A stretch of 49,533 bases of DNA from Bacilli bacterium (GTDB lineage Bacteria > Bacillota_I > Bacilli_A > RF39 > UBA660), in the NCBI GenBank assembly GCA_017887425.1, contig JAGHHZ010000024.1, positions 1-49,533 on the forward strand, read 5' to 3'. A model generated the notes under the pieces. The model made no database searches and was not told the origin of the DNA. It saw only the letters and a list, made by a program, of their open reading frames with translations. Position 1 is the stretch's first letter. Each line of letters opens with the position of its first letter. The position numbers and the translations under genes were made by a program. Below are positions 1-49,533 of this stretch, in pieces.

Positions 1-7
1 TGGGCAA

Positions 8-49
8 CTTCAAAAATTTTTAAAATTTAATATTTTTGAAGTCTTTTGT
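8..49. terminator. AT-rich hairpin, possible terminator of an upstream gene
   Basis: CTTCAAAAAT (from 8) pairs with ATTTTTGAAG (ending at 41) and is followed by TCTTTTGT. The stem is almost all A-T and the gene it would serve lies outside the window, so the call is weak. Confidence 0.3.
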
Positions 50-162
50 CGTGGATTTTTTCCCATTTTGTGACTTTTTTTTAAAAGTTTTAAATTCCTA
101 TTGACTTTTAATAGTTAGTCACCTATCAAATTATATTCATAAATAATTAAAATATTAATCAA

Positions 163-192
163 TTGACAATTAAATAGAAATTATTGTATAAT
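163..192 (+). promoter_or_regulatory. Consensus sigma-A promoter of the prepilin-like gene
   Basis: TTGACA at 163-168 and TATAAT at 187-192 are both perfect consensus hexamers, 18 bases apart. Transcription should start near 199, a short distance before the Shine-Dalgarno at 207 and the ATG at 221. This supports 221 rather than 246 as the intended start. Confidence 0.85.
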
Positions 193-206
193 TTAAATAT
201 AAGAAT

Positions 207-211
207 AGGAG
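207..211 (+). promoter_or_regulatory. Ribosome binding site that decides the start at 221
   Basis: AGGAG at 207-211 lies nine bases before ATG 221. The ATG at 246 has only A-rich sequence before it and no ribosome binding site. Translation should therefore begin at 221, in a frame that the G tract disconnects from the long reading frame. Confidence 0.75.
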
Positions 212-220
212 TTAGATAGT

Positions 221-271
221 ATGAATAAAATAGCAAATAGCAAAAATGGGGGGGGGGCATTTACAAAATAA
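221..271 (+). other. Truncated leader ORF produced in the current G10 state
   Basis: Reading from ATG 221 gives a 16-codon peptide (MNKIANSKNGGGAFTK) that ends at TAA 269-271, just after the G tract. With nine (or twelve) G the same start would read through into the prepilin-like frame. This short ORF is therefore what the 'off' state of a phase-variable gene should look like. A sequencing error in the homopolymer would give the same picture. Confidence 0.65.
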
Positions 272-1907
272 TGCTTTTACCTTAACGGAATTAATTGGTG
301 TAGTAATTATATTAGGTATAATATCTTTACTAGCATTCCCACCAATATTAAATGCGATAAGAAGTACCAAAGGTAAAATAAGTGATGCTAGTAAAGAAAT
401 ACTTTATAACGCAGTAGGATTATATGTTAGTGACAATATCAATAATTATCCCAAATATAATGGAAATAAATATTGTGTAACTGTAAATGAATTAGTTAAA
501 GGAGAATACTTACCAACTAAAGTATATGATTCAGTAACAGGAAATGAAATACCACAAGATAGTAAAATTGAAATAAATATAGAGAATGATATTTATAGTT
601 ACAATTTAAATAATGAATGTAAAGAATATTATAAATATGGTCCATTAATAAAAGTTTTATTAGGTCAATATAATGAATCAAATACAACTGGATTAGTAAA
701 AGACACAACAAATGAAAATATATATTATTATAAAGGAACTAATGAAGAAGTAAGTAATAACTTTTTATGGTATGGAGGACATCAATGGCGAGTAATAGAA
801 TTTGATACAAAGGAAAATACATTAACACTTATAACTCAACAACCATTAACTGCAATTCAACCCGCAAGTAGTGTATGGAAAAATGAAGAGACATATAATT
901 CAAGTTATATCAACACATGGTTAAATGAATATTTTTGGAACAGTTTAGATAGTGAAATTCAAAAAAATATATTAGATAGTACATTTAATGTAGGAATATA
1001 CACAAATGTTAACGAAATAACAACGATTAAAAAAGTGGGTTTATTAAATGAAAATCAATATAAAAGAGCTGGCGGAATAAATTCTTTTTTAAATATTGAT
1101 GAATATTTTTGGTTGGGAAATAGATATGATAATAGTCAAACTAGAATTGTTAGTGGATTGGATTATGTAAATGTTCCTACTACATATAATTATGGTGTTC
1201 GAGCAATAATAAAAATAAATAATATTATTATAACTGAAGGAGAAGGAACTTTAACTTCAAGTTATAAAAGTTCAATTAGAGTAACAAATATTGATGAAAT
1301 ACAAGTTGGGGAATATATAAATGTTCCGTATAATGGTAATGATAATGCATGTGGAAGTGATAATATGTGTTCGTTTAGAGTAGTAAGTAAAGATAATGAC
1401 AGTGTAAAAGTAATATTAAATGGATTATTACCAAATACATCTTCATATGGTAGTACATCTACTATTACTACAAATCACACAATATATACAGTTCTTAATA
1501 ATTTTGCTAGTAATATAAGTAATACGTATCGTTATGGTCAAAATAAAACGTTTTATATAGGTGATTATCCATCAAGTTCAAATTATGTATCCATTAAAGA
1601 TGAAACATTATTAACAAGTGTTGGACTACCATCAGTTGGAGAAATATTTTGCAGTAATGATATTGATATGAATTTAATCAAAAATTTTGTAGATAAGAAT
1701 ACTATAGAAAACTCAAATCTATATGGAAATTTTTGGACAATGAATAGAACAAATTCAACTAGTGTTCGCGTTATTGGATCGTCTGGAGGTTTAGGAGCTG
1801 AAACTATTACAAATAATGGTTATGTTCGACCTGTAATATTTTTAAAAAACAATTTAGAATTTACAGGTGGAGATGGAACAGCTCAAAATCCTTATACGTT
1901 AGATTAA
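246..1907 (+). CDS. Prepilin-like surface protein with two tandem C-terminal domains, reading frame under a poly-G tract
   Basis: Counting from ATG 246 (553 residues), the N-terminus has a type IV prepilin signature: A10 then FTLTEL, with Glu15 at the +5 position relative to Phe11, followed by a hydrophobic helix to about residue 38. Such proteins are cut by a prepilin peptidase and anchored or assembled through this helix. The remainder is a tandem of related domains, roughly residues 130-330 and 340-553. Each has a W/F-R-V strand near its start and a V-R-x-(V/A)-I segment near its end; the second finishes with GGDGTAQNPYTL. The real start is probably ATG 221, which has the promoter and SD, but the ten-G run puts that start one base out of frame. 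The protein is then made only after slippage or from a weak start at 246. No pilus assembly genes are nearby. The prepilin-type head is secure; the function of the C-terminal domains is unknown to me. Confidence 0.75.
   Translation: MGGGHLQNNAFTLTELIGVVIILGIISLLAFPPILNAIRSTKGKISDASKEILYNAVGLYVSDNINNYPKYNGNKYCVTVNELVKGEYLPTKVYDSVTGNEIPQDSKIEINIENDIYSYNLNNECKEYYKYGPLIKVLLGQYNESNTTGLVKDTTNENIYYYKGTNEEVSNNFLWYGGHQWRVIEFDTKENTLTLITQQPLTAIQPASSVWKNEETYNSSYINTWLNEYFWNSLDSEIQKNILDSTFNVGIYTNVNEITTIKKVGLLNENQYKRAGGINSFLNIDEYFWLGNRYDNSQTRIVSGLDYVNVPTTYNYGVRAIIKINNIIITEGEGTLTSSYKSSIRVTNIDEIQVGEYINVPYNGNDNACGSDNMCSFRVVSKDNDSVKVILNGLLPNTSSYGSTSTITTNHTIYTVLNNFASNISNTYRYGQNKTFYIGDYPSSSNYVSIKDETLLTSVGLPSVGEIFCSNDIDMNLIKNFVDKNTIENSNLYGNFWTMNRTNSTSVRVIGSSGGLGAETITNNGYVRPVIFLKNNLEFTGGDGTAQNPYTLD
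248..257 (+). repeat. Poly-G tract (10 G), candidate slipped-strand phase switch
   Basis: Ten consecutive G lie between the start codon at 221 and the prepilin-like frame, in a region otherwise almost free of G and C. I saw no other G run of comparable length in the window. The gene is in frame with 221 when the count is a multiple of three (9 or 12) and out of frame with 10. Confidence 0.75.
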
Positions 1908-1909
1908 TA

Positions 1910-1930
1910 GAAACGAAAGTTTCTTTTTTT
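1910..1930 (+). terminator. Terminator of the prepilin-like gene
   Basis: GAAAC (1910-1914), a GAAA loop and GTTTC (1919-1923), followed by seven T, three bases after the stop codon. Confidence 0.75.
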
Positions 1931-1991
1931 ATAAAAAAATATATAAAATATATATAATTATAAAAAAATATGTTTATTTTTAAAAACTTTA

Positions 1992-2000
1992 TGATATAAT
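1992..2000 (+). promoter_or_regulatory. Extended -10 promoter of rpsB-tsf
   Basis: TGATATAAT at 1992-2000 is an extended -10 element (TGn plus perfect TATAAT). The -35 region around 1971 is poor. It predicts a start near 2007 and a leader of nearly 150 bases. Confidence 0.7.
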
Positions 2001-2006
2001 ATTAAT

Positions 2007-2140
2007 GGCTTTTTTAAACCGTTGGACATTCGGAGATTGCTTATTAATTAAGAAAATGTCACAAAACACAAACATGAATTTTTATGCCGAGTGCTTTTAT
2101 AAGTGGTGTATTTTTGAAATGTTTGAAAGAAATAACAAAA
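2007..2140 (+). ncRNA. Structured 5' leader of rpsB, candidate autoregulatory RNA
   Basis: The stretch between promoter and rpsB holds no ORF but can form two helices that exclude each other: GACAT 2025-2029 with ATGTC 2056-2060, and CATTCGG 2027-2033 with CCGAGTG 2087-2093. They share bases 2027-2029. Ribosomal protein S2 represses its own operon through the leader in other bacteria; that this leader does so is inference. No transcription terminator precedes the gene. Confidence 0.5.
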
Positions 2141-2153
2141 GGAGATGAATAAA

Positions 2154-3176
2154 ATGGCAGTTGTGTCAATGAGTTACTTACTTGAAGCTGGTGTTCATTT
2201 CGGACATCAAACTAAAAGATGGAATCCTAAAATGAAGGAATACATCTATACTTCTCGCGATGATATTTATATTATCGATTTACAAAAAACAGCTAAAAAA
2301 ATCGATGAAGCTTATACAGCTTTAAAAGAAATTGTTGCTAATGGTGGAAAAGTTTTATTTGTAGGTACTAGAAAACAAGCTCAAGAAGCAATTAAAGAAG
2401 AAGCAATTAGATCAAATTCTTATTATGTAACTGAAAGATGGTTAGGTGGAACTTTAACTAACTTTAAAACAATTAGAAGAAGAATTAGAAGATTAGAAGA
2501 AATCGAAAAAATGGAAGCTGATGGTACATTTGATTTATTACCTAAAAAAGAAGTTATCGGTTTAAAGAAAGAATATGCTAAATTAGATAACTTATTATGT
2601 GGTATTAGAGAAATGAATAAATTACCTCAAGCTATCTACATTGTTGACCCATCTAAAGAAGAAATTGCAATTAGAGAAGCAAGAAAATTAAATATTCCAG
2701 TATTTGGAATTGTCGATACTAATTGTGATCCGGATATGGTTGATTATGTAATCCCTGCTAACGATGATGCTATTAGAGCTGTAAAATTAATTACAAGTGT
2801 TATGGCTAATGCAATTATCGAAGCTAATGGTGGCGAAATAATCGATTATTCAAGTGATAAGAATAAAGAAGAAAACGCTACTGAAGTAATGCAAAAAGCT
2901 TTAGAAACAGTAAAAAGAAAAGAAGAAAGACCTAAAAAAGAAAACAGAAACTTTAAAAAACCATTTGCTAAAAAAGAATTCAAAAAAGAAGTTAAAGAGA
3001 CTGAAGAAGTAAAAGCTGTTAAAGAAGATAAAAAAGTTGAAGAGAAGAAAGAAGAAACTAAGCTTGAATCACTAGATTCTATGACTGTAGCTGAATTAAG
3101 AGAATTAGCTAAAGAAAAAGAAATCAAAGGTTATTCAACTATGAAAAAAGCTGAATTATTAGAAGCTTTAAAATAA
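2154..3176 (+). CDS. rpsB: 30S ribosomal protein S2 with a C-terminal Rho-N/SAP-like extension
   Basis: Structural protein of the small ribosomal subunit. Residues 1 to about 235 are a complete S2, opening [19 protein letters not shown]. Start choice: GGAG 2141-2144 is nine bases from ATG 2154 but touches the upstream in-frame ATG 2145, so 2154 is used (340 residues). S2 is normally about 230-260 residues. Here a Lys/Glu-rich, probably disordered linker (about 237-306) is followed by a small helical domain (about 307-340, with [18 protein letters not shown]) that resembles Rho N-terminal or SAP-type nucleic-acid binding modules. tsf follows after 13 bases, the usual order. Confidence 0.95.
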
Positions 3177-3189
3177 GGAGAGATATAAA

Positions 3190-4062
3190 ATGATAAGTGC
3201 TAGTTTAGTAAAAGAATTAAGAGAAGCAACTGGTGCTGGTATGCTTGATTGTAAAAAAGCCCTAGAAGCCACTAATGGTTCTATAGATGAAGCTATCAAC
3301 TGGTTACGTGAAAAAGGAATTAGTAAAGCAGCTAAAAAAGCAGATCGTATTGCTGCTGAAGGATTAGCCGCTACACTTATAGATGGTAACAACGCAGTTA
3401 TTGTTGAAGTTAATTCAGAAACTGACTTTGTTGCTAAAAATGAAGAATTTAAAGATTTGGTTAATACTATTTTAAATGCTATTATTACTAACGATGTTAA
3501 AACTAATGAAGATGTTTTAAAATTAGATGTTAACGGTGAAACTATTGAACAAATTATCATTAACAAAACATCTAAAATTGGTGAAAAATTATCATTTAGA
3601 AGATTTGAAAAATTAACTAAAACTGATAATCAAGTTTTTGGTTCATATCTACATATGGGAGGTAAAATTGCTGTATTAGTTACTTTATCTAATACTACTG
3701 AAGAAGTTGCAAAAGATGTTGCTATGCATGCTGCAGCAATGCGTCCTAGTGTTGTAAGAAGAGACCAATTATCTAAAGAAGAAGTAGAAAAAGAAAGAGA
3801 AATCTTAAAAGAACAAGCTATGAACGAAGGTAAACCTGCTGATATAGCTGAAAAAATGGTTGAAGGTAGATTACTAAAATTCTATCAAGAATCATGCTTA
3901 GAAGAACAAGCTTTCGTTAAAGATGATAGTATCAATGTTTTAACTTATGTTAAAAATAATGGTGGTACTATTGATAATATGGTTAGATTCGAAGTAGGCG
4001 AAGGTATGGCTAAAAGAGAAGAAAACTTTGCTGAAGAAGTTGCAAAACAAATGGGTGAGTAA
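3190..4062 (+). CDS. tsf: Elongation factor Ts
   Basis: Nucleotide exchange factor that regenerates EF-Tu-GTP. The 290-residue protein has the N-terminal UBA-like domain (VKELREATGAGMLDCKKAL) and the TDFVAKNEEF core motif near residue 80, which contacts EF-Tu, followed by the two core subdomains. The length is normal for Firmicutes. AAGGAG lies a few bases before the ATG, and the gene follows rpsB in one transcript. The stop codon is part of the terminator stem at 4056. Confidence 0.97.
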   Translation: MISASLVKELREATGAGMLDCKKALEATNGSIDEAINWLREKGISKAAKKADRIAAEGLAATLIDGNNAVIVEVNSETDFVAKNEEFKDLVNTILNAIITNDVKTNEDVLKLDVNGETIEQIIINKTSKIGEKLSFRRFEKLTKTDNQVFGSYLHMGGKIAVLVTLSNTTEEVAKDVAMHAAAMRPSVVRRDQLSKEEVEKEREILKEQAMNEGKPADIAEKMVEGRLLKFYQESCLEEQAFVKDDSINVLTYVKNNGGTIDNMVRFEVGEGMAKREENFAEEVAKQMGE

Positions 4063-4074
4063 TCACTCATTTTT
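4056..4074 (+). terminator. Terminator of rpsB-tsf
   Basis: TGAGT 4056-4060, loop AATC, ACTCA 4065-4069, then five T. The stem includes the tsf stop codon. Confidence 0.65.
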
Positions 4075-4079
4075 GTTTA

Positions 4080-4110
4080 CAAAAAAATTAAAGCTTTTTT
4101 AACTTTAATT
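4080..4110 (-). terminator. Terminator of the dacA transcript
   Basis: On the minus strand AATTAAAG (plus 4103-4110) pairs with CTTTAATT (plus 4086-4093), followed by a T run (plus 4081-4087). It includes the dacA stop codon and faces the tsf terminator. Confidence 0.7.
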
Positions 4111-5299
4111 TCTTTTTTCTTGATTTATTTTTTAATTTAATAATTATTACTAAAATTATTATTAGAGCTAATACAATTAAAATGTTATCAATTATAAAAC
4201 TAATAATTGAGAAAGTTAATCCGCCACTATATATTACTGGTAGTGTATCGATAATTTCACCATTAAGCAAAATATCGACAGTTCCTATTTGTCCTTTTTT
4301 AGTAAAATAATCTAATTTTTCTAAACCGTTATAGCGATATTCAAAGTCATCTTTACTAATATTTTTTTCTAGATATTTTGAAACTGTTTCAGTTGCTTTT
4401 ATTTCAAATTGTTGTTCTTTACTGTTTTTTGTTTCTAAAGTAGCAATTGTATCGTTTGGTGTTACAATGTCTAGATAATGATAATTAGATGTATAATAAT
4501 CATAAATCATTAGAGCGTCCATAATATGAAGTGGTTGATTGCTTTCCCCATCAGCTTCAGTAGTAATTAATAAATATTCAACATTATCATAGTTAGCAAT
4601 ACTAGACAGGCAATAACCAGCCTTAGTTGTAAAGCCTGTTTTAGAACCATAAATGTAATTGTTGGTTAATTCATAACGGTTTAAATAATTAGAAAAAACA
4701 CTTTTAAATGTTAAAGAACTATCACTAGTTGTATAACTATTAGTTGTATATATTTCTTTAAATAAAGGATTTTGTAAAGCGTATTTTAAGATGATACTCA
4801 TTTCTCTAACTGTAGAATAGTGATTATCAGTATCGAGACCCGATGTGTTAGCGAAGTGAGTATTAGTTAATCCTAATTCAATGGCTTTATCATTCATCAA
4901 TTTAACAAATTCTTCTTCGTTTCCTGATATATAATAAGCTAAAGTTCGCGTTGCATCAGCCCCAGATGGAAGCATTACACCATATAATAAATCTAGATAA
5001 GTTACTCTTTGACCTGAATAGAATCCAGCTACTGAAGCATTAGCAGCAATTAATCCGTCTAAGGCTTCATAAGGAACAGAAACAGTTTCATCAACATCAT
5101 CGATATTTTCAATAGCAACAATCGTGGTCATTATTTTAGTTAGACTAGCAATATAAGTCCTTTCATCGGCATTTTTTTCAAAAATAATAATATCGTCATT
5201 CATGTTATATAAAATAGCGTGTTCGGAATTTATTTCTAATGCTTCAATATTAATGGGAATAAAAAAAATCAAAAAAACTAAATACTTTAAATATTTCAT
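4088..5299 (-). CDS. dacA: D-alanyl-D-alanine carboxypeptidase (PBP5-like, peptidase S11)
   Basis: Removes the terminal D-Ala of peptidoglycan pentapeptides on the outer face of the membrane. The order is: signal peptide (1-20), serine peptidase domain with SLTK at 52-55 (acylated Ser52), SGA at 112-114 in place of the classical SGN, KTG at 220-222, a C-terminal beta domain, and a true membrane helix near residues 365-390 with a Lys/Arg-rich tail. The SGA variant also occurs in other Firmicutes S11 enzymes as far as I recall, so activity is likely retained. AGGAGG precedes the ATG. The gene follows the YigZ gene by eight bases on the same strand. It shows that the organism keeps a cell wall. 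Confidence 0.93.
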   Translation of the reverse strand: MKYLKYLVFLIFFIPINIEALEINSEHAILYNMNDDIIIFEKNADERTYIASLTKIMTTIVAIENIDDVDETVSVPYEALDGLIAANASVAGFYSGQRVTYLDLLYGVMLPSGADATRTLAYYISGNEEEFVKLMNDKAIELGLTNTHFANTSGLDTDNHYSTVREMSIILKYALQNPLFKEIYTTNSYTTSDSSLTFKSVFSNYLNRYELTNNYIYGSKTGFTTKAGYCLSSIANYDNVEYLLITTEADGESNQPLHIMDALMIYDYYTSNYHYLDIVTPNDTIATLETKNSKEQQFEIKATETVSKYLEKNISKDDFEYRYNGLEKLDYFTKKGQIGTVDILLNGEIIDTLPVIYSGGLTFSIISFIIDNILIVLALIIILVIIIKLKNKSRKKKLKLKKL

Positions 5300-5307
5300 G
5301 AATCCTC

Positions 5308-5877
5308 CTACATATAAATTTCATTAATAATTTTAACTTTACTAATTTTATTCAATTTATCTTTTATTTTATTAAAATTATCGATAGTAATATTAACTTC
5401 ATAAATTGGTGATTCAAAAAAATCTTTATTAACAATAATACTTTCACTTAATAAATAATCAATTTCTTTTATTTTAGAATAGTCAAATGAAATTCTAACT
5501 AAAAATCCTTTTTGTAATTCTTTAACTTTTAAACCATTTTTAGCAGCATTACTATAAGCTCTAACTAAACCACCAGCACCTAATTTAATGCCTCCAAAGT
5601 ATCTGATGACAATACATAAAACATGATCTAAACTCTCTTTTTTTAAAATATTTAAAATAGGTAAGCCAGCTGTTCCTGATGGCTCGCCATCGTCACTTGC
5701 CTTGATATTGTTATCTATTATATAAGCGTAACAATAATGCGTTGCATCTTTATATTCTGATTTTGCTTTTTTAATTTTATCATTAACTTCAATTAGACTA
5801 TTAACTTGATAATATAAAGTAATAAAGCGAGACTTATTAATAATCAGTTCATTTTTACTATCGATAACTGTTTTCAT
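5308..5877 (-). CDS. YigZ/IMPACT family protein
   Basis: Member of the UPF0029/IMPACT family, linked to translation control in eukaryotes and of uncertain function in bacteria. The N-terminal domain holds the family signature around YAYIIDN, SDDGEPSGTAGLPIL and YFGGIKLGAGGLVRAY; a short C-terminal DUF1949-like domain follows. The start is taken at ATG 5877, which follows GGTGAAG. A longer reading from TTG 5889 would place the SD inside the gene. It is first in a two-gene minus-strand unit with dacA. Confidence 0.88.
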   Translation of the reverse strand: MKTVIDSKNELIINKSRFITLYYQVNSLIEVNDKIKKAKSEYKDATHYCYAYIIDNNIKASDDGEPSGTAGLPILNILKKESLDHVLCIVIRYFGGIKLGAGGLVRAYSNAAKNGLKVKELQKGFLVRISFDYSKIKEIDYLLSESIIVNKDFFESPIYEVNITIDNFNKIKDKLNKISKVKIINEIYM

Positions 5878-5893
5878 AAACTTCACCAAATTA

Positions 5894-5922
5894 ATTATAA
5901 CTTATTATTTAAAATAAGTCTA
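5894..5922 (-). promoter_or_regulatory. Promoter of the yigZ-dacA unit (minus strand)
   Basis: Minus-strand TATAAT (plus 5894-5899) with TAGACT (plus 5917-5922) 17 bases upstream. The -35 is imperfect. Confidence 0.55.
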
Positions 5923-5927
5923 GGTTG

Positions 5928-5936
5928 TGATAAAAT
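5928..5936 (+). promoter_or_regulatory. Extended -10 promoter of the radical SAM gene, giving an almost leaderless mRNA
   Basis: TGATAAAAT at 5928-5936 is an extended -10 element. A start seven bases later falls at about 5943, two bases before ATG 5945, leaving no room for a ribosome binding site. Confidence 0.5.
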
Positions 5937-5944
5937 AAATAGGT

Positions 5945-6739
5945 ATGAAAAAGTTTAAAAAAATCTATGTTGAAATAACTAATATTTGTAATTTAAATTG
6001 TTCATTTTGTTCGAAAGATAACAAAGAAAAACGAGAAATGACTTTAAAAGAATTTGAACATATTTTAAAACAAATAAATAATTATACAGATTATTTATAT
6101 TTACACGTTAAAGGAGAACCATTATTACATTCTAAACTAAAAGAAATAATTGATTTATGTAAAAAATATCATAAACAAATTAATATAACAACTAATGGAA
6201 CTTTATTAAAACAAAAATTAAATATTTTAGAAGATGTTCGTCAAATCAACATTTCTTTACACAGTTTAATTGATAAAAATAAATTAAATGATATTTTAAA
6301 ATGTGGTGATTATTTAAGTGAAAAAGGTGTGCAAGTCGTTTATCGTTTTTGGACTGATAATAATAGCGATTTAATTAAAAATATTTTAGATTATTATAAT
6401 TATAAAGATAAGTTATCTAATAATATGAAATTAAAAGATAATCTTTATTTAAATAAATCTTTTGAATTTATTTGGCCCGATTTAGATAACTTTTTTATAA
6501 CAAACCAAGGTTTTTGTAAAGGACTTGATACCCACATTGGAATTTTAGTTGATGGAACAGTTATTCCATGTTGTTTAGACAGTAGTGGTATCATAAATTT
6601 AGGTAATATTTATAAAGAAAATTTAAATGATATTTTAAATAAAGAAAGAACTAAACAAATTATCGATGGTTTTAAAAATAATAAATTAGTCGAAAAATTA
6701 TGTCAAAAATGTGATTTTAGAAAGAAGGTGTTTAAATGA
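5945..6739 (+). CDS. Radical SAM protein with C-terminal SPASM-type cysteines
   Basis: Iron-sulfur enzyme that cleaves S-adenosylmethionine to start radical chemistry; the substrate is unknown. CNLNCSFC at about residues 15-22 is the CxxxCxxC cluster motif, followed by a short TIM-barrel core with GEP (around 57) and ITTNGTLL. The C-terminal third has a cysteine set (CKGLD, PCCLDS, CQKCDF) typical of SPASM auxiliary-cluster domains. At 264 residues it is short. No peptide substrate gene or recognition domain is visible nearby. ATG 5945 is fixed by the closeness of the cluster motif, yet no spaced SD precedes it. The stop overlaps the uvrC start by four bases, so the two are translationally coupled. 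Confidence 0.85.
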   Translation: MKKFKKIYVEITNICNLNCSFCSKDNKEKREMTLKEFEHILKQINNYTDYLYLHVKGEPLLHSKLKEIIDLCKKYHKQINITTNGTLLKQKLNILEDVRQINISLHSLIDKNKLNDILKCGDYLSEKGVQVVYRFWTDNNSDLIKNILDYYNYKDKLSNNMKLKDNLYLNKSFEFIWPDLDNFFITNQGFCKGLDTHIGILVDGTVIPCCLDSSGIINLGNIYKENLNDILNKERTKQIIDGFKNNKLVEKLCQKCDFRKKVFK

Positions 6740-8502
6740 TAAAGGAAAAGTTATCTTTAGTTCCTCAAAAACCAGGTTGTTATTTAATGAAAAACAAAGA
6801 TGGTAATATTATATATGTCGGAAAAGCTAAAAAATTAAAAAACCGTTTAAGTTCTTATTTTAGAGGAACACATTTTGGTAAAACAGCTAAATTAGTTAGT
6901 GAAATAGTTGATTTTGATTATATGGTTGTCAATACGGAAATGGAAGCATTGATTTTAGAAAACAATTTAATTAAACAATATGATCCTAAATATAATATTT
7001 TATTAAGAGATGACAAGAGTTATCCTTATATTGAGTTAACTAATGAGAGTGTTCCAAGATTAACAATCGTAAGAAGTATTAATCGTAAAAAAAATCTAAA
7101 TCATTTATATGGACCTTATCCTAATGTTACAGCAGCAAGAAATACGGTTAATTTATTAAATAGAATGTATCCTTTAAGAAAGTGTACAACTTATAATAAG
7201 AAACCTTGTCTTTATTATCACATTAATCAATGTTTGGGTTATTGTACTAATAATGTATCGCAAGAAAAAATTGAATCTATGCGCAATGATATTATAAGAT
7301 TTTTAAAAGGTGATCATAGTTTAATAACTGATAAAATAAAAAAAGAGATGATTGAAGAAAGTGAATTAATGCATTATGAAAAAGCGAAAGAATTAAAAGA
7401 ACTACTAGATTATATCGAAATAGTCTTAACTAAACAGCAAGTTGAAATGGGCGATATGGTTGATAGAGATGTTTTTGGATTCTATACTGATAAAGGATAT
7501 TTGTCGATTCAAGTTTTTTTCGTAAGAGGTTCAAAATTGATTGGTAAACATTCTAAAATATTTCCTTTAATCGATGATGTTGAAAATAGTCTTACTAGTT
7601 ACATAACTAAGTTTTATGATAAAGATATTATTAAACCTAAAGAAATATTAATTCCTAACAATTTAGATAATGAACTAATTAGTGAATATTTAAATATAAA
7701 AGTTTTAAGTCCAATTAAAGGTAATAAGAAAAAAATAGTCGATATGGCTTGCGATAATGCTAAGATATTGTTAAATGAAAAATTCGAATTAATTAAAAGG
7801 GATGAAGAAAAAACAACTTTAGCTAACGAAGAATTAAAAAATGTTTTAAAATTATCAAAATTAGATCGAATTGAAATATTTGATAATTCTAATCTTTTTG
7901 GCAATTTCAATGTTTCTGGAATGGTAGTTTATATTGATGGTAAAGAGGCTAAAAATGAATATCGTAAATTTAAAATAACCGTTGATAAAAATGATGATTA
8001 TGGTACGATGAGAGAAGTAATTTATCGCAGGTACTTTCGGGTTTTAAAAGATAATCTTCCACGACCAGATTTAATAATTGTCGATGGTGGAATAGGGCAG
8101 ATGCATGTGGCAAGAGAAGTGTTAAGTAGCTTAAATTTAGATATCATGGTAGTAGGGTTAAAAAAAGATGATAAGCATGCTACTAGTAAGTTATTGGCAT
8201 TTGATCCAATAGTTGAAATTGATGTTGATAAAAATAGTAATTTATTTCACTATCTAGAAAGAATGCAAGATGAAGTTCATAATTATACTATTAATTATCA
8301 CAAACAATTAAGAAGTAAAGGTAGTTTAGAAAGCGTATTAAGTAATATTTCTGGTATTGGAGAAAAAAGAAGAATTATGTTATTAAAAAAATATAAAAGT
8401 CTTAATAAATTAAAAGAATTAAGTCTAGAAGAATTAGAAAATATCTTACCACAAGAAGTAGCTAATAATTTATATCAATATTTACAAGAATTTGACAAAT
8501 GA
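6736..8502 (+). CDS. uvrC: UvrABC system protein C (excinuclease subunit)
   Basis: Nuclease of nucleotide excision repair that cuts on both sides of a lesion after UvrA/UvrB recognition. In order: GIY-YIG domain (GCYLMKNKDGNIIYVGKAKKL, residues 14-34), a cysteine-rich region near 150-172, UVR domain (about 200-235) that binds UvrB, RNase H-like C-terminal nuclease (with DRIEIFDNSN and IIVDGGIGQ), and a helix-hairpin-helix end (about 530-588). The length of 588 is normal. AAGAAGGTG precedes the ATG inside the radical SAM gene. It ends in TGA, which shows that TGA is not recoded. Confidence 0.97.
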   Translation: MIKEKLSLVPQKPGCYLMKNKDGNIIYVGKAKKLKNRLSSYFRGTHFGKTAKLVSEIVDFDYMVVNTEMEALILENNLIKQYDPKYNILLRDDKSYPYIELTNESVPRLTIVRSINRKKNLNHLYGPYPNVTAARNTVNLLNRMYPLRKCTTYNKKPCLYYHINQCLGYCTNNVSQEKIESMRNDIIRFLKGDHSLITDKIKKEMIEESELMHYEKAKELKELLDYIEIVLTKQQVEMGDMVDRDVFGFYTDKGYLSIQVFFVRGSKLIGKHSKIFPLIDDVENSLTSYITKFYDKDIIKPKEILIPNNLDNELISEYLNIKVLSPIKGNKKKIVDMACDNAKILLNEKFELIKRDEEKTTLANEELKNVLKLSKLDRIEIFDNSNLFGNFNVSGMVVYIDGKEAKNEYRKFKITVDKNDDYGTMREVIYRRYFRVLKDNLPRPDLIIVDGGIGQMHVAREVLSSLNLDIMVVGLKKDDKHATSKLLAFDPIVEIDVDKNSNLFHYLERMQDEVHNYTINYHKQLRSKGSLESVLSNISGIGEKRRIMLLKKYKSLNKLKELSLEELENILPQEVANNLYQYLQEFDK

Positions 8503-8538
8503 TTTATTTTTGCTATTATATATAACCGGTGATTAAGT

Positions 8539-9243
8539 ATGACAGATTTACACTTTCAAAGTGAAGAATATTTAAACAGCTTAATTAAAAATTTACAGTT
8601 TATCGGAATCGGTTCAGAAGGTTGCTGTTATAGACTTAGTAAAGATGTTGCTTTTAAACACTTAAGTGGACCTGCTTATGAAAAAAAGAATGCAGAAGAA
8701 ATATTACAGTTTAAAGATATTAATATATCTAATTATGTATTTGTTCAAAATCTTGTTTATATAAAAGATGAGATAGTTGGAGTTTTAATGAGATATATTA
8801 ATGGTAAAAGTGTTGAAGATAAACTATATCAGGTACAAATATTAAATTTAATTAAAGCTTTTGATGATTTGATATCAGCCACTAAAAAATTATCTGATCT
8901 AGGTATTAGCGTGTTTGATGTTTGTCCTGTTAATATGTTATATAATAAAGGAAAATTTTATTTAATCGACACTATGGATTATCAAAGAAAAGATATAGAT
9001 AGTAATATAATTTTTAAAGATAATATGACCATGATAACAGCTAATATTCATCATGCCATATTTCCGTTTCCTGTTTTAAATTTTCTTAATTCAATTCCTG
9101 AAATAAAAGACTTTAGAAAAGATAAAGAATTGTTAAGTAATCCTAGTTATATTATTAGAACATTATTAGAAAGATTGAACAGTTATTTAGGACACGAAGT
9201 AAAGACGTTTGGAGAAGCTAGTAAAAAATTAGTTAAAAACTAG
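8539..9243 (+). CDS. Protein-kinase-fold orphan with altered catalytic motifs
   Basis: No firm family. The order of motifs suggests a protein-kinase-like fold: a glycine-rich loop (IGIGSEGCCYRLS, residues 22-34) followed by a Lys (VAFKHLSG), a hinge-like strand (VGVLMRYINGKS), a catalytic-loop-like segment (FDVCPVNMLYN, with Asp and Asn in HxDxxxxN spacing), and LIDTMDY where DFG would be. At 234 residues it has a small C-lobe. The gene stands alone after uvrC with its own SD (GGTGA). Its last codons and stop form half of the terminator stem. It could be a small-molecule kinase, an effector-type kinase or a pseudokinase; substrate unknown. Confidence 0.6.
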   Translation: MTDLHFQSEEYLNSLIKNLQFIGIGSEGCCYRLSKDVAFKHLSGPAYEKKNAEEILQFKDINISNYVFVQNLVYIKDEIVGVLMRYINGKSVEDKLYQVQILNLIKAFDDLISATKKLSDLGISVFDVCPVNMLYNKGKFYLIDTMDYQRKDIDSNIIFKDNMTMITANIHHAIFPFPVLNFLNSIPEIKDFRKDKELLSNPSYIIRTLLERLNSYLGHEVKTFGEASKKLVKN

Positions 9244-9254
9244 CTTCTTATTTT
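9213..9254 (+). terminator. Terminator overlapping the end of the kinase-fold gene
   Basis: GAAGCTAGT 9214-9222 pairs with ACTAGCTTC 9239-9247, then TTATTTTTAT. The stem includes the last codons and the stop. Confidence 0.7.
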
Positions 9255-9260
9255 TATATT

Positions 9261-9269
9261 TGTTATAAT
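9261..9269 (+). promoter_or_regulatory. Extended -10 promoter of tRNA-Arg
   Basis: TGTTATAAT at 9261-9269 (TGn plus TATAAT), nine bases before the mature tRNA start. Confidence 0.7.
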
Positions 9270-9277
9270 ATAAATAT

Positions 9278-9353
9278 GTCCACGTAGTTCAATGGATAGA
9301 ATATTCCCCTCCGAAGGGAATGATCGTAGGTTCGACTCCTAGCGTGGGCACCA
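9278..9353 (+). tRNA. tRNA-Arg (anticodon CCG)
   Basis: A 76-base cloverleaf with acceptor GTCCACG/CGTGGGC, D arm with AGTTCAATGGATAGA, anticodon stem TTCCC/GGGAA around loop CTCCGAA (anticodon CCG, reads CGG), T arm with GGTTCGACTCC, discriminator A and encoded CCA at 9351-9353. A CGG reader is notable in such an AT-rich genome. Confidence 0.95.
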
Positions 9354-9364
9354 GATTAATTATT

Positions 9365-9383
9365 ACTCGAATATTCGAGTTTT
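9365..9383 (+). terminator. Terminator after tRNA-Arg
   Basis: Palindrome ACTCGAATATTCGAGT 9365-9380 running into TTTT. Confidence 0.65.
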
Positions 9384-9452
9384 ATTATAAATTTCATTGT
9401 AACTTATTGATTACAAAAATAAAATGCTATATAATTTAAAAAGGTGATATAA

Positions 9453-9707
9453 ATGGATAAAATGATAAACGAAAAAAGAATTGTGGATTTAGAATATAAT
9501 TTGATATGTGATTTTATAAAACTGAGAAATAATCTAGGAATTAGTCAACAACAAATGGCTAATGAGTCTGGTGTAGTAAGAGAAATGATTGCAGTTATTG
9601 AAAATAGAAAAAAACATCCACAAATAAATACACTAATTAAAATATTAGAACCATTTGGTTATACTTTATCAATTACAAAAATAAAGGAGGAGAAAAATGG
9701 AAAATAA
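9453..9707 (+). CDS. HTH XRE-family regulator, partner of the BRO-like pseudogene
   Basis: Small (84 residues) Cro/CI-type DNA-binding protein. The helix-turn-helix is LGISQQQMANESGVVREMIAVIE at about residues 28-50, followed by the usual NRKKHPQINTLIKILEPFG segment. AAAGGTG lies at normal distance from ATG 9453. Its end overlaps the start of the following BRO-like gene, whose AAAGGAGGAG lies inside this gene, so the two are coupled. The pair resembles a phage-type repressor/antirepressor or an addiction-like module; which one cannot be told from sequence. Confidence 0.85.
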   Translation: MDKMINEKRIVDLEYNLICDFIKLRNNLGISQQQMANESGVVREMIAVIENRKKHPQINTLIKILEPFGYTLSITKIKEEKNGK

Positions 9708-10520
9708 ATTAGCGCTTTTCGAAGAAAAAGAAATTAGAAAAACTTGGCAAAATAATAAATGGTACTTTAGTATTTTAGATGTAGTATACGCACTTACTGA
9801 TTCTAAAGATCCAAAACAATATATAAAGAAATTAAAATTAAGAGATACAGAAATTCAAAATAACTGGGGTACAATTTGTACCCTACTAGAAATGATGGCT
9901 ATAGATGGCAAAAAGAGAAAAATTCAAATGTCTGATACTGAAGGGATATTACGTATTATTCAATCAATACCATCACCTAAAGCAGAACCATTTAAAAGAT
10001 GGTTAGCTAAAGTTGGTAGTGAAAGAATTGAAGAAATTAATAATCCCGAACTTGCTATGGATAGAATAAACAAATTTATGAAAAGAAAGGTTATTCTAAA
10101 GCTTGGATTGAACAAAGAGAAAGAGGTATTACGACAAGGCATAATTTGACTGATGAATGGAAAGAAAGAGGGGCAAAAGTAGGAAGAGATTATGCTATTT
10201 TAACTAATGAAATTTATAAAACCAGTTTTGGAATAGATGCTAAAGAATATAAAAGTATCAAAGGATTACATGAAAGTCAAAATTTAAGAGATTCAATGAC
10301 TAATATTGAATTAGCTTTAACTAATCTAGGTGAGGCTACAGCAGTTGAATTTCATAAAAATAATAATAGTCAAGGAGTTAAACAATTAAAAAAAGATATT
10401 ACTAAAGCTGGTAATGTATTAAATAAAGCAAGGTCGGAAATTGAAAATGAATTAGGAAAGTCGATAGTAACTTCACAAAATTATATTGAGTTGACTGATA
10501 CCTTGATTGAGACCAAGTAA
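9697..10520 (+). pseudogene. BRO-family (Bro-N) antirepressor-like gene, broken by a one-base frameshift
   Basis: The first part (9697 to about 10077) encodes the Bro-N-like domain (WYFSILDVVYALTDSKDPKQ, RIIQSIPSPKAEPFKRWLA, GSERIEE). At 10075-10079 the homologous protein continues only in the -1 frame: YEKKGYSKAWIEQ then LTDEWKERG, YAILTNEIYK and ALTNLGEA, up to 10520. Adding one T to TTT at 10075-10077 would restore a full protein of about 275 residues that lines up along its whole length with the intact gene at 37403. In the first frame the reading runs into unrelated residues and stops at 10149; the second part has no credible start of its own (TTG 10146, no SD). It is either a real inactivating deletion or a homopolymer sequencing error. 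DNA-binding regulator of prophage type by family. Confidence 0.85.
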
Positions 10521-10617
10521 AATATTATAATGTTAAGAAAAATTGCGAATTTTCCAATTAATTTTGCTCGACTTTTTTTATTTAAATATGTATACTTTTT
10601 TTTAAGGAGAGATAATT

Positions 10618-11178
10618 ATGGATTTAGGTAAAAAAATATTTGAATTAAGAAAAAAAATTGGATTATCACAAGAACAATTAGCGGAAAAGTTAAATGTTAC
10701 AAGGCAAACTATATCAAAGTGGGAACTTAATGAAACAGCTCCTGATATAAAACAAGCTAAAATTTTATCAGAAATATTTCAAATAAGTTTAGACGAATTA
10801 GTTGATAATGATATTGAAAAAACACTAGTAACTAAAGTAAGTAATGTTGAAAAATTAGCAGGAATTATTATTACAATATTAAAATTTATTGGTATATTAT
10901 TTATAATATATTGTATATTTATGATTGTTGCAGTTGTTCTTTTTACTACTTTAAGAGATACTACTAAAGAAGAAATATCTACTGAATTGACATTAAATTG
11001 TTCAGTATCCGATAAAGACTATATGATATCAATAGCAAATGATGGTTATTTTAATTGTTCAAATTGTGATGAAGAAATACAAAAAGATATTAAAAATTTA
11101 ATTGATTTTTCTGATTTAAATTCAAGTTCTGAAAAAATAGAAGCTTATTTTAGTGATTTAAATGGAATTTGTGAATAA
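10618..11178 (+). CDS. HTH regulator with one membrane helix and an extracellular tail
   Basis: An XRE-type helix-turn-helix at residues 3-60 (LGLSQ-type pattern; NVTRQTISKWELNETAPD) is followed by a linker, a single strongly hydrophobic helix at about 82-110, and an outer segment of about 75 residues with three to four cysteines (NCS, CSNCDEE). AAGGAGAG precedes the ATG. Such membrane-tethered HTH proteins are common in Firmicutes; the ligand and target genes are unknown. The end overlaps the SD region of csaA, so read-through into csaA is likely. Confidence 0.8.
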   Translation: MDLGKKIFELRKKIGLSQEQLAEKLNVTRQTISKWELNETAPDIKQAKILSEIFQISLDELVDNDIEKTLVTKVSNVEKLAGIIITILKFIGILFIIYCIFMIVAVVLFTTLRDTTKEEISTELTLNCSVSDKDYMISIANDGYFNCSNCDEEIQKDIKNLIDFSDLNSSSEKIEAYFSDLNGICE

Positions 11179-11188
11179 AGGAGGATTT

Positions 11189-11515
11189 ATGATAACTTTA
11201 GAAGATTTTAATAAAATAGATATTAGAGTAGGGACAATAGTTGATGCAAGTATTAATAAAGGTGCAAGAAGTCCTTCTTATAAATTAAAAATAGATTTTG
11301 GAAAATTTGGTGTGAAAAATTCTTCAGCACAAATTACAGACTTATATAGCCCAGAAGATTTAATCGGTAAACAAGTTATCGCAGTTACTAATTTTGAACC
11401 AATTAGAATTTCACAAGTTAAAAGTGAGGTAAGAATTTTAGGAGCTGATACTGAAAATGGAGTTGTTTTATTAAATTTAGACAAAAAAGTAGAAAATGGT
11501 GCTAAAATTTATTAA
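11189..11515 (+). CDS. csaA: CsaA-type tRNA-binding domain protein
   Basis: Single OB-fold tRNA-binding domain (108 residues) of the CsaA/Trbp111 family, described as an export-related chaperone in Bacillus subtilis and as a tRNA-binding dimer. The body matches the family throughout: FNKIDIRVGTIVDA, YKLKIDFG, NSSAQITDLY, GKQVIAVTNFEPIRI, VRILGA and the NGAKI end. The start is ATG 11189 after AAAGGAGG; an in-frame upstream ATG at 11162 lies inside the preceding gene and has no SD. Confidence 0.9.
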   Translation: MITLEDFNKIDIRVGTIVDASINKGARSPSYKLKIDFGKFGVKNSSAQITDLYSPEDLIGKQVIAVTNFEPIRISQVKSEVRILGADTENGVVLLNLDKKVENGAKIY

Positions 11516-11554
11516 TTTTGTCAAAAAAATAGTCATAAATATGCAAAAAAATTA

Positions 11555-11584
11555 TTGACAACTCATATAATAATGTGTTATATT
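11555..11584 (+). promoter_or_regulatory. Promoter of tRNA-Ala
   Basis: TTGACA 11555-11560 and TATATT 11579-11584, spacer 18, with a TGT extension just before the -10. Confidence 0.75.
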
Positions 11585-11596
11585 ATATGGGTACTT

Positions 11597-11673
11597 GGGG
11601 AATTAGCTCAGCTGGCTAGAGCATCTGCCTTGCACGCAGAGGGTCAGGGGTTCGAATCCCCTATTCTCCACCA
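11597..11673 (+). tRNA. tRNA-Ala (anticodon TGC)
   Basis: A 77-base cloverleaf: acceptor GGGGAAT/ATTCTCC, anticodon stem TCTGC/GCAGA around CTTGCAC (TGC), T arm AGGGGTTCGAATCCCCT, discriminator A, CCA encoded at 11671-11673. Confidence 0.97.
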
Positions 11674-11683
11674 AGTGATTATT

Positions 11684-11707
11684 AACCCTTATTTCATAAG
11701 GGTTTTT
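11684..11707 (+). terminator. Terminator after tRNA-Ala
   Basis: AACCCTTAT 11684-11692, loop TTC, ATAAGGGTT 11696-11704, then T. Confidence 0.85.
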
Positions 11708-11772
11708 ATTTTACTTTATTTATAAAATTAGTAATTATAAATCTAAATCTATATTATTTTATCAGTTATCTA

Positions 11773-11781
11773 TGATATAAT
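11773..11781 (+). promoter_or_regulatory. Extended -10 promoter of the polA operon
   Basis: TGATATAAT at 11773-11781, 18 bases before the polA start; no good -35. Confidence 0.65.
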
Positions 11782-11798
11782 AATTAAAGGTGAGTAAC

Positions 11799-14366
11799 AT
11801 GGAGAAAATAATTTTAGTCGATGGTAATAATTTATTATTTAGAAGTTATTATGCAACAGCTTATAACGGTAACTTTATGAAAAATAGCAAAGGATTTCCA
11901 ACCAACGCTTTGTTTGGCTTTACTAATATGATGAATAAAATTATCGAAGAAGAAAAACCAACATATATAATGGTTGCTTTTGATAAAGGAAAAACATTTA
12001 GACATGATAAATATGATTTTTACAAACAAGGAAGAATAGAAACTCCTAATGAATTAAAACTACAATTTCCAAAAGCTAAGGAATTATTAGATGCGATGGG
12101 AATAAAATATTTCGAAATTGATAATTATGAAGCAGATGACATTATAGGAACATTAGCTGAATATTGCAATGAAGATCCAAATTTCATTGGTACAATTATT
12201 AGTAGTGATAAAGATTTATTGCAATTAATAAGCAATGACATCGATATAAAATTATTAAAACAAAAAGATTATATTCGCTATAATGAAAAGACATTTACTG
12301 AAGAGTATGGTATAAAACCAATTAATATCATTGATTTAAAAGCGTTAATGGGTGATAGCTCAGATAATATTCCAGGGGTTAAAGGTATCGGCGAAAAAAC
12401 AGCATTAAAACTATTACAGGAATATAAAACTTTAGATGGAATATATGAAAATATCAACAAAATAACAGGAAAAACCAAAGAAAAATTATTAGCTGATAAA
12501 GAAAATGCTTATATGAGTTATAAAGTAGCTACGATTTATAAAAAAGTACCCCTAGATTTTAAAATCGAAGATTTAAAATATTTAGGTAAGACTGATAAAT
12601 TAAATGATATTTATGAAGAATTAGAATTTTTTTCATTTCTAAAAAAAGAAACTAAAAAAGAAGAAAAATTAAATATCACAATAATTGAAGATATAAATAA
12701 AATAAAAATAGATAAAGAATGTGCTTTATATTTAGAAATATTAGGTACAAACTATCACACATCTCAAATAATTGGTGTCGGTTTATACAATAGTGATATA
12801 GCGTATTATATTCCATTTGAAAAATTAACTAATTTAGATTTTTTAAGAAATATTAAAATTACAACTTATGATTTAAAAAAAGCTTATGTTGCTTTAAAAT
12901 GGCATAATTTAAATTTAGATAATGTAGCTGATGATTTAATGATTGCAGCTTCTTTATTAGAATATAATACAAAAGAAGATATAGCTTATTTAGCTAATCA
13001 GTTTAATTATAATATTCCTTTTTATGAAACTTCATTTGGTAAATCTAATAAAACAATTCCTATTGATGTGGCTAATATTGCTGTTAACAAGGCTAAATTT
13101 ATTTATGAAAAAAAGAATGATATTTTAAATAAAATAGAAGAAGAAAAATTATTAGAACTTTATCATGATATTGAAATGCCTTTAGCATATGTTTTAGGTG
13201 ATATGGAATATGATGGTGTTCATGTCGATAAAAATATTTTAAATGAAATGGGCGAAGATATAAAAATTAAATTAGAATTATTGAGTAAAGATATTTATAA
13301 CCAAGCCGGATGTGAATTTAATATATCATCTCCTAGTCAATTGGGTGAAGTATTATTTGAAAAACTAAACTTACCTCATGGTAAAAAAGGAAAAACAGGT
13401 TATTCCACAGCAATTGATGTTTTAAACAAATTAAGTGGTAAACATCCTATTATTGATTTGATTATTGAATATAGAATGTTAACTAAATTATATACGACTT
13501 ATATTGAAGGTTTAATTAATGCTATTATGGATGATGGGAAAGTTCACACAATTTATACTCAAACTTTAACGAGAACCGGTAGGCTTTCTAGTATTGAACC
13601 AAATTTACAAAATATTCCAGTTAGAACAGAATATGGAAGATTAATTAGAAAAGCATTTGTTCCTTCAAAAGATTCAATTATTATAAGTGGCGATTATTCG
13701 CAAATTGAACTTCGTATTTTAGCGCATATAGCTAATGTTCAAACTTTAATTGATGCTTTTAAAAATGATTTAGATATTCACAGTAAAACAGCCAGTGATA
13801 TCTTTAAAGTTGATCAAAGTTTAGTTACTAAAGAAATGCGAAGAATTGCTAAAGCAGTTAACTTTGGAATAATTTATGGTATAAGTAGCTTTGGACTATC
13901 TGAAAATTTAAACATTTCCAATAAAGATGCCAAGGAGTTTATTGATACATATCTAAAGACATATCCTGGAATTAAGGAATACATGGATAAAACAATTAAA
14001 CAAGCATATGACTGTGGCTATGCAAAAACATTATTTAATCGTAAAAGAAATATTGATGAGTTAAAAAACACCAATTATATGATTAGGCAATCGGGAGAAA
14101 GAATGGCTTTAAATACGCCAATTCAAGGAACTAGTGCTGATATAATTAAAAAGGCTATGGTTGAAATTCATAAAGAAATAAAAGAAAAAAATTTAAAATC
14201 TAAATTAATTATTCAAGTTCATGATGAATTAGTATTTGATTGTTTAAAAGTAGAACAAGAAGAAATTACTAATATTATGAAAAACGTTATGGAAAACGTT
14301 TGTAAGTTAAATGTTCCATTAAAGATAGATATTGAATATGGAAATAATTGGTATGAAGCAAAGTAG
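11799..14366 (+). CDS. polA: DNA polymerase I, with an inactive proofreading domain
   Basis: Repair and Okazaki-fragment polymerase. The order is: 5'-3' exonuclease/flap domain (1 to about 290, with ILVDGNNLLFRSYYA, YEADDIIGTLA and GDSSDNIPGVKGIGEKTA), a 3'-5' exonuclease-like domain (about 295-460), and the A-family polymerase (TRTGRLSSIEPNLQNIPVR, SGDYSQIELRILAH, RRIAKAVNFGIIYG, QVHDELVFD). In the middle domain the first metal-binding motif reads LYLEILG where a DxE is needed, so proofreading is probably lost, as in Bacillus enzymes. The start is ATG 11799 after AAAGGTGA. It leads an operon with the M23, lipoprotein and CDF genes. Confidence 0.97.
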   Translation: MEKIILVDGNNLLFRSYYATAYNGNFMKNSKGFPTNALFGFTNMMNKIIEEEKPTYIMVAFDKGKTFRHDKYDFYKQGRIETPNELKLQFPKAKELLDAMGIKYFEIDNYEADDIIGTLAEYCNEDPNFIGTIISSDKDLLQLISNDIDIKLLKQKDYIRYNEKTFTEEYGIKPINIIDLKALMGDSSDNIPGVKGIGEKTALKLLQEYKTLDGIYENINKITGKTKEKLLADKENAYMSYKVATIYKKVPLDFKIEDLKYLGKTDKLNDIYEELEFFSFLKKETKKEEKLNITIIEDINKIKIDKECALYLEILGTNYHTSQIIGVGLYNSDIAYYIPFEKLTNLDFLRNIKITTYDLKKAYVALKWHNLNLDNVADDLMIAASLLEYNTKEDIAYLANQFNYNIPFYETSFGKSNKTIPIDVANIAVNKAKFIYEKKNDILNKIEEEKLLELYHDIEMPLAYVLGDMEYDGVHVDKNILNEMGEDIKIKLELLSKDIYNQAGCEFNISSPSQLGEVLFEKLNLPHGKKGKTGYSTAIDVLNKLSGKHPIIDLIIEYRMLTKLYTTYIEGLINAIMDDGKVHTIYTQTLTRTGRLSSIEPNLQNIPVRTEYGRLIRKAFVPSKDSIIISGDYSQIELRILAHIANVQTLIDAFKNDLDIHSKTASDIFKVDQSLVTKEMRRIAKAVNFGIIYGISSFGLSENLNISNKDAKEFIDTYLKTYPGIKEYMDKTIKQAYDCGYAKTLFNRKRNIDELKNTNYMIRQSGERMALNTPIQGTSADIIKKAMVEIHKEIKEKNLKSKLIIQVHDELVFDCLKVEQEEITNIMKNVMENVCKLNVPLKIDIEYGNNWYEAK

Positions 14367-14375
14367 GTGAGTTTA

Positions 14376-15626
14376 ATGAGAGTTTGTGAAGATCCGGATA
14401 TTTTAAATGTTATATATATTTTTGTTCGATTAATTAATTTAGCTGTAATTGTAACGATTGTAATTTTAGTTATAATGATAATGGTAGACATTATCAAGAT
14501 GATTTCATCGGGAGATTTAGATACTAAAAATGGAAAAAATAGTATTGTCAAACGTATTGTTGCTGCTGTTTTAGTATTTTTAGTTCCTTCAATACTTAAC
14601 ATTGTTTTAAGTATTACTGGTCAAACTTTTAATTTTGGTGACTGTTTAAATAATTCTAATAGAGAATATATTAGTTTAGCTAATGCCAATAAGGCTGAAG
14701 AATATCTTACAATGGCTGAACAACAACTAACTTCTGATGCCTTATATCAAGCTCAAAAGTATATTAATAAAATAGTTGATGAAGACTTTAAGGCACAATT
14801 ACAATCAAGGGCTGATGCAGTTGATGAATATATTGAAAAAAGAAGAGAAGAATTAAAAGAAGATTCTATTCCTACCCCTAGTCCAGGAGGTGGAACGGGC
14901 TCTTTAGATATTCCGGGAGGTTACTATGAAACAGGAAGTTGTTCACCTTCTTCTAGTATTACAGTAATATCAAGTGAACCAAATCCTTCTTGTGCAATAA
15001 ATTATTGGGTTAATCAAGGGCAAGTTGCAAAAAGTGATTTCGTCTATCCGAAAAATGAAGCAGGAGAATCTTTAGGTGCATGGCCGGCCGATTATAATAC
15101 AATTCCTACTCAGATAAATGTAAATAAAACTTATCAAGGAGGTAAATTAGCTTGGCCGGTAACACCATCAAATGGTACTTATACATTTGTTTATGAACAT
15201 AATGGTATCGATATTATGGCTCCAATGGGAACACCTATTTATTCACCAGCTGATGGAACTTTAGTATATTCAGAATGGGGACACACTACTAATAAAGGAA
15301 GCGATGAGACAGCTTATTCTGTAACAATAAATTTAGATACTCCGATTAGCTATGATGGAAAACAATTGAAAACGATTTTCCTAACTCATATGTCAGGTAT
15401 AGTTTATAGATGTTCAAGTACAACTGATTGCAATCGTAAAGTAAAGAAAGGTGAATTACTTGGTTTTGTTGGAAATGCAGCAGGTACTGCTACTAGTCCT
15501 GGATATGCTCCACATTTACACATGTCGATTTATCCAGCTGGTAATTACGATGCTGGTGTTTATACAAGTAAAATAGAAGATATGTATTCGATAAGTAGTA
15601 ATACAAAAAGAGAGGCTGGAAACTAA
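14376..15626 (+). CDS. Membrane-anchored M23 (LytM-type) peptidase with a two-helix head
   Basis: Probable peptidoglycan endopeptidase outside the membrane. Residues 1 to about 90 form two hydrophobic helices joined by a charged loop (SSGDLDTKNGKNS), a layout like VirB2/TrbC-type membrane hairpins. A helical, coiled segment follows (about 95-160), then a Pro/Gly-rich linker, then the LytM domain: H275 and D279 in HNGID, and HLH at 380-382 in APHLHMSIYP. The zinc ligands H275, D279 and H382 are all present. ATG 14376 follows AGGTGAG, which overlaps the polA stop. The gene overlaps the next one (TAATG). The membrane head has no obvious place in standard M23 proteins. Confidence 0.88.
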   Translation: MRVCEDPDILNVIYIFVRLINLAVIVTIVILVIMIMVDIIKMISSGDLDTKNGKNSIVKRIVAAVLVFLVPSILNIVLSITGQTFNFGDCLNNSNREYISLANANKAEEYLTMAEQQLTSDALYQAQKYINKIVDEDFKAQLQSRADAVDEYIEKRREELKEDSIPTPSPGGGTGSLDIPGGYYETGSCSPSSSITVISSEPNPSCAINYWVNQGQVAKSDFVYPKNEAGESLGAWPADYNTIPTQINVNKTYQGGKLAWPVTPSNGTYTFVYEHNGIDIMAPMGTPIYSPADGTLVYSEWGHTTNKGSDETAYSVTINLDTPISYDGKQLKTIFLTHMSGIVYRCSSTTDCNRKVKKGELLGFVGNAAGTATSPGYAPHLHMSIYPAGNYDAGVYTSKIEDMYSISSNTKREAGN

Positions 15627-16294
15627 TGAAAAAGATATTCTTATTATTAATTATATTTTTAACAGGTTGTAGTAATAATATTATCAATAATAAAGAAATT
15701 AGCGACTCTATAATCGAATATTATCAAACAGGTACATATGATAGTACTAAATTAAGTAGTTCACAATATCAAAAAGTTGAAAATTATATTGATCAGGCTA
15801 ATAATATTAAAATCAATTTAAATGATTTTATGATTTATGATGACGAATATAAAACAAATGAACAAAACACTACCGGTGTTTATGTCGAAAATAATAATTG
15901 CTATATTAATAGTAATGATATTAATTTTATTGAAAATAGTGATCAAAGTTATGAATTTGATGATAATGCTAGAATAGTTTGTAATGGATATTTTACTATT
16001 TTGACTAAAGATACTGTTTTATCTCTTGATAATACTAATAAAATTAAACAGTCAGATTATCGTTTTTTAGGATACTATGAAGACAATGGAGATAATTTTG
16101 TCTATCGTTCTTACGAAAATGGAAGTGGTTTAATTGTTAATATAAGTGATGAAATAACATTAAATTTCACTAATGTTGATAATTTAACTTTACAACCAAT
16201 CGATGAAAGTAGCAATGATTTGCTTTTTCCTATAATTATTGTTATTTTAGGAATTGGTGTATTATTAATAAAAAAAAGAATTGACAACAATTAA
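15626..16294 (+). CDS. Putative lipoprotein with a C-terminal membrane helix
   Basis: The N-terminus is a lipoprotein signal with lipobox LTGC (Cys15). The middle is acidic, Asn/Tyr-rich and unrecognised. A second hydrophobic segment (about residues 196-215, followed by KKR) may be a C-terminal anchor, so the protein would span the wall space while fixed at both ends. Start and stop are coupled to the M23 gene (TAATG overlap), and the CDF gene follows directly. Function unknown; the context suggests envelope work. Confidence 0.7.
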   Translation: MKKIFLLLIIFLTGCSNNIINNKEISDSIIEYYQTGTYDSTKLSSSQYQKVENYIDQANNIKINLNDFMIYDDEYKTNEQNTTGVYVENNNCYINSNDINFIENSDQSYEFDDNARIVCNGYFTILTKDTVLSLDNTNKIKQSDYRFLGYYEDNGDNFVYRSYENGSGLIVNISDEITLNFTNVDNLTLQPIDESSNDLLFPIIIVILGIGVLLIKKRIDNN

Positions 16295-16307
16295 GAAGGT
16301 GTTTCAA

Positions 16308-17168
16308 ATGAATAAAGTTACAAAAGTATTATTGGTTAGCTCCATAACCAATATCTTTTTATCTATAATTAAATTAATTTTTGGTTTTATTGGTAAAAGT
16401 AGTGCTTTAATTGCAGACGGAATTCACTCGTTTAGTGATTTATCAACCGATATAATTGCTATTTTAGGCAATAAACTAGCTTTAAAACCAGCTGATAAAG
16501 AACATCCCTTTGGTCATGGTAAAACCGAGTATATAACTAGTATGATTATTGGAGTTATAATAATCATACTTGGTTTAGGTTTAATTAATGAAGTCTTTAA
16601 TAAAGAAATAACTATTCCTAGTATTTTAGTTGTTATTGTTAGTATTTTTACAATAATTTCTAAATATATAGTATCTTATTATATTTATAAAAAAGGTGTT
16701 GAATATAAGAATAATATTTTAATTGCTTCAGGTAAAGAAAGTAGAACTGATGTTTATAGTTCGATATTTGTATTTGTTTCCATTATTTTAATGCAATTTT
16801 CTAATGCTGTTTCAATATTTAGATATGCTGATTTAGTAGGAACAATTGTAATAGCTATTTTAATTATTCATACCGGCTATCGCGTTTTAATGGATAATGT
16901 TAGTATTTTACTAGAAGAACAAATTATCGATAAAGACTATATCAAAGAAATTAAAAAAATAATTTTATCGTTTAATGAGATAAAAGGAATTGGTGAACTT
17001 CATATTTTAAGATATGGACCTTATTATAAATTATTAGCCAATGTGAGGATGAACGACAAGATACTATTAAGTGAAGCACATGAGATAATCGATAAATTAG
17101 AAAATTCTTTGAAAAAACATGATAATAAAATAAAATATGTTTATATTCATATGGAACCTCAAAATTGA
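16308..17168 (+). CDS. Cation diffusion facilitator family transporter
   Basis: Proton-coupled efflux carrier for divalent metals such as Zn, Fe, Mn or Co. It shows the family layout: membrane segments over about residues 10-200, with ADGIHSFSDLSTD (HSxxD metal site, segment II) and the loop HPFGHGKTEY, RTDVYSS in segment V, then a cytoplasmic regulatory domain (about 205-286, ending YVYIHMEP). The start is ATG 16308 after AAGAAGGTG; an earlier in-frame ATG (16281) lies within the lipoprotein gene. Metal specificity cannot be read from sequence. Last gene of the polA operon. Confidence 0.93.
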   Translation: MNKVTKVLLVSSITNIFLSIIKLIFGFIGKSSALIADGIHSFSDLSTDIIAILGNKLALKPADKEHPFGHGKTEYITSMIIGVIIIILGLGLINEVFNKEITIPSILVVIVSIFTIISKYIVSYYIYKKGVEYKNNILIASGKESRTDVYSSIFVFVSIILMQFSNAVSIFRYADLVGTIVIAILIIHTGYRVLMDNVSILLEEQIIDKDYIKEIKKIILSFNEIKGIGELHILRYGPYYKLLANVRMNDKILLSEAHEIIDKLENSLKKHDNKIKYVYIHMEPQN

Positions 17169-17193
17169 CATTTGATATGTTTTGTGTTAGGAT
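17165..17193 (+). promoter_or_regulatory. Promoter of the 17219 gene
   Basis: TTGACA 17165-17170 (overlapping the end of the CDF gene) and TAGGAT 17188-17193, spacer 17, with TGT before the -10. Confidence 0.7.
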
Positions 17194-17218
17194 ATTTCTC
17201 TAAAAAAGGGGGAAGTTT

Positions 17219-18367
17219 ATGCCTACTAAATATGAGTTTGAACAAACTATTGTTGATTTAGAAGAAGCTATTAATTGCTTTAAAAAATCGCAACGCCGTT
17301 TTAATAACTATAAATTATATCTATCTAATGGCAAAGTTCTAGAATTTACTTTTGATGGTAAAAATATTCCTCATTTATCGGGTATTAATATTGGTAATTT
17401 AAAAACAAGCAAAATTTTGTCTAGTGATAAACCGCTTGAAATGTTAGAAGAATTAATTGATAGATACACCGCTATTTATCAAAAGATGGAAAGAGGAGAA
17501 ATTAGCTATAATGATATATTCTCGCCATACGTCAAAGAAAAGATAAAATTTTTTAAATTAATATTTAATTTTCACTCATCTAATATTCTTGGCGTTTGCC
17601 GTTATTCACCAATCAATTCTTATTTAAATGGAGATACTAATACTTATAGATGTGATTATTATATTATTTTTGACGATGATGAAAATTTTCCTTATTTTTT
17701 AGGATTAAAAGAAGATCGAATTAATGATTATTATGCACCGTCTTCAGTTATCGGTAATTTTGATGAAACTAGCGCTAACAATAATTTAAAAAGTATTATT
17801 TCTAATCAACAAATAATGTTAGTAAACAATGTTTTCCATACTAACACTGGCGAAAAATATTATGTTACAAATGCTGAAAAATTAATTAAAGTTCAGAAAT
17901 TAAGAACATTAGCTCAAAATTATGATTCTCATTTGATTCTTGACAACGATTACATGTATAACTTAAGAAAAATGATGACATTTTTTGAAAATGAATCTAA
18001 AACTTCGCAATTTTTATCAGATTTGACTTTAGCGCTTGTGCAAAGAAAAAAGGTAAAAATGACTGAAGGGTTAGATGAAACTTGTAAACAATTAGCTATG
18101 GCTTATAATTCACAAGTTTTGCCAAATTCAGAGAATGCATCAGCAATTTTATCAGAATTAAAAAGTTTGAAAAAAGAATTATTACAAGCTAAAGAAACCA
18201 TTAAAACTTATGAGCAAACAATTTCCTCACAGCAAAGTACTATTGCTCATCAAGCAGAAACAATAAAATCTCAACAACAAGAATTAGATAGTAAGGAAAA
18301 AGCGATAAATTCTTTATCTCAATTTAAAGAAGATGCTTTTCAATTGTTCAAAAAATATACTAATTGA
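17219..18367 (+). CDS. Orphan protein, possible PBECR4-type nuclease domain plus coiled coil
   Basis: No firm family. Residues about 20-190 recall the PBECR4 group (phage-Barnase/EndoU/ColicinE5-D/RelE-like nucleases): an NGKVLEFTF strand, then NIPHLSGIN, a helical part with GEISYNDI, a second Tyr/Asp-rich strand set ending NFPYFLGLKEDR, and a final YAPSSVIG. Residues about 220-300 are helical. The C-terminus (about 305-370) is a Gln/Lys/Glu coiled coil with repeated TIxxQQxTI-like spacing. The gene is monocistronic with its own strong promoter and SD (AAAGGGGG). No immunity gene or secretion signal is visible, so a toxin role is only one possibility. Confidence 0.55.
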   Translation: MPTKYEFEQTIVDLEEAINCFKKSQRRFNNYKLYLSNGKVLEFTFDGKNIPHLSGINIGNLKTSKILSSDKPLEMLEELIDRYTAIYQKMERGEISYNDIFSPYVKEKIKFFKLIFNFHSSNILGVCRYSPINSYLNGDTNTYRCDYYIIFDDDENFPYFLGLKEDRINDYYAPSSVIGNFDETSANNNLKSIISNQQIMLVNNVFHTNTGEKYYVTNAEKLIKVQKLRTLAQNYDSHLILDNDYMYNLRKMMTFFENESKTSQFLSDLTLALVQRKKVKMTEGLDETCKQLAMAYNSQVLPNSENASAILSELKSLKKELLQAKETIKTYEQTISSQQSTIAHQAETIKSQQQELDSKEKAINSLSQFKEDAFQLFKKYTN

Positions 18368-18392
18368 CAATTAGTTAATTAAATGATAAAAT
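18364..18392 (+). promoter_or_regulatory. Promoter of the serS leader
   Basis: TTGACA 18364-18369 (overlapping the previous stop) and TAAAAT 18387-18392, spacer 17, with TGA before the -10. Confidence 0.8.
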
Positions 18393-18398
18393 TAAACA

Positions 18399-18612
18399 CA
18401 TAAAGCGAAAAAGAAACTAAGTAATAGAATATTTGTTCAATAGAAAGTTAGTGGTTGATGGAAACTAATAATAAATATCTATGAAATCTACTTCTTTAGT
18501 GAAATGTAAACATTTCCGGGTAAAACCGTTATCTCAAATTAAGAAACAAAGCTATTTGTTTAGGATGGTACCGTATTTTATATACTCCTAAACTCTAATA
18601 GCTTTTTATTTT
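18399..18612 (+). ncRNA. T-box leader of serS (serine specifier TCT)
   Basis: The leader senses uncharged tRNA-Ser. Stem I carries the distal motif AGTTAGTGGTTGATGGAAAC. The likely specifier is TCT at 18487-18489, followed by AC just as ATC is in the ileS leader. The T-box AGGATGGTACCGT starts at 18562. The competing terminator pairs AAAGCTATT 18548-18556 with AATAGCTTT 18597-18605 before a T run. Confidence 0.9.
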
Positions 18613-18632
18613 TAAAGAAAGGATGAATTATA

Positions 18633-19916
18633 ATGATTGATATTAAATTAATAAGAGAAAATAGTGAATTAGTAAAAGAAAATATTAGAAAGAAATTTCA
18701 AGATAAAAAATTACCTTTAGTTGATGAAGTTATAGCTTTAGATAAAGAATACCGCGATAGTAAATTAAAAGGAGATAATTTAAGAGCTTTAAAAAACAAA
18801 AAAAGTGGTGAAATAGGCCAACTTATGCAACAAGGCAAAAAAGATGAGGCTAATAAAGTTAAAGAAGAAGTTAGTAAATATGCTTTAGAAATTAAAGAAT
18901 TAGAAGAAAAAGAAACTGCTTTAGAACAACAAATTAAAGAAAAAATGATGGTTATTCCAAATATAATCGATGAATCTGTACCAATTGGTAAAGATGATAG
19001 TGAAAATGTTGAAATTGAAAAATTTGGGGAACCAGTTGTCCCTACTTACGAAATACCATACCATGCTGATATTATGGAAAAATTAAGTGGTATCGACAAA
19101 GAAAGTGCGGGAAGAACTAGTGGTAATGGCTTTTATTATTTAATTGGTGATATAGCTAGACTTCATTCTGCTATGTTATCATACGCTAGAGATTTCATGA
19201 TTAATAAAGGTTTTACATATTGTATCCCACCTTTTATGATTAGAAGTGATGTTGTAAGTGGTGTTATGTCATTTGAAGAAATGAACAATATGATGTATAA
19301 AATTGAAAATGAAGATTTATACTTAATTGGAACTAGTGAACATTCTATGATTGGTAAATTTAAAAATCAAATTGTTAAAGAGGATAGTTTACCAATTACT
19401 TTAACAAGTTATTCTCCATGTTTTAGAAAAGAAGTTGGTGCCCATGGAATTGAAGAACGTGGTGTTTATCGTGTTCATCAATTTGAAAAACAAGAAATGG
19501 TCGTTTTATGTAAACCAGAAGATTCAATGGAATGGTATAATAAAATGTGGCAATTTACTGTTGAGTTTTTTAGAAGTTTAGATATTCCAGTAAGAACTTT
19601 AGAATGTTGTAGTGGTGATTTAGCAGATTTAAAAGTTAAATCATGTGATGTTGAAGCATGGAGCCCAAGACAAAAAAAATATTTTGAAGTTGGCTCTTGC
19701 TCAACTTTAGGTGATGCTCAAGCAAGAAGATTAGGTATAAGAGTTAAAAATGACAAAGAAAACTATTATTTACACACTTTAAATAATACCGTTTTAGCTA
19801 CTCCACGTGGATTAATAGCTCTACTTGAAAATAATTATCAAGAGGATGGCAGTATCAAAGTACCTAAAGCATTGCAACCTTATATGGGTGGAACAGAAGT
19901 TATTAAAGTTAAATAA
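18633..19916 (+). CDS. serS: Seryl-tRNA synthetase
   Basis: Charges tRNA-Ser. The N-terminal two-helix coiled arm (about 30-105), which grips the long variable arm, is followed by the class II core: motif 2 region SPCFRKEVGAHGIEERGVYR then HQFEKQEM, and motif 3 NTVLATPRGLIALLEN. 427 residues. The active-site stretches LIGTSEHSM, EVGAHGIEERGVYRVHQFEK and DVEAWSPRQKKYFEV resemble archaeal-type SerRS more than the usual Bacillus form. ATG 18633 follows AAAGGATG. Expression is controlled by the T-box directly upstream. Confidence 0.96.
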   Translation: MIDIKLIRENSELVKENIRKKFQDKKLPLVDEVIALDKEYRDSKLKGDNLRALKNKKSGEIGQLMQQGKKDEANKVKEEVSKYALEIKELEEKETALEQQIKEKMMVIPNIIDESVPIGKDDSENVEIEKFGEPVVPTYEIPYHADIMEKLSGIDKESAGRTSGNGFYYLIGDIARLHSAMLSYARDFMINKGFTYCIPPFMIRSDVVSGVMSFEEMNNMMYKIENEDLYLIGTSEHSMIGKFKNQIVKEDSLPITLTSYSPCFRKEVGAHGIEERGVYRVHQFEKQEMVVLCKPEDSMEWYNKMWQFTVEFFRSLDIPVRTLECCSGDLADLKVKSCDVEAWSPRQKKYFEVGSCSTLGDAQARRLGIRVKNDKENYYLHTLNNTVLATPRGLIALLENNYQEDGSIKVPKALQPYMGGTEVIKVK

Positions 19917-19957
19917 TAAATAGAAATTAAATATATTTATAATGGGAGGTAATAAAA

Positions 19958-20953
19958 TTGGCTAAAATAAAGAATATATTAAAAAATAAATTTTTATTAT
20001 TAATATTAGGTATTATCATATTAATAATTATAATTTTAGTTATATTTTTAAAAGAAACTTCTAACGAATTGCAAAATGATTCTAATGATGAATCAATAAA
20101 AGAAGAAATAAATTACTATACGGTAACTTTTGATTCTAATGGTGGCACTAATATTGACAGTGTTGTTGTAAAAGAAAATGATGTCATTATAGAACCATCT
20201 AGTCCTGAAAAAGAAGGATATACTTTTGAATATTGGGAGTTAGATGGAAAACAATATGATTTCAATACTAAAGTAACATCTGAAATAACCTTGATTGCTA
20301 AATGGCAAGAAATCGATAAAGAACAAGACGATAATCAAAATAATAACCAATCAACAAATAATCAGACAACGAATAATCAATCTTCAAGTAATACAAATTC
20401 TAATAAGACTGATGTTATTAATTTAAACGATGACATTAGTGTTACCTTGTATCATATTGATACAGGTGATCCCTCTTGCTTTTTCTATATGCATGCTACA
20501 AATTTAAAAACTGTTTTTCCAAATGCTGAAATTACTAAAAACAATAATGGAATATCAGATGCTAACTATTCGCCATTTGAAGATATTTATGCTCTTGAAA
20601 CAGAAATTTCTAATGAAGACATTACAAATAATCTTGATGCAATAAAGTTTAATACAACTAAAGAAAACAAGCTAAAAAACACTTTTGAAAAATATAAGAA
20701 TAGTAAGTATAGTGGTATTTCTAATATTACCTATAGTATTGATAATCATCGCATCAGTTTTTCATATGATTATATATTCTTTAATGGACTTGATGTCGAA
20801 TCAGATGGCATGAAAGCTAATGAAGAAATTCAAGAAATACTAACTGGTTCAACTTTATTTAGGGGTCCATGCGGAAGTTATGATACTTATAGTAACGACG
20901 TTTTAACTGAAGAATTATGTGATGAATATAATTTGAAATGTGATAGATGGTAG
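19958..20953 (+). CDS. Membrane-anchored surface protein with an InlB-type repeat
   Basis: The start is TTG 19958, nine bases after GGGAGG. The order is: a Lys-rich start, membrane helix at about 13-33, one Listeria-Bacteroides (Flg_new/InlB B) repeat at about 50-112 (YTVTFDSNGGT then GYTFEYWELDGKQYDF and ITLIAKW), an Asn/Gln/Ser-rich linker at about 118-145, and an unknown C-terminal domain with four cysteines (DPSCFFY, RGPCGSY, EELCDEYNLKCDRW). Probably displayed outside the cell. The CHAP protein follows on the same strand with its start close to this stop. The ligand is unknown. Confidence 0.75.
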   Translation: MAKIKNILKNKFLLLILGIIILIIIILVIFLKETSNELQNDSNDESIKEEINYYTVTFDSNGGTNIDSVVVKENDVIIEPSSPEKEGYTFEYWELDGKQYDFNTKVTSEITLIAKWQEIDKEQDDNQNNNQSTNNQTTNNQSSSNTNSNKTDVINLNDDISVTLYHIDTGDPSCFFYMHATNLKTVFPNAEITKNNNGISDANYSPFEDIYALETEISNEDITNNLDAIKFNTTKENKLKNTFEKYKNSKYSGISNITYSIDNHRISFSYDYIFFNGLDVESDGMKANEEIQEILTGSTLFRGPCGSYDTYSNDVLTEELCDEYNLKCDRW

Positions 20954-20964
20954 GAATAATACTT

Positions 20965-21906
20965 ATGAAAAAAATTAATTTATTATTATTTATAATTCTT
21001 ATATCATTATTTATTCCTAATGCGTATGCTGCCACTAATCCATATGGTAAATATCAAGAACTTTATAATATAAAAACAGTAAGATGTACTTGGTATGCTT
21101 GGCAACAAGCTTATGAAATTGCTGGAGTTGCTTTACCAGACTGGGACAATGCTCAAACTTGGTATAACAGTGCAAAACAAGCTGGGTATTCAGTTGGGAA
21201 AGAGGCAAAACCAAATTCGATAGCAGTATGGTCTTCGATTGACGGATATGGACATGTTGGTTATGTTGTTTCAGTAGAAGGCGATTATATGACAACAAAC
21301 GAAGGTGGAATGGTTACTGAAGAAAATGAAGGAATAATAAATGGGATTCAAAGATCTGTAACTAGTGACAATTTAATCGGGTTTATCTATTTAGATGATG
21401 CTCCTAAGAATCCTACTAGTTCTAATAATATAAGCTCTAATACTAACAACACAAGTTCAAACAACACAAATACACAACCAAATGTTGATGAAGTTATCGA
21501 TGTTGAAGAAGAAAAATCCAGTAATAATTATTTAAGCGAATTAACTATTGATATTGAAAACTTTAACTTTGATAAAAATACGACAGAATATACATTAGCA
21601 GTTGGCAATAATACCCAAATTATAACAATCGATGCTAAAGCAGAAGACGAGAAGGCTCAAGTTATAGGTACAGGACAAAAAGCTTTAAAAGTAGGGGAAA
21701 ATAAATATACAATAACTGTAATAGCCGAAGATGAAGCAAAAAGAGAATATAATATAGTTATTACAAGAGAAGAAATAGTTGAAGAAGAAGTTGTGGAAAC
21801 TATTGAAGAATCAAAAACAAATTTAACTATTATTTATGTAGTGATTGGTTTTATTAGTTGTTTAATTATTATATTAATAATAAAAAAAATATTAAAAAAT
21901 AAGTAA
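20965..21906 (+). CDS. Secreted CHAP-domain hydrolase with cadherin-like domain and membrane anchor
   Basis: Probable peptidoglycan amidase/endopeptidase. Signal peptide at about 1-22 (ends NAYA). The CHAP domain follows at about 30-135 with the catalytic Cys in VRCTWYAW and His in YGHVGYVVS, and NEGG at the end. Then come a Ser/Asn linker, a cadherin-like beta-sandwich at about 190-265 (YLSELTID to YNIVITRE) and a C-terminal membrane helix at about 285-308 with a Lys-rich tail. The start is ATG 20965, after AGGA at moderate distance; ATG 20947 would lengthen the signal peptide unusually and lacks an SD. Works outside the membrane. Confidence 0.87.
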   Translation: MKKINLLLFIILISLFIPNAYAATNPYGKYQELYNIKTVRCTWYAWQQAYEIAGVALPDWDNAQTWYNSAKQAGYSVGKEAKPNSIAVWSSIDGYGHVGYVVSVEGDYMTTNEGGMVTEENEGIINGIQRSVTSDNLIGFIYLDDAPKNPTSSNNISSNTNNTSSNNTNTQPNVDEVIDVEEEKSSNNYLSELTIDIENFNFDKNTTEYTLAVGNNTQIITIDAKAEDEKAQVIGTGQKALKVGENKYTITVIAEDEAKREYNIVITREEIVEEEVVETIEESKTNLTIIYVVIGFISCLIIILIIKKILKNK

Positions 21907-21922
21907 ATATAGCTTATTTTTT
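21898..21922 (+). terminator. Terminator of the CHAP gene
   Basis: AATAAG 21898-21903 pairs with CTTATT 21913-21918, then T. The stem covers the stop codon. Confidence 0.6.
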
Positions 21923-21948
21923 AAAAATGTCGAAAGGATTGATAATAG

Positions 21949-22671
21949 ATGCGCATTGGTGTTTTTGATTCAGGAATTGGTGGCTTATTTGTTTTAAAAG
22001 AACTAATAAACAACTATCCTAACAATACTTATTATTATTTTGGTGATAATATTAATATTCCATATGGTACAAAATCAAAGTACGAATTAAAAATATTATC
22101 AAGTAAAATAATTGACTTTTTAATTACTAAGGAAGTTGATATAATTATTATTGCTTGTGGGACAATAAGTTCAAATATTTATCAAGAATTGAAAGAAAAA
22201 TATAATTTGCCAATTTATGATATTATTAGTCCAACCATTGAATACTTAAATAATAGTGATTATAAAACAGTAGGAGTTTTAGCTACTGAAATGACAATTA
22301 AAAGTAATATATTTAATAAAATAAATAAAGAAATATATCAAATACCTTGTCCTAAATTAGTTCCTTTAATCGAAAATAATTTAGATTACCAAGAAACACT
22401 TGATGAATATTTAAAAAAATTACCTAAAGTTGATACAATCGTTTTAGGTTGTACTCATTATCCTTTTTTTGAAGATTATTTAAATAGACTAAATTATAAA
22501 ACAATCAATATGGGAAAAGTATTGTGTGAAAAATTAAATTTAGAAAATAATAAAGAATCAAAAGTAAGATTATATTTTAGTAAAATTAATCACGATTTAG
22601 TTACTAATATTGATAAAATAATTAAATGTGATTATCAATTGGAGGAATTATGCCTGAATTACCAGAAGTAG
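21949..22671 (+). CDS. murI: Glutamate racemase
   Basis: Makes D-glutamate for peptidoglycan. The start MRIGVFDSGIGG carries the conserved Asp-Ser pair, and YFGDNINIPYGTKS follows. The first catalytic cysteine is in IACGTIS (normally ACNTxS: the Asn is Gly here) and the second in VLGCTHYP. 240 residues, slightly short. It overlaps mutM by 22 bases, the mutM SD lying within it. It supports a peptidoglycan wall together with dacA and the hydrolases. Confidence 0.93.
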   Translation: MRIGVFDSGIGGLFVLKELINNYPNNTYYYFGDNINIPYGTKSKYELKILSSKIIDFLITKEVDIIIIACGTISSNIYQELKEKYNLPIYDIISPTIEYLNNSDYKTVGVLATEMTIKSNIFNKINKEIYQIPCPKLVPLIENNLDYQETLDEYLKKLPKVDTIVLGCTHYPFFEDYLNRLNYKTINMGKVLCEKLNLENNKESKVRLYFSKINHDLVTNIDKIIKCDYQLEELCLNYQK

Positions 22672-23462
22672 AAACCGTAAAAGAAACTTTAAAAAAACAA
22701 ATATTAAATCAAAAAATATTAGATGTAGTAGTGAATTATCCTAATATTATTGAAAAACCTAGTGTTGAAGAGTTTATAAAAAAAATAAAAAATCAAACAA
22801 TTATCGATATTAAAAGAAGAGGAAAATGGTTATTATTTGAATTAAATGATTATTATTTATTATCTCATTTACGAATGGAAGGGAAATATTATATTAAAAA
22901 CTTTGATGATGAAGTTACCAAACATCAACATGTTATTTTTAAATTTAAAGATTTTGAATTAAGATACAATGATACGCGTAAGTTTGGTAGAATGTATTTA
23001 TTAGATAAAAAAGATGCATATAATACAAAGCCATTAAATGAATTAGGTTATGAACCATGGGATTCTAAACTAAATAGTGATTATTTAAAAGAAAAATACA
23101 AAAACAAAAAATTACCAATTAAAACAGTTTTATTAGATCAATCAATTATTGTAGGAATTGGCAATATTTATGCTGACGAAGTTTTATATTTAAGTAAGAT
23201 AAACCCTTATAAAAAAGCTAACACTTTAACTAATGAAGAATTAAATAACATTATAAAAAATACTAAAGTAGTTTTAGAAAAAGCAATTCAATTAGGAGGA
23301 ACTACTATTAAAAGTTACACATCGAGTGAAGGAGTACATGGCAAATTTCAAAACGAATTATTAGTTCACACCAAAGAAGAGTGTCCTAATTGCCATAAAA
23401 AAATAACTAAAGTTAAAATCAATGGTCGAGGAACATATTATTGTGAAGATTGTCAAAAGTAA
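22650..23462 (+). CDS. mutM: Formamidopyrimidine-DNA glycosylase (Fpg)
   Basis: Removes oxidised purines (8-oxoguanine, Fapy) from DNA and nicks the site. MPELPEVETV gives the catalytic Pro2 and Glu3. HLRMEGKYY, NDTRKFGRM and VGIGNIYADEVL form the core, and the C-terminal zinc finger has CPNC and CEDC. 270 residues, standard length. SD TTGGAGG lies inside murI, so the two genes are coupled. Confidence 0.97.
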   Translation: MPELPEVETVKETLKKQILNQKILDVVVNYPNIIEKPSVEEFIKKIKNQTIIDIKRRGKWLLFELNDYYLLSHLRMEGKYYIKNFDDEVTKHQHVIFKFKDFELRYNDTRKFGRMYLLDKKDAYNTKPLNELGYEPWDSKLNSDYLKEKYKNKKLPIKTVLLDQSIIVGIGNIYADEVLYLSKINPYKKANTLTNEELNNIIKNTKVVLEKAIQLGGTTIKSYTSSEGVHGKFQNELLVHTKEECPNCHKKITKVKINGRGTYYCEDCQK

Positions 23463-23489
23463 TTGTACTTTTAAAAGTACAATTTTTTT
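23461..23489. terminator. Bidirectional terminator between mutM and rnjA
   Basis: Perfect palindrome of 24 bases (23461-23484), ATTGTACTT on the left and AAGTACAAT on the right, followed by T on the plus strand. It sits between convergent genes. Confidence 0.8.
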
Positions 23490-23509
23490 ATATAAAAAAA
23501 AGATAAAGA

Positions 23510-25156
23510 TTAATTCTTTATCTCCATAATAACTGGTAATATTGTCGGTTTACGTCCTGTTTTATCAAAAATATAACTTACTAATTCCGAAATAATTAAT
23601 GATTTTAATTCATTGATATTTTTTAATTTATTTTCAACAACTAATTTAGTTTTATTTTCTAAATCATGTAATAATTCCATATTATCATTAACTAAAACAA
23701 AACCACGAGTAGTAACAGTTGGATTAGATAATAATTTGTTATTTTTAATAGCTAAAGTAATAATAACAATTCCATCTTGACTCATTGATTTACGTTCTTT
23801 AATAACAATATTATCGACATCACCAATTTTATTACCATCGACATAGGAATCACCAGCAGTAATTGTCTCTCCTTTAGTGATATGTCTATTTTTCATATTT
23901 AAGACATCACCATTACTTAAAACAAAAGTATTTTCCTTAGGAATATCACACATAACACCTAAATCAGCATGTTCCTTAAGCATACGATATTCTCCATGAA
24001 TAGGCATAAAATATTTAGGCTTAATTAATCTAATCATTAGTTTTAATTCTTCTTGACTAGCATGTCCTGAAGTATGAACATCACTAAGTGATGTATTAGT
24101 ATAGACTTTAACCCCTTTTAAATAAAGTTTATTAATTGTTCTTGAAATACTAACGGCATTACCGGGAATAGCTGAAGAAGAAAAGACAACAGTATCATTC
24201 CTTTTTAATTTAATTTGTTTATGACTACCATTAGCAATTCTACTTAAAGCTGCTAGTGGTTCACCTTGACTACCAGTACATAATAGACATACTTTATGAT
24301 CAGGCATACTATTAGCTTCTTCAGGACTAATAAAAATTCCTTTGTTTTTAATATATCCGCCTTCAATTGATATCTCAATATTAGTATTCATACTACGACC
24401 GAATATAGCGATTTTTCGATTATTACGTTTACATGTATCGACGATATGTTTTAGACGATAAATATTTGAAGCAAATGTAGCAATAATAATTCTACCGTGA
24501 TGTTTTCTAAAAATATCTGATAAAGCTTCATCAACTTTTGATTCGCTAGCCGAAAAACCTTCATTTAAAGCATTAGTACTATCACTTAATAATAATGTAA
24601 CTCCTTTTTTACCAATTTCAGCCATTTTGTGCAGATTGGCCATTGGTCCAATTGGCGTTAAATCAAATTTAAAGTCACCAGTTGTCACAACTGTACCATT
24701 AGGCGTATGAATACAAATACCATGACTATCAGGAATGGAGTGAGTTGTCATAAAAAACTCAACCATCATATGTTTAAATTTAACTTTTGTTTGTTCGTTA
24801 TAGACATATAAGTTTTTATATTGGATGTTTCTTTCTTCTAACTTACTTTTTATTAAACCAACTGCTTGATTAGGTGCATAAATAGCGGGAATCTCGACAT
24901 TTTGAAGTAAAAAAGGAATTGCACCAATATGATCTTCATGACCATGAGTTATAAATAAAGCTTTGATTTTTCTTTCGTTTCTTTTTAAAAAAGTAAAATC
25001 AGGAATAATATAATCAACACCCATCATATCGTCAGGAAAAATTACACCAGCATCGATAATGATTATTTCATTTTCATGCATAATACAATACATATTTTTC
25101 CCAACTTCTCCTAGGCCACCTAAAGCAAATACTTTAGTAACACTTTCTTTGAACAT
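23510..25156 (-). CDS. rnjA: Ribonuclease J
   Basis: Zinc-dependent RNase with 5'-3' exonuclease and endonuclease activity, central to mRNA turnover in Firmicutes. The metallo-beta-lactamase core has HGHEDH at residues 71-76; the beta-CASP domain follows (SDSTNALNEGFSASE, ATFASNIYRLKHI, CTGSQGEP), then SGHASQEELK and PIHGEYRML, and a C-terminal domain (to 548). AAGGAGG precedes the ATG. A consensus promoter is present. It is divergent from ftsY. Confidence 0.96.
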   Translation of the reverse strand: MFKESVTKVFALGGLGEVGKNMYCIMHENEIIIIDAGVIFPDDMMGVDYIIPDFTFLKRNERKIKALFITHGHEDHIGAIPFLLQNVEIPAIYAPNQAVGLIKSKLEERNIQYKNLYVYNEQTKVKFKHMMVEFFMTTHSIPDSHGICIHTPNGTVVTTGDFKFDLTPIGPMANLHKMAEIGKKGVTLLLSDSTNALNEGFSASESKVDEALSDIFRKHHGRIIIATFASNIYRLKHIVDTCKRNNRKIAIFGRSMNTNIEISIEGGYIKNKGIFISPEEANSMPDHKVCLLCTGSQGEPLAALSRIANGSHKQIKLKRNDTVVFSSSAIPGNAVSISRTINKLYLKGVKVYTNTSLSDVHTSGHASQEELKLMIRLIKPKYFMPIHGEYRMLKEHADLGVMCDIPKENTFVLSNGDVLNMKNRHITKGETITAGDSYVDGNKIGDVDNIVIKERKSMSQDGIVIITLAIKNNKLLSNPTVTTRGFVLVNDNMELLHDLENKTKLVVENKLKNINELKSLIISELVSYIFDKTGRKPTILPVIMEIKN

Positions 25157-25193
25157 TTTAACCTCCTTCCTTTTTAAGAATTATGACGATATA

Positions 25194-25222
25194 ATTATAC
25201 ATTGTTTATATTTATTTGTCAA
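25194..25222 (-). promoter_or_regulatory. Consensus promoter of rnjA (minus strand)
   Basis: On the minus strand TTGACA (plus 25217-25222) and TATAAT (plus 25194-25199), spacer exactly 17. Confidence 0.85.
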
Positions 25223-25227
25223 AGTTG

Positions 25228-25257
25228 TTAGACATAAATATATTTTTTTGTTATAAT
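25228..25257 (+). promoter_or_regulatory. Promoter of the ftsY unit
   Basis: TTAGAC 25228-25233 and TATAAT 25252-25257, spacer 18, with TGT before the -10. It overlaps the flank of the rnjA promoter, so the two divergent promoters are nearly back to back. Confidence 0.65.
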
Positions 25258-25276
25258 TATTAAAGGTGAAATAAAT

Positions 25277-26254
25277 ATGGGATTATTTGATAAGTTTAAA
25301 CAAATATTTAGTAATTCAAATAAAAAAGAATTAGATGCTTATGAAGAAGGATTACAAAAAACTAGTAAAGAATTTGTCAATAAAATAAACATTTTAAATA
25401 GTAAATATAAAAAAGTTAGCGACGAATATTTTGAAGAATTAGAAGAGATATTTATAATGGCTGATATTGGCGTTGATACTGTTATGACATTTATCGATAA
25501 ATTAAAAAGAAGAGTTAAATCAGAAAACATAGTTGATTCAAAAGATCTAATGGACATTATTATCGATGAAATGTTTATCATTTATGTTAATAATGATATT
25601 ATTGTTAATAAGATAAATTATGCTGAGACTAATCCAACGGTAATTTTATTTGTAGGAGTAAATGGTGTTGGTAAAACAACAAGTATTGGTAAAATTGCTT
25701 ATCGTTTGAAAAATCAAGGTAAAAAAGTTTTATTAGTTGCTGGTGATACATTTAGAGCGGGAGCCGTTGAACAAATAAATGAATGGGGAAGTAGAGTCGG
25801 ATGTGATGTCGTATCAAAAGAAACACAAGATGCTTCAAGTGTTATTTATGATGGATTAACTAAAGCAAAAGAAGAAAATTATGATGTTGTTTTAATAGAT
25901 ACAGCTGGAAGATTACAAAATAAAGTTAATTTAATGAATGAGTTAGATAAAATAAATAAAGTAATTGGTAAATTAGTACCAAATGCTCCTCATGAAACGT
26001 TGCTAGTTATTGATGCGACAACCGGTCAAAATGGAATTAGTCAAGCTAAAAGTTTTAAAGAGATAACTAATATTACGGGAATAGTTTTAACTAAATTAGA
26101 TGGTACTGCTAAAGGAGGAATTGTCTTAGCAATTAAGGAAAAGGTTGGTATACCAGTTAAGTTTATTGGTTTAGGAGAAAAAGAAGAAGATTTAAGAGTT
26201 TTTGATATTGAAAAATATATATATGGATTGTTTGGAGGAAATCATGAAGAATAA
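25277..26254 (+). CDS. ftsY: Signal recognition particle receptor FtsY
   Basis: GTPase that docks ribosome-SRP complexes at the membrane for co-translational insertion. A short charged N-region and helical N domain (1 to about 100) precede the G domain: GVNGVGKTTSIGK (P-loop), GDTFRAGAVEQ, DTAGR and TKLDGTAKGG. 325 residues, with little of the long acidic A domain. AAAGGTG precedes ATG. The next gene begins within its last codons. Confidence 0.96.
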   Translation: MGLFDKFKQIFSNSNKKELDAYEEGLQKTSKEFVNKINILNSKYKKVSDEYFEELEEIFIMADIGVDTVMTFIDKLKRRVKSENIVDSKDLMDIIIDEMFIIYVNNDIIVNKINYAETNPTVILFVGVNGVGKTTSIGKIAYRLKNQGKKVLLVAGDTFRAGAVEQINEWGSRVGCDVVSKETQDASSVIYDGLTKAKEENYDVVLIDTAGRLQNKVNLMNELDKINKVIGKLVPNAPHETLLVIDATTGQNGISQAKSFKEITNITGIVLTKLDGTAKGGIVLAIKEKVGIPVKFIGLGEKEEDLRVFDIEKYIYGLFGGNHEE

Positions 26255-26498
26255 ATTAGATATTGATACAATTGAACAAATTACAATGTTATTACAAGTC
26301 GCTTTAGCAATTTTCTTAGTTGCTTTCGGCATTGCTAGTTTTTTTGAAAGAGAACTATTTATAATTAGTCAAATATTAATCGGATTATTAATGTTTGTTA
26401 TTGGATATAATAATCATAGAATTTACAAAAGAAAATACATGACACCGGTTTATATCGGATTAGGTATTGTAATTATTTGTTCAGCGTTATTTACATAA
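26244..26498 (+). CDS. Small membrane protein (84 residues) between ftsY and ylxM
   Basis: Hypothetical. After a charged start (MKNKLDIDTIEQ) there are three hydrophobic segments (about 15-35, 41-56 and 66-83) broken by ER and a Lys/Arg-rich loop (HRIYKRKY). The start is ATG 26244 after TTGGAGG, inside the end of ftsY; ATG 26202 lies deeper in ftsY without an SD. It separates ftsY from ylxM, which usually neighbour each other or ffh. No function assigned. Confidence 0.7.
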   Translation: MKNKLDIDTIEQITMLLQVALAIFLVAFGIASFFERELFIISQILIGLLMFVIGYNNHRIYKRKYMTPVYIGLGIVIICSALFT

Positions 26499-26499
26499 A

Positions 26500-26790
26500 A
26501 TGGATAATCAAGTTTTATTAAGCATTTTATATGATTATTATGGAGAATTATTGACTGATAAACAGCAAAATTATTTTAAAGATTATTATTTTGATAATTT
26601 AACATTAAGTGAGATTAGTGAGAATTACAACATTAGTCGTAATGCGATTCATAAGTCTTTAAAAGAAATTGAAGAAAAATTATTATATTATGAAGAAAAG
26701 CTAAAACTATATGAAAAAAACATCAAAATAAAAAAAATCATCGCTAATTTGGATGATGATTTAAAAAATAAAATTATTGAATTAATTTAA
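26500..26790 (+). CDS. ylxM: YlxM-family HTH protein (UPF0122)
   Basis: Small DNA-binding-like protein genetically linked to the SRP genes in Firmicutes. The 96 residues show the family features: LLSILYDYYGELLTDKQ, then a sigma-4-type HTH (LTLSEISENYNISRNAIHKSLKE) and a charged helical tail. ATG 26500 follows the previous stop by one base and has no SD, so it depends on reinitiation. ffh, its usual partner, is not downstream. The 3' end overlaps the convergent HTH gene by nine bases. Confidence 0.87.
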   Translation: MDNQVLLSILYDYYGELLTDKQQNYFKDYYFDNLTLSEISENYNISRNAIHKSLKEIEEKLLYYEEKLKLYEKNIKIKKIIANLDDDLKNKIIELI

Positions 26791-27024
26791 ACCTTCTTCT
26801 TTTACTTCTATAAATAATTGGTTAACATTAATATCTAATGCTTTGGCAATTTTACTAAAGGTAACAAATGTAATATTTTTAAATTCTTTACCTGATTCAA
26901 TTTGTTTTATATATGAAGTACTTAAATCAGCTTTTTCTGCCAATTGTTCTTGTGTCAAATTTGCCTTGATTCGATAGTATTTTATATTTTTAATTAAAGT
27001 TGTGTAATCATTTGATACATCCAT
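26782..27024 (-). CDS. XRE-family HTH regulator (minus strand)
   Basis: 80-residue Cro/CI-type protein. The HTH is at about residues 22-48 (LTQEQLAEKADLSTSYIKQIESG), followed by the usual ALDINVNQLF end. AGAGGTG precedes the ATG. It is divergent from a second small HTH gene across an intergenic space of 109 bases with two palindromes, and probably controls its own and its neighbour's promoter. No ligand domain. Confidence 0.85.
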   Translation of the reverse strand: MDVSNDYTTLIKNIKYYRIKANLTQEQLAEKADLSTSYIKQIESGKEFKNITFVTFSKIAKALDINVNQLFIEVKEEGLN

Positions 27025-27035
27025 GAAATCACCTC

Positions 27036-27052
27036 TTGGTAAAAATTACCAA
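27036..27052. promoter_or_regulatory. Perfect 17-base palindromic operator
   Basis: TTGGTAAAAATTACCAA: seven-base arms around AAA, 11 bases upstream of the minus-strand HTH start and likely over its mRNA start. Typical size for an XRE-dimer site. Confidence 0.65.
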
Positions 27053-27083
27053 TTATATTTTCTCATAATTTAAAGTAATTTTC

Positions 27084-27102
27084 AGTACACTAATGGTGCA
27101 CT
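27084..27102. promoter_or_regulatory. Second palindromic operator, upstream of the -10 of the plus-strand HTH gene
   Basis: AGTACACTAATGGTGCACT, an imperfect 19-base palindrome. It lies across the -35 region and spacer of the TATAAT at 27109, where a bound repressor would block polymerase. Its sequence differs from the 27036 palindrome, so the two may bind different proteins. Confidence 0.6.
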
Positions 27103-27105
27103 TTA

Positions 27106-27114
27106 TGATATAAT
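27106..27114 (+). promoter_or_regulatory. Extended -10 promoter of the plus-strand HTH gene
   Basis: TGATATAAT at 27106-27114, just after the second palindrome; no good -35. Confidence 0.65.
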
Positions 27115-27133
27115 TGATACAAGGAGTTGTAGT

Positions 27134-27343
27134 ATGAATTTAAAATTAAAACAAGCAAGACAAAAAAAAGGCTATACCACTACTTATATGGCACAAGAGT
27201 TAGGAATAAGCAAACCTTTTTATTCACAACTAGAAAACGATAGAAGAACTTTATCATATAAAATGGCTATAAAAATAGCTGATGTCTTGAAGACTAAACC
27301 TGATAAGTTGTTTTATGACTATTTTAAAGAAAGAATAAAATAA
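27134..27343 (+). CDS. Small XRE-family HTH protein
   Basis: 69 residues, little more than the HTH: LKQARQKKGYTTTYMAQELG then ISKPFYSQLENDRRTLSY and a KTKPDKLFYD end. AAGGAG precedes the ATG. It is divergent from the 26782 HTH gene and is the Cro-like member of the pair by layout. No recognisable target besides the shared intergenic region; dnaB follows with its own leader. Confidence 0.85.
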   Translation: MNLKLKQARQKKGYTTTYMAQELGISKPFYSQLENDRRTLSYKMAIKIADVLKTKPDKLFYDYFKERIK

Positions 27344-27400
27344 TTCTTTTTTTTGTTTGATAAATATGTTATCATATATTATGAAATGGAGTTGGTATAA

Positions 27401-28663
27401 ATGGTTAATGCATTACTTCCTTTAGACAATTTTGTTGTTATCAATAAAACTATTTTAAATAGTCAAGATCGTTTGACGTTAACCCTTTTATATCAACCAA
27501 TAGTTGGTAGTATTGCTGTTAGTTTATATTTGACTTTGTGGAGCTTTTTGGATCGCAATAAATTCAATTCTTTAGGCAACACACACAATGATTTAGCTAT
27601 CAGTATGCAACTAAAATTAGATGATATAAAAGAAGCTAAAGATAAATTAGAAGCTATTGGTCTAATTAAAACATATTTAAAAAAAGGTGAAGTTAATAGT
27701 TATATTTATGAATTGTATGGACCTTTATCTGCTTATGAGTTTTTTAACAATCCAATTTTAGATACGGCTTTATATAACAATTTAAATAAGAAAGAATATA
27801 AACGAATTGTCGACTCTTTTTCTTTGCCAAAAGTTGATTTAAAAGGTTATCAAGATATTTCTTGTTCTTTTAAAGATGTGTATAACTTTGTTAGTACTGA
27901 AAAGACTGGTAATAACAACATTAAAAGAGCTAAACATTTAGATTTATCATTTGAACCTAATATTAATTTTAATGAAGTTTTGAGTTTAATTCCTGAAGAA
28001 TTATTGAATATTAGAAGTATTTCTAAAGATACCAAAGAATTAATTTATGAACTAGCTTTTATCTATGATTTAGGAAATGATGCTATTAGTGAAATAATTA
28101 AAAATAGTTTAGTTGATCGAAAAATAGATATAAATCTTTTAAAAGAAAACTGTCGTAGCTTTTATAAGTTTGAACATAAAGGGAAAATACCTAAAATAGT
28201 ATATCAAAACCAACCTCAATATCTAAGACAAAGTCAAGTCAATAGCACAAAACGTTCAAAATTAATTAATCAGTTTGAAACAACTAGTCCGTATGAGTTT
28301 TTATCTTTAAAGCAAGATTCTAAACCAACAGAAAAAGATATGGAAATAATTGAATATTTAATGATTGAACAAAAATTAAATCCAGGAGTTGTTAATGTTT
28401 TACTTGATTATGTTTTAAAAATCAACAATAATAAATTAGTACGTAAGTTTGTTGAACAAATTGCTGTTCAATGGAAAAGAAGTAAAATTGAAACAGTTAG
28501 TGATGCTATAGATTTTGCCCGTTCTGAATATGATAAAAAGAACAATAAACCTAAAACTAATAAAAAAATTGAAGCAATTCCTAGTTGGTTTAATCAAGAT
28601 ATTGAAAGTGATATGTTATCAGATGAAGAATTAGAAGCATTTGAAAAGGAGTTAGAAAGATGA
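27401..28663 (+). CDS. dnaB: Replication initiation and membrane attachment protein DnaB (Firmicutes type)
   Basis: Helicase-loading accessory protein of Firmicutes, not the replicative helicase. The N-terminal winged-helix part (LLPLDNFVVINK, LTLLYQPIVGSIAVSLYLTLW, LEAIGLIKTY) and a later DnaD-like region (MEIIEYLMIEQKLNPGVVNVLLDYVL, about 310-370) match the family. The tail is acidic and ends in ELEAFEKELER. 420 residues. It overlaps dnaI by four bases, the classical pair, which together load the replicative helicase. Confidence 0.93.
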   Translation: MVNALLPLDNFVVINKTILNSQDRLTLTLLYQPIVGSIAVSLYLTLWSFLDRNKFNSLGNTHNDLAISMQLKLDDIKEAKDKLEAIGLIKTYLKKGEVNSYIYELYGPLSAYEFFNNPILDTALYNNLNKKEYKRIVDSFSLPKVDLKGYQDISCSFKDVYNFVSTEKTGNNNIKRAKHLDLSFEPNINFNEVLSLIPEELLNIRSISKDTKELIYELAFIYDLGNDAISEIIKNSLVDRKIDINLLKENCRSFYKFEHKGKIPKIVYQNQPQYLRQSQVNSTKRSKLINQFETTSPYEFLSLKQDSKPTEKDMEIIEYLMIEQKLNPGVVNVLLDYVLKINNNKLVRKFVEQIAVQWKRSKIETVSDAIDFARSEYDKKNNKPKTNKKIEAIPSWFNQDIESDMLSDEELEAFEKELER

Positions 28664-29562
28664 TTAAAATAAGTGATATAATCGAATACGACCAAAAAAA
28701 TTTAAAAGATTCATACAATGAAGCTTTAAAAAATAAAGATTTTAAAGAATTTGTTTCTAAATTAAAAATTAGTGATGATATATTAATGAAATATACATCT
28801 ACATTAGAAGAATGTTCAAATGAATATCACAATTGTCTTAACTGCTCTAATTTAAGTGAATGTAAAAATAAAATGTTAGGATATGTTTATCTACCTAAAA
28901 TGGCTAATAAAATAATGCAATTTCATTATAAGCCCTGCAAATACAAGTTAAATCAAGATAAAAAATATAATTATTTGAAAAATGTTAAATATTATAATTT
29001 GCCAAAAAATTATATGGAAGCAAGTTGGGATAAAGTCGATAAAAGATTAGCTAGCCGTAAAGAAACTATTTTATGGCTAAATAATTTTATTAATAATCCA
29101 ACTGGTAAAGGATTATATTTGACTGGTAACTTTGGCTGTGGGAAAACTTATTTAATTGTTGCAACTTTTAATGAATTAGCTAAACAAAATATTAAAAGTG
29201 CCATTATATTTTGGCCAGAATTTTTAAGAGATTTAAAATCTTCATTTGACAGTGATTATGATGAAAAATTTGAATATGTTAAAAATGTTCCTTTATTATT
29301 AATCGATGATTTAGGAGCTGAAACAGTATCTTCTTGGTCAAGAGATGAAATATTATGCTCAATTTTACAAAATCGTATGGATAATGATTTACCAACTTTT
29401 ATTACATCTAATTTATCAATTGACAATTTAGAACAACATTTAGCTCAAACTAAAGATGGTGTTGAATTAGTAAAAGCCAAAAGAATTATTGAACGAATAA
29501 AATATTTAACAATCGAAAAAGAAATGATTAGTAAAAATATGCGAAATAATAAAGAGGGATGA
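28660..29562 (+). CDS. dnaI: Primosomal protein DnaI (helicase loader ATPase)
   Basis: AAA+ ATPase that loads the replicative helicase. The N-terminal helicase-binding domain has a cysteine set (EECSNEYHNCLNCSNLSEC near residues 50-66, and KPCKY) that fits its zinc site. Walker A is GNFGCGKTY (about 159-167) and Walker B LLLIDDLGAE; the sensor-like TFITSNLS and the arginine-rich AKRIIERIKYL complete the core. 300 residues. Coupled to dnaB upstream and followed by a LOG-family gene after seven bases. Confidence 0.95.
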   Translation: MIKISDIIEYDQKNLKDSYNEALKNKDFKEFVSKLKISDDILMKYTSTLEECSNEYHNCLNCSNLSECKNKMLGYVYLPKMANKIMQFHYKPCKYKLNQDKKYNYLKNVKYYNLPKNYMEASWDKVDKRLASRKETILWLNNFINNPTGKGLYLTGNFGCGKTYLIVATFNELAKQNIKSAIIFWPEFLRDLKSSFDSDYDEKFEYVKNVPLLLIDDLGAETVSSWSRDEILCSILQNRMDNDLPTFITSNLSIDNLEQHLAQTKDGVELVKAKRIIERIKYLTIEKEMISKNMRNNKEG

Positions 29563-29568
29563 TATAAT

Positions 29569-30108
29569 TTGAAAATTTTTGTTGGATGCTCTTCAAAAAA
29601 CGAGATACCAGATAAATATAAAAAAGATTGTGAAAAACTTTTAGAAAAAATACTTATCGATAATGATTTGATTTTTGGAGCCTACGATTCAGGATTGATG
29701 GGAATTGCTTATCATCAAGCTTTAAAAAACAAAAGAGAAATAATTGGAATATGTCCAGATAGTTATAAAGACGATTTTAATGATTTAAAATGTTCTAAAG
29801 AAATAATAACTAAAAATGTCAGTGAAAGAATCGACAAATTAATTTTGGAAAGCGATATTTGTTTATTTTTACCTGGTGGAATCGGAACAATTAATGAATT
29901 GTTTTTAGCTATAGAAAGTAAAAGAAGCCATGAATTTGATAAACCAATTGTTATTTATAATTCTTGTGGATTTTATGATGAATTATTATTATTTTTAGAT
30001 AAAGTATATAATGAGTCATTTACGATGGAATATATTAAAGATAGTTATTATGTATCTTCTGATATTGATGATATATTAGATTACATAGATAAAACAGTTA
30101 CAATTTAA
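29569..30108 (+). CDS. LOG-family (TIGR00730-like) nucleoside 5'-monophosphate phosphoribohydrolase
   Basis: Rossmann-fold protein of the lysine-decarboxylase-like family, members of which split nucleotide base from ribose 5-phosphate. The family motif PGGIGTINELF is intact (about residues 100-110), and the N-terminal part has the GAYDSGLMG loop. 179 residues. The start is TTG 29569 after GAGGGATGA. Transcribed with dnaB-dnaI. The true substrate is unknown. Confidence 0.85.
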   Translation: MKIFVGCSSKNEIPDKYKKDCEKLLEKILIDNDLIFGAYDSGLMGIAYHQALKNKREIIGICPDSYKDDFNDLKCSKEIITKNVSERIDKLILESDICLFLPGGIGTINELFLAIESKRSHEFDKPIVIYNSCGFYDELLLFLDKVYNESFTMEYIKDSYYVSSDIDDILDYIDKTVTI

Positions 30109-30160
30109 TAAATATCAAGTTGTAAAATTAATTATGCTATTTGATATTAATATAATCTAG

Positions 30161-30187
30161 ACATGAGAAAATAAACTCATGTTTTTT
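30161..30187 (+). terminator. Terminator of the dnaB-dnaI unit
   Basis: ACATGAG 30161-30167 pairs with CTCATGT 30176-30182, then T to 30187. Confidence 0.8.
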
Positions 30188-30250
30188 GGTACAAATACAT
30201 ATACCACTATTTTTATTAATCATATTATAAAATAGGTAAGGGGGATTAAA

Positions 30251-30496
30251 ATGTTTAATAAAAGAGCTTGTTGCTGCAATAAAGGAATGCAACAAATGAT
30301 GGAACCTATTTATGAACCTATGATTAATAATTGTGTGGAAAAAGATTTTTATTGTGAAGTACCACATATTTGTCCTATAAACACTCATACAATTAATCGC
30401 GTTCATTATGTTCATAGTTATACTCCAAAATATACTTGTACAGAAGAAACTCAAATCATCAATGATGATTGTGGTGGCTGCGGTATGTTTAGATAA
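30251..30496 (+). CDS. CotD-like spore coat protein
   Basis: Small (81 residues), Cys/His/Tyr-rich. The centre, HICPINTHTINRVHYVHSYT, follows the CotD pattern of alternating His/Asn/Val residues. It has an N-terminal CCCNKGM cluster and a C-terminal CGGCGMF. Ten cysteines suggest disulfide or metal cross-linking. Very strong SD (AAGGGGG). No membrane signal. It stands alone between two terminators, so it has its own promoter, possibly sigma-factor specific: I see no convincing sigma-A promoter just upstream. The SigK-like gene at 41.6 kb could control it. Confidence 0.65.
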   Translation: MFNKRACCCNKGMQQMMEPIYEPMINNCVEKDFYCEVPHICPINTHTINRVHYVHSYTPKYTCTEETQIINDDCGGCGMFR

Positions 30497-30519
30497 AAAG
30501 TAGTTTTTACTACTTTTTT
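30495..30519 (+). terminator. Terminator of the CotD-like gene
   Basis: AAAAAGTAG 30495-30503, loop TTTTTA, CTACTTTTT 30510-30518. Confidence 0.75.
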
Positions 30520-30520
30520 A

Positions 30521-30549
30521 TTGACTAAAATAATTAAATGTAATAAAAT
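30521..30549 (+). promoter_or_regulatory. Promoter of the glycine T-box operon
   Basis: TTGACT 30521-30526 and TAAAAT 30544-30549, spacer 17, directly after the preceding terminator. Confidence 0.75.
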
Positions 30550-30555
30550 ATAAAT

Positions 30556-30672
30556 ATCAATGTGATGACGAAGGTTGGCAACTTCCGAGCAATATATTTA
30601 AAGAGTGATTCTATTAGAATAAATAAGGTGGAACCACGGTTATGCCGTCCTTATAATTTCTAATAGTTTTTT
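30556..30672 (+). ncRNA. Short glycine T-box leader
   Basis: The T-box AAGGTGGAACCACGG (from 30626) offers TGGA to pair with the UCCA end of tRNA-Gly. The terminator pairs CTATTAGAA 30611-30619 with TTCTAATAG 30658-30666 before TTTTTT. Only about 55-70 bases lie between the predicted start and the antiterminator region, against about 150 in the serS and ileS leaders here. They form mainly one hairpin, 30569-30576 with 30580-30587, with GGC (a glycine codon) in its loop. No canonical Stem I distal motif is present. Confidence 0.8.
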
Positions 30673-30690
30673 ATTTTAAGGTGGTATTTT

Positions 30691-31572
30691 ATGATGGATA
30701 TACAGAAATTAAGAAGATTTTTATCAAATGATTTTAGAAATGCAATTTTATCTATAAGAGAAAAAGATGAAGAATTAATTCCAAGATTAACTTTAAAAGA
30801 AAAAAGTAAATTAAATGGATCTTTTATTGGGACTTATAGTGAAGATTTAAAAAAGATAAGAAAAGAGCCTTTAAATGCATGTAACTATATGTTAGATAAT
30901 TTTTTAGCTAACCATACAGTGATTGGGGTAAAGTATTTTACATATAATCAATATCATCCTGATAAAACTTGTTTTGATATTATAACAACAGATGGCGTTT
31001 TTACAATCGCTTTAGGTGATTGTAACATTAAAGATATTTTTCCTAATTTTGTCAAAAGAGTTGAGTTTGCTAAAAGAGAAGGTATTATAAAAGATTTATC
31101 GCATAAAGATATTGAAGAAGCTAGAAAATTAAAAAAGCATTTATTTCTTGGCTTAAATAGTCATCGTGGTGAGATAAAAACTGGCGTTGGCTATTATAAT
31201 TATAGTGTTTTATCTTTTCCTGAAGATAAAAAAATAACTATTCCTAAATATGAAAAAGAGTTTGTTATTAGATATATTCAAGAAATATTAAGAATGTATA
31301 GAGTTACAGAAGAATGCTTTTTTGAAGAGGAAATAATGAAGATAAATAGCAAAAAGGAAGAATTTTCAGATTCAAATAGGAGTCGTTATTCTAGTCGTGA
31401 ATTAGGTATAGGAAGAGTTACCTTTGAATTTTATAAAGACGAAAAAGCATTAATTCAATTAGGTTTAATTGAAGAAACTGTCAAGAGACTAGAATTAGAA
31501 TTTAAAAATTACACGCCAGAAGATATTATTACTGGTTTTAGAAAGCAATTGGTTATAAATTTATATAAATAG
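30691..31572 (+). CDS. Unknown protein in the glycine T-box operon
   Basis: 293 residues with no family I recognise. It is soluble, with no signal or membrane helix. It has mixed alpha/beta character, with PHIG-like strands in TVIGVKYFTY and CFDIITTDGVFTIALGDCNIKDIFPNF, then basic/charged helices and a Ser/Arg-rich patch (SDSNRSRYSSRELG). AAGGTGG precedes the two ATG codons at 30691 and 30694. It sits between the glycine T-box and glyS, 12 bases from glyS, so it is made when tRNA-Gly is uncharged. A role tied to glycine or tRNA-Gly is inference from position only. Confidence 0.7.
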   Translation: MMDIQKLRRFLSNDFRNAILSIREKDEELIPRLTLKEKSKLNGSFIGTYSEDLKKIRKEPLNACNYMLDNFLANHTVIGVKYFTYNQYHPDKTCFDIITTDGVFTIALGDCNIKDIFPNFVKRVEFAKREGIIKDLSHKDIEEARKLKKHLFLGLNSHRGEIKTGVGYYNYSVLSFPEDKKITIPKYEKEFVIRYIQEILRMYRVTEECFFEEEIMKINSKKEEFSDSNRSRYSSRELGIGRVTFEFYKDEKALIQLGLIEETVKRLELEFKNYTPEDIITGFRKQLVINLYK

Positions 31573-31584
31573 GAGGAGATTAAA

Positions 31585-32958
31585 ATGGAAGAATTAACAA
31601 TGGAAAAATTAGTAAATTTATGTAAGCAATATGGATTTATATTTCAGGGAAGTGAAATATATGGTGGTTTAGCTAACACTTGGGATTACGGACCATTAGG
31701 CGTAGAACTTAAGAATAATGTAAAAAAAGCTTGGATTAAAAAATTTGTTCAAGAAAATCCTTATAATGTACTAGTTGATTGCGCTATATTGATGAATCCT
31801 AAAACTTGGGAAGCAAGCGGTCATATTGCAACATTTAATGATCCACTTATTGATTGTAAACATTGTAAAACTAGACATCGTGCGGATAAATTAATTGAGG
31901 AAGCTGCTCATATTGAAGCTGGAGGATTTACAGATGAACAGTTGATGAAATATATATATGACCATAATATTGTTTGTCCTAATTGTGGAAGTCTAGATTA
32001 TACTGACATTCGTAAATTTAATTTAATGTTTAAAACTTTTCAAGGTGTAACTGAAGATAGTAAAAGTACCATTTACTTAAGACCTGAAACGGCTCAAGGG
32101 ATTTTTGTTAATTTTTTAAATGTTCAAAGAAGTATGCGACTAAAAGTACCATTTGGTATTGCTCAAGTTGGTAAAAGTTTTAGAAATGAAATTACACCTG
32201 GTAATTTTACTTTTAGAACTAGAGAGTTTGAACAAATGGAATTAGAGTTTTTTTGTAAACCAGGTACTGAGTTAGATTGGTTTGATTATTGGAAAAATTA
32301 TTGTCATGATTGGCTAGTTAGTTTAAACTTAAAAGAAGAAAACATAAGGATGCGAGATCATGAAAAAGAAGAATTAAGTCATTATAGTAACGCCACAACT
32401 GATTTTGAATATAAATTCCCATTTGGTTGGGGAGAATTATGGGGAGTTGCTTCAAGAACAAATTTTGATTTATCACAACATCAAAAATATTCTGGACAAA
32501 GCATGGATTATTTAGATCCTGAAACTAATGAAAAATATATTCCTTATGTTATTGAGCCATCTTTAGGATGTGATCGTATGGTATTAACATTTTTATGCGA
32601 TGCTTATGATTGTGAAAAATTAGATAATGGTGAGACAAGAGAAATAATGAAATTTCATCCTTTCTTAGCACCTTATAAAGTGGCTGTTTTACCACTAATT
32701 AAAAAGGTTCATGCCGAAAAAGCTCAAGAAATTTATAACAATTTAGCTAAACATTTTATGGTTAACTATGACGAAGCTGGTAATATTGGTAAAAGATATC
32801 GTCGAAACGATATTATGGGTACACCTTTTTGTATAACTGTCGATGATAATACACTAAACAATAATACTGTTACTTTAAGAGATAGAGATACAATGGAACA
32901 AATAACTTTAAATCTTGATGAAGTAGTTGATTATATAAATAAAAAAATAGAATTTTAG
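31585..32958 (+). CDS. glyS: Glycyl-tRNA synthetase, single-chain homodimeric type
   Basis: Charges tRNA-Gly; the alpha2 form found in Mollicutes, some Bacilli and Archaea rather than the GlyQ/GlyS pair. Core: [22 protein letters not shown], the zinc-ribbon-like CKHC...CPNC insertion (about 91-132), motif 2 region [34 protein letters not shown], motif 3 region [11 protein letters not shown], and an anticodon-binding domain (about 360-457). AGGAGG before ATG. T-box controlled. Confidence 0.97.
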
Positions 32959-32972
32959 AATTTGTTAAAAAG

Positions 32973-33005
32973 ACGATTTAAGATAAATGTCAAAAATCGT
33001 TTTTT
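32973..33005 (+). terminator. Terminator of the glyS operon
   Basis: ACGATTT 32973-32979 pairs with AAATCGT 32994-33000, then six T. Confidence 0.75.
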
Positions 33006-33038
33006 AATTTATAAAATGCAAAAAAATCTAAAATATAG

Positions 33039-33067
33039 TTCACAATTTATTTAATTTGTGATAGAAT
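33039..33067 (+). promoter_or_regulatory. Promoter of sepF-divIVA
   Basis: TTCACA 33039-33044 and TAGAAT 33062-33067, spacer 17, with TGA just before the -10. Confidence 0.7.
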
Positions 33068-33115
33068 TATGGTAGTAGTGTGGATATATGTCTATACAAC
33101 AAGGAGGAAAAGGGT

Positions 33116-33520
33116 ATGAGTTTAAAAAAATGGTTTACAAGTGATGATAATGATATATTAACTGATGGCTTAAATGACCAGTATTATAATTTAAAGGCTA
33201 GTGAAGCAGTTGAAGAAGATGGAAGTACTAAATTGGTTTTGTTAGAACCACGAGCTTTTTCAGAAACACAACAAATTGCTGACCAATTAAAAAATCGCAA
33301 TACAGTTGTAGTTAATTTGAAAAGAGTAACAAGTGAACAAGCTAAAAGAATTGTCGACTTCTTAAGTGGTACGATATATGCTATCGGAGGCGACTTACAA
33401 AAAGTTGGTGGTGGAATATTTTTATGCACACCGAATAATGTTAAAGTAAATGGTAAAATAACAGATGAAACAGAAGGTAAAGATATTCACGATAATAAAG
33501 ATATAAATATTGAATGGTAA
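33116..33520 (+). CDS. sepF: Cell division protein SepF
   Basis: FtsZ-binding protein that aligns filaments and helps tether them to the membrane during septation. A short N-terminal region ([11 protein letters not shown]) precedes the SepF core: [42 protein letters not shown] and [12 protein letters not shown]. 134 residues. The start is ATG 33116 after AAGGAGG; the upstream ATG 33080 has no SD. divIVA follows after 20 bases and ileS next, the ancestral Firmicutes division-cluster order, but without ylmG and ylmH between. Confidence 0.95.
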
Positions 33521-33540
33521 ACTAAATTGAGGTGAATCTT

Positions 33541-33999
33541 ATGGAAAAATTCAGCCGTGTCTTAAGAGGCTATGATCCAGATGAAGTAAATAGTTTTTTA
33601 GACAAAGTAATTGCTAAAGTTGAAGCAATGGTTAAAGAAATTGATGAAAAAGAAAAACAAATAGCTAGTTACAAAGTTTTAGAAGAAGAAAATAAAAAAT
33701 TAAATGATAAAATTGCGCAATTTTCAAGAATGGAAGAAAATTTAAAAAGAGCAATTTTAATGGCGGAAAAAACTAGTGAACAAATTAAGTTGACAGCTTA
33801 CCAAGAAAGAGATATAATAGTTAGCGACGCGAAGAAAAATGCTAATCGCATTGTCAATGAAGCATTACTTAAGGCTGAAGAAATCGAAAAAGAAACCGAT
33901 AATTTAAGAAGAAATTTAATTGTGTTTAAAAGAAGGTTAAGAGAAAATTTAGAAACACAACTTGAATTAGTTGATGATATTGAAAAAATAGATATATAG
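33541..33999 (+). CDS. divIVA: DivIVA, with a shortened N-terminus
   Basis: Coiled-coil protein that marks curved membrane at poles and septa. The signature FSRVLRGYDPDEVNSFLDKV is intact, followed by coiled coil from about 25 to 140. The usual opening (consensus like MxLTPxDIxNK) is missing: the protein begins MEKFSRVLRGYD. ATG 33541 follows GAGGTG six bases away; a GTG at 33532 adds only three residues and does not supply the missing part. 152 residues. The ileS leader begins just after the stop. Confidence 0.92.
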   Translation: MEKFSRVLRGYDPDEVNSFLDKVIAKVEAMVKEIDEKEKQIASYKVLEEENKKLNDKIAQFSRMEENLKRAILMAEKTSEQIKLTAYQERDIIVSDAKKNANRIVNEALLKAEEIEKETDNLRRNLIVFKRRLRENLETQLELVDDIEKIDI

Positions 34000-34004
34000 C
34001 AGAT

Positions 34005-34195
34005 GAAAAAGACGGTATATTAAATATCTTTAATAGAGAGTTAGTGGTTGGTGGAAACTAATAAAGAATTAATATATAGATCACTTTGGATGCTTTTTAT
34101 GGATAAGATAAAAACGGTAACGCGTTATAGTTGAATAAGTAAAAAAGAAAGGTGGTACCGCGGATATATTTCGCCCTTTAGGTATCACCTTTTTT
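34005..34195 (+). ncRNA. T-box leader of ileS (isoleucine specifier ATC)
   Basis: Canonical: Stem I with distal motif GTTAGTGGTTGGTGGAAAC, likely specifier ATC at 34080-34082, T-box AAGGTGGTACCGCGG from 34149 (TGGT fits the ACCA end of tRNA-Ile), and a terminator from AAAGGTGGTACC 34148-34159 with GGTATCACCTTT 34181-34192, then T. A weak promoter (TTGATG 33971, TATATA 33993) lies in the end of divIVA. Confidence 0.93.
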
Positions 34196-34216
34196 GTATA
34201 TTACAGGAGGTATAAT

Positions 34217-37200
34217 ATGAAATTTAAAGAATTAAATAAAAAGCAAATCAATGAAGCCGAAACAGAAGTTTTATCTTTTTGGAAAGAAAATGATATATTT
34301 GAAAAATCAATTAGTAATCGAGAAAATAATGAAAATTATGTTTTTTACGATGGACCAATTTATGCTAATGCTAAACCAGGCATCCATCATGTTTTCGCTA
34401 AAACAATAAAAGATGCTTTTACTAAATATAAAACCATGCAAGGCTATCGAGTTTTAAGAAAAATCGGTCTTGATACTCACGGACTTCCTATTGAAGTTAA
34501 TGTTGAAAAAAAATTAGGATTTAAAAATAAATCTGATATTGAAAAGTTTGGTATTGAAAACTTTTGTAAAGAATGTAATAAAGAAACAGCTACAAATATT
34601 GATGAAGTAAAAAAAATAACTGACATGATGGGACAATTTATCGATTGCGAACACCCATATGTAACATGTGATAATGAATATATAGAGTCTGAATGGTGGA
34701 TTATCAAAGAAATGGATAAAAAAGGACTAATTTATCACGGAAACAAAGTATTACCTTACTGTCCAAGATGTGGTACTGAATTATCTAGTAATGAAGTAGC
34801 TCAAGGATATCAACAAGATCCTGTTAATACAGTTATTGTTACTTTTAAGAAAAAAGATGAAGATGTTTACTTTTTAGCTTGGACAACTACACCTTGGACA
34901 TTATTAGCTAATGTTGCATTATGCGTTAATCCAGATTTAACTTATTTAAAAGTTGAAAGTCAAGGATATAAATTCATTTTGGCTGAATCTTTAGCTGAAA
35001 AAGTTTTAGGTGAAGGTTATAAAGTTTTAGAAAAATATCAAGGAAAAGATTTGCAAGGAATGAAATATGAACAATTATTACCATTTGTCGAAGTTGAAGG
35101 TAAAGCTTTTGAAGTTATTGCTGATAGCTATGTAACTGATTCTGACGGTACTGGAATTGTTCATGTGGCTCCAGCTTATGGCGTCGACGATAATCGCATT
35201 TGCCAAGAAAATGGTATTACGTTTATTAATGTCGTTGGAAAAGATGGTTGTTATACTGAAGGACCATGGAAAGGTAGATTAGTTACTGATCCTGAATTAG
35301 AAATAGATATAATTAAACATTTAAAAGAAAGTGATAAATTATTTAAAAAAATAAAATTAGTTCATGATTATCCGCATTGTTGGAGATGTAAAAGTCCTTT
35401 AATTTATTATGCTAAACCAGCTTGGTATGTTGAAACCACCGCTTATAAAGATAAAATAATTGCAGCTAATAAAAAAGTTAATTGGTATCCTGACTATATT
35501 GGTGAAAAAAGATTTGCTAATTGGTTAGATAATATGGTCGATTGGGGAATATCAAGAAATAGATATTGGGGATGTCCAATGCCTATTTGGACTTGCGAAT
35601 GTGGACATAAAGAAGTAATTGGTTCTTTAGATGAACTACAAGAAAAAATAATTGAAGATAAAGATGTTAGAAAAATAGAATTACATCGTCCATATATCGA
35701 TGAATTACATATTAAATGTAGTAAATGTGGCAAAACTATGGAAAGAGTAAAAGATGTAATGGATGTTTGGTTTGACTCAGGAGCCATGCCTTATGCCCAA
35801 TTCCATTATCCATTTGAAAATAAAGAATTGTTTGAATCACAATTTCCAGCCGATTTTATTGCTGAAGGAGTTGATCAAACAAGAGGTTGGTTCTATGTAT
35901 TACTTGTTATATCGACTATTATATCTGGTGAATCTAGTTTTAAAAACGTTGTGGTTAATGATATGATGTTAGATGCTCATGGTAAAAAAATGAGTAAATC
36001 AACTGGTAATATTATTGATCCTACTGACATTATGACTAAATATGGAGCTGATACAGTAAGATATTATATGTTATATGCATCTCCTGTTTGGACACCTTTA
36101 AAATTTGATGAAACAGGACTAAAAGAAATTTATTCAAAATATATTTCAACCTTTAAAAATGCTTATTCATTCTTTGAAATGTATGCTAATGCTGATAATA
36201 TTGATCCAAGAACCTATGATGTACCTGTTAGTAAAAGAGAGCTTATCGATAAATGGTTGTTATCTAAATTAAATAAATTAATTAAAAATGTCACTTCAGC
36301 TTATGAAGAATATGATTTAAATAAAGTGACGAGATTGATTGTCCCATTTTTAAACGACGATTTGTCTAATTGGTATATTCGCAGTAACCGTCGCCGTTTT
36401 TGGGATAGTGAATTAACAGAATCTAAAAAAGCAGTCTATTTAACAACTTATGAAGTATTAGTGGCATTATGTAAATTATGTGCACCAATAACTCCATTTT
36501 TAACAGAAGAAATTTATCAAAAATTAACAGGTGAAGAATCTATTCATTTAGCTGATTTTCCTAAATATAATGAAAAATTAATTAATGAAAAAATTGAAGA
36601 ACAAATGGATTTAGTAAGAGATGTTTGCTCATTAGGAAGATTTGCTCGTGAAGAAGTTAATATCAAAGTTCGTCAACCAATTTCTCATTTAATTTTACCG
36701 AAGAAAGATGAAAAAACTATTGGAAATTTAATTTCAATTATTCAAGAAGAATTAAATGTAAAAGAGATTATTTTCAAAGAAGATATGAGTGATTATTTAG
36801 ACTATATTGTTAAACCTAATTTTAAAATTTTAGGTAAAACTTTAGGACCTAAAATAAAAGAATTACAAGAAATATTGAGCAATTTAACTGCTAAAGAAAT
36901 TTCACAACTTGAAGAAGGTAGTTTAAAGGTAAAATTAGATGGTGAGGATTTTGAACTTACTAATGAGATGGTTTTAATATCTTTAAAACAAAAAGAAGGA
37001 TATGCTTCAAGTAGTAATAGTCGCACTTGCGTTGTTTTAAATACTGAATTAACAGAAGATTTAATTTTAGAAGGATTGGCTCGTGAATTTGTTCGTAAAG
37101 TTCAAAGCCTTAGAAAAGAAGCTGACTTTGTAATTACTGATCATATTAAAGTCATTTATAATGGAACTGATAAAATTAAACAGATGTTAGAAAAGTATTA

Positions 37201-37312
37201 TGACTATGTAATGGGTGAAGTATTAGGCGATGAACTAATTAACGATGATTCATTAATGTTTGATGATGAATTAAATGATGAAAAAGTAGCTATTAAAGTG
37301 GAAAAAATTTAA
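34217..37312 (+). CDS. ileS: Isoleucyl-tRNA synthetase, long (eukaryote-like) type
   Basis: Charges tRNA-Ile. The class I signatures are GIHH at 55-58 in the HIGH position (DGPIYANAKPGIHHVFAKT) and KMSKS at 591-595. Between them lies the editing domain (TWTTTPWTLLANVAL-type motif, GTGIVHVAPAYG). The anticodon domain has WLLSKLNKL and NWYIRSNRRRFW. The 1031-residue C-terminus lacks the four-cysteine zinc site of the short bacterial form. This subclass includes enzymes naturally tolerant of mupirocin; whether this one is so is not shown. The terminator stem begins inside the stop codon. Confidence 0.96.
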   Translation: MKFKELNKKQINEAETEVLSFWKENDIFEKSISNRENNENYVFYDGPIYANAKPGIHHVFAKTIKDAFTKYKTMQGYRVLRKIGLDTHGLPIEVNVEKKLGFKNKSDIEKFGIENFCKECNKETATNIDEVKKITDMMGQFIDCEHPYVTCDNEYIESEWWIIKEMDKKGLIYHGNKVLPYCPRCGTELSSNEVAQGYQQDPVNTVIVTFKKKDEDVYFLAWTTTPWTLLANVALCVNPDLTYLKVESQGYKFILAESLAEKVLGEGYKVLEKYQGKDLQGMKYEQLLPFVEVEGKAFEVIADSYVTDSDGTGIVHVAPAYGVDDNRICQENGITFINVVGKDGCYTEGPWKGRLVTDPELEIDIIKHLKESDKLFKKIKLVHDYPHCWRCKSPLIYYAKPAWYVETTAYKDKIIAANKKVNWYPDYIGEKRFANWLDNMVDWGISRNRYWGCPMPIWTCECGHKEVIGSLDELQEKIIEDKDVRKIELHRPYIDELHIKCSKCGKTMERVKDVMDVWFDSGAMPYAQFHYPFENKELFESQFPADFIAEGVDQTRGWFYVLLVISTIISGESSFKNVVVNDMMLDAHGKKMSKSTGNIIDPTDIMTKYGADTVRYYMLYASPVWTPLKFDETGLKEIYSKYISTFKNAYSFFEMYANADNIDPRTYDVPVSKRELIDKWLLSKLNKLIKNVTSAYEEYDLNKVTRLIVPFLNDDLSNWYIRSNRRRFWDSELTESKKAVYLTTYEVLVALCKLCAPITPFLTEEIYQKLTGEESIHLADFPKYNEKLINEKIEEQMDLVRDVCSLGRFAREEVNIKVRQPISHLILPKKDEKTIGNLISIIQEELNVKEIIFKEDMSDYLDYIVKPNFKILGKTLGPKIKELQEILSNLTAKEISQLEEGSLKVKLDGEDFELTNEMVLISLKQKEGYASSSNSRTCVVLNTELTEDLILEGLAREFVRKVQSLRKEADFVITDHIKVIYNGTDKIKQMLEKYYDYVMGEVLGDELINDDSLMFDDELNDEKVAIKVEKI

Positions 37313-37337
37313 GAACAATTAATTTTGTTCTTTTTTT
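37311..37337 (+). terminator. Terminator of ileS
   Basis: AAGAACAA 37311-37318 pairs with TTGTTCTT 37325-37332, then T to 37337. Confidence 0.8.
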
Positions 37338-37346
37338 ATAAATTTA

Positions 37347-37375
37347 TTTACAAATATATGTTCGTATGATATAAT
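37347..37375 (+). promoter_or_regulatory. Promoter of the intact BRO-family gene
   Basis: TTTACA 37347-37352 and TATAAT 37370-37375, spacer 17, with TGA before the -10. Confidence 0.75.
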
Positions 37376-37402
37376 TTGCTTGTAGGAGTAGAAAGGAGAG
37401 AT

Positions 37403-38254
37403 ATGAAACAAGATAAAACTTATTTAATTAATAAAATATTTAATAATGAAAATATTAGAACTGTTTGGGATAAAGAAAGCGATAAATATTATATTAGTGT
37501 TGTTGATGTTGTTGGAATATTATCCGAAAGCGAAAATCCACGAAATTATTGGAAAGTTCTAAAACATAGGCTAAAAAAAGAAGGAAATGAGTCGGTTACA
37601 AAATGTAACCAACTGAAATTAAAATCTTCAGATGGAAAATATTATAATACTGATGTTGTTGATATTGAAGGTATGTTTAGAATTATTGAATCAATTCCTA
37701 GTAAAAATGCTGAACCGATAAAGCAATGGCTTGCTAAATTAGGAAGCGAACGAATAGATGAAGTATTTGACCCGTCTATTGGTATTCAACGATTAATAGA
37801 TTTATATCGTTCTAAAGGATATGATGAAGAATGGATATCCAAAAGAATCAAAGGAATTCAACAAAGAAAAAGCCTTACCGATGTATGGAAAGAAAATGGT
37901 GTTACTGAAAGTTATGAATATAGCATTCTAACAAATGAAATATATAAAAGTTGGTCAGGTATGACAGCGAAAGAATATAAGCAATTTAAAGGATTAAGAA
38001 AAGAATTTTTAAGAGATAATATGGATAGTATCGAAGTTACTTTGGCGGATTTAGGCGAAGAAGCAACAAAAAGACTAGCAGCTAAACAAAAACCACAAGG
38101 TTTAGATAGTAATATAAAAGTAGCTAAAATAGGTGGTAATGTAGCTAAAGTGGCCCGTGATGAATTGGAAAAACAATTAGGCGAAACTATTATATCTAAT
38201 AATAATTATTTAAATTATCAATATAAAGATAGTAGCTTGATTGAAAATAAATAG
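37403..38254 (+). CDS. BRO-family (Bro-N domain) antirepressor-like protein
   Basis: Intact 284-residue relative of the broken gene at 9697. Bro-N-like domain at about 15-110 (YYISVVDVVGILSESENPRN, DVVDIEGMFRIIESIPS), then AEPIKQWLAKLGSERIDE, GIQRLIDLYRSKGYDEEWI, LTDVWKENG, EYSILTNEIYK and ADLGEEATKRLA. The C-terminus has GGNVAKVARDELEKQLGE. Such proteins are DNA-binding antirepressors in phages and are also found free in chromosomes. The start is ATG 37403 after AAAGGAG; the in-frame start at 37376 overlaps the -10. It stands alone with its own promoter; no phage genes are near. Confidence 0.87.
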   Translation: MKQDKTYLINKIFNNENIRTVWDKESDKYYISVVDVVGILSESENPRNYWKVLKHRLKKEGNESVTKCNQLKLKSSDGKYYNTDVVDIEGMFRIIESIPSKNAEPIKQWLAKLGSERIDEVFDPSIGIQRLIDLYRSKGYDEEWISKRIKGIQQRKSLTDVWKENGVTESYEYSILTNEIYKSWSGMTAKEYKQFKGLRKEFLRDNMDSIEVTLADLGEEATKRLAAKQKPQGLDSNIKVAKIGGNVAKVARDELEKQLGETIISNNNYLNYQYKDSSLIENK

Positions 38255-38281
38255 TTATCATTTTATGAAAAATAGATTATG

Positions 38282-38290
38282 TGATAAAAT
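38282..38290 (+). promoter_or_regulatory. Extended -10 promoter of the SanA/YdcF-like gene
   Basis: TGATAAAAT at 38282-38290, 18 bases before ATG 38309. Confidence 0.55.
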
Positions 38291-38308
38291 ATTAATAGGT
38301 GTTTCATT

Positions 38309-38968
38309 ATGAAAAAAATAATAATTATTATATTGTCATTAATTTTATTATCGATTGTCGGAATATTGACAGTTAATTTTTATGTTGTTTTAAGCACTAA
38401 AAGTAGAATAATTTCAATTGATGAAGCAAAAGATTTAACTGATGTCGATTGCATTTTAGTACTTGGTGCTGGTGTTTATGGAAATAAACCTCGTCCGATG
38501 TTAGAAGATCGTATTTTAACCGGAATAGAATTATATAATAATGGTGTTGCTAAAAAAATCATTATGAGTGGTGATCATGGTCAAGAAGATTATGACGAAG
38601 TTAATGTTATGAAAAGTTATGCTATCGATGAAGGAATTAATTCTAGTGATATATTTATGGACCATGCCGGTTTTTCAACTTATGATAGTATTTATAGATT
38701 AAAAGAGATTTTTGAAGTTGACAAAGTTGTTATTGTTACACAAGAATATCATTTATATCGAGCTTTATATATTGCTAAAGAATTAGAAATTGAGGCTTAT
38801 GGTGTTAGTGCAAATCTAAGAGATTATCCAGGACAATTTAAAAGGGAAGTAAGAGAAATATTAGCTCGTGATAAAGATTTAGTTAAGGTTATTTTTAAGC
38901 CCTCTTCTACTTATGTTGGTGAAACAATACCCGTTACTGGAGATGGAAATATAACTAATGACAAATAA
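38309..38968 (+). CDS. SanA/YdcF-like DUF218 membrane protein
   Basis: A single N-terminal membrane helix (about 2-24) is followed by the DUF218 domain: DCILVLGAGVYGNKPRPML, IIMSGDHG, YDEVNVMKSYAID, STYDSIYRLKEI, VIVTQEYHLYRALYIA. Acidic and His residues of the family are in place. SanA in enteric bacteria affects envelope permeability to vancomycin; YdcF binds SAM. The biochemical role here is unknown. AATAGGTG precedes the ATG. The gene ends in a terminator shared with the convergent ymfH. Confidence 0.88.
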   Translation: MKKIIIIILSLILLSIVGILTVNFYVVLSTKSRIISIDEAKDLTDVDCILVLGAGVYGNKPRPMLEDRILTGIELYNNGVAKKIIMSGDHGQEDYDEVNVMKSYAIDEGINSSDIFMDHAGFSTYDSIYRLKEIFEVDKVVIVTQEYHLYRALYIAKELEIEAYGVSANLRDYPGQFKREVREILARDKDLVKVIFKPSSTYVGETIPVTGDGNITNDK

Positions 38969-38994
38969 AAACAATCGTTTAAGATTGTTTTTTT
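38969..38994. terminator. Bidirectional terminator between the SanA/YdcF-like gene and ymfH
   Basis: AACAATC 38970-38976 pairs with GATTGTT 38983-38989, T run after on plus and A run before (T on minus). The 3' end of ymfH lies inside it. Confidence 0.75.
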
Positions 38995-40247
38995 GGTTCG
39001 ATAATTAAAGTTGTACAATTATCAAAATCGATGTTTTTAATCAATTTACAAAAGTCTTTATAGTTTAAATCTTTAATATCATTATATTTATTATCGTTAA
39101 ATTTACCATATCTAATTATGTCATTTATAATATTGTGATTTAAACTAAAGATATTTTCAGTCATATAAATAATTGAACTCAATAAAGTTTTTTTCTTTCT
39201 CAAAAAATCTTTTTCATCAATCTCTAAGTTAGTCATTTCTTCTTTTATTTTTTCTAATAAAATATTTGGTTTAGTTGATTCACCAATTACAAAGATTACC
39301 AAGTAATCAGAGCTATTATCATAGTCGATAATTAATGAATCGTTAATTATTTCTTCATTGATTAAATTATTAACAAAATCACTAGTTGAAGAGAATTTAC
39401 AATCGAATAAAGTTAACAAATAAAATAAATTTTTAATATTTTTTTCTAATTTTATTTTATAAGCAATTGCACATCTTGGAATACTGACATTTAAATTAAC
39501 TTTATCTTCTTTCTTTTTAACTTCTTTTGGTTCATCATATTTTTTAATTTTAATTTTATTTTCTTTTTTAAATTGCTTTTTCATTTGATTTTCTTTAATG
39601 ATATTTATAACTTCATCAGCATCGACATTACCAGTTACAACAACAAACATATTAGAAGGATGGTAAAAAGCATTATAACATGTATATAAATCTTCTTTAG
39701 TAATTGAATTAACACTATCGATTGTTCCAATAATCGGATATTTCATCGGATAAACTTGGAAACAATTTTCTAACATTTTATCGTACATTACATTACCTGG
39801 CATATCTTGATACATTTTAATTTCTTGAGTAATAATTCCTTTTTCTTTTTCAACGTTTTCATCAGTAAAATATGGACTTTGAACATAATCTAATAAAAGA
39901 TTTAAATTTTCATCTAAAAAACTAGGGCCTGAAAAAAGATAAGTTGTTTTAGTATTGTTAGTATTGGCGTTACAATCAGCACCACGCTCACTATAAAAAC
40001 TAAAAATATCAGTTCCATCTTCTTGCTCAAACATTTTATGTTCTAAGAAATGGGCAATTCCTAAAGGAACTTTAGTAAATTTTTTATCGTTTTCTTTAAA
40101 TTCAATAATATTTGAACCATATTTAGTTGAGAAAGTAACATAGATATTATTAACATTATTTTTAGGAAGAATATATATTTCTAATCCATTATCTAATTTT
40201 TCATAAAATAAATCTAAATCGAGGTTTTTATAATTAATTTTCTTCAT
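38979..40247 (-). CDS. ymfH: M16 zinc peptidase, YmfH-like (catalytic partner)
   Basis: Insulinase-type metallopeptidase of the YmfF/YmfH pair, whose function is unclear (associated with EF-P modification loci in Bacillus). HFLEH at residues 66-70 is the inverted zinc motif; the distal Glu lies in EKGIITQEIKMYQD. The second M16 half (about 225-422) is more diverged. 422 residues. AAGGAG before ATG. The start overlaps the end of ymfF by 14 bases, so the two subunits are co-translated. Confidence 0.9.
   Translation of the reverse strand: MKKINYKNLDLDLFYEKLDNGLEIYILPKNNVNNIYVTFSTKYGSNIIEFKENDKKFTKVPLGIAHFLEHKMFEQEDGTDIFSFYSERGADCNANTNNTKTTYLFSGPSFLDENLNLLLDYVQSPYFTDENVEKEKGIITQEIKMYQDMPGNVMYDKMLENCFQVYPMKYPIIGTIDSVNSITKEDLYTCYNAFYHPSNMFVVVTGNVDADEVINIIKENQMKKQFKKENKIKIKKYDEPKEVKKKEDKVNLNVSIPRCAIAYKIKLEKNIKNLFYLLTLFDCKFSSTSDFVNNLINEEIINDSLIIDYDNSSDYLVIFVIGESTKPNILLEKIKEEMTNLEIDEKDFLRKKKTLLSSIIYMTENIFSLNHNIINDIIRYGKFNDNKYNDIKDLNYKDFCKLIKNIDFDNCTTLIIEPKKQS
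40038..40062. repeat. HFLEH-coding segment, copy 1 (catalytic site of ymfH)
   Basis: This 25-base segment matches 40801-40825 in ymfF at 23 of 25 positions by eye. Both code, on the minus strand, for GIAHFLEH. Confidence 0.7.
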
Positions 40248-41496
40248 TACTTTCTCCTTCTAGGATAAAAATACTATCCATAAATATTTTTTTGCTTAAG
40301 TTAATAATATCATCTTTCGTAACATTTTTTATTTTTTCACATCTATCTTCGATTAAATCATAGTTGAAATAAATATTACTTTCATACATTCTTAAAATAC
40401 TTCCTTGATAGTCTTCGATATCTTTTAAACTATTAATGTAGGTAATTTTGGCTGCTTCAAGATCATTATCATCAAAATCACCTTTACTCATTTTATTTAC
40501 TTCTTTTTTTATTAAATTAATACATTTTTTAACGTCACTTTTATTAGTCCCAACACTGATATATAAAATATTATATATAGCTTTATGAGTGGCGCTTATG
40601 GTATAGCATAAACTGTTTTTTTCGCGAACTGTTCTAAATAATTTTGAATTAGGGCCACCACCTAAAATAAAACAGTAAGCATATAAGACATATTGTCTTT
40701 CAAAGTCAGTTAAATCTTTTAATTTAAATCCGATATTTAAATTTGTTTGTTCAATTGGCATAACTTCTATTACTTTTTTAACTTTTTTATTTATTTTAGA
40801 ATGTTCTAAGAAGTGGGCAATACCTGGCTTTTTAACTGTATTGATGTTAAATTTATTATTGAATATTTCGACAATTTTTTGATCATTAACATTACCAATA
40901 ATGAAAATATCAATTAAGTCACTTTTAAGCATTTTTCTATAATAATCATATAAATCTTCATTAGTTATTTTTTCTAAATCTTCTTTATAACCAATGGAGT
41001 TATATTCTAAAGTTGTGTTTTTTCCTAGTGTTTCAAATAATCTTTGTAAAGAATATCTTTTAGTATTATCTTTTAAAGATTCAATTTCATCATTAACTAG
41101 TCTTTTAGATAAATCAAAATATTTAAATTTATTATCTTCGACATTAGGATTAAAAATAATACTAAATAAAAATTCAATTGATTTTTTAATCATATCTTCT
41201 TCAGTATATTTTTCATTTAAAAAGTTACAATTAAAAGAACTAATAATGTAATTACCACTCAAACTACTAGAATATCCTAAACCTAAACCATATAATTCCT
41301 CTGTTTGTTTATCTAATTCTTGTTTGGTTGGATATTCTTTAGTTGAACTTAATAAAACTTTACCTAATAAGTTACGATAAGTTACATCTTCTTTAGCTAA
41401 TAATTTTTTAAAATTAATTTTAATCGTAATTGTTTTAAACTTGTCAGTATTAATAATGTGTAAGTTGTAAGCTTTAGTTGAATAGTTATTGTACAT
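40234..41496 (-). CDS. ymfF: M16-family protein, YmfF-like, with a misplaced HFLEH segment
   Basis: Partner of YmfH, normally without its own zinc site. Two M16 halves: about 1-210 (no HxxEH near residue 50-70) and about 235-420, with the LFRTVREKNSLCYTI motif typical of the non-catalytic half that completes the partner's site. Unexpectedly, residues 225-232 read GIAHFLEH, the very zinc motif of YmfH, in the joint between the halves. The nucleotide match suggests copying from ymfH. AAAGGGTG before ATG. First gene of the minus-strand pair. Confidence 0.88.
   Translation of the reverse strand: MYNNYSTKAYNLHIINTDKFKTITIKINFKKLLAKEDVTYRNLLGKVLLSSTKEYPTKQELDKQTEELYGLGLGYSSSLSGNYIISSFNCNFLNEKYTEEDMIKKSIEFLFSIIFNPNVEDNKFKYFDLSKRLVNDEIESLKDNTKRYSLQRLFETLGKNTTLEYNSIGYKEDLEKITNEDLYDYYRKMLKSDLIDIFIIGNVNDQKIVEIFNNKFNINTVKKPGIAHFLEHSKINKKVKKVIEVMPIEQTNLNIGFKLKDLTDFERQYVLYAYCFILGGGPNSKLFRTVREKNSLCYTISATHKAIYNILYISVGTNKSDVKKCINLIKKEVNKMSKGDFDDNDLEAAKITYINSLKDIEDYQGSILRMYESNIYFNYDLIEDRCEKIKNVTKDDIINLSKKIFMDSIFILEGESNEEN
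40801..40825. repeat. HFLEH-coding segment, copy 2 (interdomain region of ymfF)
   Basis: Same segment as 40038-40062, two differences in 25 bases, same strand and reading frame. The HFLEH codons are 40801-40815. Confidence 0.7.
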
Positions 41497-41612
41497 AAAA
41501 TCACCCTTTCTAGTATGTGTGAAATTAATTATTTAATACCATTATAACATTTAAAAAGTAAATTGTAATTAATTTTAATTTAAATATCACATAAAATTTA
41601 ATGAGGTGAATT

Positions 41613-42311
41613 ATGCTTAACTTTTTAAGAAAATTATTTAAAGATTTTTTTATTTTTACCGCTGCTTATTCTAATAATGTTTTTCCTGATCCACTATCCA
41701 AAGAAGAAGAAGAAAAGTGTGTGGAAAAGATGAAATTAGGCGATAATGAGGCAAGAAATAAACTTATCGAACACAATCTTAGATTAGTTGCCCATATAGT
41801 GAAAAAATATGATCATAAAAAAAATGATATTGATGATTTAATCAGTATCGGTACAATTGGTTTAATTAAAGGAGTCGATAGCTTTAGCTATAAACATGGA
41901 ACAAGATTAACAACTTATGTAGCAAAATGTATTGAAAATGAGATTTTAATGTATTATCGCTCTGATAAAAAGCACAATAAAAACATTAGTTTAAATGAAT
42001 CAGTTGGCTTTGATAAAGAGGGTAATGAAATAACTTTATTAGAAATATTGAAAACACCTAAACCTGAGTTTGAACTAGATATCCAAAAAAAAGATAATCT
42101 TGCTTCACTAAAAAAATATTTTAATGTTTTAACTGAAAGGGAAAAAGAAATAATAATTAAAAGATATGGCTTAAATGACCAAGATGAAATTACCCAAAAA
42201 GAAATAGCTAAAGAATTAGGAATATCGCGCAGTTATGTATCAAGAATTGAAAAAAGAGCTTTAACTAAAATATTTAAGGAGTTTAAAATGCAAAATAAAA
42301 ATCAATTATAG
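41613..42311 (+). CDS. sigK: SigK-like sporulation sigma factor
   Basis: Sigma-70 family factor close to sigma-K, the late mother-cell factor. A hydrophobic N-terminal stretch (about 4-25, FFIFTAAYSNNVFPDPLS) matches the pro-sequence/pro-domain junction of SigK. Region 2 follows: ARNKLIEHNLRLVAHIVKKY, DLISIGTIGLIKG, RCIENEILM-type KCIENEILMYYRS. Region 4 has LTEREKEIIIKRYGL and the HTH EIAKELGISRSYVSRIEKRA. 232 residues; no region 3 insertion or split. GAGGTG before ATG 41613. It would direct RNA polymerase to coat-type promoters. A close SigE-type relation is the alternative. Confidence 0.87.
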   Translation: MLNFLRKLFKDFFIFTAAYSNNVFPDPLSKEEEEKCVEKMKLGDNEARNKLIEHNLRLVAHIVKKYDHKKNDIDDLISIGTIGLIKGVDSFSYKHGTRLTTYVAKCIENEILMYYRSDKKHNKNISLNESVGFDKEGNEITLLEILKTPKPEFELDIQKKDNLASLKKYFNVLTEREKEIIIKRYGLNDQDEITQKEIAKELGISRSYVSRIEKRALTKIFKEFKMQNKNQL

Positions 42312-42348
42312 TAAATTTATGTTATAATAAAATTAAATAAGGTGATTT

Positions 42349-43287
42349 ATGAAAATTTTATTATTCACACATGAACAAGATATCGATGGAATGGGAAGTA
42401 TTATAATTGCATCTCAAGCTTTTTCTAGTTTTGATTATATTACTTGTCAAACATTTGAAGTAAATCAAAAAGTAAAAGAAACTATTGATAATGGCAAGAT
42501 TTATGACTATGATTTTATTTATGTTACTGATATTTGTATCAAAGAACCATTATTAACTCAAATAAGTAATGATAAAAGATTAAAAGATAAAATCATTATT
42601 TTAGACCATCATAAATCTGAAATAGAAGAAGGAAATGATAAATATCCTTTTGTGAATATTATTGTCTCTAACGAAAAAGGAAAACAAAGTGGAACTAGTT
42701 TATTTTATAATTATCTTATCACTAATAATTTATTAAAACCAACTTCTTTTTTAGATGAATTAGTTGAATTAACTAGACAATATGATACATGGGAATGGAA
42801 AGATATTTATAAAAATCCTAAGGCTAGAATGCTACATATTTTGTTTGAACAACAAGGTTATAAAGAATATTTAAATCAAATGATTAAAGCAGCTGAAACA
42901 GAAACAAAAGTAGAATTTAATCCAAACCAACTAGCTATTATTGATAACTATGAGCAAAATTTAAGTGATGAAATAACCAAATGTCTAAATGAAATAAAAG
43001 TATACTCTTTAGATATTTTAGGTGTTACATATAAAATTGGTTTTGTTAAAAGCTTATATAAATATCGTAATGACTTTGAGGAAGCTATATCAAAAAATAA
43101 TATTTATGATATAGATGCTGTAGGAATTATTATGTTGGATAAAAATACAGTTTCTTACCGAAAAATTAAGAATATCGATGTTTCAAAAATTGGAGCTTAC
43201 TTTGGCGGTAAAGGACATAAAGGTGCTGCTAGTAATCCACAGGATAATCAAAAATTTATTAAAGTGTTATCACTAATTTATAAATAA
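42349..43287 (+). CDS. DHH-family phosphoesterase
   Basis: Metal-dependent phosphoesterase of the NrnA/RecJ-like superfamily. HEQDIDGMGS (metal Asp residues at about 9-13), VTDICI, LDHHKS (the DHH motif near 86-88) and the DHHA1-type end FGGKGHKGAAS are intact. 312 residues. Substrates in the family include nano-RNA, cyclic dinucleotide products and pAp; YTWEWKD-like YDTWEWKD near residue 146 recalls the short oligoribonuclease-like subgroup, but I cannot choose. It follows sigK after 37 bases with its own SD. Confidence 0.88.
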   Translation: MKILLFTHEQDIDGMGSIIIASQAFSSFDYITCQTFEVNQKVKETIDNGKIYDYDFIYVTDICIKEPLLTQISNDKRLKDKIIILDHHKSEIEEGNDKYPFVNIIVSNEKGKQSGTSLFYNYLITNNLLKPTSFLDELVELTRQYDTWEWKDIYKNPKARMLHILFEQQGYKEYLNQMIKAAETETKVEFNPNQLAIIDNYEQNLSDEITKCLNEIKVYSLDILGVTYKIGFVKSLYKYRNDFEEAISKNNIYDIDAVGIIMLDKNTVSYRKIKNIDVSKIGAYFGGKGHKGAASNPQDNQKFIKVLSLIYK

Positions 43288-43348
43288 ACTTTACGGTTTT
43301 AAAATTTAATGTTATACTATTACTCGAGTGAAGGGTAGTAGTTTTTTT

Positions 43349-45085
43349 ATGAAAAATGATTTTAAAAGTATATGGCGTAATCTAAAAAAATCATGGGTTT
43401 TTATTAAAGATGAAAAGAAGTATTTAATTTTATTTCTTGTTTTTTCTGTTTGTTTAAGTGCTGTAAGTGTCATAACTCCTTTATTATCTGCTCAAATGCT
43501 TATTTATTTAACTGATGGTTTGTTTGAAAATTTATTAGTCATTGCTTTAGTTATATTTGGCGTGGGAATTATTAATAGTGTTTTTAGTTATTTATATAAT
43601 ATTTTATTTCATAAATATTCATTAAAAACAATTTCTAAAATTCAAGTTAAAGTAGCTGAAGAAACGATGAAATTAGAAGTTACCGAATTAGATAGCCAAT
43701 CATCAGGAGTGTTTATTGACCGTGTTAATAATGATACAAGAGAAATTATTAATATTTTCTCTGATTTAGGTGACGGGATAATTGACGTTATTGGAAATAT
43801 TGGTGTCTTAGTTGCTATATTTTTTATTAATAAAGTAATGTTTGTTTATTTTGTTGTAGTAATTACTATAATTTATATTTTAGAGCATATTAGAATGAAA
43901 AAGTTTTTTGAACTAGATAAAAAAAGAAGGGAATTATCGGAAAAAAATACCGGCTTAGTTAGTGAACTAGTAAGAGGTGTAAGAGATATTAAAACTTTAA
44001 ATATCGAAAAAAACTTTTTAAAAAAAGCCGAGGAAAAATTAGTTGAATCAAATAAAGAAAGTTATAAAATGCAAAAAGTTAATGTTAAATATAATTTTTT
44101 AACAGGTACTGTTCAAGATATAAGCAAACTATTGTTGATTGTTTTAGGAATTTATCTTTGCCTTAATAATCAATTGACGACAGCTAATTTTGTTATCATT
44201 TATATGTATAAAGATCGTTTATTACAATTACTTAGATATTTTAGTTTTTTAGTTGAATTAGCTAAAAAATTCAATGTTGCTGCTACTAGAGTATTTGAAG
44301 TAATCGATGATGTTAAATTTAAAAAAGAACATTTTGGTACTAAAGAATTAAATAAAATAAATGGTGATTTTGAATTTAAAGATGTTAGCTTTTCTTATAA
44401 TACTGATAAAATAGTTTTAAGAAATTTAAGTTTTAAAATTCATGCTAATGAAACGGTTGCTTTTGTTGGTAAAAGTGGTAGTGGCAAAACAACTATCTTT
44501 AGTTTATTAAATCGTTTATATAATATCGATTCTGGAGAAATATTAATTGATAATATCAATATTAATGAACTAACTAAAGATTCAATTAGAAATAATATGT
44601 CTGTTATTACCCAAAATCCTTATATATTTAATTTTTCAATTAGAGAAAATTTAAAAATAGTTAAAGATGACATGACTGAGGAAGAAATGATCGAAGCTTG
44701 TAAGTTGGCCTGCCTTCATGATTTTATTATAAGTTTAAAAGATGGTTATGATACTATTGTCGGCGAAGGCGGAATTACTTTATCTGGTGGTCAAAGACAA
44801 CGTCTTGCGATAGCGCGTGCTTTACTTAAAAAGACTGAAATCATTTTATTTGATGAAGCAACAAGCGCATTAGATAATGAAACCCAAAAAGAAATTCAAA
44901 AAGCTATCAACAATATGAAAGGCGAGTATACAATTTTAATTATTGCCCATCGCTTATCAACAGTTATCGATAGTGATCGAATAATAGTTATTGATGATGG
45001 TAAAGTAATAGCAGAAGGAACTCATAATGAATTATTTGAAAACAATGAATTCTATCGTAATTTATACGAAAAAGAATTAGTTTAA
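43349..45085 (+). CDS. ABC exporter (fused membrane and ATPase domains)
   Basis: Homodimer-type exporter half. The N-terminal six-helix membrane domain spans about 20-300. The ATPase has GKSGSGKTT (Walker A), the Q-loop in ITQNPYIFNFS, the signature LSGGQRQRLAIARA, FDEATSALD (Walker B and D-loop) and IAHRLST (switch His). About 578 residues. The start is taken at ATG 43349; a GTG at 43328 is possible. The exported substrate is unknown; no peptidase domain or adjacent biosynthesis genes. Confidence 0.93.
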   Translation: MKNDFKSIWRNLKKSWVFIKDEKKYLILFLVFSVCLSAVSVITPLLSAQMLIYLTDGLFENLLVIALVIFGVGIINSVFSYLYNILFHKYSLKTISKIQVKVAEETMKLEVTELDSQSSGVFIDRVNNDTREIINIFSDLGDGIIDVIGNIGVLVAIFFINKVMFVYFVVVITIIYILEHIRMKKFFELDKKRRELSEKNTGLVSELVRGVRDIKTLNIEKNFLKKAEEKLVESNKESYKMQKVNVKYNFLTGTVQDISKLLLIVLGIYLCLNNQLTTANFVIIYMYKDRLLQLLRYFSFLVELAKKFNVAATRVFEVIDDVKFKKEHFGTKELNKINGDFEFKDVSFSYNTDKIVLRNLSFKIHANETVAFVGKSGSGKTTIFSLLNRLYNIDSGEILIDNININELTKDSIRNNMSVITQNPYIFNFSIRENLKIVKDDMTEEEMIEACKLACLHDFIISLKDGYDTIVGEGGITLSGGQRQRLAIARALLKKTEIILFDEATSALDNETQKEIQKAINNMKGEYTILIIAHRLSTVIDSDRIIVIDDGKVIAEGTHNELFENNEFYRNLYEKELV

Positions 45086-45118
45086 AATTTGAACTTTCAT
45101 AAGGTTCAAATTTTTTTT
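45085..45118 (+). terminator. Terminator of the ABC exporter gene
   Basis: AAATTTGAAC 45085-45094, nine-base loop, GTTCAAATTT 45104-45113, then T. Confidence 0.85.
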
Positions 45119-45168
45119 AATAATTTCTTTTATTAGTGATATAATAAGTTATAGGTAAGGATGATAAA

Positions 45169-46416
45169 ATGAAGATAAAAACAGTTATAACAATTGCTTT
45201 ATTATTTGCTTTTTTCAGTATTCTGTTTATATTTAATAATAGATTATTTTTAGATTTTCCTATAAGAAGTAATTTAATTATTAATTCTAATTTAAAACCT
45301 AGTTCTACTCCTTTAGGACCAGTTCAAGATTTAACGTTTGAAGAAAAAATCGATAAAATAATGAATAAAATGACTATCGAAGAAAAAATAGGTCAGATGT
45401 TAATCATTTATGACACTCACGAAACAGTTGATAAGGAATTAAAAGAGTTTATTGAAGATGTTAAACCATCAGGTTTTATTATCAATCAAAGTAATATTAC
45501 GACGTTTGCTAAAACTAAAAAATATATTGCTGATTTAAAAGCTAATAGTGAAATACCTTTAATTATTTCCATCGATCAAGAAGGAGGAAGTGTACAAAGA
45601 TTACAAAATTTAGAAGATAAAAAAGCTACTTATGTTCCTAGTATGTTTTATGTTGGTAAAACTAAAGATTATGATTTAGCTTACGAAGTAGGCCAAGTTT
45701 TAGCTGAAGATATGCGAACTTTAGGAATAAATGTTGCTTATGCACCGGTATGCGATATATTTTCTAATCCAAATAATAAAGTGATTGGTAATCGTAGTTT
45801 TGGAACTAGTCCTAATTTAGTGGCTAATATGTGTACTAGTTTAGGTAAGGGTTTGGAAGATAATGGTATAATTGCTACTTATAAACATTTTCCTGGTCAT
45901 GGTGATACTGCTACTGATTCACATACATCTTTACCAGTAATTAATAAAACATATGAAGAACTATTAAATAATGAATTAATTCCATTTAAAAAAGCGATTG
46001 AGAATAATGCTAAAATAATAATGATTGGTCATATTTCTTTTCCTAGTTTAACCGGTAATAATACACCAGCTAGTTTATCAAAAGAAGTAATAACAAATTT
46101 ATTAAAAAATAAATTAGGGTATGATGGTTTAGTTATAACTGATGCTTTAAATATGGGAGCTTTGACTAATAATTATACTGATGAAGAAATCTATGTTAAA
46201 GCAGTCGCAGCTGGTGTCGATTTATTGTTGATGCCTAGTGATGCCAAAGAAGCTGTTGAAGCCATCAAAAATAATATATCGGAAGAAAGAATCGATGAAT
46301 CAGTTAAAAAAATATTATTGTTTAAATATACTTATTTAAAAGATAATGTATTAGATGAATCTTATTTAAATAGTAAAGCACATCAAGATATTATAAATAA
46401 AATACCAGTTGAGTAA
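45169..46416 (+). CDS. nagZ: Membrane-anchored beta-N-acetylhexosaminidase (GH3, NagZ-like)
   Basis: Glycoside hydrolase family 3 enzyme that releases N-acetylglucosamine from wall fragments. An N-terminal hydrophobic helix (about 5-24) anchors or exports it. The barrel has IDQEGGSVQRL, GINVAYAPVCDI, the NagZ loop KHFPGHGDTATDSH (catalytic His/Asp) and VITDALNMGAL (the nucleophile Asp). 415 residues, a single domain. AAGGATG before ATG. Likely works outside on peptidoglycan turnover, unlike the cytoplasmic enteric enzyme. Confidence 0.93.
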   Translation: MKIKTVITIALLFAFFSILFIFNNRLFLDFPIRSNLIINSNLKPSSTPLGPVQDLTFEEKIDKIMNKMTIEEKIGQMLIIYDTHETVDKELKEFIEDVKPSGFIINQSNITTFAKTKKYIADLKANSEIPLIISIDQEGGSVQRLQNLEDKKATYVPSMFYVGKTKDYDLAYEVGQVLAEDMRTLGINVAYAPVCDIFSNPNNKVIGNRSFGTSPNLVANMCTSLGKGLEDNGIIATYKHFPGHGDTATDSHTSLPVINKTYEELLNNELIPFKKAIENNAKIIMIGHISFPSLTGNNTPASLSKEVITNLLKNKLGYDGLVITDALNMGALTNNYTDEEIYVKAVAAGVDLLLMPSDAKEAVEAIKNNISEERIDESVKKILLFKYTYLKDNVLDESYLNSKAHQDIINKIPVE

Positions 46417-46580
46417 ATAAATTTATATATATGTTTATTTTAAAATTGGACTAATGGAAAGTAAACAAGAGCTTAAATATCAAAAATAGAAAAGTTAAAA
46501 ATGATATTATTTTTGAAGACAATATTGAATAAGAAGATTGTTAATGGAAATATTTCATTGGATTTTATTATTTTAAATTT
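46417..46580 (+). other. Non-coding stretch after nagZ, possible gene remnant
   Basis: No ORF of useful length. Short in-frame scraps can be joined across a one-base shift: ATG 46454 gives MESKQELKYQK, and NRKVKNDIIFEDNIE follows in another frame to a stop near 46530. This may be a decayed gene end, or chance. Confidence 0.25.
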
Positions 46581-46602
46581 AAGAGGTTAAAATCCTCTTT
46601 TT
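46581..46602 (+). terminator. Terminator-like hairpin 165 bases after nagZ
   Basis: AAGAGG 46581-46586, loop TTAAAAT, CCTCTT 46594-46599, then TTT. Confidence 0.6.
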
Positions 46603-46664
46603 AAGTGCTTTAAAATTAAACAAATCATTTATATAGTAAGCGAGGTTAGTTTAATTAAAAGAAA

Positions 46665-46686
46665 AAGTATGTTTTACGACATACTT
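46665..46686. repeat. Hairpin in the nagZ-zinc ribbon gap
   Basis: AAGTATGT 46665-46672 and ACATACTT 46679-46686, a perfect eight-base stem with loop TTTACG. No T run follows, so it is not a classical terminator. Confidence 0.4.
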
Positions 46687-46777
46687 AGAAAGTCCTTTTT
46701 GAAAAAACATTTGTCTTTTTGTGTTTTTTTCGAGTTTCGACTTATGATATAGCTTTCATTGTTTTTGTCGTCTTTCA

Positions 46778-46786
46778 TGGTATAAT
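46778..46786 (+). promoter_or_regulatory. Extended -10 element, first of two copies
   Basis: TGGTATAAT within CATGGTATAAT (46776-46786). The same 11-mer recurs at 46848-46858, 72 bases downstream. No gene begins between the copies. Confidence 0.5.
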
Positions 46787-46849
46787 TACACTATAATATA
46801 AATTGTCTAAAAGAAATTTTCATTTTATTTATAGTTCATAGATAAAACA

Positions 46850-46858
46850 TGGTATAAT
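46850..46858 (+). promoter_or_regulatory. Extended -10 promoter of the zinc-ribbon/SH3 gene
   Basis: TGGTATAAT (46850-46858) predicts a start near 46865. This excludes ATG 46857 as a translation start and supports ATG 46887. Confidence 0.6.
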
Positions 46859-46886
46859 GTATTGTAAGAAGGAGTTTGAATTTTGT

Positions 46887-47960
46887 ATGGCTTTAATTAA
46901 TTGTAAAGAATGTGGTAAAGAGGTAAGTGATACTTCTAAAAGATGTATTCATTGTGGAGCAAAAATCAAAAAAGAAAAAAACAAAGTAAATAAAAGCAAG
47001 AAAAAATTAATTTTAATACTATTTAGTGTAATTTTAGTTATTGGAACTATCATAACTATATCTTTTTTGGCAAGAAACAATGTAGAACAAACAAATTTAA
47101 GAGATGATACTAAAAATCAAGTTGAAATTATAACAGAATATATAAATATTAGAGCAATGCCAGATGTCACAAGTGAAATTTTAGGACAAGTTTATCAAGG
47201 AGAAGTTTATGATGTGCTAAGTGATGATACTGAAAGTAAATATAAATGGATAGAAATTAAAACATCTAATGGTATTAAAGGTTATATATCTGGTGTTGAA
47301 GATTATGTTAAAAGATTGTATTTTGAAAATAATATAATTGAAGATGAGCCAATTGTGGATACACCTATTATCGATACCGATGAAAATAATAATAATTCTA
47401 ATAATAACGATAATAAACCAAATAATAATCAAAACAATAATTACACAACAAATAATGATTCAAATAATAATGACGATGACTATGAACCACAATTAAAGGC
47501 TTGTCTAAAAACCTGCGATGATGGGTATATTTTAAAAAATCCTGATAGTATTGATTGCTATTGCGAAAAAGAACAAAAAAGTTATGTAACAAAAAATCAA
47601 GTTATATATGATAATGATGGTGTAAAGATTACGGTTAAGGGAATAGATTATAGTGATAAACATTTCGTTACCCTTGATTTACTTGTAGAAAATAATTCTG
47701 ATGTGCCTAAAGTTATCCAAAAGAATCGATTTTCTTATGTTAATAATTATGACATAACTACAGTATACTCTGTAACATTACAACCTGGTACTAAATCAAC
47801 AAATGGGATTTCTTATTTAAGATCAACACTAGAAAAAAGTGGAATAACTGAAATTAATTCTATTAAAATCGATTTTGTTATAATTGATTGGGATGGAATT
47901 GGTCTTTCTATTGGAAAAAAAAGAGTTACAACAGATTTGATAAATATAAACTTTAATTGA
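46887..47960 (+). CDS. Membrane protein with zinc ribbon, SH3-like domain and unknown C-terminal domain
   Basis: In order: zinc ribbon (CKEC and CIHC, residues 6-24) in the cytoplasm, a Lys-rich stretch, membrane helix at about 41-60, bacterial SH3-like domain at about 78-145 (EYINIRAMPDVTSEILGQV, YKWIEIKTSNGIKGYI), an Asn/Asp-rich low-complexity linker at about 160-200, a small Cys cluster (CLKTCDDGYILKNPDSIDCYC), and a beta-rich C-terminal domain (DGVKITVKGIDYSDKHF) like DUF4352/DUF5067-type outer domains. ATG 46887 is about 13 bases from AAGGAG, a long spacing. Probably senses or binds wall material; role unknown. Confidence 0.78.
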   Translation: MALINCKECGKEVSDTSKRCIHCGAKIKKEKNKVNKSKKKLILILFSVILVIGTIITISFLARNNVEQTNLRDDTKNQVEIITEYINIRAMPDVTSEILGQVYQGEVYDVLSDDTESKYKWIEIKTSNGIKGYISGVEDYVKRLYFENNIIEDEPIVDTPIIDTDENNNNSNNNDNKPNNNQNNNYTTNNDSNNNDDDYEPQLKACLKTCDDGYILKNPDSIDCYCEKEQKSYVTKNQVIYDNDGVKITVKGIDYSDKHFVTLDLLVENNSDVPKVIQKNRFSYVNNYDITTVYSVTLQPGTKSTNGISYLRSTLEKSGITEINSIKIDFVIIDWDGIGLSIGKKRVTTDLININFN

Positions 47961-48247
47961 AAAGAAAGTGAAAAAATGAAAAGCATAAATTTTAATTACT
48001 AAATTTAATCATCTACACATTGTTAGATAAGTACTAATAAATGTGAGCACTTTTTTATATATTTATTAGAATGTTTTATCAAAAAATTGGTTAATAGATA
48101 GAGATTTTAGAAAAGGTGCCGAACGAGTGCCATTATATGAAAAATTATTTTGCTTTGTGATAGTTATGTTTTTTAATTAGATTTTTTTGTCTAAAATTTA
48201 TTCAAAAATAGCATGTATTTTCTTCTACTTTTGAAAATTAAAAAACA
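47961..48247 (+). other. Intergenic stretch without a gene
   Basis: Between the zinc-ribbon gene and the tRNA-Lys terminator I see only the terminator near 48029. The rest is AT-rich without an ORF with an SD, repeat or conserved element. Confidence 0.5.
48029..48056 (+). terminator. Terminator of the zinc-ribbon/SH3 gene
   Basis: AAGTACT 48029-48035 pairs with AGCACTT (to 48052) with one mismatch, followed by a T run. Confidence 0.5.
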
Positions 48248-48285
48248 AAAAAGTCTAGCAAACCCTTATAATTGCTAGGCTTTTT
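48248..48285 (-). terminator. Terminator of tRNA-Lys
   Basis: AAGTCTAGCAA (from 48251) and TTGCTAGGCTT (from 48272) form a strong stem, followed on the minus strand by a T run. Confidence 0.8.
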
Positions 48286-48295
48286 AATATCAATA

Positions 48296-48371
48296 TGGTG
48301 TCCCGTTAGGGGCTCGAACCCTAGACCCACAGATTAAGAGTCTGTTGCTCTACCAACTGAGCTAACGAGAC
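48296..48371 (-). tRNA. tRNA-Lys (anticodon CTT)
   Basis: On the minus strand: acceptor GTCTCGT/ACGGGAC, D arm AGCTCAGTTGGTAGAGC, anticodon stem ACAGA/TCTGT around CTCTTAA (anticodon CTT, reads AAG), T arm TAGGGTTCGAGCCCCTA, discriminator A, encoded CCA (plus 48296-48298). Confidence 0.96.
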
Positions 48372-48564
48372 GTAACTAAATTATAGCACGTTTATTAAAA
48401 ATAGGCAACTGTTTTTAATAAGTGTTATTTAAATAATCATTTTCAACTTGATTGAATATACTATAATAAGTCATAAATGCTTATAAATAAAGACATTTTC
48501 TTCAATTTGCATTATTTATAAATTTATGATACAATATAACTCGCTCGAGGAGGAAAGTTTTAAA

Positions 48565-48780
48565 ATGTTGCAAATTTTATTAATAATCGTTTCGATTTTA
48601 TTAATTTCTATAGTTTTATTACAAGCAGGTAAAGCCGAAAGTGCTTCTAATGTAATAACTGGTGGTAGCGACGCTTTATTTGCCAATAGAAAAGAACGTG
48701 GTGGAGAATTATTTATTACTAGATTAACAATGATTTTAGGTTTATTATTCTTTATCATTTGTTTAATAATTGGATTTTAG
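48565..48780 (+). CDS. secG: Preprotein translocase subunit SecG
   Basis: Small (71 residues) accessory subunit of the SecYEG channel. Two hydrophobic helices (about 2-18 and 52-70) enclose the conserved loop: LLQAGKAESASNVITGGSD then NRKERGGELFITRLT. The start is ATG 48565 after GAGGAGG; the longer reading from 48526 begins before the SD. Its stop codon lies in the terminator at 48779. In many Firmicutes secG precedes rnr and smpB; here cls follows. Confidence 0.95.
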   Translation: MLQILLIIVSILLISIVLLQAGKAESASNVITGGSDALFANRKERGGELFITRLTMILGLLFFIICLIIGF

Positions 48781-48802
48781 AGTTTTAAAAGAACTCTTTT
48801 TT
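48779..48802 (+). terminator. Terminator of secG
   Basis: AGAGTT 48779-48784 pairs with AACTCT 48792-48797, then T. Confidence 0.75.
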
Positions 48803-48823
48803 CTTTCTTTTATAATAAAGTTA

Positions 48824-48832
48824 TGATAAAAT
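48824..48832 (+). promoter_or_regulatory. Extended -10 promoter of cls
   Basis: TGATAAAAT at 48824-48832, 16 bases before ATG 48849. Confidence 0.55.
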
Positions 48833-48848
48833 GTAAGTGGTGAGTAGT

Positions 48849-49533
48849 ATGCTTAAGAAATTGCTTAATTTTGTAACACACCGAATTTTTATTGTAGGTG
48901 TGTTATTGATCTTTCAACTAGTTATTTTAGTTTTAGCAATCAATAAATTTGAAGAATATGGTTTATATTGTTATATTTTATTTTTTATTTTAGGAATACT
49001 AGTTCTATTAAAAATAATTAATGGTAATGCTAATCCTAATTATAAAATAGCTTGGATTATTCCTGTCTTAACTATTCCAATTTTTGGAACGTTGATGTAC
49101 TTAATCTTTGGGAACAAATTAAATGATAAAGATAAAAAATTAGTAAAAAATAAAGAAAATATTCAAAATAATTTAAAACAAGATAAAAAAATAATGGAAA
49201 ATATAAAAGAACAAGATATTAATTTTTATAACCAAGCTAATTATATCTATCGTAATGCTTATTACCCAATTTATGAAAATACTTATACTGAATATTTAAA
49301 AGTTGGCGAAGTTTATTACAAACGTTTAATTGAAGAATTAAAGAAAGCCGAAAAATATATTTTTATGCAATATTTTATTATTCATAAAGGTAAATTTTGG
49401 AATGAAATTTTAGAGGTTTTAAAACAAAAAGCTAAAGAGGGAATTGATGTTCGAGTTGTCTATGACGATATGGGATGTATTGTAACATTACCAAATAAAT
49501 ATTATGAACAGTTAAATAAATATGGTATTAAAG
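48849..49533 (+). CDS. cls: Cardiolipin synthase, N-terminal part (cut by window end)
   Basis: Phospholipase D-superfamily enzyme that joins two phosphatidylglycerols into cardiolipin in the membrane. The 228 visible residues give two membrane helices (about 12-31 and 35-80 region, with WIIPVLTIPIFGTLMYLIFG), the typical linker, and the start of the first PLD domain (KYIFMQYFIIHKGKFWNEIL, GIDVRVVYDDMGC). The two HKD motifs lie beyond the window. GGTGAG precedes ATG 48849. The reading frame is open to the last base. Confidence 0.9.
   Translation, partial: MLKKLLNFVTHRIFIVGVLLIFQLVILVLAINKFEEYGLYCYILFFILGILVLLKIINGNANPNYKIAWIIPVLTIPIFGTLMYLIFGNKLNDKDKKLVKNKENIQNNLKQDKKIMENIKEQDINFYNQANYIYRNAYYPIYENTYTEYLKVGEVYYKRLIEELKKAEKYIFMQYFIIHKGKFWNEILEVLKQKAKEGIDVRVVYDDMGCIVTLPNKYYEQLNKYGIK

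Follow-up and report, generated by a model that had tools for sequence, protein, structure and literature searches.

Does the run of ten G between a start codon and a long prepilin-like frame, in this AT-rich member of the Bacilli (RF39; UBA660), act as an on/off switch for the gene? In the window (the whole stretch of 49,533 nucleotides that was analysed), we identified on the forward strand a sigma70-type promoter at 163-192 (TTGACA at 163-168, an 18-nt spacer and TATAAT at 187-192) and a Shine-Dalgarno sequence, AGGAG, at 207-211, 9 nt before the ATG at 221. The closest homologous loci have similar promoters at an equal distance, and AGGAG or a similar motif was found ahead of the start in most homologues. 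The frame opened by ATG 221 (221-271) runs for 16 codons and ends with TAA at 269-271; it reads ATG AAT AAA ATA GCA AAT AGC AAA AAT GGG GGG GGG GCA TTT ACA AAA TAA, with MNKIANSKN-GGG-AFTK as the product of the ten-G (OFF) form. The tract itself (GGGGGGGGGG, 248-257), the proposed switch, begins after 27 nt, a distance shared by most loci of the genus, and is directly followed by the body of the prepilin-like gene (258-1907; 549 codons after the tract, stop TAA at 1905-1907). The sequence-only reading had pointed from promoter and Shine-Dalgarno to ATG 221 and a frame ending at 271, had called the gene off, and had stated that the long frame is entered from ATG 221 with nine or twelve G. All of this was read directly in the sequence, where G10 places ATG 221 out of frame with the long ORF, and 6 G would bring the two into frame as well as 9 or 12. 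The ORF at 246-1907 encodes 553 aa, and the ON form at nine G would have 561 aa. A probable intrinsic terminator, recognised by inspection (AGAAAC-GAAA-GTTTCT followed by a T run, 1909-1931), closes the gene and is identical in its orthologue (L085). The Rfam scan of the window and the homologous loci returned tRNAs only; thus, no known RNA element accounts for the leader.

We examined the kind of protein that this frame encodes. The N-terminus has the form of a class III signal followed by a pilin helix, NNA|FTLTELIGVVIILGIISLLAF, that is, a short leader, the (G/A)|FxxxE motif and a hydrophobic helix. The single-protein HMM matches to TIGR02532 and to Pfam N_methyl both scored 15.4 bits, below the cut-offs, while a family profile matched type IV pilins of the PDB at 7.6e-10 and aligned query residue 11 (F) with mature residue 1. 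This alignment places the predicted prepilin peptidase site A|F (NNA|FTLTELIGVV) at 273-278, with Ala at position -1 instead of the usual Gly. A prepilin peptidase (Peptidase_A24) was present in all 18 genomes of the genus, and a PilB-type ATPase was detected in this genome (T2SSE, 3.9e-129, contig C31). With leader, cleavage site, peptidase and ATPase all recovered, we classify the window protein as type IV prepilin-like, a filament being predicted at most. The tract would lie in the portion of the leader that the peptidase removes, so that ON forms of differing length should yield the same mature protein. Further downstream, a stretch at 855-1004 resembles DUF6273 (Pfam PF19789, 8.6e-08), a domain described as C-type-lectin-like in target proteins of diversity-generating retroelements (DGRs) (PMC10743442, PMC11792537). 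The predicted structure of the window protein had low confidence (mean pLDDT of 59.9), and Foldseek gave no significant match for it; thus, the lectin-like fold of the C-terminal part is suggested by DUF6273 sequence similarity only.

The tract is the sole run of at least six G in the 49.5 kb of the window. The trinucleotide statistics of the window predict about 0.0007 runs of at least ten G per Mb, which agrees with the initial view that a G10 is very unlikely here by chance. The whole genome (1.24 Mb) contains three runs of at least nine G, each of them exactly G10, and all three occupy the equivalent leader position of a prepilin-like gene: the window gene (contig C36) and the genes on contigs C26 and C29, the latter two being the additional tracts at surface-gene starts that the genome scan had been proposed to find. 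The three genes share a common layout, comprising a Shine-Dalgarno sequence, the ATG, 27 nt ending in (A/T)NSKN, G10, CATTTA and AATAATGC(T/C)TTTACCTTA. A protein search turned up 16 matches in this genome that have a prepilin-like head, three of which bear tracts. Across the genus, 21 of the 24 listed runs of at least eight G fall in this leader. Pattern scans outside the lineage matched Cohnella, Lactobacillus, Edwardsiella and others, in unrelated contexts.

A slipped-strand switch predicts that tract length varies among relatives, and it does: homologous genes in 18 genomes of the genus carry 7 to 13 G in the equivalent leader, with intact frames downstream. Nine G in every relative, which would have reduced the tract to an assembly error, was therefore not what we found. 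Among the 28 loci with a called start, one of which belongs to another genus, 7 were ON and 21 OFF, and the three phases were represented by 7, 12 and 9 loci, about one third each and about random. Indels beside the tract alter the length that gives the ON state (9/12 or 8/11/14 G), with the distance to the start kept and the frame after the tract open. The tract lengths are single consensus values from draft metagenome bins, some of them at 6-8x coverage. The draft state of the bins would suit a homopolymer error in assembly or sequencing, or a decaying pseudogene, and one contig (G002:C39; L100, positions 1-60) does show an assembly artefact at its end, where an apparent Illumina adapter runs straight into the G run. 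Against these readings, about 30 loci in several assemblies have lengths of 7-13 confined to one position of the leader, and sequencing error cannot explain why runs of varying length keep to a single site in a single gene family. The frames also stay intact after the tract, for up to 1077 codons, and the selection estimate given below (dN/dS 0.21) does not fit decay; we regard error or decay as the least probable of the alternatives, and as highly improbable in itself.

Some copies of the leader have unusual surroundings. In G004:C38 (L166, 1544-1598), a G10 is followed by a 38-nt insertion, a second run of seven G and then a prepilin of the kind seen elsewhere, which gives the impression that the tract region was duplicated or invaded. 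Genome G011 carries four leader copies (L093, L094, L095 and L097) with G7-G9 after LANSTH or a similar peptide and with short conserved tails, without a fused gene; in L093 and L094 the downstream prepilin has TGA in place of the usual GGA (the G of GFTLIE).

The closest comparison is given by the tract gene on C26 and its counterpart G010:C70, which past the promoter differ over about 700 aligned bases at one point only, G10 (OFF) in the former and G9 (ON) in the latter. C70 is a short, low-coverage contig that could be a strain of the window species binned elsewhere; whichever origin it has, the tract changed first. The window gene and its syntenic orthologue, G014:C7, both have G10, the length found at the window locus itself in the two genomes where an orthologue was found, and they differ by dN 0.015 and dS 0.069 (dN/dS 0.21). 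Purifying selection on a protein that is out of frame in both copies means that it must be in use for at least part of the time. Genome G014 also holds a paralogue that is 94% like the window gene over its first 515 bases and has G13, a second paralogue (80%) with G9, and, on G014:C2, the 67-nt head (97% identical) joined to a different prepilin class. In terms of contingency loci, the window tract has the length expected (at least nine G), and lies where a change in length would alter the frame; the tract of its C26 sister is polymorphic between close copies.

The same data bear on programmed slippage, in which slippage of RNA polymerase or of the ribosome on the G run would yield a constant share of product from an out-of-frame gene, with no genetic switching. 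G runs can promote slippage. The three copies in this genome share G10 with the syntenic orthologue, a uniformity that a fixed arrangement could explain as well, and the protein is under selection although it is out of frame. A programmed site should, however, keep one phase, and the homologues do not: their phases are near uniform and their lengths span 7 to 13, the near-identical pair differs by a single G with one copy in frame, and promoter spacers, in which the frame is irrelevant, hold many of the runs seen in other genera of the family. We therefore consider programmed slippage unlikely as the function of the tract, though slippage could give leaky expression in OFF cells.

Translation might also start at the internal ATG 246, which at G10 (or G13) is in frame with the long ORF; the gene would then be on, and the tract would have no switching role. 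No Shine-Dalgarno sequence precedes this ATG, and in about a third of the homologues the triplet before the tract is ACT, CCT, CTT, TTC or ATA. Where such an ATG exists, it is out of frame in the homologues that are in frame from the upstream ATG, and the conserved parts are the promoter, the Shine-Dalgarno sequence and ATG 221. As ATG 246 is not conserved, a start there, named in the sequence-only reading as an outcome that would overturn the switch, is very unlikely, more so than programmed slippage.

With a probability of about 0.88, we thus interpret the G10 run as a putative contingency locus, a slipped-strand switch within the leader that would be cleaved from a type IV prepilin-like surface protein. 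The phase variation first suggested for this gene gained support from the tract lengths of the homologues, from the pair that differs by one G and from the selection on an OFF gene. Replication slippage to 9 or 12 G would allow ribosomes from ATG 221 to read MNKIANSKN-GGG(G)-HLQNNA|FTLTE... and to make the protein, while at 10, 11 or 13 G they would stop within about 17 codons. The window gene would be one of a set of independently switched genes that share one leader (three tract genes in this genome and up to six found in a relative), and through independent switching the cells would show varying combinations of pilin-like adhesins. We infer the switching in vivo, its effect on expression, the surface location of the protein and its adhesive role.

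A second layer of variation was found on some of these genes. Contig C34 of this genome carries a complete DGR (5023-8884 in L118, G000:C34:6000-20000), composed of a prepilin-like target, a MutS_I-domain gene, bAvd and a reverse transcriptase, with variable repeats at 5926-6072 and 6601-6753 and a template repeat at 6874-6959 of the same stretch. The tract gene on C26 has a variable repeat at its 3' end that mismatches the template on C27 at 18 positions, all of them template adenines (chance about 8e-11), and one of the changes turns AGA into the stop TGA; on this pattern, the gene qualifies as a DGR target. The end of C26 (L007, 7749-8066) overlaps C27 (L192, 1-318) over 318 bases with 19 differences, again all at template adenines. 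The simplest reading is that one locus was assembled twice from a population carrying different alleles, and C26 and C27 are probably a single locus split by retroelement-made diversity. Contigs of many tract genes break before the 3' end, which bounds the variable-repeat tests; among other tract genes, 19 of 21 differences lie at adenines in G002:C19 (G11), and the pattern is weaker in G005:C49 (G10; 15 of 21). We detected no variable repeat in the window gene, against which the C34 template gave a chance-level match only, and a BLAST comparison between the window and the C27 locus was without a match. The GC content of the last 150 nt is 0.33 in the window gene vs 0.47 in the C26 gene. Some tract genes, the C26 copy of this genome among them, are also DGR targets, combining on/off switching and tip hypermutation on one gene. 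Finally, in G016:C88 (L157, about 423-431) the leading gene of a DGR-like operon has a G9 within its start and is followed by Avd-like and reverse transcriptase genes; there, the mutagenesis machinery itself may be phase-variable.

Long G runs extend beyond the genus. Runs of at least nine G were present in 73 of 144 genomes of the family, with up to 36 in one genome (G061, G174, G172, G171, G110 and G099 are among those with 20-36 each). In a sample of 47 runs, taken from 40 hand-picked stretches of which several come from the same genomes and are thus not independent, 15 lie in promoter spacers (TTGACA/TATAAT within one mismatch), compared with 0.1% of random positions. The next gene encodes a strongly hydrophobic N-terminus in 31 of 36 cases, vs 18 of 66 other ORFs there. 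In G172, G171 and G097, the runs lie between -35 and -10, several of them before predicted exported proteins, and in G062, from another genus, the coding form of the tract is found in a prepilin. In G114, G187 and G018, the run occurs in hairpin-like contexts followed by T runs. In particular, genus g95 (G114 and G242; L108-L110 and L112-L114) has the leader core with G7-G9 in a non-coding position, where the run is part of a strong terminator-like hairpin (z -3.2 to -4.7); prepilin genes and, in one case, a DGR operon lie downstream. This hairpin is possibly another placement of the switch, a candidate attenuator dependent on tract length; a reading of the leader core as a mobile element was set aside, and the non-coding g95 cores were read as this other placement. 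Attenuator-like arrangements, G10-G11 followed by TAT..ACC..CTCTTTTT, were also observed in L222 and L233 (G187) and L242 (G018), some of them before predicted exported proteins. As the runs of the family sit at several control points, the window gene is one instance of a family-wide switch, and the single-gene view of the sequence-only reading widens to many genes across the family, linked in part to DGRs. We favour, with fair but clearly lesser confidence than for the window gene, a joint reading in two parts. Exported and pilin-like proteins of the family would be under a large G-run phasome, with as many as 36 tracts in genomes of about 1.2-1.4 Mb, and it would depend on the genus whether the tracts lie in coding leaders, promoter spacers or attenuator-like hairpins. 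In some species, moreover, a single gene would open with an on/off G tract and close with a lectin-like tip mutated by a retroelement.

The best-known cases of poly-G phase variation come from a small number of Gram-negative pathogens, and mycoplasmas use other repeats. In Neisseria, at least nine G are taken as indicative of phase variability, and pilC is a genic poly-G contingency locus with G9-20 (PMC5953494). Like the poly-G/C loci of Neisseria and Campylobacter (PMC5953494), the window tract concerns a surface-related gene, its length shifts the frame, and several loci per genome would switch independently; unlike those loci, it is found in an AT-rich, uncultured relative of the Bacilli and sits in the leader to be cleaved from the prepilin itself, and this leader is common to different prepilin bodies. 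The homopolymers of meningococcal porA, opc and fetA are transcriptionally switched (PMC4235727), and other genera of the family likewise have G9-G14 between -35 and -10 before exported proteins; in contrast to porA, opc and fetA, the family shows coding, promoter and attenuator-like placements in related genera, with the window gene representing the coding form. The window gene shares its DUF6273 domain family with known DGR targets (tentaclins and Faecalibacterium prophage targets), and the C26 and C34 genes and G002:C19 have, as such targets do, variable repeats changed at template adenines. The cited DUF6273 targets are phage proteins, whereas the stem here is a prepilin, in some cases with a poly-G switch, and the window gene departs from them in its lack of a detected variable repeat. 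The modular type IV pilin PilB of Streptococcus sanguinis (PMC8179133) similarly joins a pilin stem to a large extra domain; its extra domain is a different one, and the abstract mentions no phase switch for PilB. Open-licence papers yielded no account of a phase-variable prepilin from this lineage, in line with the sequence-only reading. The mechanism is already known. What appears undescribed in those papers is its occurrence in this lineage, its position in a cleavable prepilin leader that different prepilins have in common, and its combination with retroelement mutagenesis.

For practice, the finding warns that automatic gene calls on draft genomes will cut such genes short or misplace their starts, and it makes tract lengths in existing metagenome reads a cheap and direct way to study surface variation in such bacteria. 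In this uncultured lineage, poly-G switching of prepilins would be one of the main ways of varying the surface, and in some genes it would come on top of retroelement hypermutation. If the joint reading is true, the presence of an adhesin and its specificity would be randomised separately.
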